This document shows positions 1 through 64,000 of a stretch of DNA of 64,000 bases, one piece after another (within the stretch, counting starts at the first letter, position 1; each line of letters starts with the position of its first letter). The position numbers were made by a program, and so were the translations under genes. The stretch covers positions 186,001 through 250,000 of the forward strand of contig JAHBVR010000006.1 of the NCBI GenBank assembly GCA_019637395.1, read 5' to 3'. This DNA comes from Vulcanimicrobiota bacterium (GTDB lineage: Bacteria; Vulcanimicrobiota; Xenobia; Xenobiales; JADMJV01). The notes under the pieces are model-generated. The model was given only the letters and a program-made list of their open reading frames with translations. It did not search any database and was not told the origin of the DNA.

Positions 1-2
1 GC

Positions 3-275
3 CAGTTGCTCAAAAAACTGCAAAGCTCGCGTCCTTTCGTAGGCAACCTGCGCGGAATCGGGCTGCTCTGGGCTCTGGAGCTGGTCGAACCAGACAAAAC
101 CCCCGTGGCGGCCGAGAAGATGGACGCCTTGTACGCGGCTTTGAAAAAACGCAGGGTTTACACCTTCCGGCGTGACAACTTCCTCTACCTGGCCCCGCCC
201 CTGGTCATCGAAAAGGCCGAACTGGACGAGGTGGTGGGACTGGTGGAGCAATCTTTGGACGAGGTGTTCGCATGA
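3..275 (+). CDS. Class III aminotransferase, C-terminal part (5' end outside window)
   Basis: Only the last 90 or so residues are in the window; the frame is open from base 3. The segment G-x-L-R-G-x-G-L-L-W-A-L-E-L followed by an alternating strand/helix tail matches the small C-terminal domain of PLP-dependent class III (omega/GABA-type) aminotransferases. The active-site lysine lies upstream and cannot be checked. The stop overlaps the start of the next gene (ATGA), so it is translationally coupled to the CoA-transferase pair. That suggests a catabolic route in which an amino acid is transaminated and the resulting oxoacid is activated by CoA transfer. Substrate unknown. Confidence 0.8.
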   Translation, partial: QLLKKLQSSRPFVGNLRGIGLLWALELVEPDKTPVAAEKMDALYAALKKRRVYTFRRDNFLYLAPPLVIEKAELDEVVGLVEQSLDEVFA

Positions 276-970
276 AAAGCAAAGTGGTAGACAACGCAGC
301 CGTTGCCCTGGCCGGGCTCAAGAGTGGAATGACGGTGATGTCCGGAGGTTTTGGCCTGTGCGGCAACCCCGAAGCGTGCATCCACCACATCGCCCAGAGT
401 GACCTCAAAGACCTGACCATCGTGAGCAACAATTGCGGCAACCAGGGGCGCGGTCTGGCCGCGCTACTCAAAAATCGCCAGGTGCGCAAAGTCATCTGCA
501 GCTTCATCGGCGGCAATCCGGATCTTTCCGCTCAATACCTGGCCGGCGAGGTGGAAGTGGAGCTCAATCCTCAGGGCACTCTGGCCGAGCGCATTCGGGC
601 CGCCGGCGCCGGGTTGGGCGGTTTTTTCACCCCCACCGGAGTAGGCACCAAGGTGGCCGAAGGCAAGGAAGTGCGCGAAATCAACGGGCGCAAGTATTTG
701 TTTGAAAAGCCCCTGCACGCCGATTTCGCCCTGGTGCGCGCCGCCGTCGGCGACAAGTTCGGCAACTTGCGTTTTTACAAGACCTCGCGCAACTTCAATC
801 CGCTGATGGCCACGGCCGCCAAGATCACCGTGGTGGAAGTGGACAAACTGGTGGAAGTAGGCGAACTGGACGCTGACGACATCCATCTGCCCGGCTTGTT
901 TGTCAATTATATCTTTCAGGCCGATCATGAGAATCCCATCGAACACCGCACCGTACGAGGAGAAGCATAA
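272..970 (+). CDS. 3-oxoacid CoA-transferase, subunit A
   Basis: A 232-residue protein matching the A (alpha) subunit of heterodimeric succinyl-CoA:3-ketoacid or acetoacetate-type CoA-transferases, in length and in the early glycine-rich CoA-binding motif S-G-G-F-G-L-C-G-N-P-E (about residues 25-35). It would pair with the B subunit encoded next to move CoA between an acyl-CoA and a 3-oxoacid in the cytoplasm. ATG start overlaps the preceding aminotransferase stop; one base separates its stop from the B-subunit ATG. The family is confident, but the exact acyl donor (succinyl-CoA, acetyl-CoA) cannot be read from the sequence. Confidence 0.92.
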   Translation: MKSKVVDNAAVALAGLKSGMTVMSGGFGLCGNPEACIHHIAQSDLKDLTIVSNNCGNQGRGLAALLKNRQVRKVICSFIGGNPDLSAQYLAGEVEVELNPQGTLAERIRAAGAGLGGFFTPTGVGTKVAEGKEVREINGRKYLFEKPLHADFALVRAAVGDKFGNLRFYKTSRNFNPLMATAAKITVVEVDKLVEVGELDADDIHLPGLFVNYIFQADHENPIEHRTVRGEA

Positions 971-971
971 A

Positions 972-1601
972 ATGTGGAGCAAAGCTCAAATCGCACAACG
1001 CGCCAGTAAAGAACTCAACGACGGAGACATCGTCAACCTGGGCATCGGCCTGCCCACCGAAGTGGCCAACTACGTGCCGGAGGGCATCTCGGTGATGTTC
1101 CACTCCGAGAACGGCCTGCTGGGCATGGGCCCCTTCCCCACCGAAGACGAACTGGACCCCCAGATCATCAACGCCGGTAAGCAAACGGTCACGCTGGCCA
1201 GCGGCGCCTCCACCTTCGATTCCTCCTTATCCTTCGCCATGATCCGCGGCGGCCATGTGGACGTGGCCATTCTGGGCGGCCTGGAGGTCTCCCAGGCCGG
1301 CGACCTGGCCAACTGGATGGTGCCGGGTAAAATGGTCAACGGCATGGGCGGCGCCATGGATCTGGCTAACGGCGCGCGCAAAACGCTGGTGCTGCAGACC
1401 CACACCTCCAAAGACGGCGATTCCAAGCTGAAAGCCGAACTGGCCCTGCCGGCCACGGCCCTGGGTTGCGTCAACCGCGTCATCACCGAGCTGGGCGTCT
1501 TTGACTGCAAGGGCGACCACTTTCTGTGCGTGGAGCTGGCCGAGGGCGTCAGCCAGGACGAGGCCAAAGCCAGGACGGCCGGAGAATTGCGCTTCGCTTG
1601 A
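972..1601 (+). CDS. 3-oxoacid CoA-transferase, subunit B
   Basis: A 209-residue B (beta) subunit. The catalytic glutamate that forms the glutamyl-CoA thioester is in S-E-N-G-L-L-G-M-G (Glu46), followed by the family's G-A-S-T-F-D-S and G-G-H-V-D-V-A-I-L-G-G-L motifs. I chose the ATG at 972, one base after the A-subunit stop, over an upstream in-frame GTG at 900 because family members begin at this M-W-S-K region. With subunit A and the upstream aminotransferase it forms one operon, probably ending at the hairpin that begins at its stop codon. Confidence 0.93.
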   Translation: MWSKAQIAQRASKELNDGDIVNLGIGLPTEVANYVPEGISVMFHSENGLLGMGPFPTEDELDPQIINAGKQTVTLASGASTFDSSLSFAMIRGGHVDVAILGGLEVSQAGDLANWMVPGKMVNGMGGAMDLANGARKTLVLQTHTSKDGDSKLKAELALPATALGCVNRVITELGVFDCKGDHFLCVELAEGVSQDEAKARTAGELRFA

Positions 1602-1630
1602 CCGATTTAGCCTGACAGACTAAATTGGTC
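1600..1630 (+). terminator. Hairpin at the end of the CoA-transferase operon
   Basis: An 11-base inverted repeat (1600-1610 and 1620-1630) with a 9-base loop. The arms pair completely in RNA if one G-U pair is allowed. It begins inside the CoA-transferase B stop codon and fills the gap before the next gene. There is no T-run after it, so intrinsic termination is plausible but not certain. It could equally be a protective 3' hairpin. Confidence 0.45.
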
Positions 1631-1632
1631 GA

Positions 1633-2828
1633 ATGTGGATTCCCCGCGACCTGGAAGCCGTCTGGCCGGAGGCCGGGCGGCAACCCATCAGGATCGTCAC
1701 CGGCGTGCGTCAATGCGGCAAATCCTCTCTACTGGAGCGCCTCGGCGGTGAATACACCTTCGTTTCCCTGGATGACCTGCAAAATCGCCAGTTGGCGCAA
1801 TCGGACCCGGCGCTCTTCTTCCAGACCCACCCGGGGCCGCTGATTCTGGACGAGGTCCAGCACGCTCCCCAGCTCTTCTCGAACTGAAGAGACTGGTTGA
1901 CGCTCAAAAAGCCGGCAAGACGGCGCCTCGAAATTTCTGGCTGTCCGGCTCCAACCTGATTTTTCTGCGCAAGAACGTAGGAGAATCTCTGGCCGGGCGA
2001 GCCAGCCCGATTCGTTTGCATCCTCTCTCCATAAGTGAGATCGCCTCGGCCGCCCCTGACTTTCCGCTGGTCCAATCTTTTCTCTGGGGAGGATGGCCTG
2101 AACTTTACGCCCATCCGACCACTCTTCCCCAGGTGGTCCGCTATCTCAACGAATATATCCAGTTGGTGCTCGAGCGCGACGTGACTCAGTCAGCCGGAAT
2201 TCAAAAGGTTCCGCAATTCCTAAAATTCGTGACCCTGCTGGCCGGCCGCGCCGCCAACGTCCTCGAGTTGTCCAGCCTGGCCTCAGCCGCCGGAGTGCAA
2301 GTTTCCACCGTCATGGATTGGGCTGGAGCTCTCGAGCAAATGCTCATCATCCAACGCCTGCCCGCCTTCACCAGCGAACTCAGCAAGCGATTGATCAAAG
2401 CTCCCAAACTCTACTTTCAAGACACCGGTTTGCTCTGCCGGTTGCAAGGCTGGCAGGCCCTGGAGCCTTTGCTGACCAGTCCCCTGGTGGGAGCCGCCTT
2501 CGAAAACCTCGCCTTCACGGAAATCCTCAAGGCTCGCGACCATTGTCTGCAGGACTGGAATCTCAGTTATTTTCGCAGCAAAGACGGGCAAGAGATCGAC
2601 TTTGTCATCACTTCAGGGGTTCGCACTTTACTGCTGGAATGCAAGTTCTCCGCGCAAAATACCCAGTATTTACCGACGCCGCCACCCGTCCAGAAACTCT
2701 TTGGAGCCGGTATTCCGATTCACATCATTAGCTTTGGCGGAGAAATCCGCCCGCTAAAAAACCATAGCTTCCAGGTCCCCATCCAGAAACTGAAAACCTT
2801 CCTGCTCGATCAGCTCGGTGGCCCCTGA
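1633..2828 (+). pseudogene. AAA ATPase with DUF4143 domain, broken by one frameshift
   Basis: The first 84 codons (1633-1887) encode a Walker A motif G-V-R-Q-C-G-K-S-S and a Walker B motif L-I-L-D-E-V-Q-H, then hit a stop. The rest, readable in another frame through 2828, continues without loss: S-G-S-N-L-I-F-L then the DUF4143 half with L-V-L-E-R-D-V, K-L-Y-F-Q-D-T-G-L-L and D-G-Q-E-I-D-F-V. Insertion of a single base near 1880 would restore L-F-S-E-L-K and join both parts into a normal protein of about 400 residues. Such ATPases are scattered accessory genes of unclear function. Either a recent inactivation or a sequencing error. Confidence 0.85.
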
Positions 2829-2836
2829 GGGTGCTG

Positions 2837-3178
2837 TCAGTGGAACTTTTCACCGCGCTCCAGCATCCCGAGTATCTTCTCCAGGCGCGTCTGGCGGGTT
2901 TCCGGTTTCTTGGCCGTCTGCAAACGCCACAGGATGGCATAGCGGTTGGCTGAGTTCAAAGTCATCGGGCACCCGGGCGGTGGCCGGACTATCGTAGGCT
3001 TTCTCCCAACGGCCGTCCGTTGCATGCGCCCCGCTTCGATCAGTTTCTCGACCTTGAGCCGGTTGATCTTGGACCAGATGCTACGCGGTCGGCGCGGCGT
3101 AAACTTATGCAGATAGGCGTCCTGGTCGAGCGACTTGACCTGACCATCGATCCAGCCGTAGCAGAGAGCGATATCCAC
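2837..3178 (-). pseudogene. YdeI/OmpD-associated family protein, truncated and scrambled
   Basis: The first part (A-L-C-Y-G-W-I-D-G-Q, T-P-R-R-P-R-S-I-W-S-K-I-N) and the end (T-L-N-S-A-N-R-Y-A-I-L-W-R, K-K-P-E-T-R) are signature stretches of the YdeI/OmpD-associated family. The N-terminal third is missing. The centre is out of frame: another frame of the same DNA reads G-R-W-E-K-A-Y-D-S-P-A-T-A-R-V-P-D-D, the expected family sequence, and the segment between that and L-N-S-A-N is deleted. So at least one frameshift, an internal deletion and a 5' truncation are visible. Not expected to make a working protein. Confidence 0.8.
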
Positions 3179-3226
3179 ACCCCGGCGGACCGGCCGGCCC
3201 CGTCAGCAAACAGAATCACTTCAAGT

Positions 3227-3895
3227 TCACAGCTCAAAGCGATAGCCCACCCCGTAAACGGAATAAATGACCTCTTTGTCGGGTAACTCCCGGGCGATCT
3301 TCTTGCGCAGGTTCTTGATGTGACTGTCCACCACGCGGTCGGTGACATCCTGGTCCCTATCGTAGGTAAGATCAACGATCGAATCGCGCGAGTAGACCCG
3401 CCCCGGATGCTCTAAAAAGAGCTTGAGCAAGCGATACTCGGTGGGAGTCAGGTCCAACCGTTGCCCCTGCACATAAATCATCTGGGCGGCCTGATCACAG
3501 CGAAAAAGGGAATCCTCCGGCCGCGGCGCTCCCCGCCAGCGCTTCAGCACCACCTTGACCCGGGCCACCACTTCGCGAGGACTGAAGGGCTTGCAGATGT
3601 AATCATCGGCGCCCAGTTCCAGACCCAGCAGGCGGTCGAGCTCTTCCACCCTGGCCGTTACCATCATGACGGGAGTTTCCGAAATCTTCCGTATCTCCCG
3701 GCAGATAGTCAGGCCGTCCAGGCCGGGCAGCATGAGGTCGAGCAATACCAGATCCGGCTTATACTCCTGGAAAGCGGCGAGGGCCTCGCCGCCGTGGCCG
3801 ACCCAACGGTGTTCCATGTCGGAATGAGTGAGATAATCCCCTAGAATGCCGGCTAAGGACTCTTCATCTTCGATGATGAGAATGCGCGGTTTCAT
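3227..3895 (-). CDS. OmpR/PhoB-family response regulator (BaeR-like)
   Basis: 222 residues: receiver domain about 1-120 with acidic pocket E9-D10-E11, phospho-acceptor Asp53 in V-L-L-D-L-M-L-P, the conserved Thr in V-T-A-R and the Lys in I-C-K-P-F-S. A winged-helix DNA-binding domain follows (about 130-222) with L-T-P-T-E-Y-R-L-L and the terminal Y-S-V-Y-G-V-G-Y-R-F. It most resembles BaeR-type regulators. The start overlaps the kinase stop (ATGA), so the two form a coupled pair. As last gene of the unit beginning at 9644 it may control that operon; this is inferred from position only. Confidence 0.95.
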   Translation of the reverse strand: MKPRILIIEDEESLAGILGDYLTHSDMEHRWVGHGGEALAAFQEYKPDLVLLDLMLPGLDGLTICREIRKISETPVMMVTARVEELDRLLGLELGADDYICKPFSPREVVARVKVVLKRWRGAPRPEDSLFRCDQAAQMIYVQGQRLDLTPTEYRLLKLFLEHPGRVYSRDSIVDLTYDRDQDVTDRVVDSHIKNLRKKIARELPDKEVIYSVYGVGYRFEL

Positions 3896-4932
3896 CGTTT
3901 GGCCATCGGCAGTGTGAATTCGACTCTGAGTCCGCCCAGCGGCGAAGCCGCCGCCCGGAGCTGGCCCTCGTGAGCCTGGGCGATGGCGTTACAAATCGAG
4001 AGCCCGAGCCCGGCTCCGCCCAGCTTTTTGCTGCGCGAGGGCTCCACCCGGAAAAATCGTTCAAAAAGCCTGTCCCTCATTTCCGCGGCTACGGCCGGAG
4101 GGGAATCGTCGAGCCGTATCCTCCAATGGGTGCCGGTATCCTGGCAACGCAACTCGACCCGGCCGGGAGCCTCGGTATAGCGCAGAGAGTTTTCCAGTAA
4201 ATTGGAGAGCAACTGGCGCAGCCGATCGGGATCGCCCCAGACGTGCGCCTGCAGTCGGGCCGTTTCCTGCACGACGGAGAGCTCCAGTCCGGCTTTGGCG
4301 TAACGGGACTGAAAAGGCTCGCTGGCCTCCTGGAGCAACTTCCACAGTTCCACTTCGCGCATCTTATAATTCAACTGGCCCAGATCGGCCCGGGCCAGTT
4401 GAAAGAGATCCTCGGTCAGGGCGGTCAGCGCCATCACCTGCCCGTGCAGCAACTCAAAAGCCTCCGCGTTGGCGGGACGCACTCCATCCTGCAGCGCCTC
4501 CACCTCGGCGCGCAGCACCGCCAGCGGGGTGCGCAGTTCGTGGGAAACATCAGCGATCCACTGCTTGCGGGACTCGTTGCCTCTTTCCAGAGTGTGGGCC
4601 AGATGATTGAAACGCCGGGCCAACTGGCCCAACTCATCGCCCGCCTCGACCGTAATGCGCGTCTGGTAGTCACCTCCGGCCAGTTTTTGGGTGCCGCGCA
4701 GCAGCCGCAAAAGAGGCCGGCGCAGGTGGGCCGATAGGGCGGCGGCCGTGATGGTGCTGAGAGCCAGAGCCATAGTTCCAATCAGAGCCGAGGTGCGCAT
4801 CTCAAGCCCCCGGCCCAAACTGAGCCGCAGGGTCGTCAGCATGACCAGGACCAGCACGGCGCAGGTCAAGAAGAGAGAAGCGAAGATTTTCTGGCCAATC
4901 GAGAGCTTCACTCCTGGAGGTGCGCTAAGCAT
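3892..4932 (-). CDS. Sensor histidine kinase with almost no extracytoplasmic sensor domain
   Basis: 346 residues from the ATG at 4932 that shares its A with the upstream stop (TGATG), with GGAGG 10 bases upstream; the 4965 start is less likely. Two membrane helices (about 17-34 and 47-67) are separated by only a dozen residues. A HAMP domain follows, then the phospho-acceptor motif D-V-S-H-E-L-R-T-P (His131) and a HATPase domain with L-L-E-N-S-L-R-Y and G-G-A-G-L-G-L-S-I. BaeS-type kinases are normally longer, with a sizeable periplasmic domain; here it is absent. Sensing is therefore probably within the membrane or via a partner, perhaps the transporter encoded immediately upstream. Partner of the downstream regulator. 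Confidence 0.93.
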   Translation of the reverse strand: MLSAPPGVKLSIGQKIFASLFLTCAVLVLVMLTTLRLSLGRGLEMRTSALIGTMALALSTITAAALSAHLRRPLLRLLRGTQKLAGGDYQTRITVEAGDELGQLARRFNHLAHTLERGNESRKQWIADVSHELRTPLAVLRAEVEALQDGVRPANAEAFELLHGQVMALTALTEDLFQLARADLGQLNYKMREVELWKLLQEASEPFQSRYAKAGLELSVVQETARLQAHVWGDPDRLRQLLSNLLENSLRYTEAPGRVELRCQDTGTHWRIRLDDSPPAVAAEMRDRLFERFFRVEPSRSKKLGGAGLGLSICNAIAQAHEGQLRAAASPLGGLRVEFTLPMAKR

Positions 4933-6941
4933 CAACAGGCGACCTCCTTCAGGTCCATACGCCAACCGGGAATGCCCTGGTCCGGCTGCAGACCTATGCC
5001 CTCTAAACGGGCCTGCAAACGTTGCCCAGGACGCTCCAATCCGAACTCCACCAGCCCGAGCCGGTCATCCAGGCAAGCCCAGGTTCGGGCCCGCCCGTGC
5101 TGGCCATGCTGCTCCCAACTGCTGTCCCGGCGGCTGCGCACGTAATGGCTGTGCAGGTTAGCCCGCCAGGGCAGGCCGCGGCTGAGCAGGCGAGCCGGCG
5201 GGCGGTCACTCCAACGACAGGCCGTCCCGTGCAGAGGAGTGATTCCCAGGGCCAGCACCAGCGCGTCCAACCAGGGGTCCGGCTGACCGCTGCGTTCATA
5301 GAAAGCGACCAGTTCCGGGGTTTCCCAGAAAGCCACTCGCGCTCCCCGATCGGAAGCCAGCCAGAACTGCCCGTTCAGATCGAGTTCCACTGTGAAAGTC
5401 CGCAGGTCGCCGGCACAGCGGTAAACCAACCGGCGGCCCACCGGCAGGTGCAGGTGCACCCCGGCCGGGTGGCTGGCGGCCCGCACGCGCTCACCCTCAC
5501 AGGGCCGGCAGTCCAACAAAAAGCAGTCGTCCTGAAACAGGTGGCTGAGGTGGAAGGGAAGCGTGGAAGCTCCCGGACGGGCGTCCGACTGAACATGCAC
5601 GTGCAGATGCGGCTGAGGAGAGCGTCCGCTGTTTCCACAGCGTCCCAGTAACTGGCCCAAAGCGACGGTTTGGCCCGGATGCACCTGCAAACTTCCCGAC
5701 TGCAGATGCGCCAGCACCACCACCGGCCCGCTGCTGGCCTGAATCATCACGTAGTTGCCCCAACGTTGCTGAATATTGACTTCACCCGGCGGATTGTCGG
5801 GACAGTCCGCCAGGCAGTCGAGTACCCGGCCGGCCAGGGGAGCAAGAATTTCCGCTCCCCAGCAATAGTAGTCGGACAACTGAGCGCCCTGGCCGGCGAA
5901 GCTGAGACCCTCGCGCTGCTGCACGAAATCGAGAGCGTAGCGCCACTGCTCCTGGTGGGTGTGAGGTCCGTCAAACCCCTGGTAGCAGGTCCATTCCCCA
6001 CGGAAGGGCAAGCGCAAGGCCAGACTGCTCGGGTCCAGACCGCGCGCCTGAGCCTGGGCACAGCGTTCCCAGCTACGCTCGGGCAAAGCCGGGGCCAGCA
6101 ATCTTTGAAAACGCCAGAAGCCGCCGGCACGCGGCCAGCAGGCCCACAAAAACAGCCAGGTGACCAGCACAAAGGGGATGGCCAGCGGAGGTAAGCCCAG
6201 AGGCGCCAACAGGCTGGTACAGGCCAGGTAGGTCAGACTGGAAGCGCCCGCCGCCAGCAATCCCAGCGTCAGGCTGGCGCGGCCCGGCGAAAGCCAGAGA
6301 CCGCTGAGCATCAGACAACTGAGCATGGCCTGAGTTCCGGCCAGAACCTGAGCGTAGGAATCCAAGGGCACGCCCAGGCAGGCCAGTAAAGCATAGGACA
6401 GGCCGAAAGAAAGAGCGCACAACAGCAGCAGATAAGGAGAGCCGAGGGCGATAGCCAGAGCCACCAGCAGACCACTGACCGGATTTGGCGCCAGGAAGAT
6501 TCCCCCCAGCGAACACAGGAAGGGATAACCGTGCTGAGGCGGGAGCGGCTGCAGCACCAGCAGCAAGGAGCGTCCCACCGACATCAAACCCAGCCCCACC
6601 AGCACGAAGGGCGCGCACAGAGGGCGCTGCAGTCGGGAGCGCAGCCAGGTGGTCAGCAACACGCAGGCCGGTCCGCCGGCCACGATCAGGCCCAGCAGCA
6701 CCAGGCCGGGCTGGTAGGTAGCCCCCAGCAAATGGCCCACCAGCAGCGCGTTGACCAGCTCCAGGGCGGGAGGAACCGGTTCCAGCGGCAGGCAACGGCG
6801 CGCCAGCCTGGCGCTGAGAGCGCAGATCCAGGCGGCGCAGCCGGGCAGGGGCTCGACCATGGTGGCGGCCAGCAGCAGCAGGGAGGGGAGCCAGCCCGGC
6901 AACATCAGGAAGGAGCCGTAGGCCGAGAGCAAAGTCTTCAT
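4932..6941 (-). CDS. Urea-transporter domain fused to an M23 metallopeptidase domain
   Basis: 669 residues from the ATG at 6941, which overlaps the preceding stop (TAATG). Residues about 1-280 are very hydrophobic and match the urea transporter (UT) family, including repeated S-G-L-L-V-A-L-type segments, a S-Y-A-Q-V-L stretch and L-A-I-P-F-V-L-V-T-W-L. The second half is a soluble lysostaphin-type M23 domain: H-T-H-Q-E-Q-W-R-Y-A-L-D-F supplies a zinc His and Asp, and P-Q-P-H-L-H-V-H-V-Q the H-x-H motif. A C-terminal region of about 180 residues has no fold I recognise. UT proteins are channels for urea or small amides; M23 enzymes cut peptide bridges, usually in peptidoglycan. Both motif sets look intact. 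Combined function unknown. Confidence 0.88.
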   Translation of the reverse strand: MKTLLSAYGSFLMLPGWLPSLLLLAATMVEPLPGCAAWICALSARLARRCLPLEPVPPALELVNALLVGHLLGATYQPGLVLLGLIVAGGPACVLLTTWLRSRLQRPLCAPFVLVGLGLMSVGRSLLLVLQPLPPQHGYPFLCSLGGIFLAPNPVSGLLVALAIALGSPYLLLLCALSFGLSYALLACLGVPLDSYAQVLAGTQAMLSCLMLSGLWLSPGRASLTLGLLAAGASSLTYLACTSLLAPLGLPPLAIPFVLVTWLFLWACWPRAGGFWRFQRLLAPALPERSWERCAQAQARGLDPSSLALRLPFRGEWTCYQGFDGPHTHQEQWRYALDFVQQREGLSFAGQGAQLSDYYCWGAEILAPLAGRVLDCLADCPDNPPGEVNIQQRWGNYVMIQASSGPVVVLAHLQSGSLQVHPGQTVALGQLLGRCGNSGRSPQPHLHVHVQSDARPGASTLPFHLSHLFQDDCFLLDCRPCEGERVRAASHPAGVHLHLPVGRRLVYRCAGDLRTFTVELDLNGQFWLASDRGARVAFWETPELVAFYERSGQPDPWLDALVLALGITPLHGTACRWSDRPPARLLSRGLPWRANLHSHYVRSRRDSSWEQHGQHGRARTWACLDDRLGLVEFGLERPGQRLQARLEGIGLQPDQGIPGWRMDLKEVAC

Positions 6942-8323
6942 TATCTCGTGACCGGGACACAACTGCGCAGGTGCTCAGGAAGCTCGTCCTGGGCGCACAT
7001 GACTTCCAGGTTCTCGGCCCGCCGAATCATCGACACGCAGCTATCTTCCTGAAGTAGAACGATGGCCGGACGATATTCGATAAACTGCAGCCATTGCGTG
7101 TTGTTGTAGGCGCCCACCGGACTGATGAGCAGGCGGTCGCCCTGGCGTAGCGGCGCGATCTGAAGGCTGCTCCTGACCACGTCAATGTTCATGCACAGGG
7201 GCCCGTAAAGCACCGTCTCCCGGGGCGGGCCCACGGGAGGACGGGTGAGTTTCACCTGATGGTTGTACCAAAAAGCGGTGAACAGCGTATTCACGCCGGC
7301 ATCGAGCACGGCCGCCCGGCGGCCGTCGGGCAACCGCTTGGTGCCGACCACGCTGGTGATGAGATGTTGGGCATCGTCCACGGTGGCCCGCCCCGACTCG
7401 AAAATCAGCCGCGGCAGGGGCTGGTTGCGGCGCACTCGGAATTCCATTCCCTGGTGCAGGGCATCCACCACCGCTCGAGCAAACTCCTCGGGCTGGGGAA
7501 CCGCCTGGGCCGGCGGTAAATAGACTCCCTGCAAGGCATTCCGCGAAGGCAGCCCACCACCAATATCCAGCGATTTGATACGCATCTCCCCGTCTTGCTC
7601 CAGCCAGGCTGCGAACTCGCACATCAGGCGCATTTGTTCGGCGTAAGCGCGGGGTTCCAGAATAAAAGTCCCGATATGCGAATGCAGCCCGGTCAGGCAC
7701 AGCTGGGGATTGAGTTCGATGCGCCGGGCCGCCTCGTGGGCTTCGCCGCTTTCTAGATGAAAACCAAAGCGGCTCCAAGGCTCACTGTAGCCGGTATTGA
7801 GATTCAATCGGAGGGTGACCGGCACGACCCGGCCCTGATCGCGGGCGATCGCCTCGATCGTGGAGAGTTCGTCCAGATGGTCCACGTGCAAATGCGCTCC
7901 TTCGCCAATGGCGCGCCGCAAAATCTCCGCACTTTTATTGGGCCCGTTGAAAAGGATCCGCTCGCCGGGAATACCGAGCCGGCGCGCTTTCTCGTATTCG
8001 AAGCGAGAAACCACTTCGGCCCAACAGCCTTCCTGGTGCAAAATATTGCAGATGGCGCTGGTATAGTTGGTCTTGTAAGACCAGCCGTGAACCACGTCGG
8101 AGTAGAGCGCCTGAAAGGCGCGGCGCAGCCGGCGCGCATTCTCGCGCAGACGTTTTTCGCTGGTCACGAACAGCGGCGAGCCAAATTCGGCCACCAGTTC
8201 CTCCAAATTGTGCCCTTCCAGCTGATCCTGATATTCGCCGCGCGGCGGGCGCAAGCCGAATTTATTGAGCGTTCCCAACTGGTGAGGCGACATGGACGGG
8301 GCTATCCAAGGCTTCTTGCTCAT
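6941..8323 (-). CDS. PLP-dependent fold-III decarboxylase (diaminopimelate/ornithine decarboxylase-like)
   Basis: 460 residues with an alanine-racemase-type barrel and the decarboxylase C-terminal domain. Visible landmarks: Lys84 in Y-K-T-N as the PLP Schiff-base lysine, H-S-H-I-G-T, the phosphate-binding L-D-I-G-G-G-L-P, E-S-G-R (E-P-G-R in diaminopimelate decarboxylase) and G-P-L-C-M-N-I-D-V carrying the catalytic-type cysteine. The sequence departs from ordinary LysA at the substrate-specificity motifs, so a dedicated biosynthetic role is more likely than lysine synthesis. Overlaps the ATP-grasp gene by 4 bases and the transporter gene by 1. Reaction probably removal of CO2 from an amino acid or amino-acid derivative; substrate unknown. 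Confidence 0.88.
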   Translation of the reverse strand: MSKKPWIAPSMSPHQLGTLNKFGLRPPRGEYQDQLEGHNLEELVAEFGSPLFVTSEKRLRENARRLRRAFQALYSDVVHGWSYKTNYTSAICNILHQEGCWAEVVSRFEYEKARRLGIPGERILFNGPNKSAEILRRAIGEGAHLHVDHLDELSTIEAIARDQGRVVPVTLRLNLNTGYSEPWSRFGFHLESGEAHEAARRIELNPQLCLTGLHSHIGTFILEPRAYAEQMRLMCEFAAWLEQDGEMRIKSLDIGGGLPSRNALQGVYLPPAQAVPQPEEFARAVVDALHQGMEFRVRRNQPLPRLIFESGRATVDDAQHLITSVVGTKRLPDGRRAAVLDAGVNTLFTAFWYNHQVKLTRPPVGPPRETVLYGPLCMNIDVVRSSLQIAPLRQGDRLLISPVGAYNNTQWLQFIEYRPAIVLLQEDSCVSMIRRAENLEVMCAQDELPEHLRSCVPVTR

Positions 8324-9360
8324 GAAATCAAAGCTCCTCGCATCAGAAGATTCTCGAACGATTTCATTTCCACGATCAGCTCCTCGGCATAGCGCAAAAA
8401 CATGACACCCGGACGCAGCGGAGCGAAGGTGGGCGGAGCCTCGCCCTGCAGTATCTCCACCAGAGTCAGCGGCAGATTACGTCCCACGCCGTGACTCAGA
8501 TAGATCCAGGCCGGGAAGCGTGGATTCATTTCGAGCAGGTAGAGTTGCCCATCGCGGGCGCGCAGAGCCTCGGCTTCGAAAGGACCGCGCCAGCCCAGAC
8601 CCTCGATCAGCTTCGCGGCCAGGCGCTCCAATTGCTCGTCCACCACGCTCACGCCGGCCCAGGCCTTGCCTTTGTCGGTCAAGGCCCGCTTGCTCATCAT
8701 CACCGCGCCAATCAGGCCCTGGGTGGTTCCCAGCCCGCTGAGATTGATTTCCTGGCCCTCATAAAAGCGCTGCACCAGCACCGGATAGCCCCACTGGGCG
8801 GCCAGCCGGTAGTAGGCATCCTCGGCCTGGTGGGCATCGTAGCAAACGACGGCGTCATAGAAAGCTCCCTTGACCACCAGCGGATAACTCCAGGCGCCCG
8901 TGCGGAAGAAACCCGGGTCACTGACGGTGCGGGTTTCCGGTGTAAGAATGCCCAAAGAGCGGCACAGTTCCGGAAGCCGATCTTTATTGCGCCGCTGCAA
9001 CTGAGTTGAGGAAGGCAACATGCAGCGGATACCGCGCAGCTCCAGCTCGGGTGCGATGGTGATAAAACCGGGAAGTTCGGCATCCAGGCAGGGAATCACC
9101 GCGTCCAGGTGCTCGCGCTCGTGAACCTCCAGGAATCGCTCCAATAAAGCTTCGGCTCCCGCCGCCGGATAGGGTAGCAAGTAGGACGAATCCAGGCCGG
9201 TATGATAGAGTCCGGCGTCCAGCACATCGTAGCCCAGACCGACCAGGCGGCCCCGAAAACCCGCTCCCTGGCGCAGACAGCGCGCCACCGCATAGCCGGG
9301 TCCGGGATTCTCGGGACGGGCATTCATGCCCGTAATAGCGATATTCCAGGCCAGTTTCAC
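8320..9360 (-). CDS. ATP-grasp ligase
   Basis: 346 residues with the layout of carbamoyl-phosphate-synthase-like ATP-grasp enzymes. An N-terminal Rossmann-like part ends near P-C-L-D-A-E-L, a K-D-R-L helix opens the central domain, Y-P-L-V-V-K-G provides the nucleotide lysine, then comes the V-Q-R-F-Y-E-G-Q-E hinge. The Mg-binding end reads Y-L-L-E-M-N-P-R-F-P-A-W. Such enzymes join a carboxylate to an amine or thiol through an acyl phosphate. Starts in a 4-base overlap with the PqqD-like gene and ends in one with the decarboxylase gene. Likely the bond-forming enzyme of this operon; substrates not readable. Confidence 0.9.
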   Translation of the reverse strand: MKLAWNIAITGMNARPENPGPGYAVARCLRQGAGFRGRLVGLGYDVLDAGLYHTGLDSSYLLPYPAAGAEALLERFLEVHEREHLDAVIPCLDAELPGFITIAPELELRGIRCMLPSSTQLQRRNKDRLPELCRSLGILTPETRTVSDPGFFRTGAWSYPLVVKGAFYDAVVCYDAHQAEDAYYRLAAQWGYPVLVQRFYEGQEINLSGLGTTQGLIGAVMMSKRALTDKGKAWAGVSVVDEQLERLAAKLIEGLGWRGPFEAEALRARDGQLYLLEMNPRFPAWIYLSHGVGRNLPLTLVEILQGEAPPTFAPLRPGVMFLRYAEELIVEMKSFENLLMRGALIS

Positions 9361-9644
9361 GCCAGATACCTCCCCAATTGATGGACGAAGCTCTCCAGAC
9401 AGCTTTCCGCCTGCTCCGAGTCGACGGTGTAGTTTTTGGATAACTCTTCGGCCGTCTGGCGCATGGAAAGACCCAGGCGCAACATCTCCAGAGCTTCCAC
9501 GGCGGTGGGATTGAGGCTATAGCTCTGGCCACTGCGCGGGTCGAAGAGAAAGCCGCTATCGCTGAGCGCTAACTGACGCAGGACGTCGCCTTGTCGCAGG
9601 TCGTCCAATACCTCCTGGGCGGGCCGCATCATGGGTCTCCTCAT
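9357..9644 (-). CDS. PqqD-family small protein
   Basis: 95 residues of PqqD type: F-L-F-D-P-R-S-G-Q-S-Y-S-L-N-P-T-A followed by A-L-E-M-L-R-L-G and a helical tail. PqqD-like domains (RRE) bind the leader of a precursor peptide and present it to a modifying enzyme, usually radical SAM or ATP-grasp. As first gene of an operon with an ATP-grasp ligase, it supports a peptide-linked pathway. Start is ambiguous: the ATG at 9644 has GGAGG 9 bases upstream, and ATGs at 9632/9629 have GAGGAG 4-7 bases upstream. No short precursor gene was found next to it. Confidence 0.85.
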   Translation of the reverse strand: MRRPMMRPAQEVLDDLRQGDVLRQLALSDSGFLFDPRSGQSYSLNPTAVEALEMLRLGLSMRQTAEELSKNYTVDSEQAESCLESFVHQLGRYLA

Positions 9645-9681
9645 CTTTGCTTACCTCCACCCCCGCAGTGTAGGCAAAGAT
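9643..9681 (-). promoter_or_regulatory. Hairpin overlapping the first start codon of the PqqD-like gene
   Basis: Two 12-base arms (9643-9654 and 9670-9681) match as an inverted repeat at 11 of 12 positions, with a 15-base loop. In the minus-strand mRNA the 3' arm runs into the ATG at 9644 and the GGAGG ribosome site (9654-9658) sits at the stem-loop boundary. It could hide the first start and favour the downstream ATGs, or weaken read-through from the acyltransferase gene that ends at 9692. No T-run. Confidence 0.35.
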
Positions 9682-9691
9682 TGAGGAGAAA

Positions 9692-10915
9692 TTATGATGC
9701 TTCGTAGACCATGGGTTGGGCGGGCACCCAGTCGCGTTTATTCTTGAGTTCGAGCAGAGCCCAGCGGCCATCCTCTTGTTTGCCCCAGGAACGCCCCTGG
9801 GAGTCCATCTTGTAGGGAGTTTCTTTGCCGGTCAGGCCATCTTTCAGGCCCTTCATGGCGGTATGGAAGTCCCCGGTCAGGCGGAGAGCCTCCGCGTTGG
9901 AATCGCCCGTAGCAGCCGCGCGCTGGCGGTAGGGCTCGACTTCGATCGGCTGGCCCACCGAGGTATGAGCCACGGTGCGATGGGTCCAATGATAGGTGAC
10001 GCCCAGACCGGCCAGGCCGGTGAGCATGCTGGTGGTGCCGATCAAAGCGGGAGCCAGGCCGGGCGCCAGAGCACCCACCGCGGCCGCCCCCACACCGGTC
10101 AGTACGGCCGCGGCGGCGCCGTATTTGACGGCGTTCATGGCCTTGATGCCGATTTCGCCCTTGGGACCTTTCAGGAAGCCCAGGCCGGCGCCTACGGCGC
10201 CGCCCCCGATGGCTCCGGTGATCAAACCGGCTACGCCGGCGGCCACACTGCCGCCACCGGCGGCGTAAATACCGGCGGCCGCCACCGCGGCCGAGACGAC
10301 TCCGCCAACCAGCGCTTCCACCGGATGCTTTTCTTTATCCCTGGCATAGTGCTGAGCCATGGGCAGAGCCCATTTCACATTGGAACCCACGGCAATGCGC
10401 CCGACACCGGTTTTGATGGGCTGCACGAAGCCTGTGTCCCAAATGCGCCCCTCGGGGTAAAAAACGAAGTTCTTATCCTGGTTGAGAATTTCGCGGGCGT
10501 GATCGACCGGGTCCGGGAAAGTGCCCTGGAAATCACCGTAGCGGTCGACCGGGAAAGAACCGAAGTCGGCCAACATCTTGCCCAGCGGGCCGCTGAACTG
10601 CTTGATATCCGACATCGAGCCGAAAGCCCGCCCATTATCCGGTACCCGTGAGGCCAGCGGAGCGTCCATGTAGCCCTGATGGGTGGAGCCGGCGATAAAG
10701 TTGCCGTCTTTGGGGATATTCTCGAAGCCAGTGTCCTTGATGCGGAATAACAGGGGCATCATCAAATCGCGGAATTTACGAACTTTGGCCGCCTTCTTGT
10801 CATCCCAGTGATGCCGGTTGCCGGGGGGCAAAGCCATGCCCTCGGTGGATTTCTTTTCCTTGGGAGCCTGAGGCGCTGCCGGCAACGGCCTCCCGGGAAG
10901 ATGGGTCAGCTTCAT
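9692..10915 (-). CDS. PlsC-type acyltransferase with a long Gly/Ala-rich insertion
   Basis: 407 residues. The acyltransferase motifs are clear: H-Q-G-Y-M-D (His79 to Asp84, the H-x4-D catalytic pair) and F-Y-P-E-G-R (about 152-157, the substrate-binding FPEG block). After the third block the domain is interrupted at about 199-320 by a strongly hydrophobic glycine/alanine-rich stretch of glycine-zipper type, then resumes with V-G-Q-P-I-E-V-E-P-Y, the usual last strand. The first 40 residues are proline-rich and polar. Expected role: transfer of a fatty acyl group to a lysophospholipid or other acceptor at the inner membrane, with the insertion perhaps anchoring it. A good ribosome site (GGAGGA) precedes the ATG. 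Confidence 0.8.
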   Translation of the reverse strand: MKLTHLPGRPLPAAPQAPKEKKSTEGMALPPGNRHHWDDKKAAKVRKFRDLMMPLLFRIKDTGFENIPKDGNFIAGSTHQGYMDAPLASRVPDNGRAFGSMSDIKQFSGPLGKMLADFGSFPVDRYGDFQGTFPDPVDHAREILNQDKNFVFYPEGRIWDTGFVQPIKTGVGRIAVGSNVKWALPMAQHYARDKEKHPVEALVGGVVSAAVAAAGIYAAGGGSVAAGVAGLITGAIGGGAVGAGLGFLKGPKGEIGIKAMNAVKYGAAAAVLTGVGAAAVGALAPGLAPALIGTTSMLTGLAGLGVTYHWTHRTVAHTSVGQPIEVEPYRQRAAATGDSNAEALRLTGDFHTAMKGLKDGLTGKETPYKMDSQGRSWGKQEDGRWALLELKNKRDWVPAQPMVYEAS

Positions 10916-11045
10916 CTGTATATGTCCTCCTGCACCTGTTCGAGCCAGGTTAACAAAGGCGACTCAAATTTATTGGAAATTTAACCACCACCCTGGATTG
11001 CGGCAAATATATTTCTAGAATATAGCCTGTGCCCAGCCAGGTTCA

Positions 11046-11075
11046 CCCGGCCCGATGGACTCCTTCATCGCCGGG
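11046..11075. other. Stem-loop between hydrolase and acyltransferase genes
   Basis: GC-rich inverted repeat: arm 11046-11057 pairs with 11066-11075 except for a two-base bulge, around an 8-base loop. It lies downstream of the hydrolase stop at 11159 and upstream of the acyltransferase gene. No T-run on either strand. The rest of the 243-base gap (10916-11158) has an AT-rich patch near 11000-11030 that could hold the acyltransferase promoter, but I cannot fix its elements. Confidence 0.4.
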
Positions 11076-11158
11076 ACGGCTCTGCACTACGAAGCCAGCC
11101 CGATCGCCATAAACCTACGGTAGATATCGATACCGAACACCCCTGAAAGAGGGAAAAC

Positions 11159-11926
11159 TTAATCTCCCAGGTGCCAGTGATAGACCGACAGAGATAGCTC
11201 GGCCAGAGCCCGATCCACGTCCCAGGTGGAGCCGCCGCGCTGGGTGAGCAGCGAGAGCACGTAGGGCTGCTCGGGTACTTCAATGATACCGACGTCATGG
11301 CGCACACCGTCCAACTCGCCGGTCTTGTGAGCCACCGGCAGCTCGGGAGGCAGCATCAGCGGAATCTTTTCGCGGAACTGCTGGCGGCGCAAAATCGACA
11401 GGGCCTGGTTGGTGTGGCTGCGGTCGAGCAAATCGCCGCGGGCCAGAGCCGCCATACACAGCCCCATATCGTAGGCGCTGGTGCGATTGTCATGGCCGGG
11501 CCGCGGTTGCTCCATAAAGCGCCGTCCCAGCACGCTCCGGTCCATTCCCAACTGGCTGAAGAAAGTGGCCAGAGCTCCTTCCGGCAAGAGATCGAGCAGC
11601 AAGTTGGAAGCCACGTTGTCGCTGATGACGATCATCAAGCGGCACAGGTCCAAGACCGTCATCTCCACACCGTCGTGGAGTTCGAAAAGAACGCCAGCCC
11701 CGCCTACGTGGTGGCGGAACTCGACGGAGACTTTCTGGTCCAGCGAAATCAGACCGGCTTGCGCCGCTTGCAGCACGGCCAGCAGGATGGACACCTTGAT
11801 CACGCTGGCGGCCGGAAAATCGGCCTCGGCGTTCCAGCCCCAACAGCGGCCGGTGTGCAGATCCTGATAATATGCGGCAATCTCCCCCGGCAGTTGGCGT
11901 AACTGGGTGAGAATTTGAGAATTCAA
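11159..11926 (-). CDS. Class A beta-lactamase-fold serine hydrolase without signal peptide
   Basis: 255 residues with the three penicillin-recognising motifs in order: S-V-I-K (Ser41, Lys44), S-D-N (102-104) and K-T-G (201-203). The region where class A enzymes carry the omega-loop glutamate reads F-M-E-Q-P-R-P-G-H-D-N-R-T-S-A, so Glu166 is not obviously conserved; many such proteins are non-lactamase serine hydrolases. The N-terminus is polar and shows no export signal, and upstream in-frame sequence belongs to the PilZ gene (4-base overlap). Either cytoplasmic or exported by other means. Third gene of a three-gene operon with PilZ and DUF6941-like proteins. Confidence 0.85.
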   Translation of the reverse strand: MNSQILTQLRQLPGEIAAYYQDLHTGRCWGWNAEADFPAASVIKVSILLAVLQAAQAGLISLDQKVSVEFRHHVGGAGVLFELHDGVEMTVLDLCRLMIVISDNVASNLLLDLLPEGALATFFSQLGMDRSVLGRRFMEQPRPGHDNRTSAYDMGLCMAALARGDLLDRSHTNQALSILRRQQFREKIPLMLPPELPVAHKTGELDGVRHDVGIIEVPEQPYVLSLLTQRGGSTWDVDRALAELSLSVYHWHLGD

Positions 11927-12672
11927 CTTTCGCCTGACCTCAACAACTGCAATACGAACTGACCCAGGCTGCGCACCTGGGCCGGCTTCAAATCTAGAAA
12001 GCGAATGCTGGCTAAATGCGGGCCGCCCTCTTCCGCTTCTTTGGAGTGCAGCAACACTCCAGGCAGCCAGATGGCCTTCAAGCTGCCCAGCGGTCCCACT
12101 CGTAACTGCACCCTGGTGTTGGGAGCGAAGTGAGTATCCGTCTCGAACAGGGCTCCGCCTGCTCCCAAGTTGAGCACCACACCGGCAAACTCCTGACCGT
12201 CGGCGCTGACCACGCCCTCCATGGCCGAGTCGGCGCGAATGGACTTGCGCCGGGTATAGATGGCCCGTTCATCAAAGCCCAGTTCCTTGAGCAGAAACTT
12301 GACCCAGGAGCGGCGCATATTGCCGGGAGTATCGGCATACTGCAAGCCCACGTCGAAATCATCGCCGTCTTTGCGCTTACGCGACCAGCGCACTAAACAG
12401 AGGACGTACTCGTTCTCCACACGCTGGGTGTGGCTGGGGTGATAGACGAAAATGTTGGCGCCGGGCTTCAGCTTCTCGGCCATGCGCAGACGCATGCCGT
12501 TCAATCCCATATCACGAATTTGCGCGGAAAACTGCTGCTGGTCGACCACACACTGGACTTGGTAATCGCAACGCAGGCGAATCAGCCGGCGGCGTTCATC
12601 CGCCTTGCTCTGAGAACGAACCTGGAAAAAAGCCAGCGCGCCGCGCAGAAGCTGTCGAAATCGCTCGATCAA
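11923..12672 (-). CDS. Protein with two PilZ domains
   Basis: 249 residues. The first PilZ domain (about 25-125) has the arginine motif R-R-R-L-I-R-L-R and D-M-G-L-N-G; the second (about 140-245) has R-R-K-S-I-R-A-D-S and N-L-G-A-G-G. Arg-rich plus (D/N)-x-S/G-x-x-G motifs bind cyclic di-GMP in true PilZ receptors; here the first motif is better preserved than the second. No membrane segment. Overlaps both neighbours by 4 bases, so the hydrolase may be under c-di-GMP-linked control; that is inference. Confidence 0.85.
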   Translation of the reverse strand: MIERFRQLLRGALAFFQVRSQSKADERRRLIRLRCDYQVQCVVDQQQFSAQIRDMGLNGMRLRMAEKLKPGANIFVYHPSHTQRVENEYVLCLVRWSRKRKDGDDFDVGLQYADTPGNMRRSWVKFLLKELGFDERAIYTRRKSIRADSAMEGVVSADGQEFAGVVLNLGAGGALFETDTHFAPNTRVQLRVGPLGSLKAIWLPGVLLHSKEAEEGGPHLASIRFLDLKPAQVRSLGQFVLQLLRSGES

Positions 12673-13079
12673 TCTTCGAGCTCAGCCTGATTGACTTCAA
12701 AGACCTGGCGGCCGACCTCGTCGCCGTTCAGGAAAACCACGATGGCATAAGCTCCCGCCACATCCAAAGAAAGATCCATGGAGGAAGCGAACTGCCAGCG
12801 CTGGGGCCGCTTGGACTGGCTGCCTTCGGGCAGGCTGACTTCGAAATCCGCCTCCAGCGAGGCCAGCCACTTTCCGTGCGGGCTCTGCACATCCAGCACA
12901 AACTCGTGAGTTTGGCCCAGCTCATCCGGATCGAGCGCAATGGACACGGCCACGGCCAGATGCTGGGCCACGGGAAACTCGGTATGCACGGTCAGCCTGT
13001 CCCAGCCCCCGCCCATCACATAAAGCTTGTTACCGATCACCTCGGCGGCGTCGGCCAAGATCAACCACTCTAGTTTCAT
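12669..13079 (-). CDS. DUF6941-like small protein
   Basis: 136 residues from the ATG at 13079, preceded by AAGGA at suitable distance; an upstream in-frame TTG at 13097 is less likely. The N-terminus M-K-L-E-W-L-I-L-A-D-A-A-E-V followed by K-L-Y-V-M-G-G-G-W-D resembles the DUF6941 family, small soluble proteins of unknown function that contain a G-G-G-W-D turn. The rest is mostly predicted strand (V-S-I-A-L-D-P-D-E-L, F-V-L-D-V-Q). First gene of the operon with the PilZ protein and hydrolase. Function unknown. Confidence 0.7.
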   Translation of the reverse strand: MKLEWLILADAAEVIGNKLYVMGGGWDRLTVHTEFPVAQHLAVAVSIALDPDELGQTHEFVLDVQSPHGKWLASLEADFEVSLPEGSQSKRPQRWQFASSMDLSLDVAGAYAIVVFLNGDEVGRQVFEVNQAELED

Positions 13080-13140
13080 GGGAACCCATCCTTCCAACGA
13101 GGACCCCCAGGTTCCTGGTTGAAGCCCGCCTCATGCTCGC

Positions 13141-13219
13141 TCTAAATTGCCCCCCGCCCATGCGGTCGCTCGCAGCAAGCTGCTTCGATTCCCGCGTGCT
13201 GTTAGTGGGGCAATTTAGA
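13141..13219. repeat. Perfect 13-bp inverted repeat bounding a 79-bp element
   Basis: TCTAAATTGCCCC at 13141-13153 is exactly inverted at 13207-13219. The 53 bases between are GC-rich and partly self-complementary around 13170-13185. The element fills the gap between divergent genes. It could be a small non-autonomous mobile element (MITE-like), a large hairpin, or a two-site operator. No target-site duplication is evident. Confidence 0.5.
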
Positions 13220-13229
13220 CCACATCCTG

Positions 13230-14585
13230 GTGAGGGCTAGCGGCCTTCGGCCACTCGCCCGAGTGGCCATGTTCGTCTTCAACAACCTGGATCACGACGC
13301 CCGCGTGCACCGCCAGGCCGAATCTTTGACGGCCGCCGGATTCTTGGTGCGCATCTTCGCCTTCTTCGACCCACCCTGTCGCGGCTTCGAGCGATTTCCG
13401 GCGGGCTACGAAGTCTGGCGCATGGATCACCGATCACAGTTCGATCGCGTTTGGAGTGAGTGGTTCCCTCGCCGGCGCCGAGAACTCTCGGTGGAAGGCG
13501 CCCCCCCGCTGCAGCTGCCGCCGTCGCGAACGCCCAGACGGCCATGCCCGCTCCCGCCAGCCCGTTCACTACCGCTGGAAAGCACTCCTCAGCAACGTGG
13601 CCATCGCGTTTTCCTGCGCCAGGTCAACCTGCGCTGGTGGCACGGGGCGCGCCCTTGGAAGCCCGACATCTGCATCGCCCATGATTTGGACGCTCTCTGG
13701 GCGGCCCAGGCCACCGCCCTCAGTTGCGGTTCGGCCCTGGTTTACGACAATCACGAAATCTGGAACGAGCAGCACTTTCTCAGCGATCGGGAAGAAATCG
13801 TCTTCTGGAATCAGTGGGAAGCTCGACTGGCCCCGTCGGTGGACGCCTGGGTGACGGTCAACCGCTCGCTGGCGGAGGTTTTGCGCCGGCGCTATGGCGT
13901 GGAGGCGCTGGCCGTGCACAACTGCCCACAACGGCGAAAACTGCGCCCGAAACTGCGCGGCTGCATGAAGGAGAGCTTTCAAGGGCGACCGGTGGCCATC
14001 TTTTCCGGTGGCTTTCATCTGGGTCGAGGCCTGGAGGAAATGGTAGCGGCCGCCCTGCTGCAAAAAGAGGTGGCCATCGTGCTCCAGGGTTTTGGCCCGC
14101 TGGAAGCGCCCCTGCGCCGCCTGGCCGAAGAGCAGCGCGCCCCGGTTCATTTTCTTCCCAAAGCTCCCTACCGGGAGCTGACCGACCTCTGCAGCCAGGC
14201 CGATATCGGCGTGATGCCGGTGTTGCCCGACTGCTTGAACAGTTACTATTGTTCGCCCAACAAGATGTTCGACTACATGATGGCCGGCTTGCCGGTGGTG
14301 GCCGCCGACCTGCCGGAAATGGCCGCGCTCGGCCACCAGTGCGGCAACACCGTTCTCTACGATGCCCATTCTCCTAACGATCTGGCCGAGAAGCTGGTGG
14401 ACCTGGCTCAGAGCCCACACTTGAGCGAAATGGCCCGGTCCTCACGGGAATGGGCGGAAACCACTTACAACTGGGAAAAAGAATGCGCCCGGCTGGTGGA
14501 CTTGCTCAGGCAGTTGGAGGAACGGCGGCGGGCTCGCCAATTGAACCCGAAGATCTGGGTGGATCCGCAAATCCCTCTCCTTTGA
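13230..14585 (+). CDS. Glycosyltransferase, GT4-like (GT-B fold)
   Basis: About 451 residues from a GTG at 13230; the family-like N-terminus V-A-M-F-V-F-N-N begins 12 residues later, so a start near 13257-13269 is equally possible. Landmarks: D-A-R-V-H-R-Q-A acceptor loop, H-D-L-D-A and D-N-H-E-I-W in the first Rossmann domain, F-S-G-G-F-H-L-G-R-G-L-E and S-P-N-K-M-F-D-Y-M-M-A-G-L-P-V-V in the second, the nucleotide-sugar site. A Pro/Arg-rich stretch (about 75-120) is atypical. Cytoplasmic sugar transfer, acceptor unknown. Its 3' end overlaps the convergent asparagine-synthetase gene by 80 bases. It might glycosylate a product of the adjacent locus, but nothing proves it. Confidence 0.82.
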   Translation: MRASGLRPLARVAMFVFNNLDHDARVHRQAESLTAAGFLVRIFAFFDPPCRGFERFPAGYEVWRMDHRSQFDRVWSEWFPRRRRELSVEGAPPLQLPPSRTPRRPCPLPPARSLPLESTPQQRGHRVFLRQVNLRWWHGARPWKPDICIAHDLDALWAAQATALSCGSALVYDNHEIWNEQHFLSDREEIVFWNQWEARLAPSVDAWVTVNRSLAEVLRRRYGVEALAVHNCPQRRKLRPKLRGCMKESFQGRPVAIFSGGFHLGRGLEEMVAAALLQKEVAIVLQGFGPLEAPLRRLAEEQRAPVHFLPKAPYRELTDLCSQADIGVMPVLPDCLNSYYCSPNKMFDYMMAGLPVVAADLPEMAALGHQCGNTVLYDAHSPNDLAEKLVDLAQSPHLSEMARSSREWAETTYNWEKECARLVDLLRQLEERRRARQLNPKIWVDPQIPLL

Positions 14586-16509
14586 GAAACAGCCTTTGCC
14601 ACTCCAAGACCGAGAGCACTCGCCAGATCTCCCAACTGTGGTCGGCACCCTGCTGGTGTTCGGCAAAGAGACGATCCAGCCGTTCAGCCTGGAACCACTC
14701 ACGGGCAGCCGCACTGTGGAGCAGATCGCCGACCCACTGCTTGAGCGGGCCGCGATACCAGTGGACGGCCGGCGTCGGATAGCCTTTTTTGTCACGGCGC
14801 AGAATGATTTCCGGCGGCGCCAGCCCGGCCACAGCCGTGCGCAGCACTCTTTTGGTCCAGCCCTGATGAATTTTATACTGGCTGGGCAGGGCGAAAGCGA
14901 ACTCCACCAGGCGGTAATCCAGGAACGGCGTGCGCGCTTCGATGGAGAAGGCCATGCTGTTGCGGTCTTCATAGCGCAAAAGTTGCGGAATGGATAAATG
15001 GGTCAGGTCCTGGGCCAGGCGGCGCGACAGGCGGTCGGGCCAGGCCCGGGCCGGGGTGCGGCTACGCTCGACGGCCGCCATCTGCCGGCGCAAACTTTCC
15101 TGTAGATAGGCCGGCGGCTTCCACGGATCGGGCCGGAGTTTTTCGGGCTTGCGCAAGAAGGCCGGCAACCGCGACTGCCAGCGAGCTTTGGAAGCCACTT
15201 TGGCGAAAGAACGCCCGGCCAGCTCCTCGCAGGCGGCCAGCTCGGACCTCTCCTGGTGCTGAAACGCCAGGTCCCAGACGTAGTCTTCCAGGTAGGGCAA
15301 ATAACCGGCAAAAACCTCATCGCCGCCCTGACCGTCGAGCAACACTTTGACCTGGTTGTGGGCCGACTGCATCACTTTCCACTGCGTGAAAAGGGTGGCG
15401 CTACCCGAAGGCTCATCCTGGGCCCAGCAAATCTTGGCCATGGCCGATACCAGCTCTTCCGGCTGCGGGATCACCCGGGTCGCCCGGGTCTTGCAACCCT
15501 CCACCACGGTCCGAATATAGTCTGACTCACTGCAGTCGGCCTCCGTATATTCGCTGGAAAAAGTGCGGATAGGCTGGCTGCTCAAGGCGGAGGCGATGGA
15601 GACGATGGAGCTGCTGTCCATTCCCCCGGAAAGACAGGTTCCCACCGGCACATCGGAGCGCAGGCGCAGGCGCACGGAATCTTGCAAGAGAGCACGCAAG
15701 GCTTCGGCGGCCGTATAAAAGGAAACATCGGAGTGAGGCGGCAGCTTGGGCTCGGCAAAGGTCAACGCCGGCACGGCCGGGGCCCCCTGCAGACGCACCG
15801 ACGCCAACTCCAGAGCCGCCTCGAAGTTGTGGCCGGGGGCCAGGGCCCAATACCGCTGGGTGCTCAATCCGCTGTTCCGGGCGATCCACAGATGATGGGC
15901 GGGTGCCAGCGGCTTGACGCCGGCGAAGAAGGTTTCCTCCTCATCGTCGCAGATGCTCTCCACCAGAAAGCGCCCAAGTGCCCGGGGATTCAGGCGGCGC
16001 AGGCCGGCATCGTCCCCCAGCAGAGCCTTGGGCTCGGAGGCAAAGCGGAATTCCGCTCCCACCTCGGCGTAGTAAAATGGCTTCACCCCAAAGCGGTCGC
16101 GGGCGCACCAGAGAACCTGCTTTTGCTCGTCCCAGAGCGCAAAAGCCCACATACCGTTGAAATGGCGCAGACAATCTCGCCCCCACTGCAGGTAGGCCCG
16201 CACCAGCACTTCACTGTCGCTTTCGGTGCGAAACTGGTGTCCCAGGCCTTCGAGCACAGCGCGAATTTCCAGATAGTTATAGATCTCGCCGTTGTAAATC
16301 AGCAGGCAGTGCTCGACGCGCATGGGCTGTTCCGAGCGCGCGTCCAGGTCAATGATGGAGAGCCGGCGATGCACCAGCCCCAGTCCGCCTTCCTGGTAGA
16401 TGCCCTGAGCGTCCGGACCACGATGAGCCAGCAGCCCGCCCATCCGTTCGAGGCGCTCGCGCTCGATGGCCTGACCCTGGGTATGAAAAACTCCCGCAAT
16501 TCCGCACAT
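14506..16509 (-). CDS. asnB: Asparagine synthetase-like amidotransferase (first of two)
   Basis: 667 residues, start M-C-G-I-A-G-V-F, so Cys2 is the free N-terminal nucleophile of the glutaminase domain (about 1-210; Y-N-G-E-I-Y-N-Y present). The synthetase domain has the PP-loop S-G-G-M-D-S-S-S and R-T-P-F-L-D-Y. It looks fully functional. AsnB enzymes move glutamine nitrogen onto an AMP-activated Asp carboxylate; homologues in peptide pathways act on other carboxylates. Last gene of a minus-strand run: repeat protein, radical SAM enzyme, cupin, this gene (7-base gap to the cupin). Position next to a putative precursor with ten Asp-Pro units suggests a tailoring role rather than housekeeping. 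Confidence 0.9.
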   Translation of the reverse strand: MCGIAGVFHTQGQAIERERLERMGGLLAHRGPDAQGIYQEGGLGLVHRRLSIIDLDARSEQPMRVEHCLLIYNGEIYNYLEIRAVLEGLGHQFRTESDSEVLVRAYLQWGRDCLRHFNGMWAFALWDEQKQVLWCARDRFGVKPFYYAEVGAEFRFASEPKALLGDDAGLRRLNPRALGRFLVESICDDEEETFFAGVKPLAPAHHLWIARNSGLSTQRYWALAPGHNFEAALELASVRLQGAPAVPALTFAEPKLPPHSDVSFYTAAEALRALLQDSVRLRLRSDVPVGTCLSGGMDSSSIVSIASALSSQPIRTFSSEYTEADCSESDYIRTVVEGCKTRATRVIPQPEELVSAMAKICWAQDEPSGSATLFTQWKVMQSAHNQVKVLLDGQGGDEVFAGYLPYLEDYVWDLAFQHQERSELAACEELAGRSFAKVASKARWQSRLPAFLRKPEKLRPDPWKPPAYLQESLRRQMAAVERSRTPARAWPDRLSRRLAQDLTHLSIPQLLRYEDRNSMAFSIEARTPFLDYRLVEFAFALPSQYKIHQGWTKRVLRTAVAGLAPPEIILRRDKKGYPTPAVHWYRGPLKQWVGDLLHSAAAREWFQAERLDRLFAEHQQGADHSWEIWRVLSVLEWQRLFLKGEGFADPPRSSGSIGEPAAVPPTA

Positions 16510-16516
16510 CTTGCTC

Positions 16517-16831
16517 TCAGGCCTTTATGATGAAGTAGCTCAACCACTCGGAGCCATCGTTGTGGAGTTCCAAACTGTGGCCCAAAGGCAATCTTATCAA
16601 GCTTCCCGGCATCAGGGCCCGCTGTTCGCCTTGAACCAGGGCGGTGCCTTGTCCCGAAGCAATCAAGACAAGCTCGGCGTAGTGCTCCTGGCGATGGGCG
16701 CCCACGCGACCACCCGGCTCCAGCCGGCAAAAAAGCGCCTCGCGGAACGGCGCCAGCGGCTGCTGCTGAAAGAGGTCCTCGATTTCCACCAACCCCTGGC
16801 CACCAAACAGATCGCTCTGTTTGAACTTCAC
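16517..16831 (-). CDS. Small cupin-domain protein
   Basis: 104 residues from a GTG at 16831 that overlaps the radical SAM stop (GTGA); a longer upstream start is possible but lies inside the maturase gene. Single cupin fold: the first motif reads G-A-H-R-Q-E-H-Y-A-E-L-V-L, where two His and one Glu could bind a metal, followed by G-Q-G-T-A-L-V and the second motif P-G-S-L-I-R-L-P-L-G-H-S. Cupins of this size serve as epimerases, isomerases, dioxygenases or binding proteins. Coupled to the maturase, so probably works on the same product. Confidence 0.8.
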   Translation of the reverse strand: MKFKQSDLFGGQGLVEIEDLFQQQPLAPFREALFCRLEPGGRVGAHRQEHYAELVLIASGQGTALVQGEQRALMPGSLIRLPLGHSLELHNDGSEWLSYFIIKA

Positions 16832-18144
16832 GGGATCTTGAGGGCAGGCTGGATGCGTTGCTGGTAGTCCAACTGCAAGCCGTCCAGGTCTGGCCCTTCC
16901 CAAGCCGGCCACCCTTCGGGCCAGTGGATGTCGGCGGCCGTCAGGCGGAGTTCGTCCCCCTCCGGCCAGGGCTGATCGCGCGATTCCTGGTGCAGATCGA
17001 AACAGCCGTTGTCAAAAGGCAGCCCCGAGGCCTTGCGCGCCAGCGTAACCCGCTCGCGCAGCCCGCGCGAGTCCATGGCCAGAGCTCGATGGTGGCAGTA
17101 CGGGTTGTTGCCGCGCCGGTCGAAGAAGACGTGCGAAGTCCAGTTACAGCCGGCCCGGCACAGCTTGGCGAACTGACACGTCCCACAAAAGCCCCACATG
17201 TGGGCCGTGCCTTCCTCGCTGCCTTCTTTAAGGTTGAAGGTCAGCTCCGGAGTGTTGACCAGAATGTCGCGCAACTTGCGCTCGCGGATATTGCCGCCCA
17301 CGTAGGCGCTGGTCGGCAGCGAGGGACAACCCTTGATGGCACCGTTAGCCTCGATACCCAGGGCCGAGAGGCCGGCCTGACAACCCTGCCAGATCAAGTC
17401 GCCCTGGGAGTTGCCCAGGTTGCGCAACAACACTTCAAAAGGACCGTAGTAGCCGATGTTGTTGCCGGCGTTGATGGCCACTCCTTCGTTGTAGGCGCGC
17501 TGGGCCACACGCGCCAGCATGGGGTAGATAACCATCAGCTCGGCGGGCTGCAGCAAAATGTTGGAGTTATCCGCGGCGTTGCCCATGGGCACGGTTAATT
17601 GCAATTGCCAGGCCTTCATGCCGGCATCGCGCAGGATCAGATAAAGCTCGGGAAAGTTGCGGGCCGAGAGTCGATTGATCTGGCTGTTACAGCCCACGGT
17701 AATGCCGGCCTCACCCAGCAAACGGATGGACTTGAGGCACTGCTGATAGGATCCGGGACGGCCGCGCAGTTTGTCGTGGACCGGTTCCAGACCATCCACC
17801 GATACCGAAACGGTGCCGATGCCGGCCTCTACCATCTTGGCGCAGGTGGCGGCCGAGAGGCCGAAACCTCCCGTGGTCATGGTCGGACGCATGCCGGCCG
17901 CCGTGATGGCCGCAGCAATCTCCAGCCAATCTCGGCGCAGGAAGGCTTCGCCACCGATGAGGGTGACCTCGGTAATGCCCGCTTCGGCCATCTGTTTCAC
18001 CAGATCCAGGCACTCGGCCGTGGTCAGCTCATCCTGGCGGGCATCCCCGGCCCGCGAGCCGCAATGGCTGCAGGCCAGGTTGCACTTCAGAGTGATCTCC
18101 CAGACCGCGTAGGCGTGGTGCCGGCGAACCCAGTTTTGCGTCAC
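16828..18144 (-). CDS. Radical SAM/SPASM peptide maturase
   Basis: 438 residues. The N-terminal radical SAM motif is C-N-L-A-C-S-H-C (Cys21, Cys25, Cys28), directly after W-E-I-T-L-K; G-G-E-A-F and S-V-S-V-D-G-L are the SAM-binding motifs. The C-terminal third has a SPASM-type cysteine set (G-C-Q, G-C-P-S-L, then G-F-C-G-T-C with L-C-R-A-G-C and a late Y-C-H-H) for auxiliary iron-sulfur clusters, typical of enzymes that modify ribosomal peptides. No leader-binding (RRE) domain precedes the barrel. GTG start, 3 bases after the repeat-protein stop, with no strong ribosome site, so translation is probably coupled to that gene at lower yield. Likely substrate: the repeat protein. Confidence 0.92.
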   Translation of the reverse strand: MTQNWVRRHHAYAVWEITLKCNLACSHCGSRAGDARQDELTTAECLDLVKQMAEAGITEVTLIGGEAFLRRDWLEIAAAITAAGMRPTMTTGGFGLSAATCAKMVEAGIGTVSVSVDGLEPVHDKLRGRPGSYQQCLKSIRLLGEAGITVGCNSQINRLSARNFPELYLILRDAGMKAWQLQLTVPMGNAADNSNILLQPAELMVIYPMLARVAQRAYNEGVAINAGNNIGYYGPFEVLLRNLGNSQGDLIWQGCQAGLSALGIEANGAIKGCPSLPTSAYVGGNIRERKLRDILVNTPELTFNLKEGSEEGTAHMWGFCGTCQFAKLCRAGCNWTSHVFFDRRGNNPYCHHRALAMDSRGLRERVTLARKASGLPFDNGCFDLHQESRDQPWPEGDELRLTAADIHWPEGWPAWEGPDLDGLQLDYQQRIQPALKIP

Positions 18145-18147
18145 AAG

Positions 18148-19029
18148 TTAACGATCGGGATTGAAGGCGACGCCATACAGAGGCTGGATAGGCGGATTCG
18201 GCTTGGGCTTTTTCGGGTCCAAGACCACACCGTACATCGGCTGCACGGGCGGCTCGGGCCGGGGCCGAGGATCGATGACCACGCCATACATCGGTTGAAT
18301 CGGTGGTTCCGGCTTGGGTCTGGGATCGATGACCACACCATACATTGGCTGGATGGGAGGCTCCGGCTTGGGTTTAGGATCGATGACCACCCCGTAAAGC
18401 GGCTGAATGGGCGGTTCCGGCCGAGGGGGACGGGGGCGCGGGTCGATGACCACACCATACATCGGCTGAATGGGCGGCTCCGGTCGGGGGCGCGGGTCGA
18501 TGACCACGCCGTACATCGGCTGAATCGGTGGTTCGGGGCGGGGACGCGGGTCGATGACCACCCCGTAAAGCGGCTGAATGGGCGGCTCGGGCCGGGGGCG
18601 CGGGTCGACGACCACCCCGTAGAGGGGCTGAACAGGCGGTTCCGGACGGGGGCGCGGATCGATGACCACCCCGTACATCGGCTGTACCACCGGGTCGGGA
18701 TTGGGATTGCGGGGTCTGCCCCAACCTCCGGTCACCGCTCCCCAGGCATCATCCAGGTGGGGGGTGCGTTGCTGGGGCTGCCAGCCGGCGCGCGGATAGA
18801 CCTGGTCCGGGTTACCGATGACGCCGCCCCAGTTCATTCCCAATTGACGGAAGGCCACCAGGCTTTCCCGGTAGACCCTGGCGGCGCCAGCCGGTCCCAG
18901 GTCGACCGGGCCGAAGGCCGGCTGGGCGGCGCTTTCCGCCTGAATGTCACCCGAAACGAAGCCTCGGGAATAAGCCGCGCCCGAAGGTGTAATGGGGCGG
19001 TTGGGATCAAAACCATTGGAGTATGCCAT
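18148..19029 (-). CDS. Tandem-repeat protein, likely multi-core precursor of the radical SAM enzyme
   Basis: 293 residues. Residues 1-113 form a non-repetitive leader-like region (G-F-V-S-G-D-I-Q-A-E-S, then A-A-R-V-Y-R-E-S-L-V-A-F-R-Q-L-G). From residue 114 to the end there are ten tandem units, mostly 18 residues: [PV]-[IV]-Q-P-[ML]-Y-G-V-V-[IV]-D-P followed by R-P-R-P-E-P or K-P-K-P-E-P. Unit 5 has three extra residues, unit 9 one, and unit 10 ends in Y-G-V-A-F-N-P-D-R. Tyr-Gly-Val is invariant; Asp is Asn only in the last unit. No signal peptide. The gene ends 3 bases before the maturase gene. Candidate modified residues are Tyr, Val and Asp. I infer a RiPP precursor; a structural proline-rich repeat protein is the alternative. 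Confidence 0.85.
   Translation of the reverse strand: MAYSNGFDPNRPITPSGAAYSRGFVSGDIQAESAAQPAFGPVDLGPAGAARVYRESLVAFRQLGMNWGGVIGNPDQVYPRAGWQPQQRTPHLDDAWGAVTGGWGRPRNPNPDPVVQPMYGVVIDPRPRPEPPVQPLYGVVVDPRPRPEPPIQPLYGVVIDPRPRPEPPIQPMYGVVIDPRPRPEPPIQPMYGVVIDPRPRPPRPEPPIQPLYGVVIDPKPKPEPPIQPMYGVVIDPRPKPEPPIQPMYGVVIDPRPRPEPPVQPMYGVVLDPKKPKPNPPIQPLYGVAFNPDR
18151..18690 (-). repeat. Ten tandem 54-bp coding repeats
   Basis: Direct repeats of about 54 bp, in frame, encoding the ten core-like units of the repeat protein (unit 5 is 63 bp, unit 9 is 57 bp, the last is cut short). Sequence differs between copies mainly at silent sites and at Met/Leu and Ile/Val codons, so the protein motif is held while the DNA drifts. 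That argues for selection on the peptide rather than very recent duplication. Confidence 0.9.
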
Positions 19030-19035
19030 ACAACC

Positions 19036-19064
19036 AGTATCCCACCGCTGGCGGTCGGCAACAA
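19036..19064 (-). promoter_or_regulatory. Weak promoter candidate for the repeat-protein operon
   Basis: On the minus strand TTGTTG (19059-19064) and GATACT (19036-19041) are 17 bases apart, a poor sigma-70-like pair. The -10 box lies only 6 bases before the ATG at 19029, and no ribosome site is visible, so the transcript could be leaderless. The 68-base gap must hold start signals for both strands. Low confidence. Confidence 0.25.
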
Positions 19065-19097
19065 GCTAAAATCCTTAAGGACCCCTAACAAAGGAAT

Positions 19098-19394
19098 GTG
19101 CCCTGCCTCGCGGAACGCTACGTCGTGCAAGAACTACTTTACTCTCTCAAAGTCCCCGCCAGTGGGGCCGGCCGGGCCGAACTCGCCGCTCTACTCGACG
19201 TCGATCCGAAAGCGCTACCCGAGCGGGTCCGCATCTCCACCCTCTCACCCCTGAGCAATCGCGGCTATTCGGCGGACGCTGAAGCCGAAGTGATCCGGCT
19301 CATGCCCGAGGGCCTGCTGATCGGCACCAGCACAGGCAAGGCCCCCCGCATGGTGGTGCCCTGGCAAAACCTGGCCTACCTCTCCGAGGAGTAA
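19098..19394 (+). CDS. Small unknown protein coupled to the dioxygenase
   Basis: Up to 98 residues from a GTG at 19098; AAAGGA is only two bases before it, so the true start may be later. First half helical (Y-V-V-Q-E-L-L-Y-S-L, R-A-E-L-A-A-L-L-D-V-D-P), second half strand-rich (E-V-I-R-L-M-P-E-G-L-L-I-G-T, M-V-V-P-W-Q-N-L-A-Y-L). No membrane segment, no family recognised. Its stop lies 3 bases before the likely dioxygenase start, so the two are cotranscribed. A helix-plus-strand protein of this size could be a leader-binding or carrier partner in the peptide locus, but there is no motif to show it. Confidence 0.6.
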   Translation: MPCLAERYVVQELLYSLKVPASGAGRAELAALLDVDPKALPERVRISTLSPLSNRGYSADAEAEVIRLMPEGLLIGTSTGKAPRMVVPWQNLAYLSEE

Positions 19395-19397
19395 GCA

Positions 19398-20159
19398 CTG
19401 CTCGATCTCGACGAACGCGTTCGCGTCTATGCAGGCGAGTTGGTGACCCACGGTTGTCCGGCTCATACCCTTGCCAAGGCGGTAGGCGAACAACTGAACC
19501 ACACCTTTGGCCCCGAACCGCGGGACTTTCAGGGCCCCGATTTTCTGGCGCGCCTGAATTCCTTACGCGCGGAACTGAGCGGCCCGAGCTGGCGTGAGCA
19601 GTGCCGGGACTTCCTGGAATCGCTGGGAATCCGCCTGGAAGAATTTGCCCTGGACCGCTTCCGTCTGCGCGGCCTGGCTCCCGGAGCCGACCAGATCCCG
19701 GCGGCGGCGGCGGCTTTCTACGCGCATCGCGATGTCTGGTATGCCAATCCGCAAGCTCAGATCAATTTGTGGATGCCTTTGCACGAGGTCAGCCGCCAGG
19801 ACAGCTTTGGCTTCTATCCCGACCTTTTTCAAACGCCCGTGGAAAATGACTCGGAGCAATTTGATTACGCGAAATTCCAATCCGAAGGCGGCTTTCAGAG
19901 CACGGTGCAGAGCCTGGTGCATCCGCGCTGGCTGGCGCCGGAGCAGCCGGAACCACCTTACGCGGTGGAGTTGCGACAGGGCGAACTGTTGCTCTTTTCG
20001 GCCGCCCATCTGCATCGCAGCCTGCCCAATCGCAGCGGGCGCATTCGTTTCAGCCTGGATATGCGTCTGGTGCATCGTGGCGATGCGGCCGCCGGGCGCG
20101 GCGCTCCCAACTGCGACAACCGCTCGCGCGGCAGCGTGTTGAGCGACTACGTTTGGTAG
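19398..20159 (+). CDS. Fe(II)/2-oxoglutarate dioxygenase-like protein (PhyH-type)
   Basis: 253 residues if it starts at the CTG at 19398, which has GGAG six bases upstream in the previous stop region; the first conventional in-frame start is TTG at 19440 (239 residues). The iron triad is visible (numbered from 19440): H-R-D with His96 and Asp98, and a late His at 190 or 192 in F-S-A-A-H-L-H-R-S, followed by R-I-R-F-S-L-D with an arginine that would hold 2-oxoglutarate. Such enzymes hydroxylate or desaturate unactivated carbons. Its place between the repeat protein and a second asparagine synthetase makes it a candidate tailoring oxygenase. It ends 13 bases inside the convergent synthetase gene. 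Confidence 0.8.
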   Translation: MLDLDERVRVYAGELVTHGCPAHTLAKAVGEQLNHTFGPEPRDFQGPDFLARLNSLRAELSGPSWREQCRDFLESLGIRLEEFALDRFRLRGLAPGADQIPAAAAAFYAHRDVWYANPQAQINLWMPLHEVSRQDSFGFYPDLFQTPVENDSEQFDYAKFQSEGGFQSTVQSLVHPRWLAPEQPEPPYAVELRQGELLLFSAAHLHRSLPNRSGRIRFSLDMRLVHRGDAAAGRGAPNCDNRSRGSVLSDYVW

Positions 20160-21973
20160 TAAAGATCGTACCAGATCTGAAAACAGAGCAGCGAGAGCAC
20201 CTTGTTGGCCAGGGCCGTGTTGCCGGCCGCGAACTCTTCCAAAATGCGCGTGACCTCTTGGGATCGAAAGAGGCCGTGGTGCTCCAGGTTGGCCGGGGAC
20301 AGGGTGGTGCGCGCGTACTCCAGCAGCCAGCCTGACAACCACTGATTGACCGGCATCACAAAGCCTTCTTTAGGACGATCGATGGCTTCGGCCGGAAGGT
20401 ACTTGCGAGCGGCCGTCTTGAGCACGCTTTTGACTTCCTGGCCGTGAATCTTGAAGCGCCCGGGAATGCGGGCGGCAAATTCCATGACTTCGGTGTCCAG
20501 GAAGCCGGTGCGAATCTCCAGGCTATGGGCCATGGAGAGGCGGTCGGCAAAGGCCAGCACTTGATCGGGTAATTGCGTGTTGAACTCGACCTCGAGCACC
20601 CGATTGAGTGGGTCCTGAGCGGTGCATTTGGCAAACAAATGACGCAGGTAATCGTTCGTGGAGTAGCTCTGCAAGCGTTCGGGTCGGTAGAGTTTGCGCT
20701 TATCTTCCTCAGTAAAGACGAAGAGCTGGCTGCGCCATTCCCAGTCGTGGGGCGAGGCCAGCCGGGCCAAAAACTCCGGCTGGTCCTGAAAATGGCCCAG
20801 GTCATCGGTTTTACCCCGGGCGAATTCAGCCAGCGGTCGAGCCAGACGGTGGCTCAGATACGATCCGAAGAGTTCATCGGCTCCGTCTCCGGAGATGGCC
20901 ACCTTCAAGTGCTTGACGATCAAGCGCGACAGAAAATAGGTGGACATCACTCCCCCAAAAGGCTCGTCGAAGTGGGTCAGGATGGCCGGCAGCTCCTCTT
21001 GAAAGCGCGAGAAATCCAGTTCTTCCTCGTAGTGCTCCGTATCATACTGTCTGGCGATCTGTCTGGCGCAAGCCAGGTCCAGCTCTTTGCCGGGAGTGCT
21101 CGAGTCGGCCCGGTAGCGCAGAGTGAAGGTTTTGACTTTGTGAGAGCTGGAACTGGCCGCCAGAGCGGTGGCCAGACTGGAGTCCAGGCCTCCGGAAAGA
21201 AAGAAGCCCACGGGCACATCGGCCAGCAGCCTTCGTTTTACGCCTCGTTGCAAACGCTGGAGCAGTTCCTCGGCCAATTCTTGCTCGTGCAGATCACCTT
21301 CCAGCGGGGTCCAGTCCAATTTCCAATAGGCTTCGAGGCGGCGGATGCGCCCGTCTTCCCAGATCAGTTGATGAGCGGGCTGCAGCATATGAATCCCCTC
21401 GAAAGCGCTCAGTGGTGCGGGCACGTTCTTGAGGGAAAGAAAATGATGAACGGCTTCCTCGTTCAATTTGCGCTGGAAGCCCGGGATTTGCAGCAGAGCC
21501 TTGATTTCCGAGGCGAACCAGAGGTGGCCTTGATGCAGGCAGTAATAGAGCGGTTTCTTGCCGGCCCGATCGCGGATGAGCAGGCCTCTCTTGTTGACTT
21601 TGTCCCAGACGGCCACGGCGAACATCCCGTGGATGGCCGTAGCCATGCGATCGCCGTGCAACTGATAAAGGTGGGGTAAAACTTCGGTATCGCTGCGGTT
21701 GCTGAACTGATGGCCCTGGCTTTGAAGCTGCTGGCGGAGTTCGGGGAAATTATAGATCTCGCCGTTCTGGCAGGCCCAGACGCTCTGATCCGGCGTGCTT
21801 AAAGGCTGTCGCCCGCCGGCCAGGTCGATGATCGAGAGACGCCGGGCGCCCAGGGTAAAATCCTCGCCGGCCACGCAATGCTGATCGTCCGGTCCGCGAT
21901 GAGCCAGCACCCGCAACATCCTGTCGACCACCTCGGGAGCGCGCGCCCCGAAAACCCCGGCAATTCCACACAT
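20147..21973 (-). CDS. asnB: Asparagine synthetase-like amidotransferase (second of two)
   Basis: 608 residues from the ATG at 21973 giving M-C-G-I-A-G-V-F, which puts the nucleophile at Cys2; the longer reading from 22180 would bury this cysteine and is rejected. Glutaminase motifs (H-R-G-P-D-D, N-G-E-I-Y-N), PP-loop S-G-G-L-D-S-S and R-T-G-F-L-D are intact. It differs clearly from the first AsnB in length and sequence, so this is not a recent duplication. Two AsnB-type enzymes within 8 kb, flanking a repeat protein and its maturase, are more than housekeeping asparagine synthesis needs. Confidence 0.9.
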   Translation of the reverse strand: MCGIAGVFGARAPEVVDRMLRVLAHRGPDDQHCVAGEDFTLGARRLSIIDLAGGRQPLSTPDQSVWACQNGEIYNFPELRQQLQSQGHQFSNRSDTEVLPHLYQLHGDRMATAIHGMFAVAVWDKVNKRGLLIRDRAGKKPLYYCLHQGHLWFASEIKALLQIPGFQRKLNEEAVHHFLSLKNVPAPLSAFEGIHMLQPAHQLIWEDGRIRRLEAYWKLDWTPLEGDLHEQELAEELLQRLQRGVKRRLLADVPVGFFLSGGLDSSLATALAASSSSHKVKTFTLRYRADSSTPGKELDLACARQIARQYDTEHYEEELDFSRFQEELPAILTHFDEPFGGVMSTYFLSRLIVKHLKVAISGDGADELFGSYLSHRLARPLAEFARGKTDDLGHFQDQPEFLARLASPHDWEWRSQLFVFTEEDKRKLYRPERLQSYSTNDYLRHLFAKCTAQDPLNRVLEVEFNTQLPDQVLAFADRLSMAHSLEIRTGFLDTEVMEFAARIPGRFKIHGQEVKSVLKTAARKYLPAEAIDRPKEGFVMPVNQWLSGWLLEYARTTLSPANLEHHGLFRSQEVTRILEEFAAGNTALANKVLSLLCFQIWYDLYYQT

Positions 21974-22049
21974 GGGGTGGGGCTTATCACGCCGGTCGCC
22001 TGGAAACCTGCCGGCAGGTGGCCCGCCAAGGTGGGCTAACTCACAGGCC

Positions 22050-23819
22050 ATGCTGGACTTACAGGGACAGATCGATGGCCTGGGCGAGGGAGAGGCTTTG
22101 GAACTGCCCTCCGGCCAGTTAGAACTGACCGCTCCCCTGATATTACGCCGAGCCATCCAGTTGCGCGGCTCGGCCACCACTTTGCTCCTTCGCCAGGGGC
22201 GTGAAGCGGTAGTGCGCCTGCAAGGGGCGGGACCCTTTCACCTCAAGGGATTACGCCTGATCTACCTGGGTGAAGGTCCGGCTCGGGGCATCTGGGCCGA
22301 GAGCGGTGAACTGCACGTGGAGGACTGCCATATCAGCGGGGCGCGCTGGGTGGATGACCGTGGACTGGGCTGCGCCATCCACTTTTCTCACGAGTCGCGG
22401 GGGAGCGTAACTTTTTGCGAGCTTTTCAACAACGACCTGGGCCTGCTGGTCGATCACCAGAGCCAGGTTCGACTGGAGTCGAACCGATGTTATGATAACC
22501 GCCTGGCGGGAATGCGCATGCAGGGCTACAGCCGAGCCCGGATCAGTCAGAACGAGTGCCGGGCCAACGGCCGGGCGGGAATCTCCGTGTTGGGCCAGGC
22601 CTGGGCGGAGCTGGAAGGAAACCGTTGTCACAACAACGGCACTCACGGTATCCATCTGGCAGGCCAGAGCCAGTCTCGTTGCCTGGGCAACGAAGTCAGC
22701 CAGAATCCTCATCACGGCTTGAGCATCGAAGAACAGGCCTGGGCCAGCCTGGAGCAGCAGGTCTGTGAGGACAACGGCCTGTGCGGCCTGGACATCGGCG
22801 GGGAATCCAAGGTCCTGGCCAGCGCCAACTACTGCACGCAGAATGCCTGGCATGGAATTCAGGTGCGCGACTCGGCCTGGCCCATGCTCTGGCAGAATCG
22901 TTGCCGACACAATCAACACTCGGGAATTGCTTATTACGGAAAGTCGGGGGGCTGTGCCAAGGACGGCTGGCTGGAAGAGAACGAGCAGTATGCGGTGCAG
23001 GTCTCCGATCAGGCAGCCCCCGCCCTGAACAATAATCGTTGCTCGCGCAATGGCCTCTCTGGGCTGGCTTATTTTGACCAGTCCGGCGGCCGGGCTCAAA
23101 GCAATCAGTGCACTCATCATCCCTACCATGGCATCCAGGTGAGCGATCAGGCTCAGCCCATGCTGGAGCAAAATAGTTGTCAGAACAATCAGCTTTTCGG
23201 GCTGGCTTGTTTTGGGGATTCCAAAGCTCTGGTGCGGCACAACTACTGCCAGCAGAACTCCCAGGGTGGTTTCTACGTGGGCGATCAGGCGGAACCCCAA
23301 CTTTGGGAAAACCAGGCCACCGACAATGGCGGCTGCGGCCTGCAGGTGGTGGGACGGAGCGGCGGTCTGCTGGCCGAGAACCACCTGGCCAACAACGGTT
23401 CTTACGGCATCCAAATCGGGCCGGAGGCGGCCCCCTGGCTTTCGGCCAACTCGGTTCAGGGACACACTTTGAGTGACTACTCGTGTTTAAGTCCTGAGGC
23501 AGTCTTGCTGGAAAAAGCGCGCGCCCAGGGAAAAAGGCTGGCCGAAGGGCATCATTTGCAGTTGCAGGATGGCGACGGTAAGGCTGTGACCGTGGTCTTG
23601 CCTTTCGAACCCAAGCCGGCCGAAAAGCTGGTGCTGGAAGCGCTGGCCCGCCACTCCAAGCTGTCGGAAGCGGAACTGAGCAAAATCGCCGGGACGCGCC
23701 GCATCTCCGGTTTGCTCGAATCGCTGCAAGAGAAACTGAACCGGGCCGGATTGCAACTGCTACAAAATCAGGGGCAGGGCAGCGAAGGCGCCATCTATGC
23801 TTTTCTTCCGGTCAGGTGA
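22050..23819 (+). CDS. Right-handed parallel beta-helix protein (NosD-like) with C-terminal helical domain
   Basis: 589 residues from the ATG at 22050; an upstream in-frame start at 21972 would overlap the divergent gene. Residues about 60-500 are beta-helix coils of roughly 23 residues with the pattern N-x-C-x-x-N-x-x-x-G-I-x-V-x-D-Q-A, the asparagine and cysteine stacking ladder of NosD/pectate-lyase-like helices. A distinct helical C-terminus (about 530-589; L-S-E-A-E-L-S-K-I-A-G-T-R-R-I-S-G-L-L) looks like a winged-helix or small binding domain. No signal peptide. Such helices bind or cut long polymers or repetitive ligands. Divergent from the second asparagine synthetase (75-base gap). 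Function unknown. Confidence 0.8.
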   Translation: MLDLQGQIDGLGEGEALELPSGQLELTAPLILRRAIQLRGSATTLLLRQGREAVVRLQGAGPFHLKGLRLIYLGEGPARGIWAESGELHVEDCHISGARWVDDRGLGCAIHFSHESRGSVTFCELFNNDLGLLVDHQSQVRLESNRCYDNRLAGMRMQGYSRARISQNECRANGRAGISVLGQAWAELEGNRCHNNGTHGIHLAGQSQSRCLGNEVSQNPHHGLSIEEQAWASLEQQVCEDNGLCGLDIGGESKVLASANYCTQNAWHGIQVRDSAWPMLWQNRCRHNQHSGIAYYGKSGGCAKDGWLEENEQYAVQVSDQAAPALNNNRCSRNGLSGLAYFDQSGGRAQSNQCTHHPYHGIQVSDQAQPMLEQNSCQNNQLFGLACFGDSKALVRHNYCQQNSQGGFYVGDQAEPQLWENQATDNGGCGLQVVGRSGGLLAENHLANNGSYGIQIGPEAAPWLSANSVQGHTLSDYSCLSPEAVLLEKARAQGKRLAEGHHLQLQDGDGKAVTVVLPFEPKPAEKLVLEALARHSKLSEAELSKIAGTRRISGLLESLQEKLNRAGLQLLQNQGQGSEGAIYAFLPVR

Positions 23820-23919
23820 ACCGAGCGCTCGAGGAGAACGTCAAATGAGGGTGAGTGAAGAGAAGCCCTTACGTTCGTCGATGTAGTGATCGGTCTGGCC
23901 TGGCTGGTCGCCTTTGGGG

Positions 23920-24000
23920 AGTGCCGTCGGCTACGACGACCCCAACTCTTTCTCTCGCACCTTTCACAAGTGGGAAGGCGCATCCCTGGGACGGCCTGCA
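23920..24000 (+). pseudogene. Remnant of an AraC-family regulator
   Basis: In one frame the DNA reads V-G-Y-D-D-P-N-S-F-S-R-T-F-H-K-W-E-G, the hallmark second-helix region of AraC-type HTH domains. Just upstream a different frame reads L-V-A-F-G, as expected before this motif, so a frameshift separates them. Nothing else of the gene remains. It sits in the 227-base gap between the beta-helix and zinc-ribbon genes; I see nothing else there. Confidence 0.5.
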
Positions 24001-24046
24001 GGCCCTGGAGGAGCGATGATGAATTGCGCAGGGCGGAGGGGTAACG

Positions 24047-24856
24047 ATGCAGGTTTGCGGTCTTTGCTCACAGAGCAAAAACGAGGTTTTTGACAGTCGC
24101 GTCGTCTTCAGGAAAGACAATTCTTCCGCGAATGTGGTCGGTGGGCTGATGGCTCTAGGTCTGGGAATCGGCTTCACCGTCAAAGGCGGGGAAGAGGAAT
24201 TCGAATTCAACGGGCCTCTCTGCCAGAACTGCCGAGACGGCGTTCGTCCGTCCTTTCCTTTGATGGCTCGGCGCTGCCTCGGCCTTGCATTTCTTTTCGC
24301 TTGTTTTCTTGGGTTGATCTGGATGATCCATTGGGATGTCGAGCTCTTGGGCTGCCTTGGCTTCTTGTTCGGCACCCCCTTAGCCATTTTTTGGGCGGTG
24401 CACTCGACCTATAAATGTCCCCCGGGATTTCGGGTCCACCACACCAACTGGGACGGAACCATCCAGACCCATCTGCTTCTGACATTCCTCGTGGCTGTCC
24501 TCATGGTCGGAGCTTTCTACTTAAAACAAAGCCTTGCAAGTCCCCTTCCGGCGCCTTCACCGACGGCTACACCTGACGCGTATTCCTCCCTTCCCCGGGT
24601 CGTTCTCGTCAAATTTCAGCAGGTTGACCAGGCGATTGCGAAAGGGGACTATCGCCTGGCAGCCCAACTGGCCGAGTCGCTTATTGGGCAACTGAAATTG
24701 CTCAAGGCCGGCCGGGAACCGAGGATTCGAGCCCACCGAGGAGCGGCGCTGGCCTTTACCAAGCTGAATCAAAAGAGCCAGGCGAAAGCCCACTACAAGA
24801 GCCTTATGTCGTTAGACCCGAGCCACGCGGCCGAATACAAGAAAGCAGGTTTCTAA
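24047..24856 (+). CDS. Membrane protein with N-terminal Cys pairs and C-terminal TPR-like region
   Basis: 269 residues with a good ribosome site (GGAGGG) before the ATG. Two C-x-x-C pairs (C-G-L-C at 4-7 and C-Q-N-C near 60) could form a zinc ribbon. Hydrophobic segments follow at about 77-95, 100-118 and 142-160. After a Pro/Thr-rich linker the C-terminus (about 185-269) is helical, with A-K-G-D-Y-R-L-A-A-Q-L-A-E-S and S-Q-A-K-A-H-Y-K-S-L-M-S-L-D-P typical of TPR-type repeats. No family recognised. Stands alone between two decayed genes. Confidence 0.7.
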   Translation: MQVCGLCSQSKNEVFDSRVVFRKDNSSANVVGGLMALGLGIGFTVKGGEEEFEFNGPLCQNCRDGVRPSFPLMARRCLGLAFLFACFLGLIWMIHWDVELLGCLGFLFGTPLAIFWAVHSTYKCPPGFRVHHTNWDGTIQTHLLLTFLVAVLMVGAFYLKQSLASPLPAPSPTATPDAYSSLPRVVLVKFQQVDQAIAKGDYRLAAQLAESLIGQLKLLKAGREPRIRAHRGAALAFTKLNQKSQAKAHYKSLMSLDPSHAAEYKKAGF

Positions 24857-24914
24857 CGGGAAAACTTCACGGAGCCCAAACCATCGACCCTTAGGCTAAA
24901 AGGTGGAAGGCGAT

Positions 24915-25425
24915 ATGAGCACCCGACAAAGCCTCCTTGCGCTCCAATTACATGCAAACATCCAGGCCTGCGAGAATGAACTCACTTCCGAGGTGCTGCG
25001 CCTGGGCAATGCGCCAAGGAAATGCAATTCGAGAAAAGCGGCGGCGGCGAACTCTGGCAGGGGAACGGTCAACTCTTGGTGGCTCCGATGGACGTGAAGC
25101 TGTCGGCCCCCCGCGACTGGTGGTAGAGCTCTCCTCCCCCACCACTCAGCGCCACGACCGAGTGCGCAAGATGGAGCTCTACGGGAAGAGCGGCGTAGCC
25201 GAGTACTGGCTGGTAACACCCCACCCGTTCATGGTCGAGGTACTGCGTAACGTAGGCGGACTTTACATCACGGAAAGGGTCTACACCGAGCGGGATATTC
25301 TGCACTCACCCGCTTTCCCAGAGCTGAGGCTGGAACTGGCGACGATCTATGCAAACCTGCCACCCCAGCCCGAGATTGACGAAGTACGCGAGGCAAGCCC
25401 GCCTTACGCCGCCGAAGAAAGCTGA
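24915..25425 (+). pseudogene. Uma2-family nuclease, decayed
   Basis: Three reading frames each hold part of a Uma2 (DUF820, PD-(D/E)XK-type) protein. One starts at the ATG at 24915 (after GGAAGG). A second reads G-Q-L-L-V-A-P-M-D-V-K-L-S. The third, open to 25425, has P-R-L-V-V-E-L-S-S-P-T-T and V-A-E-Y-W-L-V-T-P, the conserved core and C-terminus. Family sequence between V-K-L-S and P-R-L-V-V is missing, so there are at least two frameshifts and one deletion. Confidence 0.75.
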
Positions 25426-25530
25426 GCTCTACTCCCAGAGCAAAGTGCGGGTGTTTTCGGGGCAGAACGTGGTGCGCGAACAACGGACCAGTATCTCGGC
25501 ATCTTGATCTTTCCTCTGGGTCAGGTCCTC

Positions 25531-27633
25531 CTATGTTTCCACGATGCTCCAGGGAACGGTGGCCAGGCGCCGGGCGCCGGCGACGTCCAGCAGGCGCTCG
25601 GCGCGGTAACGTTGCTCCAAATGGGGCGGTAGATACTGCTGGAACTTGCCCAGTTGTAAAGGCGGCAACAGGCTGCCGAGATCGATATCGGCGGGGTCGC
25701 GCAGGCGGCGCATGATGCTTTCCAGATCGCCGAACTCTTCGCCGAAGTGCAGATAAAAGTTGTTGAAGGTGGGTCTCAGATTGTGGACCTGTTGCCAGAG
25801 TAGCGCCAGCGTCTGATTGATGCGGCCACCGGCGAAGGTGAAAAGGCGATGGCCCGGGATGCGCACCTGCAGGTTGACGGGCGCCTGTTGTAAGACGGGT
25901 TGCCATTGCTCGCGGAGGAAGTTGAGCAAGCGCTGGCCCTTCTCGTCCAAAAAGGCCAATTGCTCCTCTCCATTAAGAAGCTCGCGGATCTTCTGGCACA
26001 ATACGAAATGCAGCAGGCGAGGCGGACCGTGCCATTGCGGCAGGGCACCCTGGCCGGTGGCCTCCACGATCATGCGGCCGCTGGCTTTGTCGAGGTCGAG
26101 AATGCGCCAGTGGCTGCCCCCCAGCGCGAAGCTGGCCTGGTGCTGGCCCACCAGGCTCCAGGCGAACCAGGCGTCCAACTGGCCCACGCTGCGGCCACCG
26201 CTGGTCACCACTTCAAACTGCTGAGCGCTGGAAAAGACCGAGAACAGCTCGCGGTAGCCGTCCCCGCCCAATTTACGGGCGCTTTCTTCGCCCAGAATAA
26301 AGCGCCCGTCGGCTCGTTGCAGCAACTGGATATGGCAAAGGTGGTCGAGAATGTCCTTTTTCTCCTCGTCCTTCAGGCCGCGCATAACGTAGCTGTCCCA
26401 GGCGGCCAGCAGGCTGACTTCGGAGGCGCCGCCCTCAGCCACGGTGCGGGCCAGCACCTGCTGGGCGTAAATGGCCAGCGAGCGTTGGCCGGGCTCCAGA
26501 GGTTCCACATAGCCGGACAGAGCTAATTGAAGTAAAGCGCAGGTCTGCAAAAAACTCCAGTGTTCGTCGGTCACGAAGGCCATGTGGGCGGGCTGGCCGC
26601 GCCGCCCGCTGCGCCCCAGGCGCTGCAGCATGGAAGCGACCGTGCCGGGGCTGTGCAGTTGTACGACCCGGTCCAGGTCCCCCACGTCCAGGCCTAATTC
26701 CATGGTGGAAGTGGCCACGATGCAGGCCTGCGAAGCGTCCTGGAAAGCCTTTTCTGAGATGAGACGGGAGTCCACGCTGAGGGAAGCATGATGCAAAAAG
26801 CACTGTTGGCCCTGCGACTCCAGCGACTGAGAAAGTTCTTCCGCCTTACGCCGCGAATCCACAAAGACCAGTGATTTGCCGCTGACGGTCAGGCGGGCCA
26901 CCTGCAGGTGGCGCAAATGCTCTTCCTGCCAGGGGTGGACCTCGATCCTTTTTCTGCCCTTCTTACGACCCGGGTCGACCACCCGGCCCGCTCTTGGGGT
27001 GGGCTGCATCCACTCCAGCAGAGTCTGGGGATTGCCGATGGTGGCGCTCAGGCCGACGCGTTGCACCGGCCGGGAACTGTGCGCGCTGACGCGCTCGAGC
27101 AAGCAGAGCAGGTGGTCTCCGCGTTCCTCTCCGGCAAAGGCGTGAATTTCATCCAGCAACACCAGACGTAACCCGTCCCACAGACCGCCGCGACCGCGCG
27201 GGCCGCAGGCGGTCAGCAAAACTTCCAGGGATTCGGGCGTGGTCATGAGGATCTCGGCCGGCTGGCGCAGGAAACCCTGGCGCTGGCCGGGGCCGATGTC
27301 GCCGTGCCAGAGAAAGACTTCCAGGCCCACTCGGCGCGCCCAGCGCTCCAGCCGCGGCTGCTGATTGTTGAGCAGAGCTTTGAGCGGACACAGATAGAGA
27401 ACCTGAAGACCCGCCCGCCGCTGCCGGAGCAACATTTCCAAAATGGGAATCAAGGCGGCTTCGGTTTTGCCCCCGGCGGTGGGGGCCAGGATCAAGCAGT
27501 CATCCCCTTCCAGCACGGCGGGAATGGCCAACTCCTGGATGGGGCGCAGCTCCCGCCAACCTTCTCCCTCAGCAATGGCTCGTTGTAACTCGGGATGGAG
27601 GCGAAAGAACTGAGAAGGCGCCGCCGTGATCAA
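25531..27633 (-). CDS. brxHI: BrxHI-like DEAD/DEAH-box helicase
   Basis: 700 residues, a superfamily 2 helicase of the Lhr-like group: motif I A-P-T-A-G-G-K-T (50-57), motif Ia L-C-P-L-K-A-L-L-N-N, Walker B/motif II L-L-D-E-I-H-A-F, motif III S-A-T-I-G, motif VI Q-R-L-G-R-S-G-R-R-G. The N-terminus (L-R-P-I-Q-E-L-A-I-P) and order match BrxHI, the helicase that accompanies BrxD in type 2 BREX phage-defence loci. Starts in a 4-base overlap (ATGA) with brxD. No PglX, PglY, PglZ or PglW genes are in the window, so the pair appears to be an orphan module. Confidence 0.85.
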   Translation of the reverse strand: MITAAPSQFFRLHPELQRAIAEGEGWRELRPIQELAIPAVLEGDDCLILAPTAGGKTEAALIPILEMLLRQRRAGLQVLYLCPLKALLNNQQPRLERWARRVGLEVFLWHGDIGPGQRQGFLRQPAEILMTTPESLEVLLTACGPRGRGGLWDGLRLVLLDEIHAFAGEERGDHLLCLLERVSAHSSRPVQRVGLSATIGNPQTLLEWMQPTPRAGRVVDPGRKKGRKRIEVHPWQEEHLRHLQVARLTVSGKSLVFVDSRRKAEELSQSLESQGQQCFLHHASLSVDSRLISEKAFQDASQACIVATSTMELGLDVGDLDRVVQLHSPGTVASMLQRLGRSGRRGQPAHMAFVTDEHWSFLQTCALLQLALSGYVEPLEPGQRSLAIYAQQVLARTVAEGGASEVSLLAAWDSYVMRGLKDEEKKDILDHLCHIQLLQRADGRFILGEESARKLGGDGYRELFSVFSSAQQFEVVTSGGRSVGQLDAWFAWSLVGQHQASFALGGSHWRILDLDKASGRMIVEATGQGALPQWHGPPRLLHFVLCQKIRELLNGEEQLAFLDEKGQRLLNFLREQWQPVLQQAPVNLQVRIPGHRLFTFAGGRINQTLALLWQQVHNLRPTFNNFYLHFGEEFGDLESIMRRLRDPADIDLGSLLPPLQLGKFQQYLPPHLEQRYRAERLLDVAGARRLATVPWSIVET

Positions 27634-28949
27634 AGTTCGACTTCAAAAGCCGACTGGCTCTGCCCCAGCGCCCTTTCTTCTTCAGGATGCAATTGAATCT
27701 GCTCCAGTTGTCCCGTCTCGAAGCGATAGTCCCGGCCCGGGTTGTAGGCTTCGTGCTGATCGACCAGATCCATGGAGTGAACCAGTTCGCGCAAGAAAAT
27801 GCGCGGGGCCACCTCGATGCGCCCGCCGAAACCGGCCGTGACGCGATCCACAAAGCTGCGCAGCAGTTCGGGCGTGATTTTGGCGCGTACCCGCTCGGGG
27901 TGGTCGGCCGGGTAGAGTTCCACGATGCGCTCGGCCACCTGCAACAGGCGTTCGGCGTTAAAAGGCTTGAGTCGCACCTGGGCCTGGCGCAGATTGTCCG
28001 GCTCACCCTCTTTAAACTGCACCGAGATGCGCTCTTGCAGCGGCTGCAGCAGCGGCACCCCGCCCGGGCTATCGAAGAAGTCCGGCGTGCCGGTAAAGAG
28101 CAAATGCAGACCCGAAAATTCCTGGCCGTCCACCGCGTCCACCAGTTGGCGCAACACTTCCAGGCTTTTAAGGCGTTCGGGGCGGCGCAAGCGCAACACC
28201 GTCTCCACCTCGTCAATAATCAACAAGAATCCGCTGTGGCCGGCGGCCTTGGCCAGCTCCAGCCAGCCGCGCAAGAAGGTCAGCGCATCGCTGTGATCCA
28301 ACTGGCCGGAAACGCCGGCCAGGCGCTTGATATCGGCGCTGACCTTGGCTTCGCCCTGCATCCAGTCGAGAATGCCCCGGGCGTCGTCGTAGCGCTGCTC
28401 GAATTTGGCTTGATGGTAGGCCTTCAGGCAGGCGGCCAGGCGTCCGGCCTGCTGGCCCACGCTGACCAAGTGCTGCTCGACCTTGTGGGAGACGGCGGCC
28501 GCGAAGTTGGGCGACTCCTCATCCACTCCGTCCACTTCCACCACCTGGTCCTCCAGGCGGTAAAGCCAGCGATCCACCAGGCTCTGCAGGGCCCCGCCGC
28601 GCCGCCCCGGCAACGACATATTCTGGCACAGCCTCTTGTAGACTTCGCTCAGCTTGTAGAGGGGAGTGTCGGCCACCGAGATGACCACTTTGGAGACCAG
28701 GAAGTTATCGGCCAGGGCCTCGGCCGAAGCCAGACTGGTCAGGAAGGTCTTGCCCGATCCGTAGGCTCCGCGCAGGAACTTGTAAGCTCCGCGCCCCTGC
28801 GACACATAGCCGCGCTGGTCCCGCAGGATCTTCATCTGCTCCTCCAGCCCCACCGCATAATGCTCCAGCCCTTCGGGCGGCACCGTGCCGCTACGCAGGG
28901 CGTTGATAATGGTCAGGGCTTGCTCACGGGAAAGGGTTAAGGTCGACAT
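27630..28949 (-). CDS. brxD: BrxD-like ATP-binding protein (DUF2791)
   Basis: 439 residues. The start G-L-E-H-Y-A-V-G-L-E-E-Q followed by F-L-R-G-A-Y-G-S-G-K-T (Walker A at 61-68) is the DUF2791 signature; the Walker B is F-L-L-I-I-D-E-V-E-T-V near residue 255, and F-T-G-T-P-D-F-F is a sensor-type motif. BrxD is an AAA-like ATPase of type 2 BREX. The ATG lies inside the 3' arm of a strong hairpin and has no clear ribosome site, suggesting controlled translation. Paired with the helicase gene through an ATGA overlap. Confidence 0.88.
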   Translation of the reverse strand: MSTLTLSREQALTIINALRSGTVPPEGLEHYAVGLEEQMKILRDQRGYVSQGRGAYKFLRGAYGSGKTFLTSLASAEALADNFLVSKVVISVADTPLYKLSEVYKRLCQNMSLPGRRGGALQSLVDRWLYRLEDQVVEVDGVDEESPNFAAAVSHKVEQHLVSVGQQAGRLAACLKAYHQAKFEQRYDDARGILDWMQGEAKVSADIKRLAGVSGQLDHSDALTFLRGWLELAKAAGHSGFLLIIDEVETVLRLRRPERLKSLEVLRQLVDAVDGQEFSGLHLLFTGTPDFFDSPGGVPLLQPLQERISVQFKEGEPDNLRQAQVRLKPFNAERLLQVAERIVELYPADHPERVRAKITPELLRSFVDRVTAGFGGRIEVAPRIFLRELVHSMDLVDQHEAYNPGRDYRFETGQLEQIQLHPEEERALGQSQSAFEVEL

Positions 28950-28975
28950 GGGCTTGATAATTCTTCAAGCCCATG
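28947..28975 (-). promoter_or_regulatory. Perfect 11-bp hairpin or operator covering the brxD start codon
   Basis: CATGGGCTTGA (28947-28957) is exactly inverted at 28965-28975, with a 7-base AT-rich loop. On the minus strand the second arm contains the brxD ATG, so folding of the mRNA would bury the start codon. The 29-bp palindrome is equally the size and symmetry of a dimeric repressor site. It has no T-run, so it is a poor terminator candidate. Confidence 0.6.
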
Positions 28976-29003
28976 CCCTTTCCTGTGCAGCCAGGCCGAA
29001 TGG

Positions 29004-29927
29004 CTAGGTCTCGGGATCGATCCCCAGGGCACGCAACCGCGCAGCCAATTGCTCCGCGCGCTCCCGCTCTTGCTGTGCGCGTTCCCGCTCTTGCTGGAGT
29101 GCGCGCTCCGTGCGCTCCAGTTTCCGCGCTGCTCGCTCCTCCGCCAACTGAAGCTTCTGCTTCATCCGCTTGCGTTCTTCTTGGCGGACTTTCTCTGCAT
29201 AGATTTTAGGGAGAGTCAGCTCCATGGAATCCTCCAGTTCTGCAACCGTTTGCTCAAACTGTTCCTCGAGTTCGCGGCTCAGGCTCAGTATAGTGTCCAT
29301 GACCATAAACAGTCCATCAATCTCGTCCTTGCTGAGGCCCAACTCGAAAAGGCGCCGATATAAAGCCCGTTTGCAATACAGGCGGCTCGGCGACTCCGGC
29401 GGGTGTTGGTGGGCTCTCAGATGGAAGGCTACCACCAGGGCAAAGGGATTGGTGGAAGCCTCCAGTTCTTCTAGCTTTGGTATCCAGTCCAGCAGCTTAA
29501 AAATGGGAAACTCAAAGGTGGTGGTGCAGCCAAAAACCTTGCTCTCATGGCGGTTCGGGCGCCAGTTCGGAGAAGGATCGGCCAGGATAGCCATGCTGAG
29601 CACGGGGCGACGATAGAGATCGTAGGCGCGGTAGTTATAGATCCACATCCTGAGAGGAAACTCGTCGTCTCTTTGGGACTGAACCTCAAGGTGGACCAAC
29701 AGCCAGACCTCTCCGCCCCCTTTGAGAGGCAGTTCTACCAGCAAGTCCACGACTTTCTTGCCCACCCTGGCCCGGCGCTGGATGCGGCGCAGCTCTTGTT
29801 CCAAGATTTGGTAGGTACGGGTGTGATCGTAGTATTCGTATAGATCGGGGCGGAAGAACTCCAGGAAGGGCAGGAAGAAGAGCCGGAGGGCATCTTTCCA
29901 GGCGGCGTCGAGGGAACGACGGGGCAT
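29004..29927 (-). CDS. Rpn/YhgA-type putative transposase-nuclease
   Basis: 307 residues from the ATG at 29927 with AGGAGG just upstream; the 29948 start is unlikely. Begins R-R-S-L-D-A-A-W-K-D-A-L-R-L-F-F, then has the PD-(D/E)XK-like core with V-D-L-L-V-E-L, V-W-L-L-V-H-L-E-V-Q-S-Q and Y-N-Y-R-A-Y-D-L-Y, as in Rpn recombination-promoting nucleases and related cytosolic proteins. The last 80 residues are a charged coiled coil (R-A-Q-Q-E-R-E-R-A). These genes are common in mobile or accessory regions. It stands 54 bases downstream of nothing else on its strand and is divergent from the next gene. Confidence 0.8.
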   Translation of the reverse strand: MPRRSLDAAWKDALRLFFLPFLEFFRPDLYEYYDHTRTYQILEQELRRIQRRARVGKKVVDLLVELPLKGGGEVWLLVHLEVQSQRDDEFPLRMWIYNYRAYDLYRRPVLSMAILADPSPNWRPNRHESKVFGCTTTFEFPIFKLLDWIPKLEELEASTNPFALVVAFHLRAHQHPPESPSRLYCKRALYRRLFELGLSKDEIDGLFMVMDTILSLSRELEEQFEQTVAELEDSMELTLPKIYAEKVRQEERKRMKQKLQLAEERAARKLERTERALQQERERAQQERERAEQLAARLRALGIDPET

Positions 29928-29992
29928 GGGCCTCCTCCTTGCCCTCACGCCCTGTTCATCTTTTTTTCAGCCCCTTTCGCTCTCATGGAAGC

Positions 29993-31066
29993 GTGATCAC
30001 ATCTCTCTTTCAGAAACCGGTCGCCCGACCCGGCGGCGGCAGCCCCTTCAAGCCGCCGGCCGCTACCGGCCCCAAAGACGACTTTCAGCCGGCCGACCCG
30101 GCCCTGGCTTTCAAGCCTCCCGTCGCCCCGGCGCTGGAACCGACCGTAGCCCCGAAGTCCCTGGCGGTCACCTCGACTTCCACGGCCGCGCTGGCCGCGC
30201 TGGGCGCACCCAACGTAGCCCTTTATCAAGCCATCCAGAGTCTGGTCTGCGACACTCCGCGCGGCGTTCAGCAGCTGCAGCAGTTGCTCGAGCAGGGCAA
30301 GCTCAGCTCGGGCACTCTGCAAAATTTGCACAGTCTGACCCAGAAGCCCCGCGCCCAGGGCCTGGATGGCCAGTTACTGACGCGCGAAACGGTGGCTATT
30401 TTGAGCGGTCCCGACCAGAACATCTGGCAGGCGGAGCGCTTTACCTGCGGGGCCACCAATCTGGAACGCCAATGGGCCGATCATCCCGAAAGCTTCACGG
30501 CCATCGTGGCCGGGTTGAGCAGCCCCGAAGGCAAAACGCAACTCCTCAGTGGTTTCACACTCCAACGCGCCGAGGGCAGCCTGGCCGACGACGGCAGCGG
30601 GCGCACTCACACGGATCGCCTGCTTCAATCCTCGATTATGGCCAGCGCCGGTGCGGGGCGCGGCCAATACGACGTTTCCACCGACCGCTTCAGCAACGAC
30701 CAGGGGGGAGGCCTGAAGGTGGCCGAGATCGCCGGCATCACGGCGCTGGCCCAAAATCAACCCCAGGTGGTGATCACCTATGACAGCAAATCCGCCCGGG
30801 CCACCCAGGAACTGATCAGCCAATTGGAACCCGGAGAAAGCTTCCAGACGGCCATGACCAACTGGGAAGGCAGAGACCACATGCTGCTCTTCCAGGGCAC
30901 TCAGGACGGTTCGGCGCGTTATTACGATCCGGCCGACCACGCCCAGCACACCGTCCCTCTACGCGACTTTCTGTGGAAGACCCAGTATCTGGTGTTGCCC
31001 CAGGCCATGGCCTCCCGGGTCCACTTCCAACCGGAAAGCGTGCACAGTCAGGCGCAACCAAAATAA
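29993..31066 (+). CDS. C39/papain-like cysteine-protease candidate with proline-rich N-terminus
   Basis: About 357 residues from a GTG at 29993; an earlier in-frame TTG at 29939 overlaps the promoter region of the divergent gene. Residues 1-75 are proline/alanine-rich and disordered-looking. A helical part follows, then R-F-T-C-G-A-T-N-L-E, where the cysteine sits like the nucleophile of C39-type peptidases, and near the end D-H-M-L-L-F-Q-G-T-Q-D-G with R-Y-Y-D-P, resembling the His/Asp part of that fold. No signal peptide or transporter gene is next to it. The family call is tentative; function unknown. Confidence 0.55.
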   Translation: MITSLFQKPVARPGGGSPFKPPAATGPKDDFQPADPALAFKPPVAPALEPTVAPKSLAVTSTSTAALAALGAPNVALYQAIQSLVCDTPRGVQQLQQLLEQGKLSSGTLQNLHSLTQKPRAQGLDGQLLTRETVAILSGPDQNIWQAERFTCGATNLERQWADHPESFTAIVAGLSSPEGKTQLLSGFTLQRAEGSLADDGSGRTHTDRLLQSSIMASAGAGRGQYDVSTDRFSNDQGGGLKVAEIAGITALAQNQPQVVITYDSKSARATQELISQLEPGESFQTAMTNWEGRDHMLLFQGTQDGSARYYDPADHAQHTVPLRDFLWKTQYLVLPQAMASRVHFQPESVHSQAQPK

Positions 31067-31133
31067 CATTTCAGACATTTTTGGGCGGTGCCAGGCATGC
31101 TGGTGATAGATAAAATCAGGAGGCAATCACATT

Positions 31134-31643
31134 ATGGCTTCGTATGACGTCGCTATCGCTCGCACGGGAGGATTTTCTTCGCTGGCCGAAGCCAAGGCCC
31201 ACCGCTCCGTGGTGGGCAAACTCAGCCAGCAGGTGGAACTGGCCAAATCCGTTGCCAATGACTGCCGGGAAATCGACCAGGTGGATGTAGGCAAGACCGG
31301 CAGCGAACTCTACAAAGATCTGGCCGCCGGCCAGGGCCACGTGATTATGCTCAGCCAACCCGAGGGGTCGCCGCTGTTGGGGGCCGAGCTGACCTATAAC
31401 CCGGCCGACGGCGCCACCCGTAGCCTGGTGGTGGATATGGGCGACAGCAAGTTGACCCAGCAAGGTTCCACCTTCAAACTCGAGGAAAAGGGCATCACCA
31501 CTTACTTTCGCCAGGACGAACAACGCGGCGTTTTTACCATTATGGACGGCGAAACCGACGTGCCCCGCATTTTCGGCGAGGTTGACCCCGCCAAACTCAC
31601 CGCCGGAACCATCCAGCTCAATCAGCCCATCTTGATGTTTTGA
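31134..31643 (+). CDS. Unknown 169-residue protein
   Basis: Strong ribosome site (AGGAGG) before the ATG. No family recognised. Begins with a polar helical stretch (S-S-L-A-E-A-K-A-H-R-S-V-V-G-K-L) and continues with strand-rich sequence (H-V-I-M-L-S-Q-P-E-G, S-L-V-V-D-M-G-D-S). No cysteine-rich, membrane or signal features. It lies 67 bases after the protease-like gene and overlaps the start of the next gene, so it heads a five-gene run through 35987. Confidence 0.65.
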   Translation: MASYDVAIARTGGFSSLAEAKAHRSVVGKLSQQVELAKSVANDCREIDQVDVGKTGSELYKDLAAGQGHVIMLSQPEGSPLLGAELTYNPADGATRSLVVDMGDSKLTQQGSTFKLEEKGITTYFRQDEQRGVFTIMDGETDVPRIFGEVDPAKLTAGTIQLNQPILMF

Positions 31644-32914
31644 GTCGTGCCGACCCCAGAGAAACCATAGAAGATCTGCGCCGCCTGCGGTTTCCGGAGG
31701 CGGTCGCCGTTTTTCTGGCCGGTTCGGTAATGCGCGGCCAGGCCACCGAGCACTCGGATCTGGACGTGGTAGTGGTCCACTCCAGTCTTCCTTCCGCTTA
31801 TCGCGAATCGCTGCTACACCGGGATTGGCCGGTGGAACTGTTTGTCCATGACCCCGAAACGCTGGCTCATTTCTTCGAGAGCGGGCGCCAGTCGGGAGTG
31901 CCCTCCCTGGCCGCCATGGTAGCCGAAGGCCTTGAGCTTCCCGAACCCACGGAACGCTCCCGGCATTGGAAAGAGCAGGCCCGTGAATTGCTCCGGCAGG
32001 GCCCACCCGCCTGGGATAGCCGGCAGCTGCAAGCAGCCCGCTACGCCATTACGGATGTCTGCGACGACCTGCGCTCTCCGCGCGGTCCGGAACAGGCCAT
32101 GGCCTCGGCCTGCCGCCTCTACGAGCTGCTGGCCAACTTCGCCCTGCGCGCCAATGGTCGCTGGTCGGCCACCGGTAAGAGCCTTCCCGGCCAATTGGAA
32201 TTGCTGGAGCCCGGGCTGGCCTCCCTTTTCACGGACGCCTTCGCGCAAGTCTTTCGTGAGCAAAATCCCCAAGCGCTGCTGGAGCTGACCGACCGATTGC
32301 TGGATCCTTTCGGGGGCCGCCTGTTTTGCGAGCCTCCCCGGCCGGCGCCGGCCAGTTGGCGCCTGCGCACCCCGCCCCGGCTGGAAACCGAGCGGCTGGT
32401 TCTGCGTATGGGAGAAGAATGCGACATTCCCGCCATCCTTCGTTATGTTCGCCAAAACCAGGCTCGGCTGGCTCCGCTGGAACCCGAACGCCCGCTGGAC
32501 TTTTATACTCCAGGCTACTGGCAAGACTATCTGGCCAGGGCCAGAGTAGAATTCACTCAGGAGACGGCCCTACGTCTACTGCTCCACCCTCGCCAGAGTC
32601 AGGAAGTCATCGGCATCATCAATTTTTCGCAAATCTTTCGCGGCCCTTTTCAGGCCTGCTACCTCGGCTATTCCCTCGACTCCCGATGGGAAGGGAAAGG
32701 GATCATGTTTGAGGCTCTGCAATGTGCCCTCGACTTTGTCTTTAACCAGCTGGGACTGCACCGCGTCATGGCCAACTACGTCACCGACAACGAACGGAGC
32801 GGACGTTTGCTGGAGCGCCTGGGCTTCCGTATCGAAGGCCGGGCTCCCGATTATCTACAAATCGGCGGTCAATGGCGGGAGCACGTGTTGACAGCTTTGA
32901 CGAGGCCTGAATGA
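31640..32914 (+). CDS. Nucleotidyltransferase-GNAT acetyltransferase fusion
   Basis: 424 residues from a TTG that overlaps the previous stop. Residues about 10-130 are a Pol-beta-type nucleotidyltransferase: G-S-V-M-R-G with E-H-S-D-L-D-V-V-V-V gives the G-S-x(10)-D-x-D metal motif (Gly28-Ser29, Asp40, Asp42). A helical middle (about 110-235) resembles substrate-binding domains of such enzymes. Residues about 250-424 are a RimJ/RimL-type GNAT domain (L-E-T-E-R-L-V-L-R, then L-G-Y-S-L-D-S-R-W-E-G-K-G and N-E-R-S-G-R-L-L-E-R-L-G-F). Both halves look complete. The combination recalls aminoglycoside-modifying enzymes, but the target here is unknown. Confidence 0.82.
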   Translation: MSRADPRETIEDLRRLRFPEAVAVFLAGSVMRGQATEHSDLDVVVVHSSLPSAYRESLLHRDWPVELFVHDPETLAHFFESGRQSGVPSLAAMVAEGLELPEPTERSRHWKEQARELLRQGPPAWDSRQLQAARYAITDVCDDLRSPRGPEQAMASACRLYELLANFALRANGRWSATGKSLPGQLELLEPGLASLFTDAFAQVFREQNPQALLELTDRLLDPFGGRLFCEPPRPAPASWRLRTPPRLETERLVLRMGEECDIPAILRYVRQNQARLAPLEPERPLDFYTPGYWQDYLARARVEFTQETALRLLLHPRQSQEVIGIINFSQIFRGPFQACYLGYSLDSRWEGKGIMFEALQCALDFVFNQLGLHRVMANYVTDNERSGRLLERLGFRIEGRAPDYLQIGGQWREHVLTALTRPE

Positions 32915-33888
32915 GCTGGATTCGCAAGCGTTCCCTGAGCACGCGCATCTTGCATGCGCTGCTCCTCTCATTGGTAGTGGCGTTGTTTGCCTTTTTCTGC
33001 CCGACCCCGTGGGCGCTGGAGGCTCCCGGACCCTTTTATGCAACCCGAGGACTGGTTCACATCGGTGGCGCCGAAACCTATGAGTCACGCGGGCGGTTCG
33101 TCCTGCTGACGGTCGTCTCGGAGCCCGCCAGCCTGCTCTATTGCCTCTATTCCTTCTTCGATCCGGCCGCCCGGCTGGTCCCACGTTCGCGGCCGGAACC
33201 TCAAGCACAGGCGGGAGACGCCTGGCAGATGCACTTGAGCCAGTCGGTCGCCACCAATATCGCTCTGGCCTACGTCATGGATCAGCAGCCCGAGTTCGTC
33301 AAAGGGCTGCGGGTGCTGCAGGTCATGCCGGGCAGCCCCAACCAGGGCCTGAAACCGGGAGACCGGGTCGAAAACCTGGACGGTCAGCCGCTCCACCATG
33401 TCTACGACCTGGGCGAAATTCTGAGCAAGCACAAGGCCGGCGACTCCCTGGAGGCCCGCCTGCAGCGCGGCCCCAAAGAAATGGCCGTGCCGTTGAAAGT
33501 CTGGCAGAACGGGCCGCGTAAGATGATTGGCGCTCACTTCGCGCCGGCCCTGGGTAGCCCGGAACGCCCCTTCAGCGTCCAGATCGACTCGGAAAAAGTC
33601 GGGGGTGCCTCGGGCGGCCTGGTCTTCTGCCTGGAAATTATCGACCGGCTGACTCCTGGTGATCTGACCAGGGGTCGCGTGGTGGCCGCCACCGGCACCC
33701 TCGACCTGCGCGGCCATATCGGTGCCATTGAGGGAATCCGCTACAAACTGGTGGGCGCCCAGCGGGCGGGGGCTCAGCTTTTCCTCTGCCCTAAAGCCAA
33801 TCTCCCCGATTTGCAGGGCATCGACAGCCCGATTCCGGTGGTCGGCGTAAGCAATCTGGAAGAAGCCATTGCGGCCCTGCAAAAATGA
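32911..33888 (+). CDS. Lon-like serine protease with PDZ domain
   Basis: 325 residues: an N-terminal membrane anchor (about 14-31), a PDZ domain (about 130-200; V-M-P-G-S-P-N-Q-G-L-K-P-G-D-R-V) and a Lon-type proteolytic domain. The Ser-Lys dyad is visible as G-G-A-S-G-G-L (Ser234) and G-I-R-Y-K-L (Lys279). Same layout as the YlbL/SdrC-type proteases that face the extracytoplasmic side. The serine motif has Gly-Gly-Ala-Ser where many relatives have Gly-Gly-Pro-Ser. Overlaps both neighbours by 4 bases. Probably envelope protein quality control or signalling. Confidence 0.88.
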   Translation: MSWIRKRSLSTRILHALLLSLVVALFAFFCPTPWALEAPGPFYATRGLVHIGGAETYESRGRFVLLTVVSEPASLLYCLYSFFDPAARLVPRSRPEPQAQAGDAWQMHLSQSVATNIALAYVMDQQPEFVKGLRVLQVMPGSPNQGLKPGDRVENLDGQPLHHVYDLGEILSKHKAGDSLEARLQRGPKEMAVPLKVWQNGPRKMIGAHFAPALGSPERPFSVQIDSEKVGGASGGLVFCLEIIDRLTPGDLTRGRVVAATGTLDLRGHIGAIEGIRYKLVGAQRAGAQLFLCPKANLPDLQGIDSPIPVVGVSNLEEAIAALQK

Positions 33889-34745
33889 GAGGGCAATATC
33901 GCCAACAACTGCTGGCCCGATCGTACCTCCGGCTGCTGCGCGACAGCCTGTGCAACCGGCATTATCCACGCCAGGAAGCATCTCCACCTCACCCCACCGA
34001 ATTACGCCAGGCGGAAGGAGTGCTGGCGGAGGTGCGCCGGCGTTTCGCCGACCATCCGGAAGCCCAGGTGAAACATGTGCTGCGCCAGCTCACGCCGGAA
34101 CTGGCGGTCGAGTGGTTCCGGCGCAACTCCTGGCAGGCCTACACCCTGCTGGACGAATCGGGATTGGATAACATCCAGCGATGCACTTGGGAAGTGCTGG
34201 AAAAAAACGTGCCGGGCGATCTGATCGAATGCGGTGTCTGGCGCGGAGGTAGCTGCATTTTCATGCGCGGACTGCTGCGCGCCTATGGCGATGGGCGGCG
34301 CCAGGTCTGGGTGGCGGACTCTTTTCAGGGATTGCCCCAACCGGATCCACAAGTTTCACCGCTGGACGCTATTGCTCACGAGTTTCTCCGCGTCATCGGC
34401 GGCCTGCGTTGCAGCCAGGAGGAAGTAATCGAGAACTTTCGCCGCTTTGATCTTTTGGACCGGCGCGTGCGCTTTCTGCCCGGCTGGTTCCAGGAGACCC
34501 TGGGCTCGGCTCCCATCGAGAGACTGGCGCTGATTCGCCTGGACGCGGACTACTACGAATCCACCCGCCAGGCCCTGGAAGCTTTGTATCCCAAACTCTC
34601 CCCCGGCGGCTTCGTCATCGTCGACGACTATGGCAGCGCCGGACTGGAGGCGCGCCGGGCGGTGGATGATTTTCGCCGCCAACGGAGTATTCGGGGAAAC
34701 TTACGCGGGGTGAACCAGAACATCGCCTACTGGGAGAAAGAATAG
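33885..34745 (+). CDS. TylF/MycF-type O-methyltransferase
   Basis: 286 residues. Family landmarks: P-G-D-L-I-E-C-G-V-W-R-G-G at the SAM-binding turn, W-V-A-D-S-F-Q-G-L-P, then L-I-R-L-D-A-D-Y-Y-E-S-T and F-V-I-V-D-D-Y-G whose aspartates bind the metal. TylF-type enzymes methylate sugar hydroxyls on macrolides and surface glycans. The N-terminal 60 residues are an extra Arg-rich helical region. Overlaps the protease gene by 4 bases and touches the glycosyltransferase gene, so a role in decorating a surface glycan is likely. Confidence 0.9.
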   Translation: MRGQYRQQLLARSYLRLLRDSLCNRHYPRQEASPPHPTELRQAEGVLAEVRRRFADHPEAQVKHVLRQLTPELAVEWFRRNSWQAYTLLDESGLDNIQRCTWEVLEKNVPGDLIECGVWRGGSCIFMRGLLRAYGDGRRQVWVADSFQGLPQPDPQVSPLDAIAHEFLRVIGGLRCSQEEVIENFRRFDLLDRRVRFLPGWFQETLGSAPIERLALIRLDADYYESTRQALEALYPKLSPGGFVIVDDYGSAGLEARRAVDDFRRQRSIRGNLRGVNQNIAYWEKE

Positions 34746-35987
34746 TTGCCCAAAGTCATCTGCCTCAGCTACCATTATCCGCCTTTTGGCGGCGTGGCCG
34801 TGCAACGAATTCTGCGCTTCACCCGCTATCTGAGGGAACAGGGCTTTGAGTGTCATGTGATTTGCGCCGAGCCGGTGCGCGCTGCCAGCGTGCCCCTCGA
34901 CCCGGAACTGCTCGAAGAAGTGCCCGCCCACGTCCGGGTGCACAGGCTGCGCACCTTTGAACCGGAGTGTTTCATCAACGACTGGTCCCATCCGTGGGAT
35001 AAAGTGCGCCGCAATTTTCTCAAGATGTTCGCGGCCATGCTGATCCCCGATGACCAGGCCATGTGGATCGATCAGGCGGCCGCGGCCGCCGTCAAACTGG
35101 CCGGCCAGATCAAGGCCGATGTCCTTTTCGCAACCGGTCCGCCCTTTTCGACTCTGCTGGCCGGCCAGCGCGCCGCTGAAATCAGTAAACTCCCCCTGGT
35201 GGTGGATTTCCGCGACGACTGGACGCTGCTCAGGCGCCACTTGAAATCGCTGCCGCCGGCCCGCCAGCAACGCGAAGAAGAGCTGGAACAGCGCGTGCTG
35301 CGCACGGCCGCCGGAGTGATGACGGTGACACCACCGCTGGCCGACGAAATGAAAGCCCGTTCTCCCCACCCCGAACGCGTTCACCTGCTTCCCAACGGTT
35401 TCGACCCCGAGCATTTTTCCCAGCTTAACGCGGAAGAACCCGACGGGGTGGTCTTTTCGGCCGGCAGCCTCTACGCCAAACGGGAACCGGCCGGGTTCTT
35501 CCGCGCCTGGGACCGGTTTCGCGAACGGGGCGGTTCTCTGCGCTTCGAACTGGCCGGCCCGGTAACCGATGACTGCCGCCGCTACTTTCCGGCCGGCCGC
35601 GCCGATTGCCGCTGGCTGGGCTTTCTGCCCCACCGTGAAGTGCGCCGGCGGCTGCTGCGGGCCAGCTTGAATCTGGCCTGGCTGGACCCCTACCTGTCGG
35701 TTCAGTCCTACACCGGCAAGCTGCTGGAATATCTGGGCGCGGGCCGGCCGGTGCTGATGCTGGGGGCGCCCCGGAGCGTTGCGGCCGAGCTGCTGGAAAA
35801 ATCCGGCCTGGGTTTCACCGTGCCGGTGGACGATGTGGATGGAATCGTGGCCGCTCTGGAAAAAATCGCCCGGGGCGACTGGCGGCCACACCCGGACGAT
35901 TCGGTGATCGCGCCCTTTAACGCGCGTCAGCAGGTAGCCAAACTGGCCGCTATTCTTAACGAGGCGATTTCGTTACCTCGAAAATAG
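34746..35987 (+). CDS. Glycosyltransferase, GT4-like
   Basis: 413 residues from a TTG immediately after the methyltransferase stop. N-terminus L-S-Y-H-Y-P-P-F-G-G-V-A-V-Q-R is the acceptor-side loop of GT-B enzymes; L-P-N-G-F-D-P-E-H-F marks the domain hinge, and the C-terminal nucleotide-sugar domain has Y-T-G-K-L-L-E-Y-L-G-A-G-R-P-V. Likely works with the upstream methyltransferase on one glycan. Its last 32 bases overlap the convergent hydrolase gene. Confidence 0.88.
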   Translation: MPKVICLSYHYPPFGGVAVQRILRFTRYLREQGFECHVICAEPVRAASVPLDPELLEEVPAHVRVHRLRTFEPECFINDWSHPWDKVRRNFLKMFAAMLIPDDQAMWIDQAAAAAVKLAGQIKADVLFATGPPFSTLLAGQRAAEISKLPLVVDFRDDWTLLRRHLKSLPPARQQREEELEQRVLRTAAGVMTVTPPLADEMKARSPHPERVHLLPNGFDPEHFSQLNAEEPDGVVFSAGSLYAKREPAGFFRAWDRFRERGGSLRFELAGPVTDDCRRYFPAGRADCRWLGFLPHREVRRRLLRASLNLAWLDPYLSVQSYTGKLLEYLGAGRPVLMLGAPRSVAAELLEKSGLGFTVPVDDVDGIVAALEKIARGDWRPHPDDSVIAPFNARQQVAKLAAILNEAISLPRK

Positions 35988-36648
35988 AATCCACGGCCAT
36001 CACCTCAACCCGGCCCAGCTTCCTGGCCTCGACCTGCTTCTTGAAGTCGTGAGGGTCTTCCGCCAGCGGCGGGTTCCAGGTGCCGTAGTGAATCGGGATG
36101 ATCAGCTCGGCTCCGATGAATTCGGCGGCTTTGACGGCCTCATAGATGTCCATGGTGAAATGGCCGCCCATAGGCAGCACGGCGATGGTCGGCTTGTAAA
36201 GCTCGGCGATCAACTTCATGTCCGAGAACACACAGGTATCACCGGCGTGGTAGACCACATGTTCGCCAAAATTGAGAATGACGCCGGCCGGCATGCCCAT
36301 ATACTGCCCGCCGTGCGAGGAACTGTGGAAGGCGGGCACCAGCTTGGACCAACCCCAGGCGTGATTGACCCGGCCACCCAAACCGCAAGGAATCACCGTG
36401 CCGCCCAGCTTCTCCAGGTGGTTGGCCAGCTCAAAACAGGCCACGATGGGCGCTTGATGGTGCTTGGAAAGCTCGACCGCGTTACCGACGTGGTCTTCAT
36501 GACCATGGGTGCAGACGATGGTGGAGGGTTTCAGCTCGGGCGGAACTTTGCCGTAGAGGGGGTTGTCGGTCAAAAACGGGTCCACGATGACGGTATGGGC
36601 GTCGGTGTGGAAAGAAATGGCCGAGTGGCCGTAATAACGAATATTCAT
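35956..36648 (-). CDS. UPF0173 metal-dependent hydrolase (metallo-beta-lactamase fold)
   Basis: 230 residues: N-terminal I-R-Y-Y-G-H-S-A, zinc motif T-H-G-H-E-D-H-V-G, then Y-H-A-G-D-T and a late I-P-I-H-Y-G-T-W, the full set for a two-zinc hydrolase of the UPF0173/YtkL group. Physiological substrate is not established for the family. Nine bases downstream of ispF, so the third gene of a guaB-ispF-hydrolase operon. Confidence 0.92.
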   Translation of the reverse strand: MNIRYYGHSAISFHTDAHTVIVDPFLTDNPLYGKVPPELKPSTIVCTHGHEDHVGNAVELSKHHQAPIVACFELANHLEKLGGTVIPCGLGGRVNHAWGWSKLVPAFHSSSHGGQYMGMPAGVILNFGEHVVYHAGDTCVFSDMKLIAELYKPTIAVLPMGGHFTMDIYEAVKAAEFIGAELIIPIHYGTWNPPLAEDPHDFKKQVEARKLGRVEVMAVDSIFEVTKSPR

Positions 36649-36657
36649 GAGGTCCTC

Positions 36658-37176
36658 CTAGGTCTTCCGCGCCAGGGCGCTTGCAATGACCGCGACGCCT
36701 TCGCGCCGCCCCACGAATCCCATTTTCTCCATGGTGGTGGCCTTTAGGGCTACGTTATCTAACGGAAGTTCGAATACTTCAGCCAGATTGGCCCGCATTT
36801 GCTCGCGATGCGGCCCAACTTTGGGAACTTCGGCCAGCACCATCACGTCCATATTGACCAGTTCGTAGCCCCGCTGCTTCAGCTCACGGGTGACCACCCG
36901 GGCCAACTGCAAACTGTCGGCGCCGCGGAATTCCTCCGAGGTGTTGGGAAAGAAATGCCCGATGTCGGGCAGCCCGGCCGCTCCCAGGGCCGCGTCCATG
37001 GCGGCGTGCACCACCACGTCCGCGTCGGAATGCCCCGAGAGCCCGTGGCTGTGCGGGATGTCCACGCCACCCAGAATGCACTTGCGACCTTCCGCGAACT
37101 CGTGGACGTCAAAGCCCAGGCCGGTGCGAAACTGCGTTTCCTGGCGGATCAGCCGGCGAATTTCAGCTTCCGTCAT
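36658..37176 (-). CDS. ispF: 2-C-methyl-D-erythritol 2,4-cyclodiphosphate synthase
   Basis: 172 residues. The metal site is G-F-D-V-H-E-F (Asp and His), with S-G-H-S-D-A-D-V-V-V-H and the L-P-D-I-G-H-F-F-P loop; N-M-D-V-M-V and A-T-T-M-E-K-M-G-F complete the family pattern. Catalyses ring closure with loss of CMP in the non-mevalonate isoprenoid pathway, so this organism uses the MEP route. A short N-terminal helix (about 15 residues) precedes the normal start region. ATG overlaps the guaB stop (TAATG). Confidence 0.96.
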   Translation of the reverse strand: MTEAEIRRLIRQETQFRTGLGFDVHEFAEGRKCILGGVDIPHSHGLSGHSDADVVVHAAMDAALGAAGLPDIGHFFPNTSEEFRGADSLQLARVVTRELKQRGYELVNMDVMVLAEVPKVGPHREQMRANLAEVFELPLDNVALKATTMEKMGFVGRREGVAVIASALARKT

Positions 37177-38618
37177 TAGATTTTATCCACGTCGTGGTGG
37201 CGGCTCTCGGCGATGCCGGCTCCGGTGATACGGGCGAACTCGGCATTCTCTTGCAATTCTTGGAGCGTCCGGGCTCCGCTGTAGGTCATCCCCGAGCGCA
37301 ATCCGCCCACCAGCAAATGCAAAATATCCTTGACCGGGCCGCGATGGGGAACCACCGCCTCCACTCCTTCAGGCACGACTTTTTCCCACTCATCATCGGC
37401 CACCTGGCCTTTATCGACTTCCTTACGGCCGACATTGGCCGTCAGCGAGGCCATGCCGCGCACCACTTTAAAGCGGCGGCCATCGCGCACCACCGAGGCG
37501 CCGGGGGCTTCGTTGGTGCCGGCCAGCGAGCTGCCCAGCATGGCACAATGGGCGCCGGCCGCGATGGCCTTGGTCAGGTCGCCGGAGGTGCGCGTGCCGC
37601 CGTCGCTGATGATGGTGACGCCGTGCCGGGCGGCGGCCGGAGCGCACTCCATGAGGGCGCTCAGTTGCGGGTAGCCCGAGCCGGCCACCAGACGGGTGGT
37701 GCAGATGCTGCCCGAACCCACGCCCACCTTGATGGAATGGGCGCCGGCTCTGGCCAGATCGGCCACTCCCTCGGGCGTGACCACGTTGCCGGCCATAATC
37801 TGCACCCCGGGAAAGCGCTCGGCCAACTGGCGCACCATATCGATAGCCAGATTCGAGTGCCCGTGGGCGATGTCCACCACCAGCAGGTCGCAGCCGACGT
37901 GGAGCAGGCGTTCGGCCCGCTCCAGGTCGTCGTGGCGCACGCCCAGCGCGGCTCCCACCCGCAGGCGGCCGCGGCCGTCCTTGGAGGCGTGGGGATGCTG
38001 GCGCTCTTTGAGAATGTCGCGAGCGGTAATCAGACCGACCAGCTTGCCCTCCTCATCCAGCAGCGGCAACTTTTCAATGCGGTGTTGATGCAACAGCTTG
38101 CGGGCCTCGTCGCGGGAAATCTTGGGACTGCCGGTGACCATGCGCTCGCGCGGGGTCATCAGGCTGGCCACCGTGCCGGAGAGGTCGTCGGCCAGGTCCA
38201 GGTCGCGGTGGGTCAGGATGCCGGCCAATTTCCCGCCGGCGTCGACCACCACCAGGCCGCTGGTTTCACGCTCGCGCATCTGAGCGATGGCTTCTTGCAG
38301 AGGAGTCTCCGGCAGCGACGTGACCGGATCATCGACGCGGAAACTCTCGGCGCGTTTGACCCGGGAGACTTCGGCCACCTGGCGATCGATGGTCAAAAAC
38401 CTGTGAATAATTCCGATACCACCGGCCCGGGCCATCTCCACCGCCATGGCCGCCTCGGTGACGGTGTCCATATTCGAAGAGATGATGGGAATATTGAGCT
38501 GAATCTCGGGAGTGATCTGAGTGGCCGTGGTCACGGCTCCGCGACTATTGATCTCGGAATACTTGGGGACCAACAAGACGTCGTCAAAAGTCAAAGCCGT
38601 TTGCTCACGCAGTTTCAT
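37176..38618 (-). CDS. guaB: IMP dehydrogenase
   Basis: 480 residues, usual length. S-S-N-M-D-T-V-T-E near the start, two CBS domains at about 95-205 that bind adenine nucleotides for feedback control, then the catalytic loop G-V-G-S-G-S-I-C-T-T-R with the active-site cysteine, G-G-T-R-T-S-G-D and the mobile flap region. Oxidises IMP to XMP, the committed step of GMP synthesis. First gene of an operon with ispF and the UPF0173 hydrolase, with a good promoter upstream. Confidence 0.97.
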   Translation of the reverse strand: MKLREQTALTFDDVLLVPKYSEINSRGAVTTATQITPEIQLNIPIISSNMDTVTEAAMAVEMARAGGIGIIHRFLTIDRQVAEVSRVKRAESFRVDDPVTSLPETPLQEAIAQMRERETSGLVVVDAGGKLAGILTHRDLDLADDLSGTVASLMTPRERMVTGSPKISRDEARKLLHQHRIEKLPLLDEEGKLVGLITARDILKERQHPHASKDGRGRLRVGAALGVRHDDLERAERLLHVGCDLLVVDIAHGHSNLAIDMVRQLAERFPGVQIMAGNVVTPEGVADLARAGAHSIKVGVGSGSICTTRLVAGSGYPQLSALMECAPAAARHGVTIISDGGTRTSGDLTKAIAAGAHCAMLGSSLAGTNEAPGASVVRDGRRFKVVRGMASLTANVGRKEVDKGQVADDEWEKVVPEGVEAVVPHRGPVKDILHLLVGGLRSGMTYSGARTLQELQENAEFARITGAGIAESRHHDVDKI

Positions 38619-38653
38619 CAGGGGAAGTCCTTCGCTGTAGTAGGGCCGCTCAT

Positions 38654-38681
38654 ACTATACGAAGGGACGCATTCTGAGCAA
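38654..38681 (-). promoter_or_regulatory. Sigma-70-type promoter upstream of guaB
   Basis: On the minus strand TTGCTC (38676-38681) and TATAGT (38654-38659) are separated by 16 bases; the -10 matches the consensus at five of six positions. The expected start lies about 30 bases before the guaB ATG. The remainder of the 133-base gap also serves the divergent GHL10 gene; I cannot place a promoter for that one. Confidence 0.5.
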
Positions 38682-38751
38682 GATTGGGCCCCCCCAAAGG
38701 GGCAAGTTCTTCCGAAGCGAAACGGCCCGCAACGACAAGGAGAAAGCCCGA

Positions 38752-40173
38752 TTGAACACTTACGCAATCAAGAAATATTTCATTGCAGCCTGCATTACGG
38801 CCACTGCCTGGGCGGTGCCGCTGGACAATGGTGTGCAGGGAGCCTGGGTTTCTCCGGACTGGTTTCTGCCCGGAACGCGCAAGTACACTGAAAACGACGT
38901 ACGCCTGCGCAGCCGCAAGATTCTCAAGCAACTGGCCGCCAACGGCTTCAACACGGTTTTCCTGGAGACGTTTCTACGCGGCTACAGCATCGCGCCCTCG
39001 ATCAAGGGCGCGCGCGTCACCGCCGACCTGCCTGTCTACCCCCATCTGCGCTGGAATTATCGCCATGACGGAGTGAAGGTCTACGACACGTTGCAGATTT
39101 TCATCGACGAGGCCCAGGATCAGGGCATCGAAGTACACGCCTGGACCCATATGTTCTATTGGAAAATGGACAACCCCGGCGCCAATCTGGCCTGGCACGC
39201 CGCTCCCAGCTTGTGGAGCAATATGCTGGTCAAGTATTTGCGCACCCAGGCCGACCAGTTGGCCAGCCAGCCCCAGGTCGCTCCCGAAACCATCCGCCTG
39301 CTGCGCGATGCCGCCAACCTGTTGAGCAAAACCACCGAAGCCAAAGAACTGGACGAGTTGCTGGGACGCAACCATTTCCCCGTGGAGGGACGACCGCTGG
39401 GCATGCTGCTGCGTACGGCCATGCGAGCGGGCGCCCAAAAGCCCGATTTTCTCCTGATGGGCAACGAGGAAGACCCCTTTCCGGCGCCGCGCGGGAAAGT
39501 GTTGCGGCCGATCTACATGAATCCGGCCTCGGCCGAAGTGCGCGCCACCCTGGTCAAATCGGTAATCAACCTGGTGGAGAACCATCCCGGCCTGGCTGGC
39601 GTGCACCTCGACCACATCCGCTATCCGGTCGATGGCCAGGGATTGCCCGAAGAACTCGAAGTTCAGGACGGCAGCTACAACTACTACAATCAAGGCAGCG
39701 GGACGGAGATGGCCCGCTACCAGGCGGTGCATGAAGAGCTGGCTCAGCGGCGCGAGAACCTGCGAATTCTGGTGGATGAAGTGCGCGCCATGCTGGGCAA
39801 CCATCGCAGCCTGTCCGCGGCCGTCCTGCCCGTTTACTATCGGGAGCGCGACAACGGTCGCTTCCGCCTGGGCGGCTACGATTTCGCCTCCCAGGATTGG
39901 GTCGGCTGGAAAGTCGATTTTGTGGTGCCCATGCTCTATGAAATGAACCCCTATTTTATCCGCAGTCTTTTGAATTTATTTCAAGAGGAAGAACTTAAGC
40001 GCCTCGGTCAGAATAACAAGATCGCCGTCTATCCCGGGGTCAGTCAGACGCGAACCGCTCGCACCGCCTTACCCGAGATTGCCGGTTGGGTCTTTTTTGA
40101 CTTGAGCCTGTCACGAGACGTAAAGTTAGAAAAAAAGGAAGTTACCGAGGATCTGAACTTTGGCGCCCAGTGA
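38752..40173 (+). CDS. GHL10-family glycoside hydrolase-like protein, secreted
   Basis: 473 residues from a TTG with AAGGAGA seven bases upstream. An N-terminal hydrophobic stretch (about 7-22) ends in A-W-A-V-P, a plausible signal peptide. The mature part begins G-V-Q-G-A-W-V-S and has N-G-F-N-T-V-F-L-E-T-F, I-E-V-H-A-W-T-H and the barrel strand G-L-A-G-V-H-L-D-H-I-R-Y-P, all typical of GHL10 (DUF187) TIM-barrel hydrolases. Substrate probably a polysaccharide or peptidoglycan-related glycan. Its end overlaps the NUDIX gene by 14 bases. Confidence 0.87.
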   Translation: MNTYAIKKYFIAACITATAWAVPLDNGVQGAWVSPDWFLPGTRKYTENDVRLRSRKILKQLAANGFNTVFLETFLRGYSIAPSIKGARVTADLPVYPHLRWNYRHDGVKVYDTLQIFIDEAQDQGIEVHAWTHMFYWKMDNPGANLAWHAAPSLWSNMLVKYLRTQADQLASQPQVAPETIRLLRDAANLLSKTTEAKELDELLGRNHFPVEGRPLGMLLRTAMRAGAQKPDFLLMGNEEDPFPAPRGKVLRPIYMNPASAEVRATLVKSVINLVENHPGLAGVHLDHIRYPVDGQGLPEELEVQDGSYNYYNQGSGTEMARYQAVHEELAQRRENLRILVDEVRAMLGNHRSLSAAVLPVYYRERDNGRFRLGGYDFASQDWVGWKVDFVVPMLYEMNPYFIRSLLNLFQEEELKRLGQNNKIAVYPGVSQTRTARTALPEIAGWVFFDLSLSRDVKLEKKEVTEDLNFGAQ

Positions 40174-40627
40174 ATCCTTTCGCTTTGGCAACCAACCTGT
40201 CGGCCCAGTTACCGAAGCGGAACAGCATTCGGCCGGCGGTGTGGTGTACAAGCGCGAAGGTCAGCGCCTGAAGATCTGCCTGGTCAGCAAGAAGAACGGG
40301 CGCATCTGGGCCCTGCCCAAAGGCCGCCTGGACCCGGGCGAGACGACCGAACAAACGGCCTACCGGGAAATTCTTGAGGAAACCGGCCACATCTCCAACG
40401 TCGGCGCCCTGATCGACGAGATCCACTACTACTTCTTTTTGAACGAAAATCAGACCTATTATCACAAGACGGTCACCTTCTACGTCATGCGGGTAACTAC
40501 CGAAAACGCTCAGCCACGGGACCAGGAGGCTGACGAAGTGGCCTGGTTCGATTTCCCCGAGGCGTTGCGCAAGCTTTCCTACCTGAATGAGAAGAAGATA
40601 CTGAAAAAAGCCCAGCGGATGGTCTAA
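40160..40627 (+). CDS. NUDIX hydrolase
   Basis: 155 residues from a TTG inside the end of the previous gene. Complete Nudix box: G-R-L-D-P-G-E followed seven residues later by R-E-I-L-E-E-T-G, with a G-G-V-V-Y strand before it and D-E-V-A-W-F after it. Resembles the diadenosine-polyphosphate and RNA-cap-type branch that also has a Y-x-x-x-K tail. Hydrolyses a nucleoside diphosphate linked to some other group; substrate not determined. One base separates its stop from the next start. Confidence 0.88.
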   Translation: MAPSESFRFGNQPVGPVTEAEQHSAGGVVYKREGQRLKICLVSKKNGRIWALPKGRLDPGETTEQTAYREILEETGHISNVGALIDEIHYYFFLNENQTYYHKTVTFYVMRVTTENAQPRDQEADEVAWFDFPEALRKLSYLNEKKILKKAQRMV

Positions 40628-40628
40628 T

Positions 40629-41138
40629 TTGTACAAGCTCGAAAAAATCACACTGGCGCCTTTTACTTGGGAACAGGCGCAGGTCTACCTCGGCTGGGTG
40701 AATCAGGAAGAAACCGCTCACCGGCTTACCCGCGCCTTGCCGGTCAGCCCGCTCGAGCACCAGCGCTGGTACGAAAGCCTGATGCAGCGTCAGGATGCCG
40801 TCGTTTTCTCAGTTTTGGAGAACGCTGGCGGAGACTACCTGGGCAATATCTGGCTCTGGGGGATTCATCCGGTGCACCGCAGCGCCGAACTGCGCATTTT
40901 GCTGGGACCCCAGGCCCAGGGCAAAGGCTACGGAACCGAGGCCTGCCGGGGCCTGCTCCGATTCGCCTTCCAGGACCTCAACTTGCACAAAGTTTTTCTT
41001 TACGTATTGAGCCACAACACCGCTGCCGTGCGCGCCTTCGAAAAAGCCGGATTCGTCAGCGAAGGAATCCTGCAGGACGAATTCTTCGTAGCCGGCAAGT
41101 ATGTAGACGCCCTGCGCATGGCCTCCTTTGCGAACTAG
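40629..41138 (+). CDS. GNAT acetyltransferase (RimJ/RimL-type)
   Basis: 169 residues from a TTG one base after the NUDIX stop. Acetyl-CoA loop G-P-Q-A-Q-G-K-G-Y-G-T-E-A, then F-Q-D-L-N-L-H-K-V-F-L-Y-V and N-T-A-A-V-R-A-F-E-K-A-G-F, the full core of the family. The C-terminus D-E-F-F-V-A-G-K-Y-V-D is that of RimJ-like and nucleotide-sugar N-acetyltransferases. Acceptor unknown. Confidence 0.87.
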   Translation: MYKLEKITLAPFTWEQAQVYLGWVNQEETAHRLTRALPVSPLEHQRWYESLMQRQDAVVFSVLENAGGDYLGNIWLWGIHPVHRSAELRILLGPQAQGKGYGTEACRGLLRFAFQDLNLHKVFLYVLSHNTAAVRAFEKAGFVSEGILQDEFFVAGKYVDALRMASFAN

Positions 41139-41215
41139 CGGATCGATTGGATCGAGATGGTAACTTTCAGGCCGAGCCAGGCCTTGTCGGCTTCCTTCCA
41201 CAGGTAAGCAGAGGC

Positions 41216-41407
41216 TCACTCGCCTTCCGATTCAGCGCGGCGCTCAGCGATAAGCTCATCGACGACGGAATTGGGACTGGGGCGAGCGCACCGCTGAATG
41301 ATCTCCTGACTGCGCTGGAGGCGAGCCAACCTGGTGGTCAAGCGCGCTTCCCCGTCCTGCACGTTGAGTGCTTTGCGAATCTCGGCGGGGACGACAACCC
41401 CGTCCAC
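41216..41407 (-). pseudogene. AbrB/MazE-type antitoxin remnant
   Basis: About 63 residues. V-V-V-P-A-E-I-R-K-A-L is the swapped-hairpin DNA-binding motif of AbrB/MazE proteins, and S-V-V-D-E-L-I-A-E-R-R-A-E is the family's usual C-terminal toxin-binding tail. The middle is about a dozen residues short (Q-D-G-E joins directly to A-R-L-T-T-R), and there is no good start: the only ATGs just upstream are in another frame. No PIN or MazF toxin follows. Probably a dead toxin-antitoxin relic; the rest of 41139-41468 is otherwise empty. Confidence 0.6.
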
Positions 41408-41468
41408 CTTCTGACATTTTCATAGCCTTCATGCCATAATGAGAGAGAATGGACAGGAGGCTGCGCAA

Positions 41469-42710
41469 GTGTCACCCGTCGACATTATGCCAGGAAAGCC
41501 TGCCGACAGGGACAACGCCGACACTTGCGAACAAGCGCACATGGATAAGGAGTGGCTTAGCCCCGGCACGGTTCTGGATCAGGGCCGTTTCGAGGTGATT
41601 CGGGCCATCAAAGCCGGGGGTATGGGCGCGGTCTACGAAGTGATCGACCATCGCCTGGACGGCAAACCGTTCGCCCTCAAGGAGATGATCAACCCCGGCC
41701 TGGACATGGAGGGCAAGCACAGCGCCCGCGAGCGCTTCATCAGCGAGATCCAGGTCATGATGACGCTGAAGCACCCCAACATCCCCAAGGTCACCGCCCA
41801 GTTCTTACACGGCAAATCCTTTTACTTCGTCATGCAGCTGGTGCGCGGCATCGATCTTTCCCAAAAACTCAAGCAGGACGGCAACCCGGGCCTGCCTCCC
41901 GGACAGGTGGTCGGCTGGGCCCTGCAAATCCTGAGCGCTTTGGAACACCTGCACAAGCGCCCGCAACCGGTGGTGCACCGCGATATCAAGCCTTCCAACC
42001 TGCTGCTGGACGAGGACACCGGGCGCATCTCCCTGATCGACTTCGGCATCTCGGCCGCCAGCAATCCCGGCGAAGGCCTGTGGATCGGCACACCTGGCTA
42101 TGCTCCGCCCGAGCAGCAATGGGGCAGGCCCGAACCCAGGTCGGACCTGTATGCCCTGGGCGCCACCATACATCATCTGATTACCGGCATCAAACCCAAC
42201 AACGACTTCGAGTTCGAAGACCTGAAGGTGGACGCTCAGCTCAACAAAGCCGTCAAAGCCGCCCTGATGAGCTGGCCCGACGAGCGCGTGGCCAGCGCCC
42301 AGGCCATGGCCGAGTCGCTCCGCCATCTGAAGAACATCCAGGTAGAGATGCCGGCCATGGATGATCAGGACTTCGACGGAGCGGTTGAAGCTTACAAGAA
42401 CGAAGTTCTCGACCCTTCCCTGAAAGAACTGATCTCGCGCTACGGCAATGAGTGCCACACCCGCTTTCTGCCGCACAATCTCGACTATCTGCAGTTTGTG
42501 CTGGCCAGCCCGACCCCATTCGAACTGCAGATCACCAAGGACGAAAACCGCAACGTGGTGGCTTTCCGCGAAAAACAGGGCATTCTGGATGCGCGCCTGC
42601 TCGGTGAAGTCGATCCCCAATCCAGCGATCGAGCCGAGAAGACCCAGGAGATCTTGACTCAGTACGTGCAGGACTACGAGGAGTCGAAAGGCTGGGGAGT
42701 CGCGTTTTGA
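41469..42710 (+). CDS. Serine/threonine protein kinase
   Basis: 413 residues if started at the GTG at 41469, chosen because GGAGG lies eight bases before it; an ATG at 41439 in frame has no ribosome site. Kinase domain about 35-285: glycine loop I-K-A-G-G-M-G-A-V-Y, V-A/F-A-L-K lysine, catalytic H-R-D-I-K-P-S-N, D-F-G-I-S and G-T-P-G-Y-A-P-P-E-Q. All residues for activity are present. The C-terminal 130 residues are soluble, unknown and lack membrane helices or PASTA repeats, so the kinase is cytoplasmic. Followed 55 bases later by the GGDEF-like gene. Confidence 0.92.
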   Translation: MSPVDIMPGKPADRDNADTCEQAHMDKEWLSPGTVLDQGRFEVIRAIKAGGMGAVYEVIDHRLDGKPFALKEMINPGLDMEGKHSARERFISEIQVMMTLKHPNIPKVTAQFLHGKSFYFVMQLVRGIDLSQKLKQDGNPGLPPGQVVGWALQILSALEHLHKRPQPVVHRDIKPSNLLLDEDTGRISLIDFGISAASNPGEGLWIGTPGYAPPEQQWGRPEPRSDLYALGATIHHLITGIKPNNDFEFEDLKVDAQLNKAVKAALMSWPDERVASAQAMAESLRHLKNIQVEMPAMDDQDFDGAVEAYKNEVLDPSLKELISRYGNECHTRFLPHNLDYLQFVLASPTPFELQITKDENRNVVAFREKQGILDARLLGEVDPQSSDRAEKTQEILTQYVQDYEESKGWGVAF

Positions 42711-42765
42711 AGATTTTTCAGTTTCCAAAGTAGGGCATGAACGGCGGAAAGCCAAAGGAGGCAGG

Positions 42766-43308
42766 ATGTTAGATAAACTCAGTGGTCTACTCGAGCGCAA
42801 GGCGTTCCTGGCCAAGGTGGATGAAGAACTCAAGCGAGCGGTGCGCTATCGGCGCCCCTTCGGTTTCCTCATGATCGACCTGGCGCACAACCACTTCAGC
42901 CAGGATCGCGACGTGCGCTGGTCCATGGGCTACAGCCTGCTCAAACAACTGGCCGCTGTTCTCAAATCGGGCCTGCGCGACGTGGACGTGCTCGGCCGCT
43001 TTGATGGCGAAGTCTTCGGCGCGGCCTTGCCGGAAACCGACGTAGCCGGTGCTGCCATCGCGGCAGAAAGAGTACGCAAGACAGTAGCCGACCACTGGTT
43101 TATGGGTACTACTCAAGAGGACCGGGTTCGCGTGGCCGTCAACGTCGGCTTCGTGACCTTTCCCGAGCACGGGGACACCATCCAGGCCCTGATCGAGGCC
43201 TCCAAAGGAGCCCTGGAGCAGGCCAAAACCGACGGTGGGAACAAAGTCGTTGAAGGTCAGCGTATCGTCGTCGAAGAGGGAGAACCCGAAGCTGCTCCTC
43301 CAGAGTAG
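42766..43308 (+). CDS. Degenerate GGDEF-domain protein
   Basis: 180 residues, strong ribosome site (AGGAGG) before ATG. The diguanylate-cyclase fold is recognisable: G-L-L-E-R-K-A-F at the start, F-L-M-I-D-L in the metal strand, and A-V-N-V-G-F-V-T-F-P near the end. The signature that should read G-G-D-E-F is D-G-E-V-F (in G-R-F-D-G-E-V-F), so the catalytic acidic residue is lost and c-di-GMP synthesis is unlikely. No sensor or membrane domain. Probably a nucleotide-binding or structural regulator, perhaps linked to the kinase upstream. Confidence 0.83.
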   Translation: MLDKLSGLLERKAFLAKVDEELKRAVRYRRPFGFLMIDLAHNHFSQDRDVRWSMGYSLLKQLAAVLKSGLRDVDVLGRFDGEVFGAALPETDVAGAAIAAERVRKTVADHWFMGTTQEDRVRVAVNVGFVTFPEHGDTIQALIEASKGALEQAKTDGGNKVVEGQRIVVEEGEPEAAPPE

Positions 43309-43330
43309 CCCGGTGTTAACAAGTGTCGCG

Positions 43331-43360
43331 TTGACAATAATTTGCGGCGCGTGCTATGTT
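43331..43360 (+). promoter_or_regulatory. Promoter upstream of wecA-wecB-atp
   Basis: A perfect TTGACA at 43331-43336 followed after 18 bases by TATGTT (43355-43360), or after 17 by CTATGT. It lies in the 111-base gap before wecA, the only gap over 60 bases upstream of the ATP synthase genes. Because the following genes overlap or nearly touch, it may drive the whole run through atpC and murA. Confidence 0.6.
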
Positions 43361-43419
43361 CCCGGGCGAAATGGAGTTCGTAAGCTTCTGAGGTCGAGGC
43401 CCGAAATGGAGAGGAAAGT

Positions 43420-44391
43420 ATGCACGCCACAATCAGTTTGGTAGCGTTCACGCTCGGATGCCTGGGCACTCTGGGCATCACGCCCCTGGTCAAACGCATC
43501 GCCACCGCCGCCGGCGCCATCGACCGGCCCAACGCCCGTAAGGTGCACAAGGTCCCGACCCCGCTTTGGGGCGGGCTCGGGGTCTTCCTCTCGCTCTCCG
43601 TGGCTATCCTGGCCACTCTGAAAATCTTCTCGGCCGACATCGCCATGACGGCCACCAACTGGTCCAACCTCACCGGCATGCTGCTGGGCAGCCTGATGAT
43701 CGTGCTCACCGGCATGTGGGACGACCGCTACAACATGCCGGCCAAGGTCAAACTGATCTGCCAGATTGGCACCGCCCTGGTGATGTGCAAGTTCGGCATC
43801 CGTATCGGCTTCGTGACCGGCCTGGGCAGCGACTACTTCTTCTTCTCGGAATGGCAGGAGTGGGTCCTGACCATCTTCTGGATCGTCGGCATTACCAATG
43901 CCATCAACCTGCTGGACGGCCTGGACGGCCTGGTGGCCGGCGTAGCCCTGGGCAGTTCGTTGGTCTTCGGCTTTGTCTCGGCCCTGCAAGGCCAATGGAT
44001 GGTCATGCTGGTCATGGCCGCCATCGCCGGGTGCTGCCTGGGCTTTCTGCGCTACAACTTCAATCCCGCCACCATCTTTATGGGGGACACCGGCAGCCTG
44101 CTGCTCGGCCTGAACTTCGCCGGCTGGTCCATCGTCGGCGCCATCAAGGTCACCCTCTCGCTAACGCTGGTCATCCCCATCCTGATTATGGCCGTGCCGA
44201 TTTTCGACACCGCCTTCGCCATCGTGCGCCGCGGCCTGGCCCGACGCCCCATTTTCAGCCCCGACAAAGAGCATCTCCACCACCGCCTGCTCGGCCTGGG
44301 AATGTCCCAGCGTCAAGCCGTGGTTCTGATTTACGGCATCAACATGGCCTTCGGCCTGGCCGGTCTCGCGCTCGCTTACGTCGTCCACTAA
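43420..44391 (+). CDS. wecA: Undecaprenyl-phosphate sugar-1-phosphate transferase (WecA/MraY family)
   Basis: 323 residues, polytopic with about ten hydrophobic helices. Cytoplasmic catalytic motifs are all present: G-M-W-D-D-R-Y-N (the D-D pair), N-L-L-D-G-L-D-G-L, F-N-P-A-T-I-F-M-G-D-T-G-S and the H-L-H-H-R-L motif. These place it in the WecA/TagO branch, which attaches HexNAc-1-phosphate to undecaprenyl phosphate to start a surface polysaccharide. Adjacent wecB supports UDP-GlcNAc use. Confidence 0.92.
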   Translation: MHATISLVAFTLGCLGTLGITPLVKRIATAAGAIDRPNARKVHKVPTPLWGGLGVFLSLSVAILATLKIFSADIAMTATNWSNLTGMLLGSLMIVLTGMWDDRYNMPAKVKLICQIGTALVMCKFGIRIGFVTGLGSDYFFFSEWQEWVLTIFWIVGITNAINLLDGLDGLVAGVALGSSLVFGFVSALQGQWMVMLVMAAIAGCCLGFLRYNFNPATIFMGDTGSLLLGLNFAGWSIVGAIKVTLSLTLVIPILIMAVPIFDTAFAIVRRGLARRPIFSPDKEHLHHRLLGLGMSQRQAVVLIYGINMAFGLAGLALAYVVH

Positions 44392-44392
44392 C

Positions 44393-45559
44393 ATGTCGCA
44401 GATCCGGGTAATGAGTGTTTTCGGGACCCGCCCGGAAGCAATCAAGATGGCTCCCGTCCTGCTGGCGCTGGAGAAAGACTCCCACTTTACCCCGATTCAC
44501 GTAGCCACCGGCCAGCACCGCGAGATGCTCGACCAGGTGCTCAGCCTTTTCGAAATCAAACCGCACGTCGACCTGAACATCATGGAGCCCAACCAGACCC
44601 TCTACGGAATTACCCGCAAGGCGCTCGAGGGACTGGAGATGGAGATCGTGGCGCAGAAGCCCGATTTGATCCTCGTGCAAGGGGACACCACCACCGCCTT
44701 CGTGGCCGGCCTGGCCGGATTTTACGCGAAAGTGCCGGTGGGGCACGTGGAAGCAGGGCTGCGCACCCATAACGTCTACGACCCCTTCCCGGAAGAAATG
44801 AACCGGCGCCTGCTCAGCCAGTTGACCGACCTGCACTTCGCGCCCACCGACAGCTCCTGCGAGAATCTGCTCAAAGAAGGCTTTGCCAAAGAGAAGATCG
44901 TAATCACCGGCAACACCGTCACCGACGCTCTGCTCAGTATCGCCGCCGGCCTGCCCGATGGATTGCCGGCTGAGCTGCCCCAGATCAGCCCGGAAAAGCG
45001 CATGATTTTGGTGGAAACGCACCGGCGTGAAAATCTCGGTACACCGATGCAGGAAATCTGTACAGCCCTCAGAACGCTTGTGAACGATTTCACAAACTGT
45101 GAGATCATCTTTAGCGTGCACAAGAACCCGAAGGTTCGTGAAGTCGTGTTCCCGGCGCTCCAAGGGGTGGAGCGCGTTCACCTGATCGAGCCGGTGGATT
45201 ATCCCACTCTCATTCGGTTGATGCGCGCCAGTACCTTGATTCTCACCGACTCCGGTGGGATTCAAGAGGAAGCGCCCTCGCTGGGCAAACCGGTACTGGT
45301 GCTGCGCAAAACCACCGAGCGACCCGAGGGCGTGCATGCCGGGGTAGCCAAGTTGGTGGGTACTGACCAGAGCGTCATTGTGTCGGAAGCATCCCGCCTA
45401 CTGTCTGACTCGCAAGCTTATCGAGCTATGAGCCAGGTGGCCAGTCCCTACGGTGACGGCCGGGCGGCTGAACGAATTTTGGCCGCCATTCGTCATCGGT
45501 TTGGAATTGACGCCGACCGGCCGCGCGATTTCTCGCCTGGCCTGGTCGCCAATAAGTGA
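44393..45559 (+). CDS. wecB: UDP-N-acetylglucosamine 2-epimerase
   Basis: 388 residues. Diagnostic motifs: V-F-G-T-R-P-E-A-I-K-M-A-P at the N-terminus, G-H-V-E-A-G-L-R-T, T-G-N-T-V-T-D-A, E-T-H-R-R-E-N and T-D-S-G-G-I-Q-E-E-A-P. Non-hydrolysing epimerase that gives UDP-ManNAc for surface glycans. Starts one base after the wecA stop and ends in a GTGA overlap with the first atp gene, so sugar-lipid and ATP-synthase genes share a transcript. Confidence 0.96.
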   Translation: MSQIRVMSVFGTRPEAIKMAPVLLALEKDSHFTPIHVATGQHREMLDQVLSLFEIKPHVDLNIMEPNQTLYGITRKALEGLEMEIVAQKPDLILVQGDTTTAFVAGLAGFYAKVPVGHVEAGLRTHNVYDPFPEEMNRRLLSQLTDLHFAPTDSSCENLLKEGFAKEKIVITGNTVTDALLSIAAGLPDGLPAELPQISPEKRMILVETHRRENLGTPMQEICTALRTLVNDFTNCEIIFSVHKNPKVREVVFPALQGVERVHLIEPVDYPTLIRLMRASTLILTDSGGIQEEAPSLGKPVLVLRKTTERPEGVHAGVAKLVGTDQSVIVSEASRLLSDSQAYRAMSQVASPYGDGRAAERILAAIRHRFGIDADRPRDFSPGLVANK

Positions 45560-45837
45560 GCGAGTCCGACGAGTTAGAGGAACTGCAGGAGCAGATTCAA
45601 CGGCTCAAGGGCCCGCCCGAACAGAAATCCGAGGGCGGACAGATGGCCGGAATGGGCCTGGTCTTCTCTCTCGGCTTCACGGTACTCGGCGCATTGATGG
45701 CCGGCGATCATTTTGGCCGCTACCTCAGTGAAAAAGCAGGGAATCCGCAATACTCTATGGTAGGGTGGGGCCTCGGTCTGGGGTTGGCCCTGGTGGGAGC
45801 ATACTTTTTGCTCCGTCCCTACTTGAAACAGCAATGA
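45556..45837 (+). CDS. AtpZ-like ATP synthase accessory protein
   Basis: 93 residues from a GTG overlapping the wecB stop. Soluble acidic helix (D-E-L-E-E-L-Q-E-Q-I-Q) then two membrane helices (about 36-53 and 66-85) joined by a short loop with G-D-H-F-G-R-Y. This is the AtpZ/Gene1-type plan of proteins encoded ahead of atp operons and thought to help c-ring assembly or ion supply. Overlaps the next gene by 4 bases. Confidence 0.75.
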   Translation: MSESDELEELQEQIQRLKGPPEQKSEGGQMAGMGLVFSLGFTVLGALMAGDHFGRYLSEKAGNPQYSMVGWGLGLGLALVGAYFLLRPYLKQQ

Positions 45838-46080
45838 TTTCAGCGGGATTTGCGCTCGGGTTCCTGGTGGCCGGTCTACACTGGTGGCTGTTTGCCGCGC
45901 AACGCAAGTCGCTCGGCGGAAGTTTCACCACCCGGTACGTCCTCTGGACCTTCGCCGGGCGCTGGGGACTGACCATCGCCCTCGCGGTCCTCTGCTTGCA
46001 GGGACTGCGGGTCAAACACGGAGATTTTATGACCGGATTTCTGGTGGCCTCACTGGCCGTCAGAATCAAAGGAGTCCTGA

Positions 46081-46109
<29 letters not shown>
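45834..46109 (+). CDS. atpI: AtpI-like ATP synthase subunit I
   Basis: 91 residues from the ATG at 45834 (ATGA overlap); an earlier in-frame start at 45765 lies within the preceding gene. Four short hydrophobic helices with little loop, as in AtpI-type chaperones of the rotor ring. Sequence similarity in this family is weak, so the call rests on size, topology and position directly before atpB, which it overlaps by 29 bases. Confidence 0.7.
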
Positions 46110-47261
<1,152 letters not shown>

Positions 47262-47300
47262 ACAGCTACTTTGGGCCGTCGGCCCCCTGAGGTATAGAGC

Positions 47301-47798
47301 ATGGAAGCAATCGTAAATTTCCTCGAAAGCCTGCACTTTTCACCCTATGTGTTCGGCATCCAGATCTTTCTCTTCTTGGGCTTTCACATGACCATGAAGA
47401 CGTTGATCTACGACCCCATCGGGCGCGCCCGCAACGAGCGCGAAGGGCGGATCGACGGCCATCTGGCCAGGGCGGAAGCCGCCGCGGCCAACGCCAAGGG
47501 CATGAAGCTGAAGTATGACGAGGAAATCAAAGCTCAGAGGGCGGTCCTTGCTCAAGAACTGAAAGAAGCCACGGACAAGGCCGAAAAAGCCGCCGCCGAG
47601 CGCATGCAGTTGGCGCGGGACGAAGCCGGTAAGCTGACCGACGACGCCAACGCCCGTCTGAATGACGAAGAAAATCAGCTCAAAGCGAGCATGGATCAGG
47701 AAGCGGGCAAACTGGCCCTGGCAGTCGCCAGTCAGGTGGTCCGCAACAGTCTCTCGGAAGACGCTCAGGGCCGGGTCCTGGCGCAGTTGAAAGGGTAA
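47301..47798 (+). CDS. atpF: ATP synthase F0 subunit b (first copy)
   Basis: 165 residues: one N-terminal membrane helix (about 17-33), then a long charged helix (A-R-A-E-A-A-A-A-N-A-K and following) that forms the peripheral stalk. It is followed three bases later by a second b-type gene, so the stalk is probably a b/b-prime heterodimer as in cyanobacteria and alphaproteobacteria. Confidence 0.92.
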   Translation: MEAIVNFLESLHFSPYVFGIQIFLFLGFHMTMKTLIYDPIGRARNEREGRIDGHLARAEAAAANAKGMKLKYDEEIKAQRAVLAQELKEATDKAEKAAAERMQLARDEAGKLTDDANARLNDEENQLKASMDQEAGKLALAVASQVVRNSLSEDAQGRVLAQLKG

Positions 47799-47801
47799 GC
47801 C

Positions 47802-48287
47802 ATGGAGTTTGATGCCTTTGGCTTCTTCATCTCAATTCTCAACTTTGGCGTAATGTTCGCCCTCTTCTACCACGTGGTCATCACCCCGATGGAAGAAGCA
47901 GTGGTGGTGCGTCGCCAGAAAGTGACCAGCCGCCTGGATGAAATCCGGGGCACGCTGGCCGCCGCCGAAAAGCTCGAGAACGAAACGAAGAGCCAGTTTG
48001 CCAAACTAGAATCCGAAAAAGCCGAGATGCGTCAGGCCACCGAGCGCGAAATTGCTCGCATCCAGGAGCATCTGCAGACCGAAACGGAGCGCGATGCCCA
48101 GCATCTGGTCGCCAAGACTCAGCGCGAGCTGGACAAGAACCGCCAGGAAACGCTGGCGGCTCTCAATCGCCAGTTGACCGACCGGGCCATGGAACGAGTG
48201 GATACGCTGCTCAGCCGGGCTATGGACGCCCAGGCCAGGCAAGCCAGCGCCAGCCAGGTGCTGGGAAAGGTAGGCGCTCGTGGTTAA
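47802..48287 (+). CDS. ATP synthase F0 subunit b-type (second copy)
   Basis: 161 residues with one membrane helix (about 6-28) and a coiled-coil stalk helix (A-A-A-E-K-L-E-N-E-T-K). Sequence differs strongly from the first copy, consistent with an old b/b-prime pair rather than a recent duplication. Which of the two is b-prime cannot be decided here. Overlaps atpH by 8 bases. Confidence 0.9.
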   Translation: MEFDAFGFFISILNFGVMFALFYHVVITPMEEAVVVRRQKVTSRLDEIRGTLAAAEKLENETKSQFAKLESEKAEMRQATEREIARIQEHLQTETERDAQHLVAKTQRELDKNRQETLAALNRQLTDRAMERVDTLLSRAMDAQARQASASQVLGKVGARG

Positions 48288-48837
48288 CGCAATCGGCGTC
48301 CGCTACGCCCAGGCCCTGTTCGACATGGCCAGGTCCAAAAACCAGGTCGACCCCCAACTGGCCGATCTGGTCAAGGTGCAACTGATCTTCCGCGAACATG
48401 AACCGCTTTCGCGCGCGCTGCAGTCACCGACCATCCCCTCACCGGTGAAGAAGTCGATCCTTCAAAAGGTGCTCTCGGGACGGGTCAGCGACACCACCAT
48501 GCATTTCTTCTTTGTGCTGGTGGACAAAGGCCGCGAAGTCTACGTGGACTCGGTGGTCGAATCGTATCGCGAACTGCTGCGGCAATCGCGCGACGAAGTC
48601 AAGGTCGTGGTGCAATCGGCCGACAAGCTCGACGGCGCGCTGGTCAAGCAGGTCGAAGCGAGCATGAAGAGCTACACCGGCAAAAAAGTGGAGCTTGAAT
48701 TCGAAGTGGTGCCCGAACTGCTGGGCGGACTGTTGTTCCGCATCGGGGATCGCATCATCGACGGAACCATCCGTCATCAACTGAACCAGATTCATGAGCG
48801 GCTCTCCAAAGCGAGCGCCGCCGCCGTAGGAGGCTAG
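48280..48837 (+). CDS. atpH: ATP synthase F1 subunit delta
   Basis: 185 residues from a GTG. N-terminal helical bundle begins [11 protein letters not shown]; the C-terminal part carries [13 protein letters not shown], the motif shared by delta/OSCP proteins. It joins the top of F1 to the b stalk. Confidence 0.94.
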
Positions 48838-48841
48838 AACA

Positions 48842-50362
48842 ATGGCGATTCGTGCCGAAGAAATTTCCGATATTCTTATCAAAGAAATCGAGGGCTACCA
48901 ACCCGACGTCAAGGAGCAGCCGTATGGCACGGTCATCCAGGTGGGCGACAACATCGCCACCGTCTACGGCCTGCGCTCGGTCCGCTTCGGCGAACTGCTG
49001 AAGTTCGAAACCGGCCAGATGGGTCTGGCTCTGAACCTGGAAGAGGACACCATCGGCGTGGTCATCCTGGGTAAGGACGACGACATCAAGGAAGGCCACC
49101 GCGTCGAATCGACGGGCCGCATCAGCGAAGTCCCGGTCGGTGACGCCATGCTGGGCCGCACGGTGGACGCCCTGGGCCAGCCCATCGACGGCAAGGGCCC
49201 CATCGTCACCGAAGCCACCCGCACCCTGGAGTTCACCGCTCCCATCGTGCCCGAGCGCCAACCGGTGCACGAGCCGATGCTGACCGGCATCAAGGCCATC
49301 GACGCTCTGGTTCCCGTCGGCCGCGGCCAGCGCCAGCTGATCATCGGCGACCGTCAGACCGGTAAGACGGCCATCGCTCTCGACGCCATCATCAACCAGA
49401 AAGATACGGGCGTGCTCTGCGTCTACGTGGCCGTCGGCCAGAAGACCAACACGATCTCCTCCATCGTGGAAGACCTGCGCCGTCACGACGCCCTCAAGCA
49501 TACCGTCATCGTGGCCGCCACCGCCAACGACCCGCCCTCGATGCTCTACCTGGCTCCCTACACCGGCTGCGCTATCGCCGAGTACCTGATGTATTCCGGC
49601 AAGCACGTGCTCATTATCTATGACGACCTGACCAAGCACGCCAAAGCCTACCGCGAAATTTCGCTGCTGCTGCGCCGTCCTCCGGGCCGCGAAGCTTACC
49701 CGGGCGACGTGTTCTTCTTGCACTCCCGCCTGCTCGAGCGCGCCGCCAAGCTGAGCGACGACATGGGCAAGGGTTCGATGACGGCCCTGCCCATCATCGA
49801 AACCCAGCTGGGCGACGTGTCCGCCTACATTCCCACCAACGTGATTTCCATCACCGACGGCCAGATCTACCTGGATACCGACCAGTTCTATCAGGGTATC
49901 CGCCCGGCCGTGGACGTGGGCCTGTCGGTCTCCCGCGTGGGCGGCGCCGCCCAGATCAAGGCTATGAAAACCGTGGCCGGCCCGCTGCGTCTGGACCTGG
50001 CCCAATACCGCAATCTGGCCGCTTACACCAAGCTCTCGGCCGACGAGCTGGACAAAGCCAGCCGCGATCAGTTGACCCGTGGTGAGCGCATCACCGCCGT
50101 GCTCAAGCAAAAGCAGTTCGTGCCCATGCCGGTAGAGCGCGAAGTGGCCATCATCTACGGCGCCACCAAGGGTTACCTGGACGAGCTGCCGCTCAACACC
50201 ATCGAACGCTTCGAAGAAGGCTTCCATACCTTTGTGGCTGAGAAGTATTCCCAAATCCACAGCGGCATTCGTGAGGCCAAGGCCATCACACCGGAAGTGG
50301 AAACCGCCCTCAAAGAGGCTCTGGCCGCCTACCTCAAACAATTCAAAGCGTCGCTGGCCTAG
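48842..50362 (+). CDS. atpA: ATP synthase F1 subunit alpha
   Basis: 506 residues, standard length. P-loop [16 protein letters not shown] and the alpha signature [13 protein letters not shown] are all present. Binds nucleotide without hydrolysing it and forms the alternating hexamer with beta. Confidence 0.98.
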
Positions 50363-50366
50363 TCCG

Positions 50367-51230
50367 ATGGCCAGTGAGCGCGACCTGAAACGCCGCATCA
50401 AAGCGGTAAAAAATACGGAGCAGATCACCAAAGCCATGAAAATGGTGGCGGCGGCCCGCATCAAGAAGGCCGAGGACGTTCTCAAAGCGGCCCGCCCTTA
50501 CTCGAAGCTGCTCAAAGAAGTGGTGCAGGATCTCACGGCCGGTATGGACGAGGTGGTCCATCCGCTGATGACGGTGCGGCCGGTGGCGCGCACCGCCTAT
50601 CTGGTGGTCACTTCCGACAAAGGCCTGTGCGGCTCTTACAACAACAACCTGCTCAAGCTGGTGTGGAGCACCTTCGGCACCGTCCCCAAAGAAAGCTACA
50701 AGTTGATCTCGGTGGGCGGCAAAGGCGACAAGTTCTTCCGCCGTCGCAAAATGGAGATCGACAAGGCCGTTACCGGCTGGACTCCCACCTTCGCGCTGGC
50801 CCAGGAGCTGGCCAATCTGGTGACCGACTGGTTCCTGGACGGCCAGGTCGACGAGGTCAAGCTGGTCTACTCCCAGTCGATCAGCGCCATCACACAGAAG
50901 CCGGTAGTCGAGCGCATTCTCCCGATGTCGCCCGAAAAGGTGGACGAGCCCAAGGGCGCGGGCGGAGGATTCGCCTTCGAACCTTCAGCCGACGCGGCTC
51001 TGAACATCTTGCTCCCGCGCTATGTGCAAAACATCATTTATCGCGTGCTGGCCGAATCGCGCGTGTCGGAACTGGGGGCGCGACTCAAGTCGATGAGCGC
51101 CGCCACCGACAACGCCAACAAGCTGGCCGGAGAACTGACGCTGCAGTTCTATCGCATTCGTCAAGACAACATTACCAAAGAGATTCTGGAGATCGTCGGC
51201 GGCGCGGAAGCGCTCCGAGCCTCGAAATAA
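50367..51230 (+). CDS. atpG: ATP synthase F1 subunit gamma
   Basis: 287 residues from the ATG at 50367, four bases after the atpA stop; a longer reading from 50232 is only atpA sequence in another frame. N-terminal helix R-I-K-A-V-K-N-T-E-Q-I-T-K-A-M-K-M-V-A and the C-terminal N-A-N-K-L-A-G-E-L-T helix are the two strands of the central shaft; S-D-K-G-L-C-G-S-Y-N-N-N is also family-typical. Confidence 0.97.
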   Translation: MASERDLKRRIKAVKNTEQITKAMKMVAAARIKKAEDVLKAARPYSKLLKEVVQDLTAGMDEVVHPLMTVRPVARTAYLVVTSDKGLCGSYNNNLLKLVWSTFGTVPKESYKLISVGGKGDKFFRRRKMEIDKAVTGWTPTFALAQELANLVTDWFLDGQVDEVKLVYSQSISAITQKPVVERILPMSPEKVDEPKGAGGGFAFEPSADAALNILLPRYVQNIIYRVLAESRVSELGARLKSMSAATDNANKLAGELTLQFYRIRQDNITKEILEIVGGAEALRASK

Positions 51231-51242
51231 GAGGAGGACTGA

Positions 51243-52691
<1,449 letters not shown>

Positions 52692-52693
52692 CC

Positions 52694-53077
52694 ATGTCGG
52701 TGTTAACCGTAGAAGTGGTCACTCCGGAAGCGCTCAAGTTCACCGGTCAGGCCAGACAAGTGCAGTTGCCCGGCGTGCTCGGCGAGATGGGCGTGCTGCC
52801 CAATCACGAGCCGCTGGTCAGCATGCTGAATCCCGGCGTGGTTGAGGTGCGTTCCCCCGAGGGGACACGCATCTTCGCGGTGGCCCAGGGCTTTGCTACC
52901 ATTCAGAACAACAAAGTGGTGTGCCTGGTGGACGACGCCGTCGAAGCCGGCAAGGTCGACACCGCCAGCGTGACCGAGAAAGTGGCTCGCCTGGAGCGGG
53001 AGCTGGCCGAGAGCAACGACGAGCGCATCCGCAATCAGCTGGCCTTCCTCAAAGCTCAACTGTCCCTGAAAGGTTAA
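52694..53077 (+). CDS. atpC: ATP synthase F1 subunit epsilon
   Basis: 127 residues: N-terminal beta sandwich (V-V-T-P-E, G-V-L-G-E-M-G-V-L-P-N-H) and a two-helix C-terminus. It caps the gamma shaft and can inhibit hydrolysis. Two bases after atpD; murA follows after six bases, so the operon continues into cell-wall genes. Confidence 0.96.
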   Translation: MSVLTVEVVTPEALKFTGQARQVQLPGVLGEMGVLPNHEPLVSMLNPGVVEVRSPEGTRIFAVAQGFATIQNNKVVCLVDDAVEAGKVDTASVTEKVARLERELAESNDERIRNQLAFLKAQLSLKG

Positions 53078-53083
53078 CAGCAT

Positions 53084-54346
53084 ATGGCTCGCCTGGTGGT
53101 TCACGGTGGTACTCCCCTGCACGGCAGTTTAGCCGCTAACGGGGCCAAGAATGCCGCGCTGCCCATCATGGCGGCCGCTCTGCTGGCCAAGGGTAAGGTA
53201 ACCCTGCGGCGCGTGCCCAATATCAGCGATGTGTGGACGCTGACGGGCATTCTCAAGGCCATGGGCTGCAAAGTCGAATACGACGGCAACAGCCTGATGG
53301 AGCTGGATACTTCTTGTTTGACCACTACCAAGGCGCCTGATCACCTGGTGCGCAAGATGAACGCCTCCTTCGATATTATGGGGCCACTTCTGGCTGCCTA
53401 TGGTGAAGGGGAGGTTTCTCTGCCCGGTGGTTGCAATCTGGGCTCTCGCCCGGTCGACCTGCACATCGCCGGCTTCCGCAAGCTGGGAGCGGAAGTGACC
53501 AGCAAGAGCGGCTTTGTCCAGGCACGTGCGAAAAAACTCAAGGGTGCGCGCATTCTCTTTCCCAAAGTGAGCGTGGGGGCCACCAAGAATTGCCTGATGG
53601 CCGCTTCCGTGGCCGAAGGCGAGACGATTCTGGAGAACTGCGCCCGCGAGCCCGAGATCATCGATCTGGCCAACTTCCTGATCGCCATGGGCGCCAAGAT
53701 CAAAGGCGTGGGCCGCCAGAAGATGACCATCACCGGCGTCAAAGAGCTGCACGGGGTTGATTACAACGTGGTGGCCGACCGCATCGAAGTCGGCACCTAT
53801 CTGATTGCCGGCGCCATTACCGAAGGGGATGTGACCATCACTGATTGCGTGCCCGAGCATGTCACTTCGCTGCTCGACCTTCTCAAGGACATGGGCCAGG
53901 AAATCACCGTGGGCGAGGATTTTATTCGAGTTCAGGGCCGCCGTCCAATCACTCCCATCTCGGTATCCACCGAGCCCTACCCGGGTTTTCCCACGGATTT
54001 GCATCCTCAACTGGTGGCCCTGGCCACTCTGGGCAGCGGCACCACCACCGTCACCGAGAACATCTTCAACGGCCGCTTTATGTATGCCATGGAACTTGTC
54101 CGTCTGGGCGGTGACGTGCGCGTCAGCCACCGCGACGTGGTCATCCGCGGTGTCAAGCAACTGGAAGGCGCCCCCGTCGACGCCCCCGATATTCGGGCCG
54201 GCGGCGCCCTGGTGTGTGCCGCCCTGGCCGCCCATGGCGAAAGCACCATCAGCGGCGTCAACTTCATCGACCGCGGCTACCAGGAAATCGAGAAACGTCT
54301 TTCCCAACTGGGCGGTAAGATCACCCGGGCCGACTTCGAGGATTAG
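53084..54346 (+). CDS. murA: UDP-N-acetylglucosamine 1-carboxyvinyltransferase
   Basis: 420 residues. Active-site Lys-Asn in G-A-K-N-A-A-L-P-I, the catalytic cysteine loop L-P-G-G-C-N-L-G-S-R-P-V-D (Cys, so predicted fosfomycin-sensitive), and G-G-A-L-V-C-A-A-L near the end. Transfers enolpyruvate from PEP to UDP-GlcNAc, the first committed step of peptidoglycan. Directly follows atpC, as in some Firmicutes and deep-branching phyla. Confidence 0.97.
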   Translation: MARLVVHGGTPLHGSLAANGAKNAALPIMAAALLAKGKVTLRRVPNISDVWTLTGILKAMGCKVEYDGNSLMELDTSCLTTTKAPDHLVRKMNASFDIMGPLLAAYGEGEVSLPGGCNLGSRPVDLHIAGFRKLGAEVTSKSGFVQARAKKLKGARILFPKVSVGATKNCLMAASVAEGETILENCAREPEIIDLANFLIAMGAKIKGVGRQKMTITGVKELHGVDYNVVADRIEVGTYLIAGAITEGDVTITDCVPEHVTSLLDLLKDMGQEITVGEDFIRVQGRRPITPISVSTEPYPGFPTDLHPQLVALATLGSGTTTVTENIFNGRFMYAMELVRLGGDVRVSHRDVVIRGVKQLEGAPVDAPDIRAGGALVCAALAAHGESTISGVNFIDRGYQEIEKRLSQLGGKITRADFED

Positions 54347-54381
54347 CTGTCCGGAAGGCTCTCACGCTCAACCCAATCAGC

Positions 54382-54639
54382 CTATTCCTTCCGTATCTCC
54401 TCTCCCGTGTCGGCCAGCAGCCGTGAGACCGGGCCGGCGTGCTCCTTCAATTGGGGAAAATGCAGCAGCAGGGCCAGGTCGCGTGCATCCGTCATGGACT
54501 TCGGGCGACCGCGGCGACGAACGGTGGCGATGACTTTGGCTGCCATCAGGGGAGCGACGGCCAGCACCGCGATTCCCTCACAGCTCGAACCGAGAGAGCC
54601 GCGCAAGACCCTCAACCCCCCGACTCCTGGGGCCACCAT
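54382..54639 (-). pseudogene. Possible remnant of a nucleotidyltransferase-type protein
   Basis: About 85 codons. The part A-P-L-M-A-A-K-V-I-A-T-V-R-R-R-G-R-P-K-S with M-T-D-A-R-D-L-A-L-L-L resembles the end of toxin-type nucleotidyltransferases (L-A-x-K-L-x-A-x-x-x-R-G-x-x-K-D-x-x-D). The upstream half has no matching fold and there is no clear start. It occupies most of the 349-base gap between murA and the MreB-like gene; a weak inverted repeat (54352-54358 with 54387-54393) lies just after murA. Nothing else is visible there. Confidence 0.3.
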
Positions 54640-54695
54640 CTGTGGTGGCCAAAAAACCGAGAACCGGTCCGTAAGAGAGGTGGCCGGGAGCTCAT

Positions 54696-55667
54696 TTGAG
54701 AACGCCGGAGCAGATGTTGGCCCTGGAGTTAGGCAGCAGTTGGTTACGAGGTGGTCGCAAGGGTGAGGGTCCGACGTTGTCGGTGCCCAGTCTGGTGGCG
54801 CGTGATGCCAACAGTTTAAAACAGATCGCCCTGGGCGAGGAGGCGGCGCCGTTTCGCGCCGGGTCGCCGGCGGCCTTGCAACTGATCCACCCGGTGCGGG
54901 CGGGCCGCATTCTGGACTGGGCCGGGGCTCGCAGCCTGATCAAACTGGCCCTTTCCCGGTTACACAAAAAGCGTTCGAAACCCCCCGTGGCCCTCGTAAT
55001 TCCCGCCCAACTGACGCTGGTGCAACGGCGCGCCTGGAAGCAGTTGGCCGGTGAAGCGGGAGCGGCTGAGGTGGAACTGGTGGAGGCTCCACTGTGCGCC
55101 GCCGCGGGCTGTGGGTGCGATATCTCTCGTCCTCTGGGGCGGCTGGTCATGGATTGGGGGGGCGGCGGTCTGAGTCTGGGATTGGTCGCCGGCCGCCAGA
55201 TGCTGGCCGGTGAGTGCCTGGAATTGGGCGGGCTGGACATCGACGCGGCGCTGGTGCGCTGGGTGCGCCAGCAATTCGGCCTGCTGGTCTCGCCGGCTCA
55301 GGCCGAGGACATCAAGATCGCCATGCTGACGGCCCTGGCCGCTCCCGGCTCGGGCCGGCATATGCAAATTACCGGCTTTGGGGCCATCGACGGACTACCC
55401 CAGACCCGGGAAATCACCCAGGAGAACGTGCAGACGGCGCTGGAGCCCTTCCTCATCTGCTTGCGCGAAGCATTGCTGCGGCTGGTGGCTCAAGCCACGC
55501 CCGAAGTCAGCGCCGATTTGCTGGAAGAAGGCATCTGGTGCTGCGGGGGCAGTTCTCAGCTTCAGGGCGTCAGCGAATTTCTCGAGCAGGTTTCCGGCCT
55601 GCGGGTGCTCTCGGTGACTTCGCCCGAACAGGCGGCTATCCGCGGTCTGTGTGAATGGATTCGCTGA
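54696..55667 (+). CDS. MreB-like actin-family protein (divergent)
   Basis: 323 residues from a TTG at 54696. N-terminus M-L-A-L-E-L-G-S-S-W-L-R is the phosphate-1 strand of actin-fold proteins; L-V-M-D-W-G-G-G-G-L-S-L-G is phosphate-2, and W-C-C-G-G-S-S-Q-L is the adenosine motif. G-G-L-D-I-D-A-A-L follows MreB closely, but overall it is shorter than MreB (about 340) and divergent. Filament-forming cell-shape role is likely given the neighbouring murA, but a plasmid-segregation-like or PilM-like role is possible. Confidence 0.78.
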   Translation: MRTPEQMLALELGSSWLRGGRKGEGPTLSVPSLVARDANSLKQIALGEEAAPFRAGSPAALQLIHPVRAGRILDWAGARSLIKLALSRLHKKRSKPPVALVIPAQLTLVQRRAWKQLAGEAGAAEVELVEAPLCAAAGCGCDISRPLGRLVMDWGGGGLSLGLVAGRQMLAGECLELGGLDIDAALVRWVRQQFGLLVSPAQAEDIKIAMLTALAAPGSGRHMQITGFGAIDGLPQTREITQENVQTALEPFLICLREALLRLVAQATPEVSADLLEEGIWCCGGSSQLQGVSEFLEQVSGLRVLSVTSPEQAAIRGLCEWIR

Positions 55668-55815
55668 ATCCCTTCAGCTAAAGTAAAGCTTGAACAGGAT
55701 TCCAGCTCGAGGCGGCCAAACCGAAGAAACGTTCGCTCTCAGTGTACTGACGGCCATGGTACGTCCGCCAGTATCGGAGAGTCCGCGAAAGGACTATCGT
55801 AGCTCTGGCTAGCTG

Positions 55816-58800
55816 ATGAAAAAAGCAACGGTCGCAAGAATCCTGCGGGTTATGGCGCGTTTCGCGTTTCTCTCGCTCGGTATATTTCTGGTGCTCCTGG
55901 TGGGCGCTTTCGTACTCGCGTACTTTTCGGCCGGCAGCCTGATCAACTACTACAGCCAGCAAATCGCGCGCACTCTCAACGTTAATATCGATATTCGCAA
56001 GAGTTCGGTGAGCGGGCGCACCATGATCTTGGAAGGGCTCAACCTGAGCACCCGAGACGGGCTGCAATTGGCCCGCATCGATAAGGTGGAAGCCCCCATC
56101 GACCCATATAAGGGATTCTTCTTCGGAACCTCTCGCTGGATCAGCGACATCAAGCTGACCCATCCCGAACTTCACTATAGTTATGGGCCTGACGGCAAAC
56201 TCAACTGGGACTCCGTCACCCTGCCGCGCCGCCTATCTGACGGACCTCTGGAAATGGCCTATCGAGGCCACATTCAGGTCATCGACGGCGCCCTGGTTTA
56301 CCGTGACCAGCGACAAATGAACTACACCACCCGCATCGACGGCGTGAACGCTCTGCTCGACTGGCAGCCGGACCGGAGTTGGGGGGTCCGAGGCAAGGCT
56401 CTGGGTGACAAAGTCGACTTCATCGCCGCCGCCGTTCCCGAAAAGCCAATCGAGGTCGAGGCTCAATTCCGCCATCTGGAGATGGACAACTTCCTGCATC
56501 ATCCGGCGCTGGCCACTTCCATCCTGATCGAAGGCGCCAGCGCCAACGGCCGCCTGCAGTTGCGCATCCCCCCGCTCAATCCGAAAGGCGCCCTGGCGCT
56601 AGGGCAGCTCGACCTGGCGGCCAGGTCGGTCAACATTCTGGCTCAGAAACGCCAACTGGACAAAGTCTCGGCCCGCATCAAACTGCTCGGCAGCGCCCTG
56701 GAAATCCAACGCTCGCAGATGCTCTGGCGTGGACAACCGATAGGAATCACCGGACAGGTGAGGCCTGACCCAAAAGCGGCCGACTCCTGGGTCCGACTGC
56801 GCATCAAAGCCGGGCCTCTAGCCCTCCAGAAACTGGTGGAAAATTACCCGAACCTGCCCCAAGCTCAAGGCCAGGCCTCGGTTGACGTCAACGTGGACGG
56901 CCCCCTTTCCGACCCGGTTATGGCCGGCCGGGTCACGGCCCGCAACCTGGAGGCTCCGGTGCCCGAGTCGCCCGGACAGAAGGTACAGGTGCGCGACCTG
57001 CTCGCCGACTTCCAATTGGACAGCAACAGTCTCCACCTCAAAAAAGTCGAAGGTCATACAGCCAGCGGCGAGCCAATTCATGGTCGCGGCTGGCTGTTCC
57101 GCGACCAAAAGCAAGATCTGTATCTGCGCCTGAGCGGCGGCGCCTCGGAACTGCGGCGTCTTTCCCCCCTGCTGGCAGGCGCCGAAGATGTTCAGGTGAC
57201 CGCTCTGGGGACGACTCAAAAGCCGGTACTCACCGGCCAGGCCCGCCTCAACTCGCTACCCGCCAATCCATTGGGCGTGAGCAGCGGCCGCGCCCGCTTC
57301 TGGGTCGATCAGCAATCGGCCTTGCTGTATGACGCCACCCTCTACGGGCAGTCCGGCCAGGTGGCTGTGCCCAGGGCCGTGCTCGACTATCATAACGGCG
57401 ACCTGGCGGCCGAAGCCGTGCTCCAGGATTTTCACATGAACTCCAACGGCGCCAGCGCCCGGGTCACCGGGGTAGCCGAACTCAGCGGCAATTACAAGAC
57501 CAACCAGTTGCGAGGCTCGGCCTACCTGGACAACAGCCAGGCGCAGGCACCGGGCCTGCCGCCGCTGGACAACGTTTCAGGATGGGTGGCCATGCAAGAC
57601 GGCCAGTTGCTGGTCCCCCATCTGTCAGCCCAGAGCGGTGGCGACCGACTTGAGGTGACCGGCAGCCTGCAGGGACAGCACGGCACTTTCTACGTGAACG
57701 CGCCTGAAATTCAAGCCAACCGCTACCTTGCCGGGGCGCCCGGAGGAGTACGCAATCTGACCGCCGAGGCCGAATTCAACGGACGGGAAGTGGTCGGATT
57801 CCGAGCCGCCAGCCGGGGAGGCAGCGGCGATGCCTATGCGGTGGGGCGTTGGCTCCCGGGGCGCAGCCCCGAGATTTTCGCGCAATTCGTCAACCTGCAG
57901 CTTCCTTACGGGGGTCCCGGCCGCGGCGCCCTGCGCACGGTCGACGGCGAGGTAGCCACCATGTGGGAGAATGGCCGTCTCGGCTATCTCTATGGCATTC
58001 GGCCGGGCGGAGCCTCCTGGCAAAACTGGGTGGCCGGACGCGGCACCATCGTGGGCAGTCGCCTGCAAATGATCGATAACGTACTGCACATGCCGGGCGC
58101 TCTGCCCACCGCCAGCACCACTTTGCAGGGCGAGGGCCGGGCCTATTCCTACTTCGGCCCGCTGGAAGGCCCGCCGCTGGTGCACCGAGCCGTGCCACTG
58201 GAGGGCTGGCAGTCGGGAGGCAGCCTGTCCTTCAACGGCGGCTTCGATCTGAGTAGTCAGCGCCTCTACAACTTGAACATCACCGGCCGCAGCCTTAATC
58301 TCCAGCAAATCACCAGCTGGTTTGGGCCGCTCACGGTGCCCTCGTGGTACCAGCAGCTGGGAGTAAACCTGGAGGAAGTGCTGGTGGACGTGGACGGGCG
58401 CGCCAATGGCTCGCTCGCCGCTCCTCAGTTGACCGGTTCGCTGCGCTCGCCCTGGACCCGGCTGTCGAGACTCAACGGCGATCAGTTGGAGTCAACGGCC
58501 TTTTCCTGGCGGGCCGACGCCAATCTTAATAAAGGCCAGTTAACTCTGCTCAGCTTGCTGTCGCCGAACTCCATGGATGGCCGGTTGCTGGCCTGGAAGG
58601 GCCCCGGCAAAGATGGAGCTCCCGACGCAGACTGGCTGCGCTCGCGCCTGGTCATAGACAAAAACTACGCGTGGAAGGGATGGATTCGCGCTCAGGCTTT
58701 CCCCATGGCAGCGGCCCGCTGGTTGGTGCCGATGTGGATTGCCGACAAACTGCCCTCGGGAGTGCTCTCGACGCAGGGAGATGGTCTGCAAATCGGAGGG

Positions 58801-61800
58801 AATCTCTACGAGCCCCAGATTGCGGGTCACATTGACTTGAAGAACGGCCATTTCTGGACCGGTTATGATCACGTGCCCATCGACGAAGCCTATGTGGACT
58901 TCGCCAGCAATCGGCGTGCCATCGCCTTGTCGCGCTTCCACCTCAAATCGGCCGGCCTGACCCTGGAGGGACGCGGCAATCGCACCGCTGACGGCAATCT
59001 GACCGGGCAACTGTGGGCCGATGACCTGACCCTGGACACTCTCAGTCGATTTGGTTTCGACACGCACGGTTGGACAGGCACGGTGGATGCGGCCGCCACC
59101 CTGCGCGACACCAAAGGCGGCGCACCCGAAGCCTGGGTGGCCGTGCAGGGGGAAAATCTACGCTCCAATATGGATGGCGTCTTTGGTATCCGGCGTCTGG
59201 TGTTGGGCCAGGTCGACCGCAACCTCGACGGCATTCCTTTCACCACCCAGGGCAAAGGCATCGGGATTCGCCTGCAAGGGCGCGAGGTTACCGTCGACCT
59301 GCCCACTCAGGGCGCCGAGATCGAATGGGATACACCGGTTCCCAGCCGAGCGGTAGCCCACGGACAGTTCTCCTTCAGTCAACTGCCCAAGGCCAACCAG
59401 AAGCCGGTGGCCTGGTTGATGTCGGCGATCGGCCCGAGTTTCGGCAATAAGAATAAGACGGAACCTTTGAAGCTGGAGGTGAACGATTTCTCCTGGTCGC
59501 TGGTCAAGCAGCTTCTGTCGCTCGAGGCGGACCGGCGGGTAGGTTCCTTCACAGGCAACCTGGAACTGTTGGGCCAGTACTTCGAGCAACATCGGGTCAA
59601 GAATCCCCAACTGACCGGCAAGCCGCTGCTGACCGCCCATCTGGAGAAAATGATTCTCGAAGGCCCGGGAGCCATCTGGTCGGGAGTGCAGTTGGCCAGT
59701 CCTATGCAACTGGCCTACCAGGTAGTGCCGGGAGCCGGTTGGCTGCACCTGCAGCCGACCACTTTTGAATTCTTCCACCGAGTCATCCCCCAGACCAATC
59801 TCGATGGGCTCAACCTGAGCTCGGGCACTCCCGAAACCTTCCAGTCCAACAAGAACAACCTGCCTCAGAACGATCCCAAGGCCAAACCCATTGATCCGGC
59901 CATCGCCCAAGCCTCACCTCAGGAAGTCAAGGGGAGGCTTAACCTGGACGCCTCCTTCGTGGCCATGGAGAACCCGGGCGCCAAAAAGTTGGCCAGCCTC
60001 AGCCCCGATCAGAATGTCCACGCTTCGCTGGAAGAGGTGGACGTACAAAATCTCGCCTTCCTGTTTCCGCGCGCCCGGCGCCTGGGCGGCACCATTCAGA
60101 AGATCGAACTGACCCACAAGGGAGCCCTGGCCCAGCCCGACGCGCGCTTCACGATGGCGGCCCAGAATGTCCAGATCGGCGGACTCAACATCACTTCCGC
60201 TCAAGGCTCGGCCCACCTGGTCGCCGAGTCTCCGGGTCGCCTCCAACTAACTTTAGGCGAAGGCAACGAAGAATTAAGGCTTCTACTGGGTGCCGAGAAC
60301 GACCTGAATCAAGCTCTGCGCCTGCAGGGACAGGCGTTGATGGACTTTGACCGGCTGCTGCTGCCCAAGAGTCCCACCCTGGTCAGCAGCACCAGCGGTT
60401 GGAGTCTGACCGACAAGAGCGAGTTCAATCTCAGCGTCCAGCTCAACGACAGCCAGATGCGCTTGCTCTCGGCTTTTGCCCCCGATCCCGAACGCAGCCG
60501 CCTGAGCGGTAATCTCAAGGGCGTGATGCAACTCAAGGGCACTTCCGCCAACCCGGAGCTGACCGGCTCCCTGGCCATTGAAAATGGCGGATTCACCCAT
60601 CCCGACCTGTCCACGCCGCTGACCGGGCTGAATATGCTGGCGAATTTCGAACGCCTGCCGGCCGCTCAGGCCGAACAAACACCGGCGTTGCTGGCCCTGG
60701 GGGCACCGGTGGTGGGACGCATTACGCTGGACAAATTCGACGGGAACCTGGGTGGACAGGCCTTCCAGGGCAAAGGCAAGGCCGAAGCAGTGGGCCGCAA
60801 GGCCACCTTTATGGACTTTGCCTTCGACGGACAGGACCTGCCTATTCGCTGGAGCGGCTTTATGGACGGCCGCGCCAATGTGCACCTGACCTTGACCGGC
60901 AAGGAGAAAGAGGGCGAGACCAGCCTGACTCCCTTCTTATCCGGTCGCATCGAACTGCCTCAAGCCAATCTGACAGTACCCGACGAGGAATCGATGGCCG
61001 GTTTGATGGCGCTGGCCCGCGGTCGCTCCAAACAGCGGGCTTTCGACTACGACGTGGATCTCAGCCTGGGCAACGATGTCTTCGGTAACTACCTGGGATC
61101 GAGCATTCGCGGTCAGGGCGACTTGAAAATCACGCCTTCGCTGGTCCACTCACGCCCCTCGGTAAACGGGGTTCTCTTCCTATCGCGAGGCGTCATTCGC
61201 ATCCCTATTTACGGTATCAACTTCCGGGTACGCCAGGGTTACGCTTATTTTGAAGACGACTTCATTCCTCGGTTGGAAAACCTCGAGGCCGACAGCACCA
61301 TCGGAACCTACCAAATCACCGCTCGGTTTGACGGCAAATACCCGAACGTACACGCCGATCTCTATGCCAATCCCCCCCTGCCGGAATCGGACATTCGCTC
61401 TATTGTGGGCATGGGAACCCTGCCCGGCAACGGACCTTACTCCACCAGTTCCACGCTGGTCAGCAACTCGGTGACCAGTCCCAACGGCAACACGTTCCTG
61501 GTCAACCAGGGCGTCTCTCTGTTGAGTAACATGCTCACTCAAGAATTGACTCAGGGCATCGGCCGGCTGCTCTTCGCCTCGGAAGTTTCGCTGGACATCC
61601 TGCCCTCTTCCGAATATGCGTTACGTGTGGCCAAATCCCTAAACGACAAGGACACTCTGCTGTTGACCTTCGCTCAGGCCATCGGCACCACCCGCTTCAA
61701 CGGCCGCCTGACGCAGTACGGTATCGAATACCGTTTTCAGCCCAACCTGCTCAGCCGCGTGACCCTGAATAACTACGGGCAGGCTCAAATCTGGTTCCAG

Positions 61801-61818
61801 GGTGTGCTGCGCTTCTAG
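55816..61818 (+). CDS. Giant AsmA/TamB-like envelope protein
   Basis: 2000 residues. One membrane anchor (about 14-38), then a very long repetitive-strand region (N-L-S-T-R-D-G-L-Q-L-A, G-R-V-T-A-R-N-L-E-A) and a C-terminal DUF490/TamB part with P-S-V-N-G-V-L-F-L-S-R-G, Y-F-E-D-D-F-I-P-R-L and L-P-E-S-D-I-R-S-I-V-G-M-G. AsmA-like proteins form long grooves that bridge the two membranes and carry phospholipids; TamB also aids outer-membrane protein insertion. At 2000 residues it is longer than E. coli TamB (about 1260). No TamA gene is next to it. The 148-base gap before it holds a small inverted repeat (55745-55753 with 55765-55773). Confidence 0.88.
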   Translation: MKKATVARILRVMARFAFLSLGIFLVLLVGAFVLAYFSAGSLINYYSQQIARTLNVNIDIRKSSVSGRTMILEGLNLSTRDGLQLARIDKVEAPIDPYKGFFFGTSRWISDIKLTHPELHYSYGPDGKLNWDSVTLPRRLSDGPLEMAYRGHIQVIDGALVYRDQRQMNYTTRIDGVNALLDWQPDRSWGVRGKALGDKVDFIAAAVPEKPIEVEAQFRHLEMDNFLHHPALATSILIEGASANGRLQLRIPPLNPKGALALGQLDLAARSVNILAQKRQLDKVSARIKLLGSALEIQRSQMLWRGQPIGITGQVRPDPKAADSWVRLRIKAGPLALQKLVENYPNLPQAQGQASVDVNVDGPLSDPVMAGRVTARNLEAPVPESPGQKVQVRDLLADFQLDSNSLHLKKVEGHTASGEPIHGRGWLFRDQKQDLYLRLSGGASELRRLSPLLAGAEDVQVTALGTTQKPVLTGQARLNSLPANPLGVSSGRARFWVDQQSALLYDATLYGQSGQVAVPRAVLDYHNGDLAAEAVLQDFHMNSNGASARVTGVAELSGNYKTNQLRGSAYLDNSQAQAPGLPPLDNVSGWVAMQDGQLLVPHLSAQSGGDRLEVTGSLQGQHGTFYVNAPEIQANRYLAGAPGGVRNLTAEAEFNGREVVGFRAASRGGSGDAYAVGRWLPGRSPEIFAQFVNLQLPYGGPGRGALRTVDGEVATMWENGRLGYLYGIRPGGASWQNWVAGRGTIVGSRLQMIDNVLHMPGALPTASTTLQGEGRAYSYFGPLEGPPLVHRAVPLEGWQSGGSLSFNGGFDLSSQRLYNLNITGRSLNLQQITSWFGPLTVPSWYQQLGVNLEEVLVDVDGRANGSLAAPQLTGSLRSPWTRLSRLNGDQLESTAFSWRADANLNKGQLTLLSLLSPNSMDGRLLAWKGPGKDGAPDADWLRSRLVIDKNYAWKGWIRAQAFPMAAARWLVPMWIADKLPSGVLSTQGDGLQIGGNLYEPQIAGHIDLKNGHFWTGYDHVPIDEAYVDFASNRRAIALSRFHLKSAGLTLEGRGNRTADGNLTGQLWADDLTLDTLSRFGFDTHGWTGTVDAAATLRDTKGGAPEAWVAVQGENLRSNMDGVFGIRRLVLGQVDRNLDGIPFTTQGKGIGIRLQGREVTVDLPTQGAEIEWDTPVPSRAVAHGQFSFSQLPKANQKPVAWLMSAIGPSFGNKNKTEPLKLEVNDFSWSLVKQLLSLEADRRVGSFTGNLELLGQYFEQHRVKNPQLTGKPLLTAHLEKMILEGPGAIWSGVQLASPMQLAYQVVPGAGWLHLQPTTFEFFHRVIPQTNLDGLNLSSGTPETFQSNKNNLPQNDPKAKPIDPAIAQASPQEVKGRLNLDASFVAMENPGAKKLASLSPDQNVHASLEEVDVQNLAFLFPRARRLGGTIQKIELTHKGALAQPDARFTMAAQNVQIGGLNITSAQGSAHLVAESPGRLQLTLGEGNEELRLLLGAENDLNQALRLQGQALMDFDRLLLPKSPTLVSSTSGWSLTDKSEFNLSVQLNDSQMRLLSAFAPDPERSRLSGNLKGVMQLKGTSANPELTGSLAIENGGFTHPDLSTPLTGLNMLANFERLPAAQAEQTPALLALGAPVVGRITLDKFDGNLGGQAFQGKGKAEAVGRKATFMDFAFDGQDLPIRWSGFMDGRANVHLTLTGKEKEGETSLTPFLSGRIELPQANLTVPDEESMAGLMALARGRSKQRAFDYDVDLSLGNDVFGNYLGSSIRGQGDLKITPSLVHSRPSVNGVLFLSRGVIRIPIYGINFRVRQGYAYFEDDFIPRLENLEADSTIGTYQITARFDGKYPNVHADLYANPPLPESDIRSIVGMGTLPGNGPYSTSSTLVSNSVTSPNGNTFLVNQGVSLLSNMLTQELTQGIGRLLFASEVSLDILPSSEYALRVAKSLNDKDTLLLTFAQAIGTTRFNGRLTQYGIEYRFQPNLLSRVTLNNYGQAQIWFQGVLRF

Positions 61819-61834
61819 GCGAAGCATCGCCCTC

Positions 61835-62125
61835 ATGTTCATCGGAATTGCCCGTTTTACGCTCTTTTTGACCGAACAGCCCCATTCCCTGAAAGAGAAG
61901 CGCTCGATCGTCACCAAGCTACGCGAAGCCCTCAAGAACCGCATGCAGCTATCGGCCGCGGAAGTCGGGCTGCAAGACGTCTGGCAGCGAGCCGCCATCG
62001 GCATTGCCTGCGTGGCTTCGGATAAGAAGGTGGCCGAGAAAATGCTCGACGAAGCCCGCCGGTTGATCGAAAGCTTTCCCCAAGTGGAAATAACCGAGGA
62101 GGAACGCGATGTCGACGCCTGGTGA
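61835..62125 (+). CDS. DUF503 (YlxP-like) protein
   Basis: 96 residues from the ATG at 61835, 16 bases after the previous stop. M-F-I-G-I-A-R-F, H-S-L-K-E-K-R-S-I-V and the R-x-x-x-Q-L-S-A-A-E-V region are the DUF503 pattern. Small cytoplasmic proteins usually encoded near ribosome-assembly factors (rbfA, infB), which are not here. Overlaps the next gene by 17 bases. Confidence 0.9.
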   Translation: MFIGIARFTLFLTEQPHSLKEKRSIVTKLREALKNRMQLSAAEVGLQDVWQRAAIGIACVASDKKVAEKMLDEARRLIESFPQVEITEEERDVDAW

Positions 62126-62786
62126 CCTAGGTTTTTTGCGCGCGGCCATCTTTGCCCAGCTAGAACGGCGTACGGAACCCCTCGCGCTGGAGGATGATCA
62201 TCCCCTGCGGCCAGCGCTGGAATGGCTGGGAGTTCCCCTGTGCGGGGGCACATCCGCTTTAAGCGGCCCGGCCCTGGGCCTGCAGGCCGACGAAGTCAGA
62301 GCAGCCGGCATTCTGCCCGAAGTGGTCTACAGCTGTCTGGTACAGACCTGGTGGCATCCCGGCCAGAGCGACTATGTGGCGCGCACCCGCTCGGAAATCT
62401 ATGCCTGCTTCGATGCCTCCCAACTGGAACTGCCGGGCTGGAACTTGACCAGAGAAGCCCTGGAGCAGGTCAACGCATACCGACTCCAAGAACTCACGCC
62501 TCACGAGCTACTCGAGTCCTCGCGTGAGTTCTGGCAGGGTGAGTGCTCCGAGCCTGAGCGTATGGAAGGGTGGCTGCTGCTCCATCTGGACCGACTGCAA
62601 CGCCTGCAGGACGTGGCCGACTGCCTGTTTCCCTTTCACTACGCGGGAGATCCGCGCCTAGCCTTGAGTGACGAAGAGGCCCGCCAATGGCTGCGCATAC
62701 CCGAGGAAGTGGCTTTCAGCGACGCCACCCAGATTCTTGGCCCGGAGCGAGTGGCCCGTTTGTTGGGCGAAAGGAGAAGTGCATGA
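62109..62786 (+). CDS. Unknown 225-residue protein
   Basis: Starts inside the DUF503 gene and ends in an ATGA overlap with the next gene. Mostly helical and acidic; tryptophan-rich motifs such as T-W-W-H-P-G-Q and L-E-L-P-G-W-N-L. No membrane segment, signal peptide or catalytic motif recognised. Its coupling to a secreted protein gene suggests a common function, but I cannot name a family. Confidence 0.7.
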   Translation: MSTPGDLGFLRAAIFAQLERRTEPLALEDDHPLRPALEWLGVPLCGGTSALSGPALGLQADEVRAAGILPEVVYSCLVQTWWHPGQSDYVARTRSEIYACFDASQLELPGWNLTREALEQVNAYRLQELTPHELLESSREFWQGECSEPERMEGWLLLHLDRLQRLQDVADCLFPFHYAGDPRLALSDEEARQWLRIPEEVAFSDATQILGPERVARLLGERRSA

Positions 62787-63358
62787 GACTCTGGTTGATA
62801 AGCCTCACGTTGCTGTTCTTGAGCGGCTTGGCGGCGGCTCAGGAAGCCACTCCCGCACCGGTCTTTTCCGGAAAAACCCAGGTTTATGAGGACACCACCA
62901 CCGGTTTCCGCCTGGAGGTGCCGGTCGAATTCCAGTTGACCGGACGGGGTGCCAACACTACCTGGGAAGGTCCCAAGGTCGAGGACTTCGCCACCAGTCT
63001 TTTTGTCAATGTAACCCCGATGCCTGGCGTTCATCCTCAAGCCATCTATGACGGTGTGGTGCGCTCCAAAAAGAACGACAAAAGTGCCAGCGACGTCCGC
63101 CAGATTAAGATGCCCGGCAAACTCAAGGGCAAGCCGATCTTCGCCTTCCGTTTCATGGAATCACCCAAAATGCCGGGCAGCAACGATGACAAAGGACCTC
63201 AAGATCACCATCGCTGGTTCCTCTACGTCTATGGCAACGATTCGTCCTACGAGTTATGCATGGCCGGCAGTTACAAAGCCCTGGGCCAGGGCAGAGAATT
63301 GCCCGAAGTTTACCTGAAAATTCTCAAATCGTTCCAACTCATCCCCATCAAGGGGTGA
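62783..63358 (+). CDS. Secreted protein of unknown function
   Basis: 191 residues from the ATG at 62783, with AAAGGAG at good distance; earlier in-frame starts lie in the preceding gene. Residues 1-20 are a clear signal peptide (L-T-L-L-F-L-S-G-L-A-A-A-Q, cut after Ala). The mature part is strand-rich: Y-E-D-T-T-T-G-F-R-L-E-V-P, F-V-N-V-T-P-M-P and W-F-L-Y-V-Y-G, resembling PsbP/MOG1-like or DUF1795-type small folds, but this is only an impression. Confidence 0.78.
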   Translation: MRLWLISLTLLFLSGLAAAQEATPAPVFSGKTQVYEDTTTGFRLEVPVEFQLTGRGANTTWEGPKVEDFATSLFVNVTPMPGVHPQAIYDGVVRSKKNDKSASDVRQIKMPGKLKGKPIFAFRFMESPKMPGSNDDKGPQDHHRWFLYVYGNDSSYELCMAGSYKALGQGRELPEVYLKILKSFQLIPIKG

Positions 63359-63393
63359 AACTTTTCGAGGTTGTTCTTGGTTTGTTCGCCGGT

Positions 63394-64000
63394 ATGCAAC
63401 GAACCGTCTCTGTTTTTTGGGAGTCCTCCCAACCACCCACCCTTTTTTGGCGCCTTTCCGACCAACGAGAGTTTCAGCCGCTGAGCGTGGGGCGCTCCAG
63501 CGACGGCTGGTACCACTACGACCTGGAGGCCCAGGAAGACCAGCTCATCGCCTGCTATATCAGCGGCGGCACAAACCGATTTCCCGAAGTTGGCCACTGC
63601 AAGTTCCGTACGCGACACGCCTTCGTCAGCAACGGTGAAGTGTTCCACTATATGCCCGCTCTCGAAGTGGAAGGGCCGGCCCGCGACTACGCGGCCGGCG
63701 CGCCCCTGGAAATCCATTCGGAAATCCTCAAAGAAAAGCGCAAGGTGCGCGTCTACCTGCCGCGCGGCTACCGTCAACACACCGAGCGCCGCTATCCGGT
63801 GCTGTATGTCCAGGACGGGCAAAATATCTTCGAGCGCGGGGCCTACGGGAGCTGGCAGGCCCACCTCAAACTCGATCGTCTGATCGCCCGCGGCGAGATC
63901 GAAGAGGTCATCGTGGTGGCCGTGGACCACGGCCTGGGACGCTTCCAGGACTACGTGCCTCCCGAGGACGGCGGCAAAGCTCACCGTTACGCCGCTTTTC
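63394..64000 (+). CDS. Esterase (COG2819-like alpha/beta hydrolase), 3' end outside window
   Basis: First 202 codons of a gene that runs off the window. The N-terminal 110 residues are strand-rich, like the carbohydrate-binding-type domain found ahead of enterochelin esterases; then S-E-I-L-K-E-K-R-K-V-R-V-Y-L-P-R-G-Y and R-Y-P-V-L-Y-V-Q-D-G-Q-N-I-F, typical of the putative-esterase family (Fes/IroE relatives). The nucleophile serine lies beyond the window. The ATG at 63394 is the first good start, though without a strong ribosome site. Confidence 0.82.
   Translation, partial: MQRTVSVFWESSQPPTLFWRLSDQREFQPLSVGRSSDGWYHYDLEAQEDQLIACYISGGTNRFPEVGHCKFRTRHAFVSNGEVFHYMPALEVEGPARDYAAGAPLEIHSEILKEKRKVRVYLPRGYRQHTERRYPVLYVQDGQNIFERGAYGSWQAHLKLDRLIARGEIEEVIVVAVDHGLGRFQDYVPPEDGGKAHRYAAF

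Follow-up and report, generated by a model that had tools for sequence, protein, structure and literature searches.

The window analyzed was a stretch of 64,000 nucleotides from a 7.66 Mb assembly, to which Candidatus Eremiobacterota (now Vulcanimicrobiota) are the closest relatives that bear a name; positions are those of the window. A predicted substrate (precursor) protein of 293 aa is encoded at 18148..19029 (-); it has no Cys, a pI of ∼9 and no Pfam or NCBIfam match. The gene of a 438 aa PlpX-like radical SAM/SPASM enzyme (rSAM; predicted splicease, assigned by TIGR04103 and tree) lies at 16828..18144 (-), has a GTG start and begins 3 nt after the substrate stop codon, as the initial annotation had described. 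A small cupin of 104 aa is encoded at 16517..16831 (-). Its previously proposed overlap with the rSAM gene was retained as a 4-nt GTGA overlap; the start at 16912, which gave an overlap of 85 nt, was replaced by the GTG at 16831, where the conserved homologues begin with MKF. An 89-aa protein is encoded divergently from these three genes at 19125..19394 (+). This gene was listed as 98 aa from 19098, and its start was set at GTG 19125 by comparison with a sister species, in which an in-frame stop precedes this codon.

All ten QP[ML]YGV units described earlier were located within the last 183 residues of the substrate, with QP[ML]YGV invariant, and the orthologues in two congeneric species (genomes G138 and G136) have the same arrangement with ten units each. 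The motif tyrosines are residues 119, 137, 155, 173, 191, 212, 230, 248, 266 and 285, and these are all the tyrosines of the repeat part. The corresponding predicted splice sites, all (-), are MYG at 18670..18678, LYG at 18616..18624 and 18562..18570, MYG at 18508..18516 and 18454..18462, LYG at 18391..18399, MYG at 18337..18345, 18283..18291 and 18229..18237, and LYG at 18172..18180, the last within a C-terminal variant unit, ...LYGVAFNPDR. In 20,000 composition-preserving shuffles of the same protein [ML]YG occurred 0.07 times on average and at most 4 times, compared with the 10 observed. Units end in Asp-Pro (9 of 10) or, in the last, Asn-Pro, and most linkers read (R/K)P(R/K)PEPP, apart from small variations. 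These linkers had been proposed as cut points, for which nothing tested gave support. The DNA array has a period of 54 with a match of only ∼78%, and most of the changes from one unit to another are synonymous (pN/pS ∼0.18); it is therefore the protein sequence that is conserved.

The N-terminal region of the substrate (aa 1-110; 18700..19029, (-)) is conserved in three species and contains YPR[AS]GW. No Nif11 or nitrile-hydratase-like (NHLP) leader was found on the protein by Pfam and NCBIfam search, no secretion signal was recognized by eye and no substrate-like sequences were found in plasmids. The AlphaFold2 model, from a 3-sequence alignment, had a mean pLDDT of 39, consistent with a disordered chain and otherwise uninformative. 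Predicted disorder and the high proline content (60 of the 183 residues of the repeat part) would also suit a structural Pro-rich linker or surface protein next to which the rSAM gene lies incidentally. This explanation is very unlikely, given the 3-nt spacing, the persistence in three species of a substrate-rSAM pair that occupies two distinct genomic positions, and the pairing of rSAM genes with unrelated repeat proteins at paralogous loci.

The residue preceding Tyr-Gly is Met or Leu in 30/30 units of the three species (21 M, 9 L). PlpXY naturally splices at MYG and LYG, with a reported loss of C8H9NO (PMC10533398, PMC11002830). Splice tags such as PIRPLYGLPI have been used, the published form of the tag being PIRP[LG]YGLPI (PMC10533398), and the window unit PIQP[ML]YGVVI closely resembles it. 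PlpXY is reported to work without a leader (PMC10533398), and several splice events per precursor are possible (PMC10373908). The initial annotation had assigned the core motif to no described class; as judged from its sequence, the core is the known X-Tyr-Gly splice motif and not that of an unknown RiPP class. Cross-linking with a loss of 2 Da per unit had also been anticipated. Because the motif and its flanks match known splice sites, up to ten losses of 135.07 Da by tyramine excision are predicted and favored here instead. We consider it probable that the window rSAM splices tyramine from several of the ten motifs.

The window rSAM contains a CX3CX2C motif and seven SPASM Cys, all of which are invariant across 21 homologues. 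Its best NCBIfam model was TIGR04103, which we take to correspond to IPR026482, the family of PlpX; the score of 667 bits is below the cut-off of 725 bits, which was reached by none of the Vulcanimicrobiota enzymes. The score against TIGR03913 (GDL maturase) was 396 bits and likewise below its cut-off (592 bits). In two maximum-likelihood trees the enzyme clustered, with support of 97/100 and 99/98, with a TIGR04103 member from Nostoc, which stood for the family in place of PlpX. This Nostoc sp. C057 enzyme (plasmid p057_G, WP_179076315.1) scores 853 bits against TIGR04103, is annotated as nif11-class maturase 3 and is 63% identical to the window rSAM. Upstream of its gene is a Nif11 precursor ending ...GSIALYGLPPELF (ALYGLPPELF), and downstream is a 71-aa gene, called PlpY-like by position and size and matched by no family model. 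A nine-residue stretch of this PlpY-like protein, containing LLPRSGW, resembles YPR[AS]GW of the substrate N-terminal region (YPRAGW in the window), a short resemblance that is at most suggestive. Among viral contigs, only distant rSAM fragments (23-38% identity) were related to the Nostoc enzyme.

An X-Tyr-Gly protein is encoded directly upstream of the rSAM in 8/8 loci of the window enzyme clade, namely the window, its orthologues in G138 and G136, the paralogous loci C27 and C25, the C25 orthologue in G138, a locus in G134 and Nostoc. C27, from the same genome as the window, has five VYG motifs in AQPVYGAPMP units; C25 and its G138 orthologue have VYGGP/VYGAP motifs on a stalk predicted to be lipoprotein- or membrane-anchored, and the G134 motif is PVYGGPP. 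Some of the X-Tyr-Gly proteins hold one to three motifs and not a long array. The proposed pairing of a multi-site substrate with a SPASM maturase was well supported by the three species that share the cassette, by the paired paralogues and by the eight loci of the clade. The initial annotation had held that a maturase found widely without a repeat protein would refute its reading. The loci gave no such refutation, as every one examined in the enzyme's own clade has an X-Tyr-Gly protein.

The substrate of C25 and its relatives starts with EPLLPRKSWKDPQAL. Because BLASTP (E 3e-5) shows this start to be similar to QPLLPRSGWQDEQAF in the PlpY-like protein from Nostoc, a PlpY-like segment appears to be fused to the substrate in these loci. 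Substrates with an apparent N-terminal PlpY-like fusion, a membrane/lipobox segment and VYG motifs were located at L044 8569-8949 and L045 5649-6437; in L044 only a same-frame TGA separates the substrate from the downstream rSAM frame.

A different reaction at the same Tyr-Gly sites, by an enzyme that branched from the PlpX family and altered its chemistry, was considered: a Tyr cross-link (-2 Da per unit), epimerization or decarboxylation. Radical SAM/SPASM relatives catalyze many reactions, the window enzyme is ∼60% identical to its nearest curated member and falls under the cut-off of that family, and its cassette partners, the 89-aa protein and the cupin, differ. The motif and flanks nevertheless closely match a published splice site, including the restriction to Met and Leu, and X-Tyr-Gly substrates adjoin enzymes both inside and outside the sub-clade, so that such a change of chemistry is improbable. 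A thioether of the sactipeptide or ranthipeptide type requires a core Cys, and the absence of Cys from the precursor argues against this chemistry.

The 89-aa gene, substrate, rSAM and cupin co-occur in three species of one genus. In both G136 and G137 the genes flanking the window cassette are direct neighbors, separated by no more than ∼150 bp, and the G136 cassette sits on another contig near two subtilase genes. Since the cassette lies elsewhere in G136 and its flanks are contiguous without it, the four genes move as a unit. The flanking asparagine-synthetase-like gene (14506-16509) and PhyH-like gene (19440-20159) were rejected as pathway members, being contiguous with each other without the cassette in G137 and G136. 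No conserved protease or transporter gene was found with the cassette. In G136 (contig C69) two subtilisin-family (S8) peptidase genes at L041 2202-5365 lie ∼2 kb from the relocated cassette, a possible protease context for a ketoamide inhibitor.

The 89-aa protein was found in 3/147 genomes of the phylum, the same three that carry the cassette, and a 44% relative is encoded directly behind the rSAM paralogue C27 in the same genome. Its predicted structure (pLDDT 77) gave no significant match in the PDB, and assignment to a known leader-binding domain was rejected since the predicted fold matches none there. No convincing match to a stand-alone PlpY homologue was found in the relatives. As a PlpY-like adaptor the 89-aa protein is the strongest candidate, and it may do the job of PlpY by acting on either substrate or enzyme. 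The cupin, which travels with the cassette and has His46, His50 and Glu53 invariant in three species, may serve a later or regulatory step.

A second Vulcanimicrobiota rSAM clade, about 31-36% identical to the window enzyme, adjoins unrelated MYG[VI] repeat proteins. These contain 4 units in G144, 4 in G012, 10 in G145, 8 in G148 and 4 in G014; repeat number ranges from 4 to 10 with a constant motif, and one unit of the G012 array reads PIRPMYGVFPD. A further, truncated MYG[VI] array in G010, of at least 4 units, lies at a contig end without its enzyme. Neighboring enzyme clades at similar distance are without such repeat proteins. Judged by these arrays, putative multi-site substrates recur in Vulcanimicrobiota across two divergent enzyme clades. 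In G145 and G148 a 739-740-aa protein with two radical SAM CX3CX2C motifs, a tandem fused double rSAM, is encoded between the MYG array and the rSAM gene (L114 7300-9519, G145:C76; L115 2160-4382, G148:C55).

The closest described system is the PlpXY splicease of Pleurocapsa sp. PCC 7319 (PlpX, WP_019503880.1) and its spliceotides (Morinaka et al., 2018, as described in PMC11002830 and PMC10533398), the family of PlpX being given as IPR026482 (PMC11002830). Shared with PlpXY are an rSAM/SPASM enzyme whose best match puts it in the same family, a M/L-Tyr-Gly target with similar flanks, adjoining enzyme and substrate genes and the possibility of several sites per substrate. The window substrate differs in having no Nif11/nitrile-hydratase-like leader and ten sites in a Pro-rich disordered repeat protein, and the locus, from a little-studied phylum, the Vulcanimicrobiota, has no recognizable PlpY and adds the cupin and the 89-aa protein. 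The Nostoc TIGR04103 system likewise encodes its precursor upstream, and has an LYG close to the C-terminal end of the precursor and an enzyme of 63% identity, but its precursor is a single-site Nif11 peptide whereas the window substrate has ten sites; its enzyme is above the family cut-off (853 bits) and the window enzyme below (667 bits), and it has an adjoining 71-aa PlpY-like gene.

The TIGR03913 GDL-motif maturases with DUF1843 precursors (Azospirillum, Aureibacter and some Vulcanimicrobiota) form the sister clade of the window enzyme. Their small precursors carry LYG/PYG near the N terminus. Identity to the window enzyme is however ∼43%, the TIGR03913 enzyme is longer and its precursors are short, with a single motif and no repeats; no DUF1843 was found in the window precursor with Pfam or NCBIfam. 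In DUF1843/GDL precursors at L060 4983-5743, L065 4164-4769 and L058 7699-7869, LYG, PYG or PMYM was located near the N terminus, suggesting that the whole sister maturase family may act on Tyr-Gly-like sites. The ocean Eremiobacterota RiPPs (PMC9259500) were rejected as the same system, the two pathways characterized there, phospeptin and pythonamide, being other chemistries. The chemistry is known. The ten-site leaderless array and its cassette are absent from the descriptions compared here and are considered new with moderate certainty; the principal survey of this class, by Scott et al. 2022 (Chem 8:2659), lay outside the comparison, and an earlier account of multi-site repeat substrates is possible.

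In the mechanism that we infer, the PlpX-type radical SAM/SPASM splicease, aided by the 89-aa protein, would act on the leaderless Pro-rich substrate at its ten X-Tyr-Gly motifs, removing tyramine (-135.07 Da) at each of up to ten sites; full occupancy would give -1350.68 Da. Maturation would yield a long, disordered and basic chain with up to ten backbone ketoamides, bearing Met or Leu side chains at the position that a protease would read as P1. Potent protease inhibition has been described for spliced products (PMC10373908). Because ketoamides would stand at P1-like Met and Leu and this is the activity of the class, inhibition of serine or cysteine proteases is suggested, and the presence of so many sites in a single chain points to a multivalent trap. 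By this analogy, the most likely role of the spliced protein would be that of a multivalent protease inhibitor or trap.

The main functional alternative, compatible with splicing and in our estimate rather unlikely, is a covalent scaffold, in which the ten backbone ketones would bind amines or cross-link partner proteins or cell-surface material. A disordered basic chain that carries ten regularly spaced sites and shows no obvious sites for excision would fit such a scaffold, as would the predicted membrane- or lipid-anchored stalk that bears the motifs at a paralogous locus, and protein-borne ketoamides are reactive towards suitable reagents (PMC10533398). The window protein, however, has no secretion signal recognizable by eye, and protease inhibition is the activity that has been published for this class (PMC10373908).

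On a broader scale, we tentatively propose, as a possibility held at less than even confidence, that Vulcanimicrobiota use tyramine splicing to make whole 'polyketoamide' proteins and not small peptides. At least two enzyme lineages are paired with 4-10-site repeat proteins; their disordered chains, with many electrophilic backbone ketones, would act as covalent multivalent traps or scaffolds and would be served by dedicated partners (the 89-aa protein, the cupin and the substrate-fused PlpY). If the ten sites are spliced, nature would make long proteins with many beta-amino acids besides small peptides. Spliceases are utilized to install reactive ketones at short tags within proteins, and more processive enzymes are wanted (PMC10533398). 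A natural enzyme that works on ten sites of a single leaderless chain would be a direct candidate for a processive splicease.

Elsewhere in the window, one open frame at 4932-6962 (-) combines matches to a urea transporter (PF03253) and to an M23 peptidase (PF01551), which is an unusual fusion. The product of 21972-23819 (+) is a parallel beta-helix protein (NosD/Beta_helix) that contains several repeats and is conserved throughout the genus.
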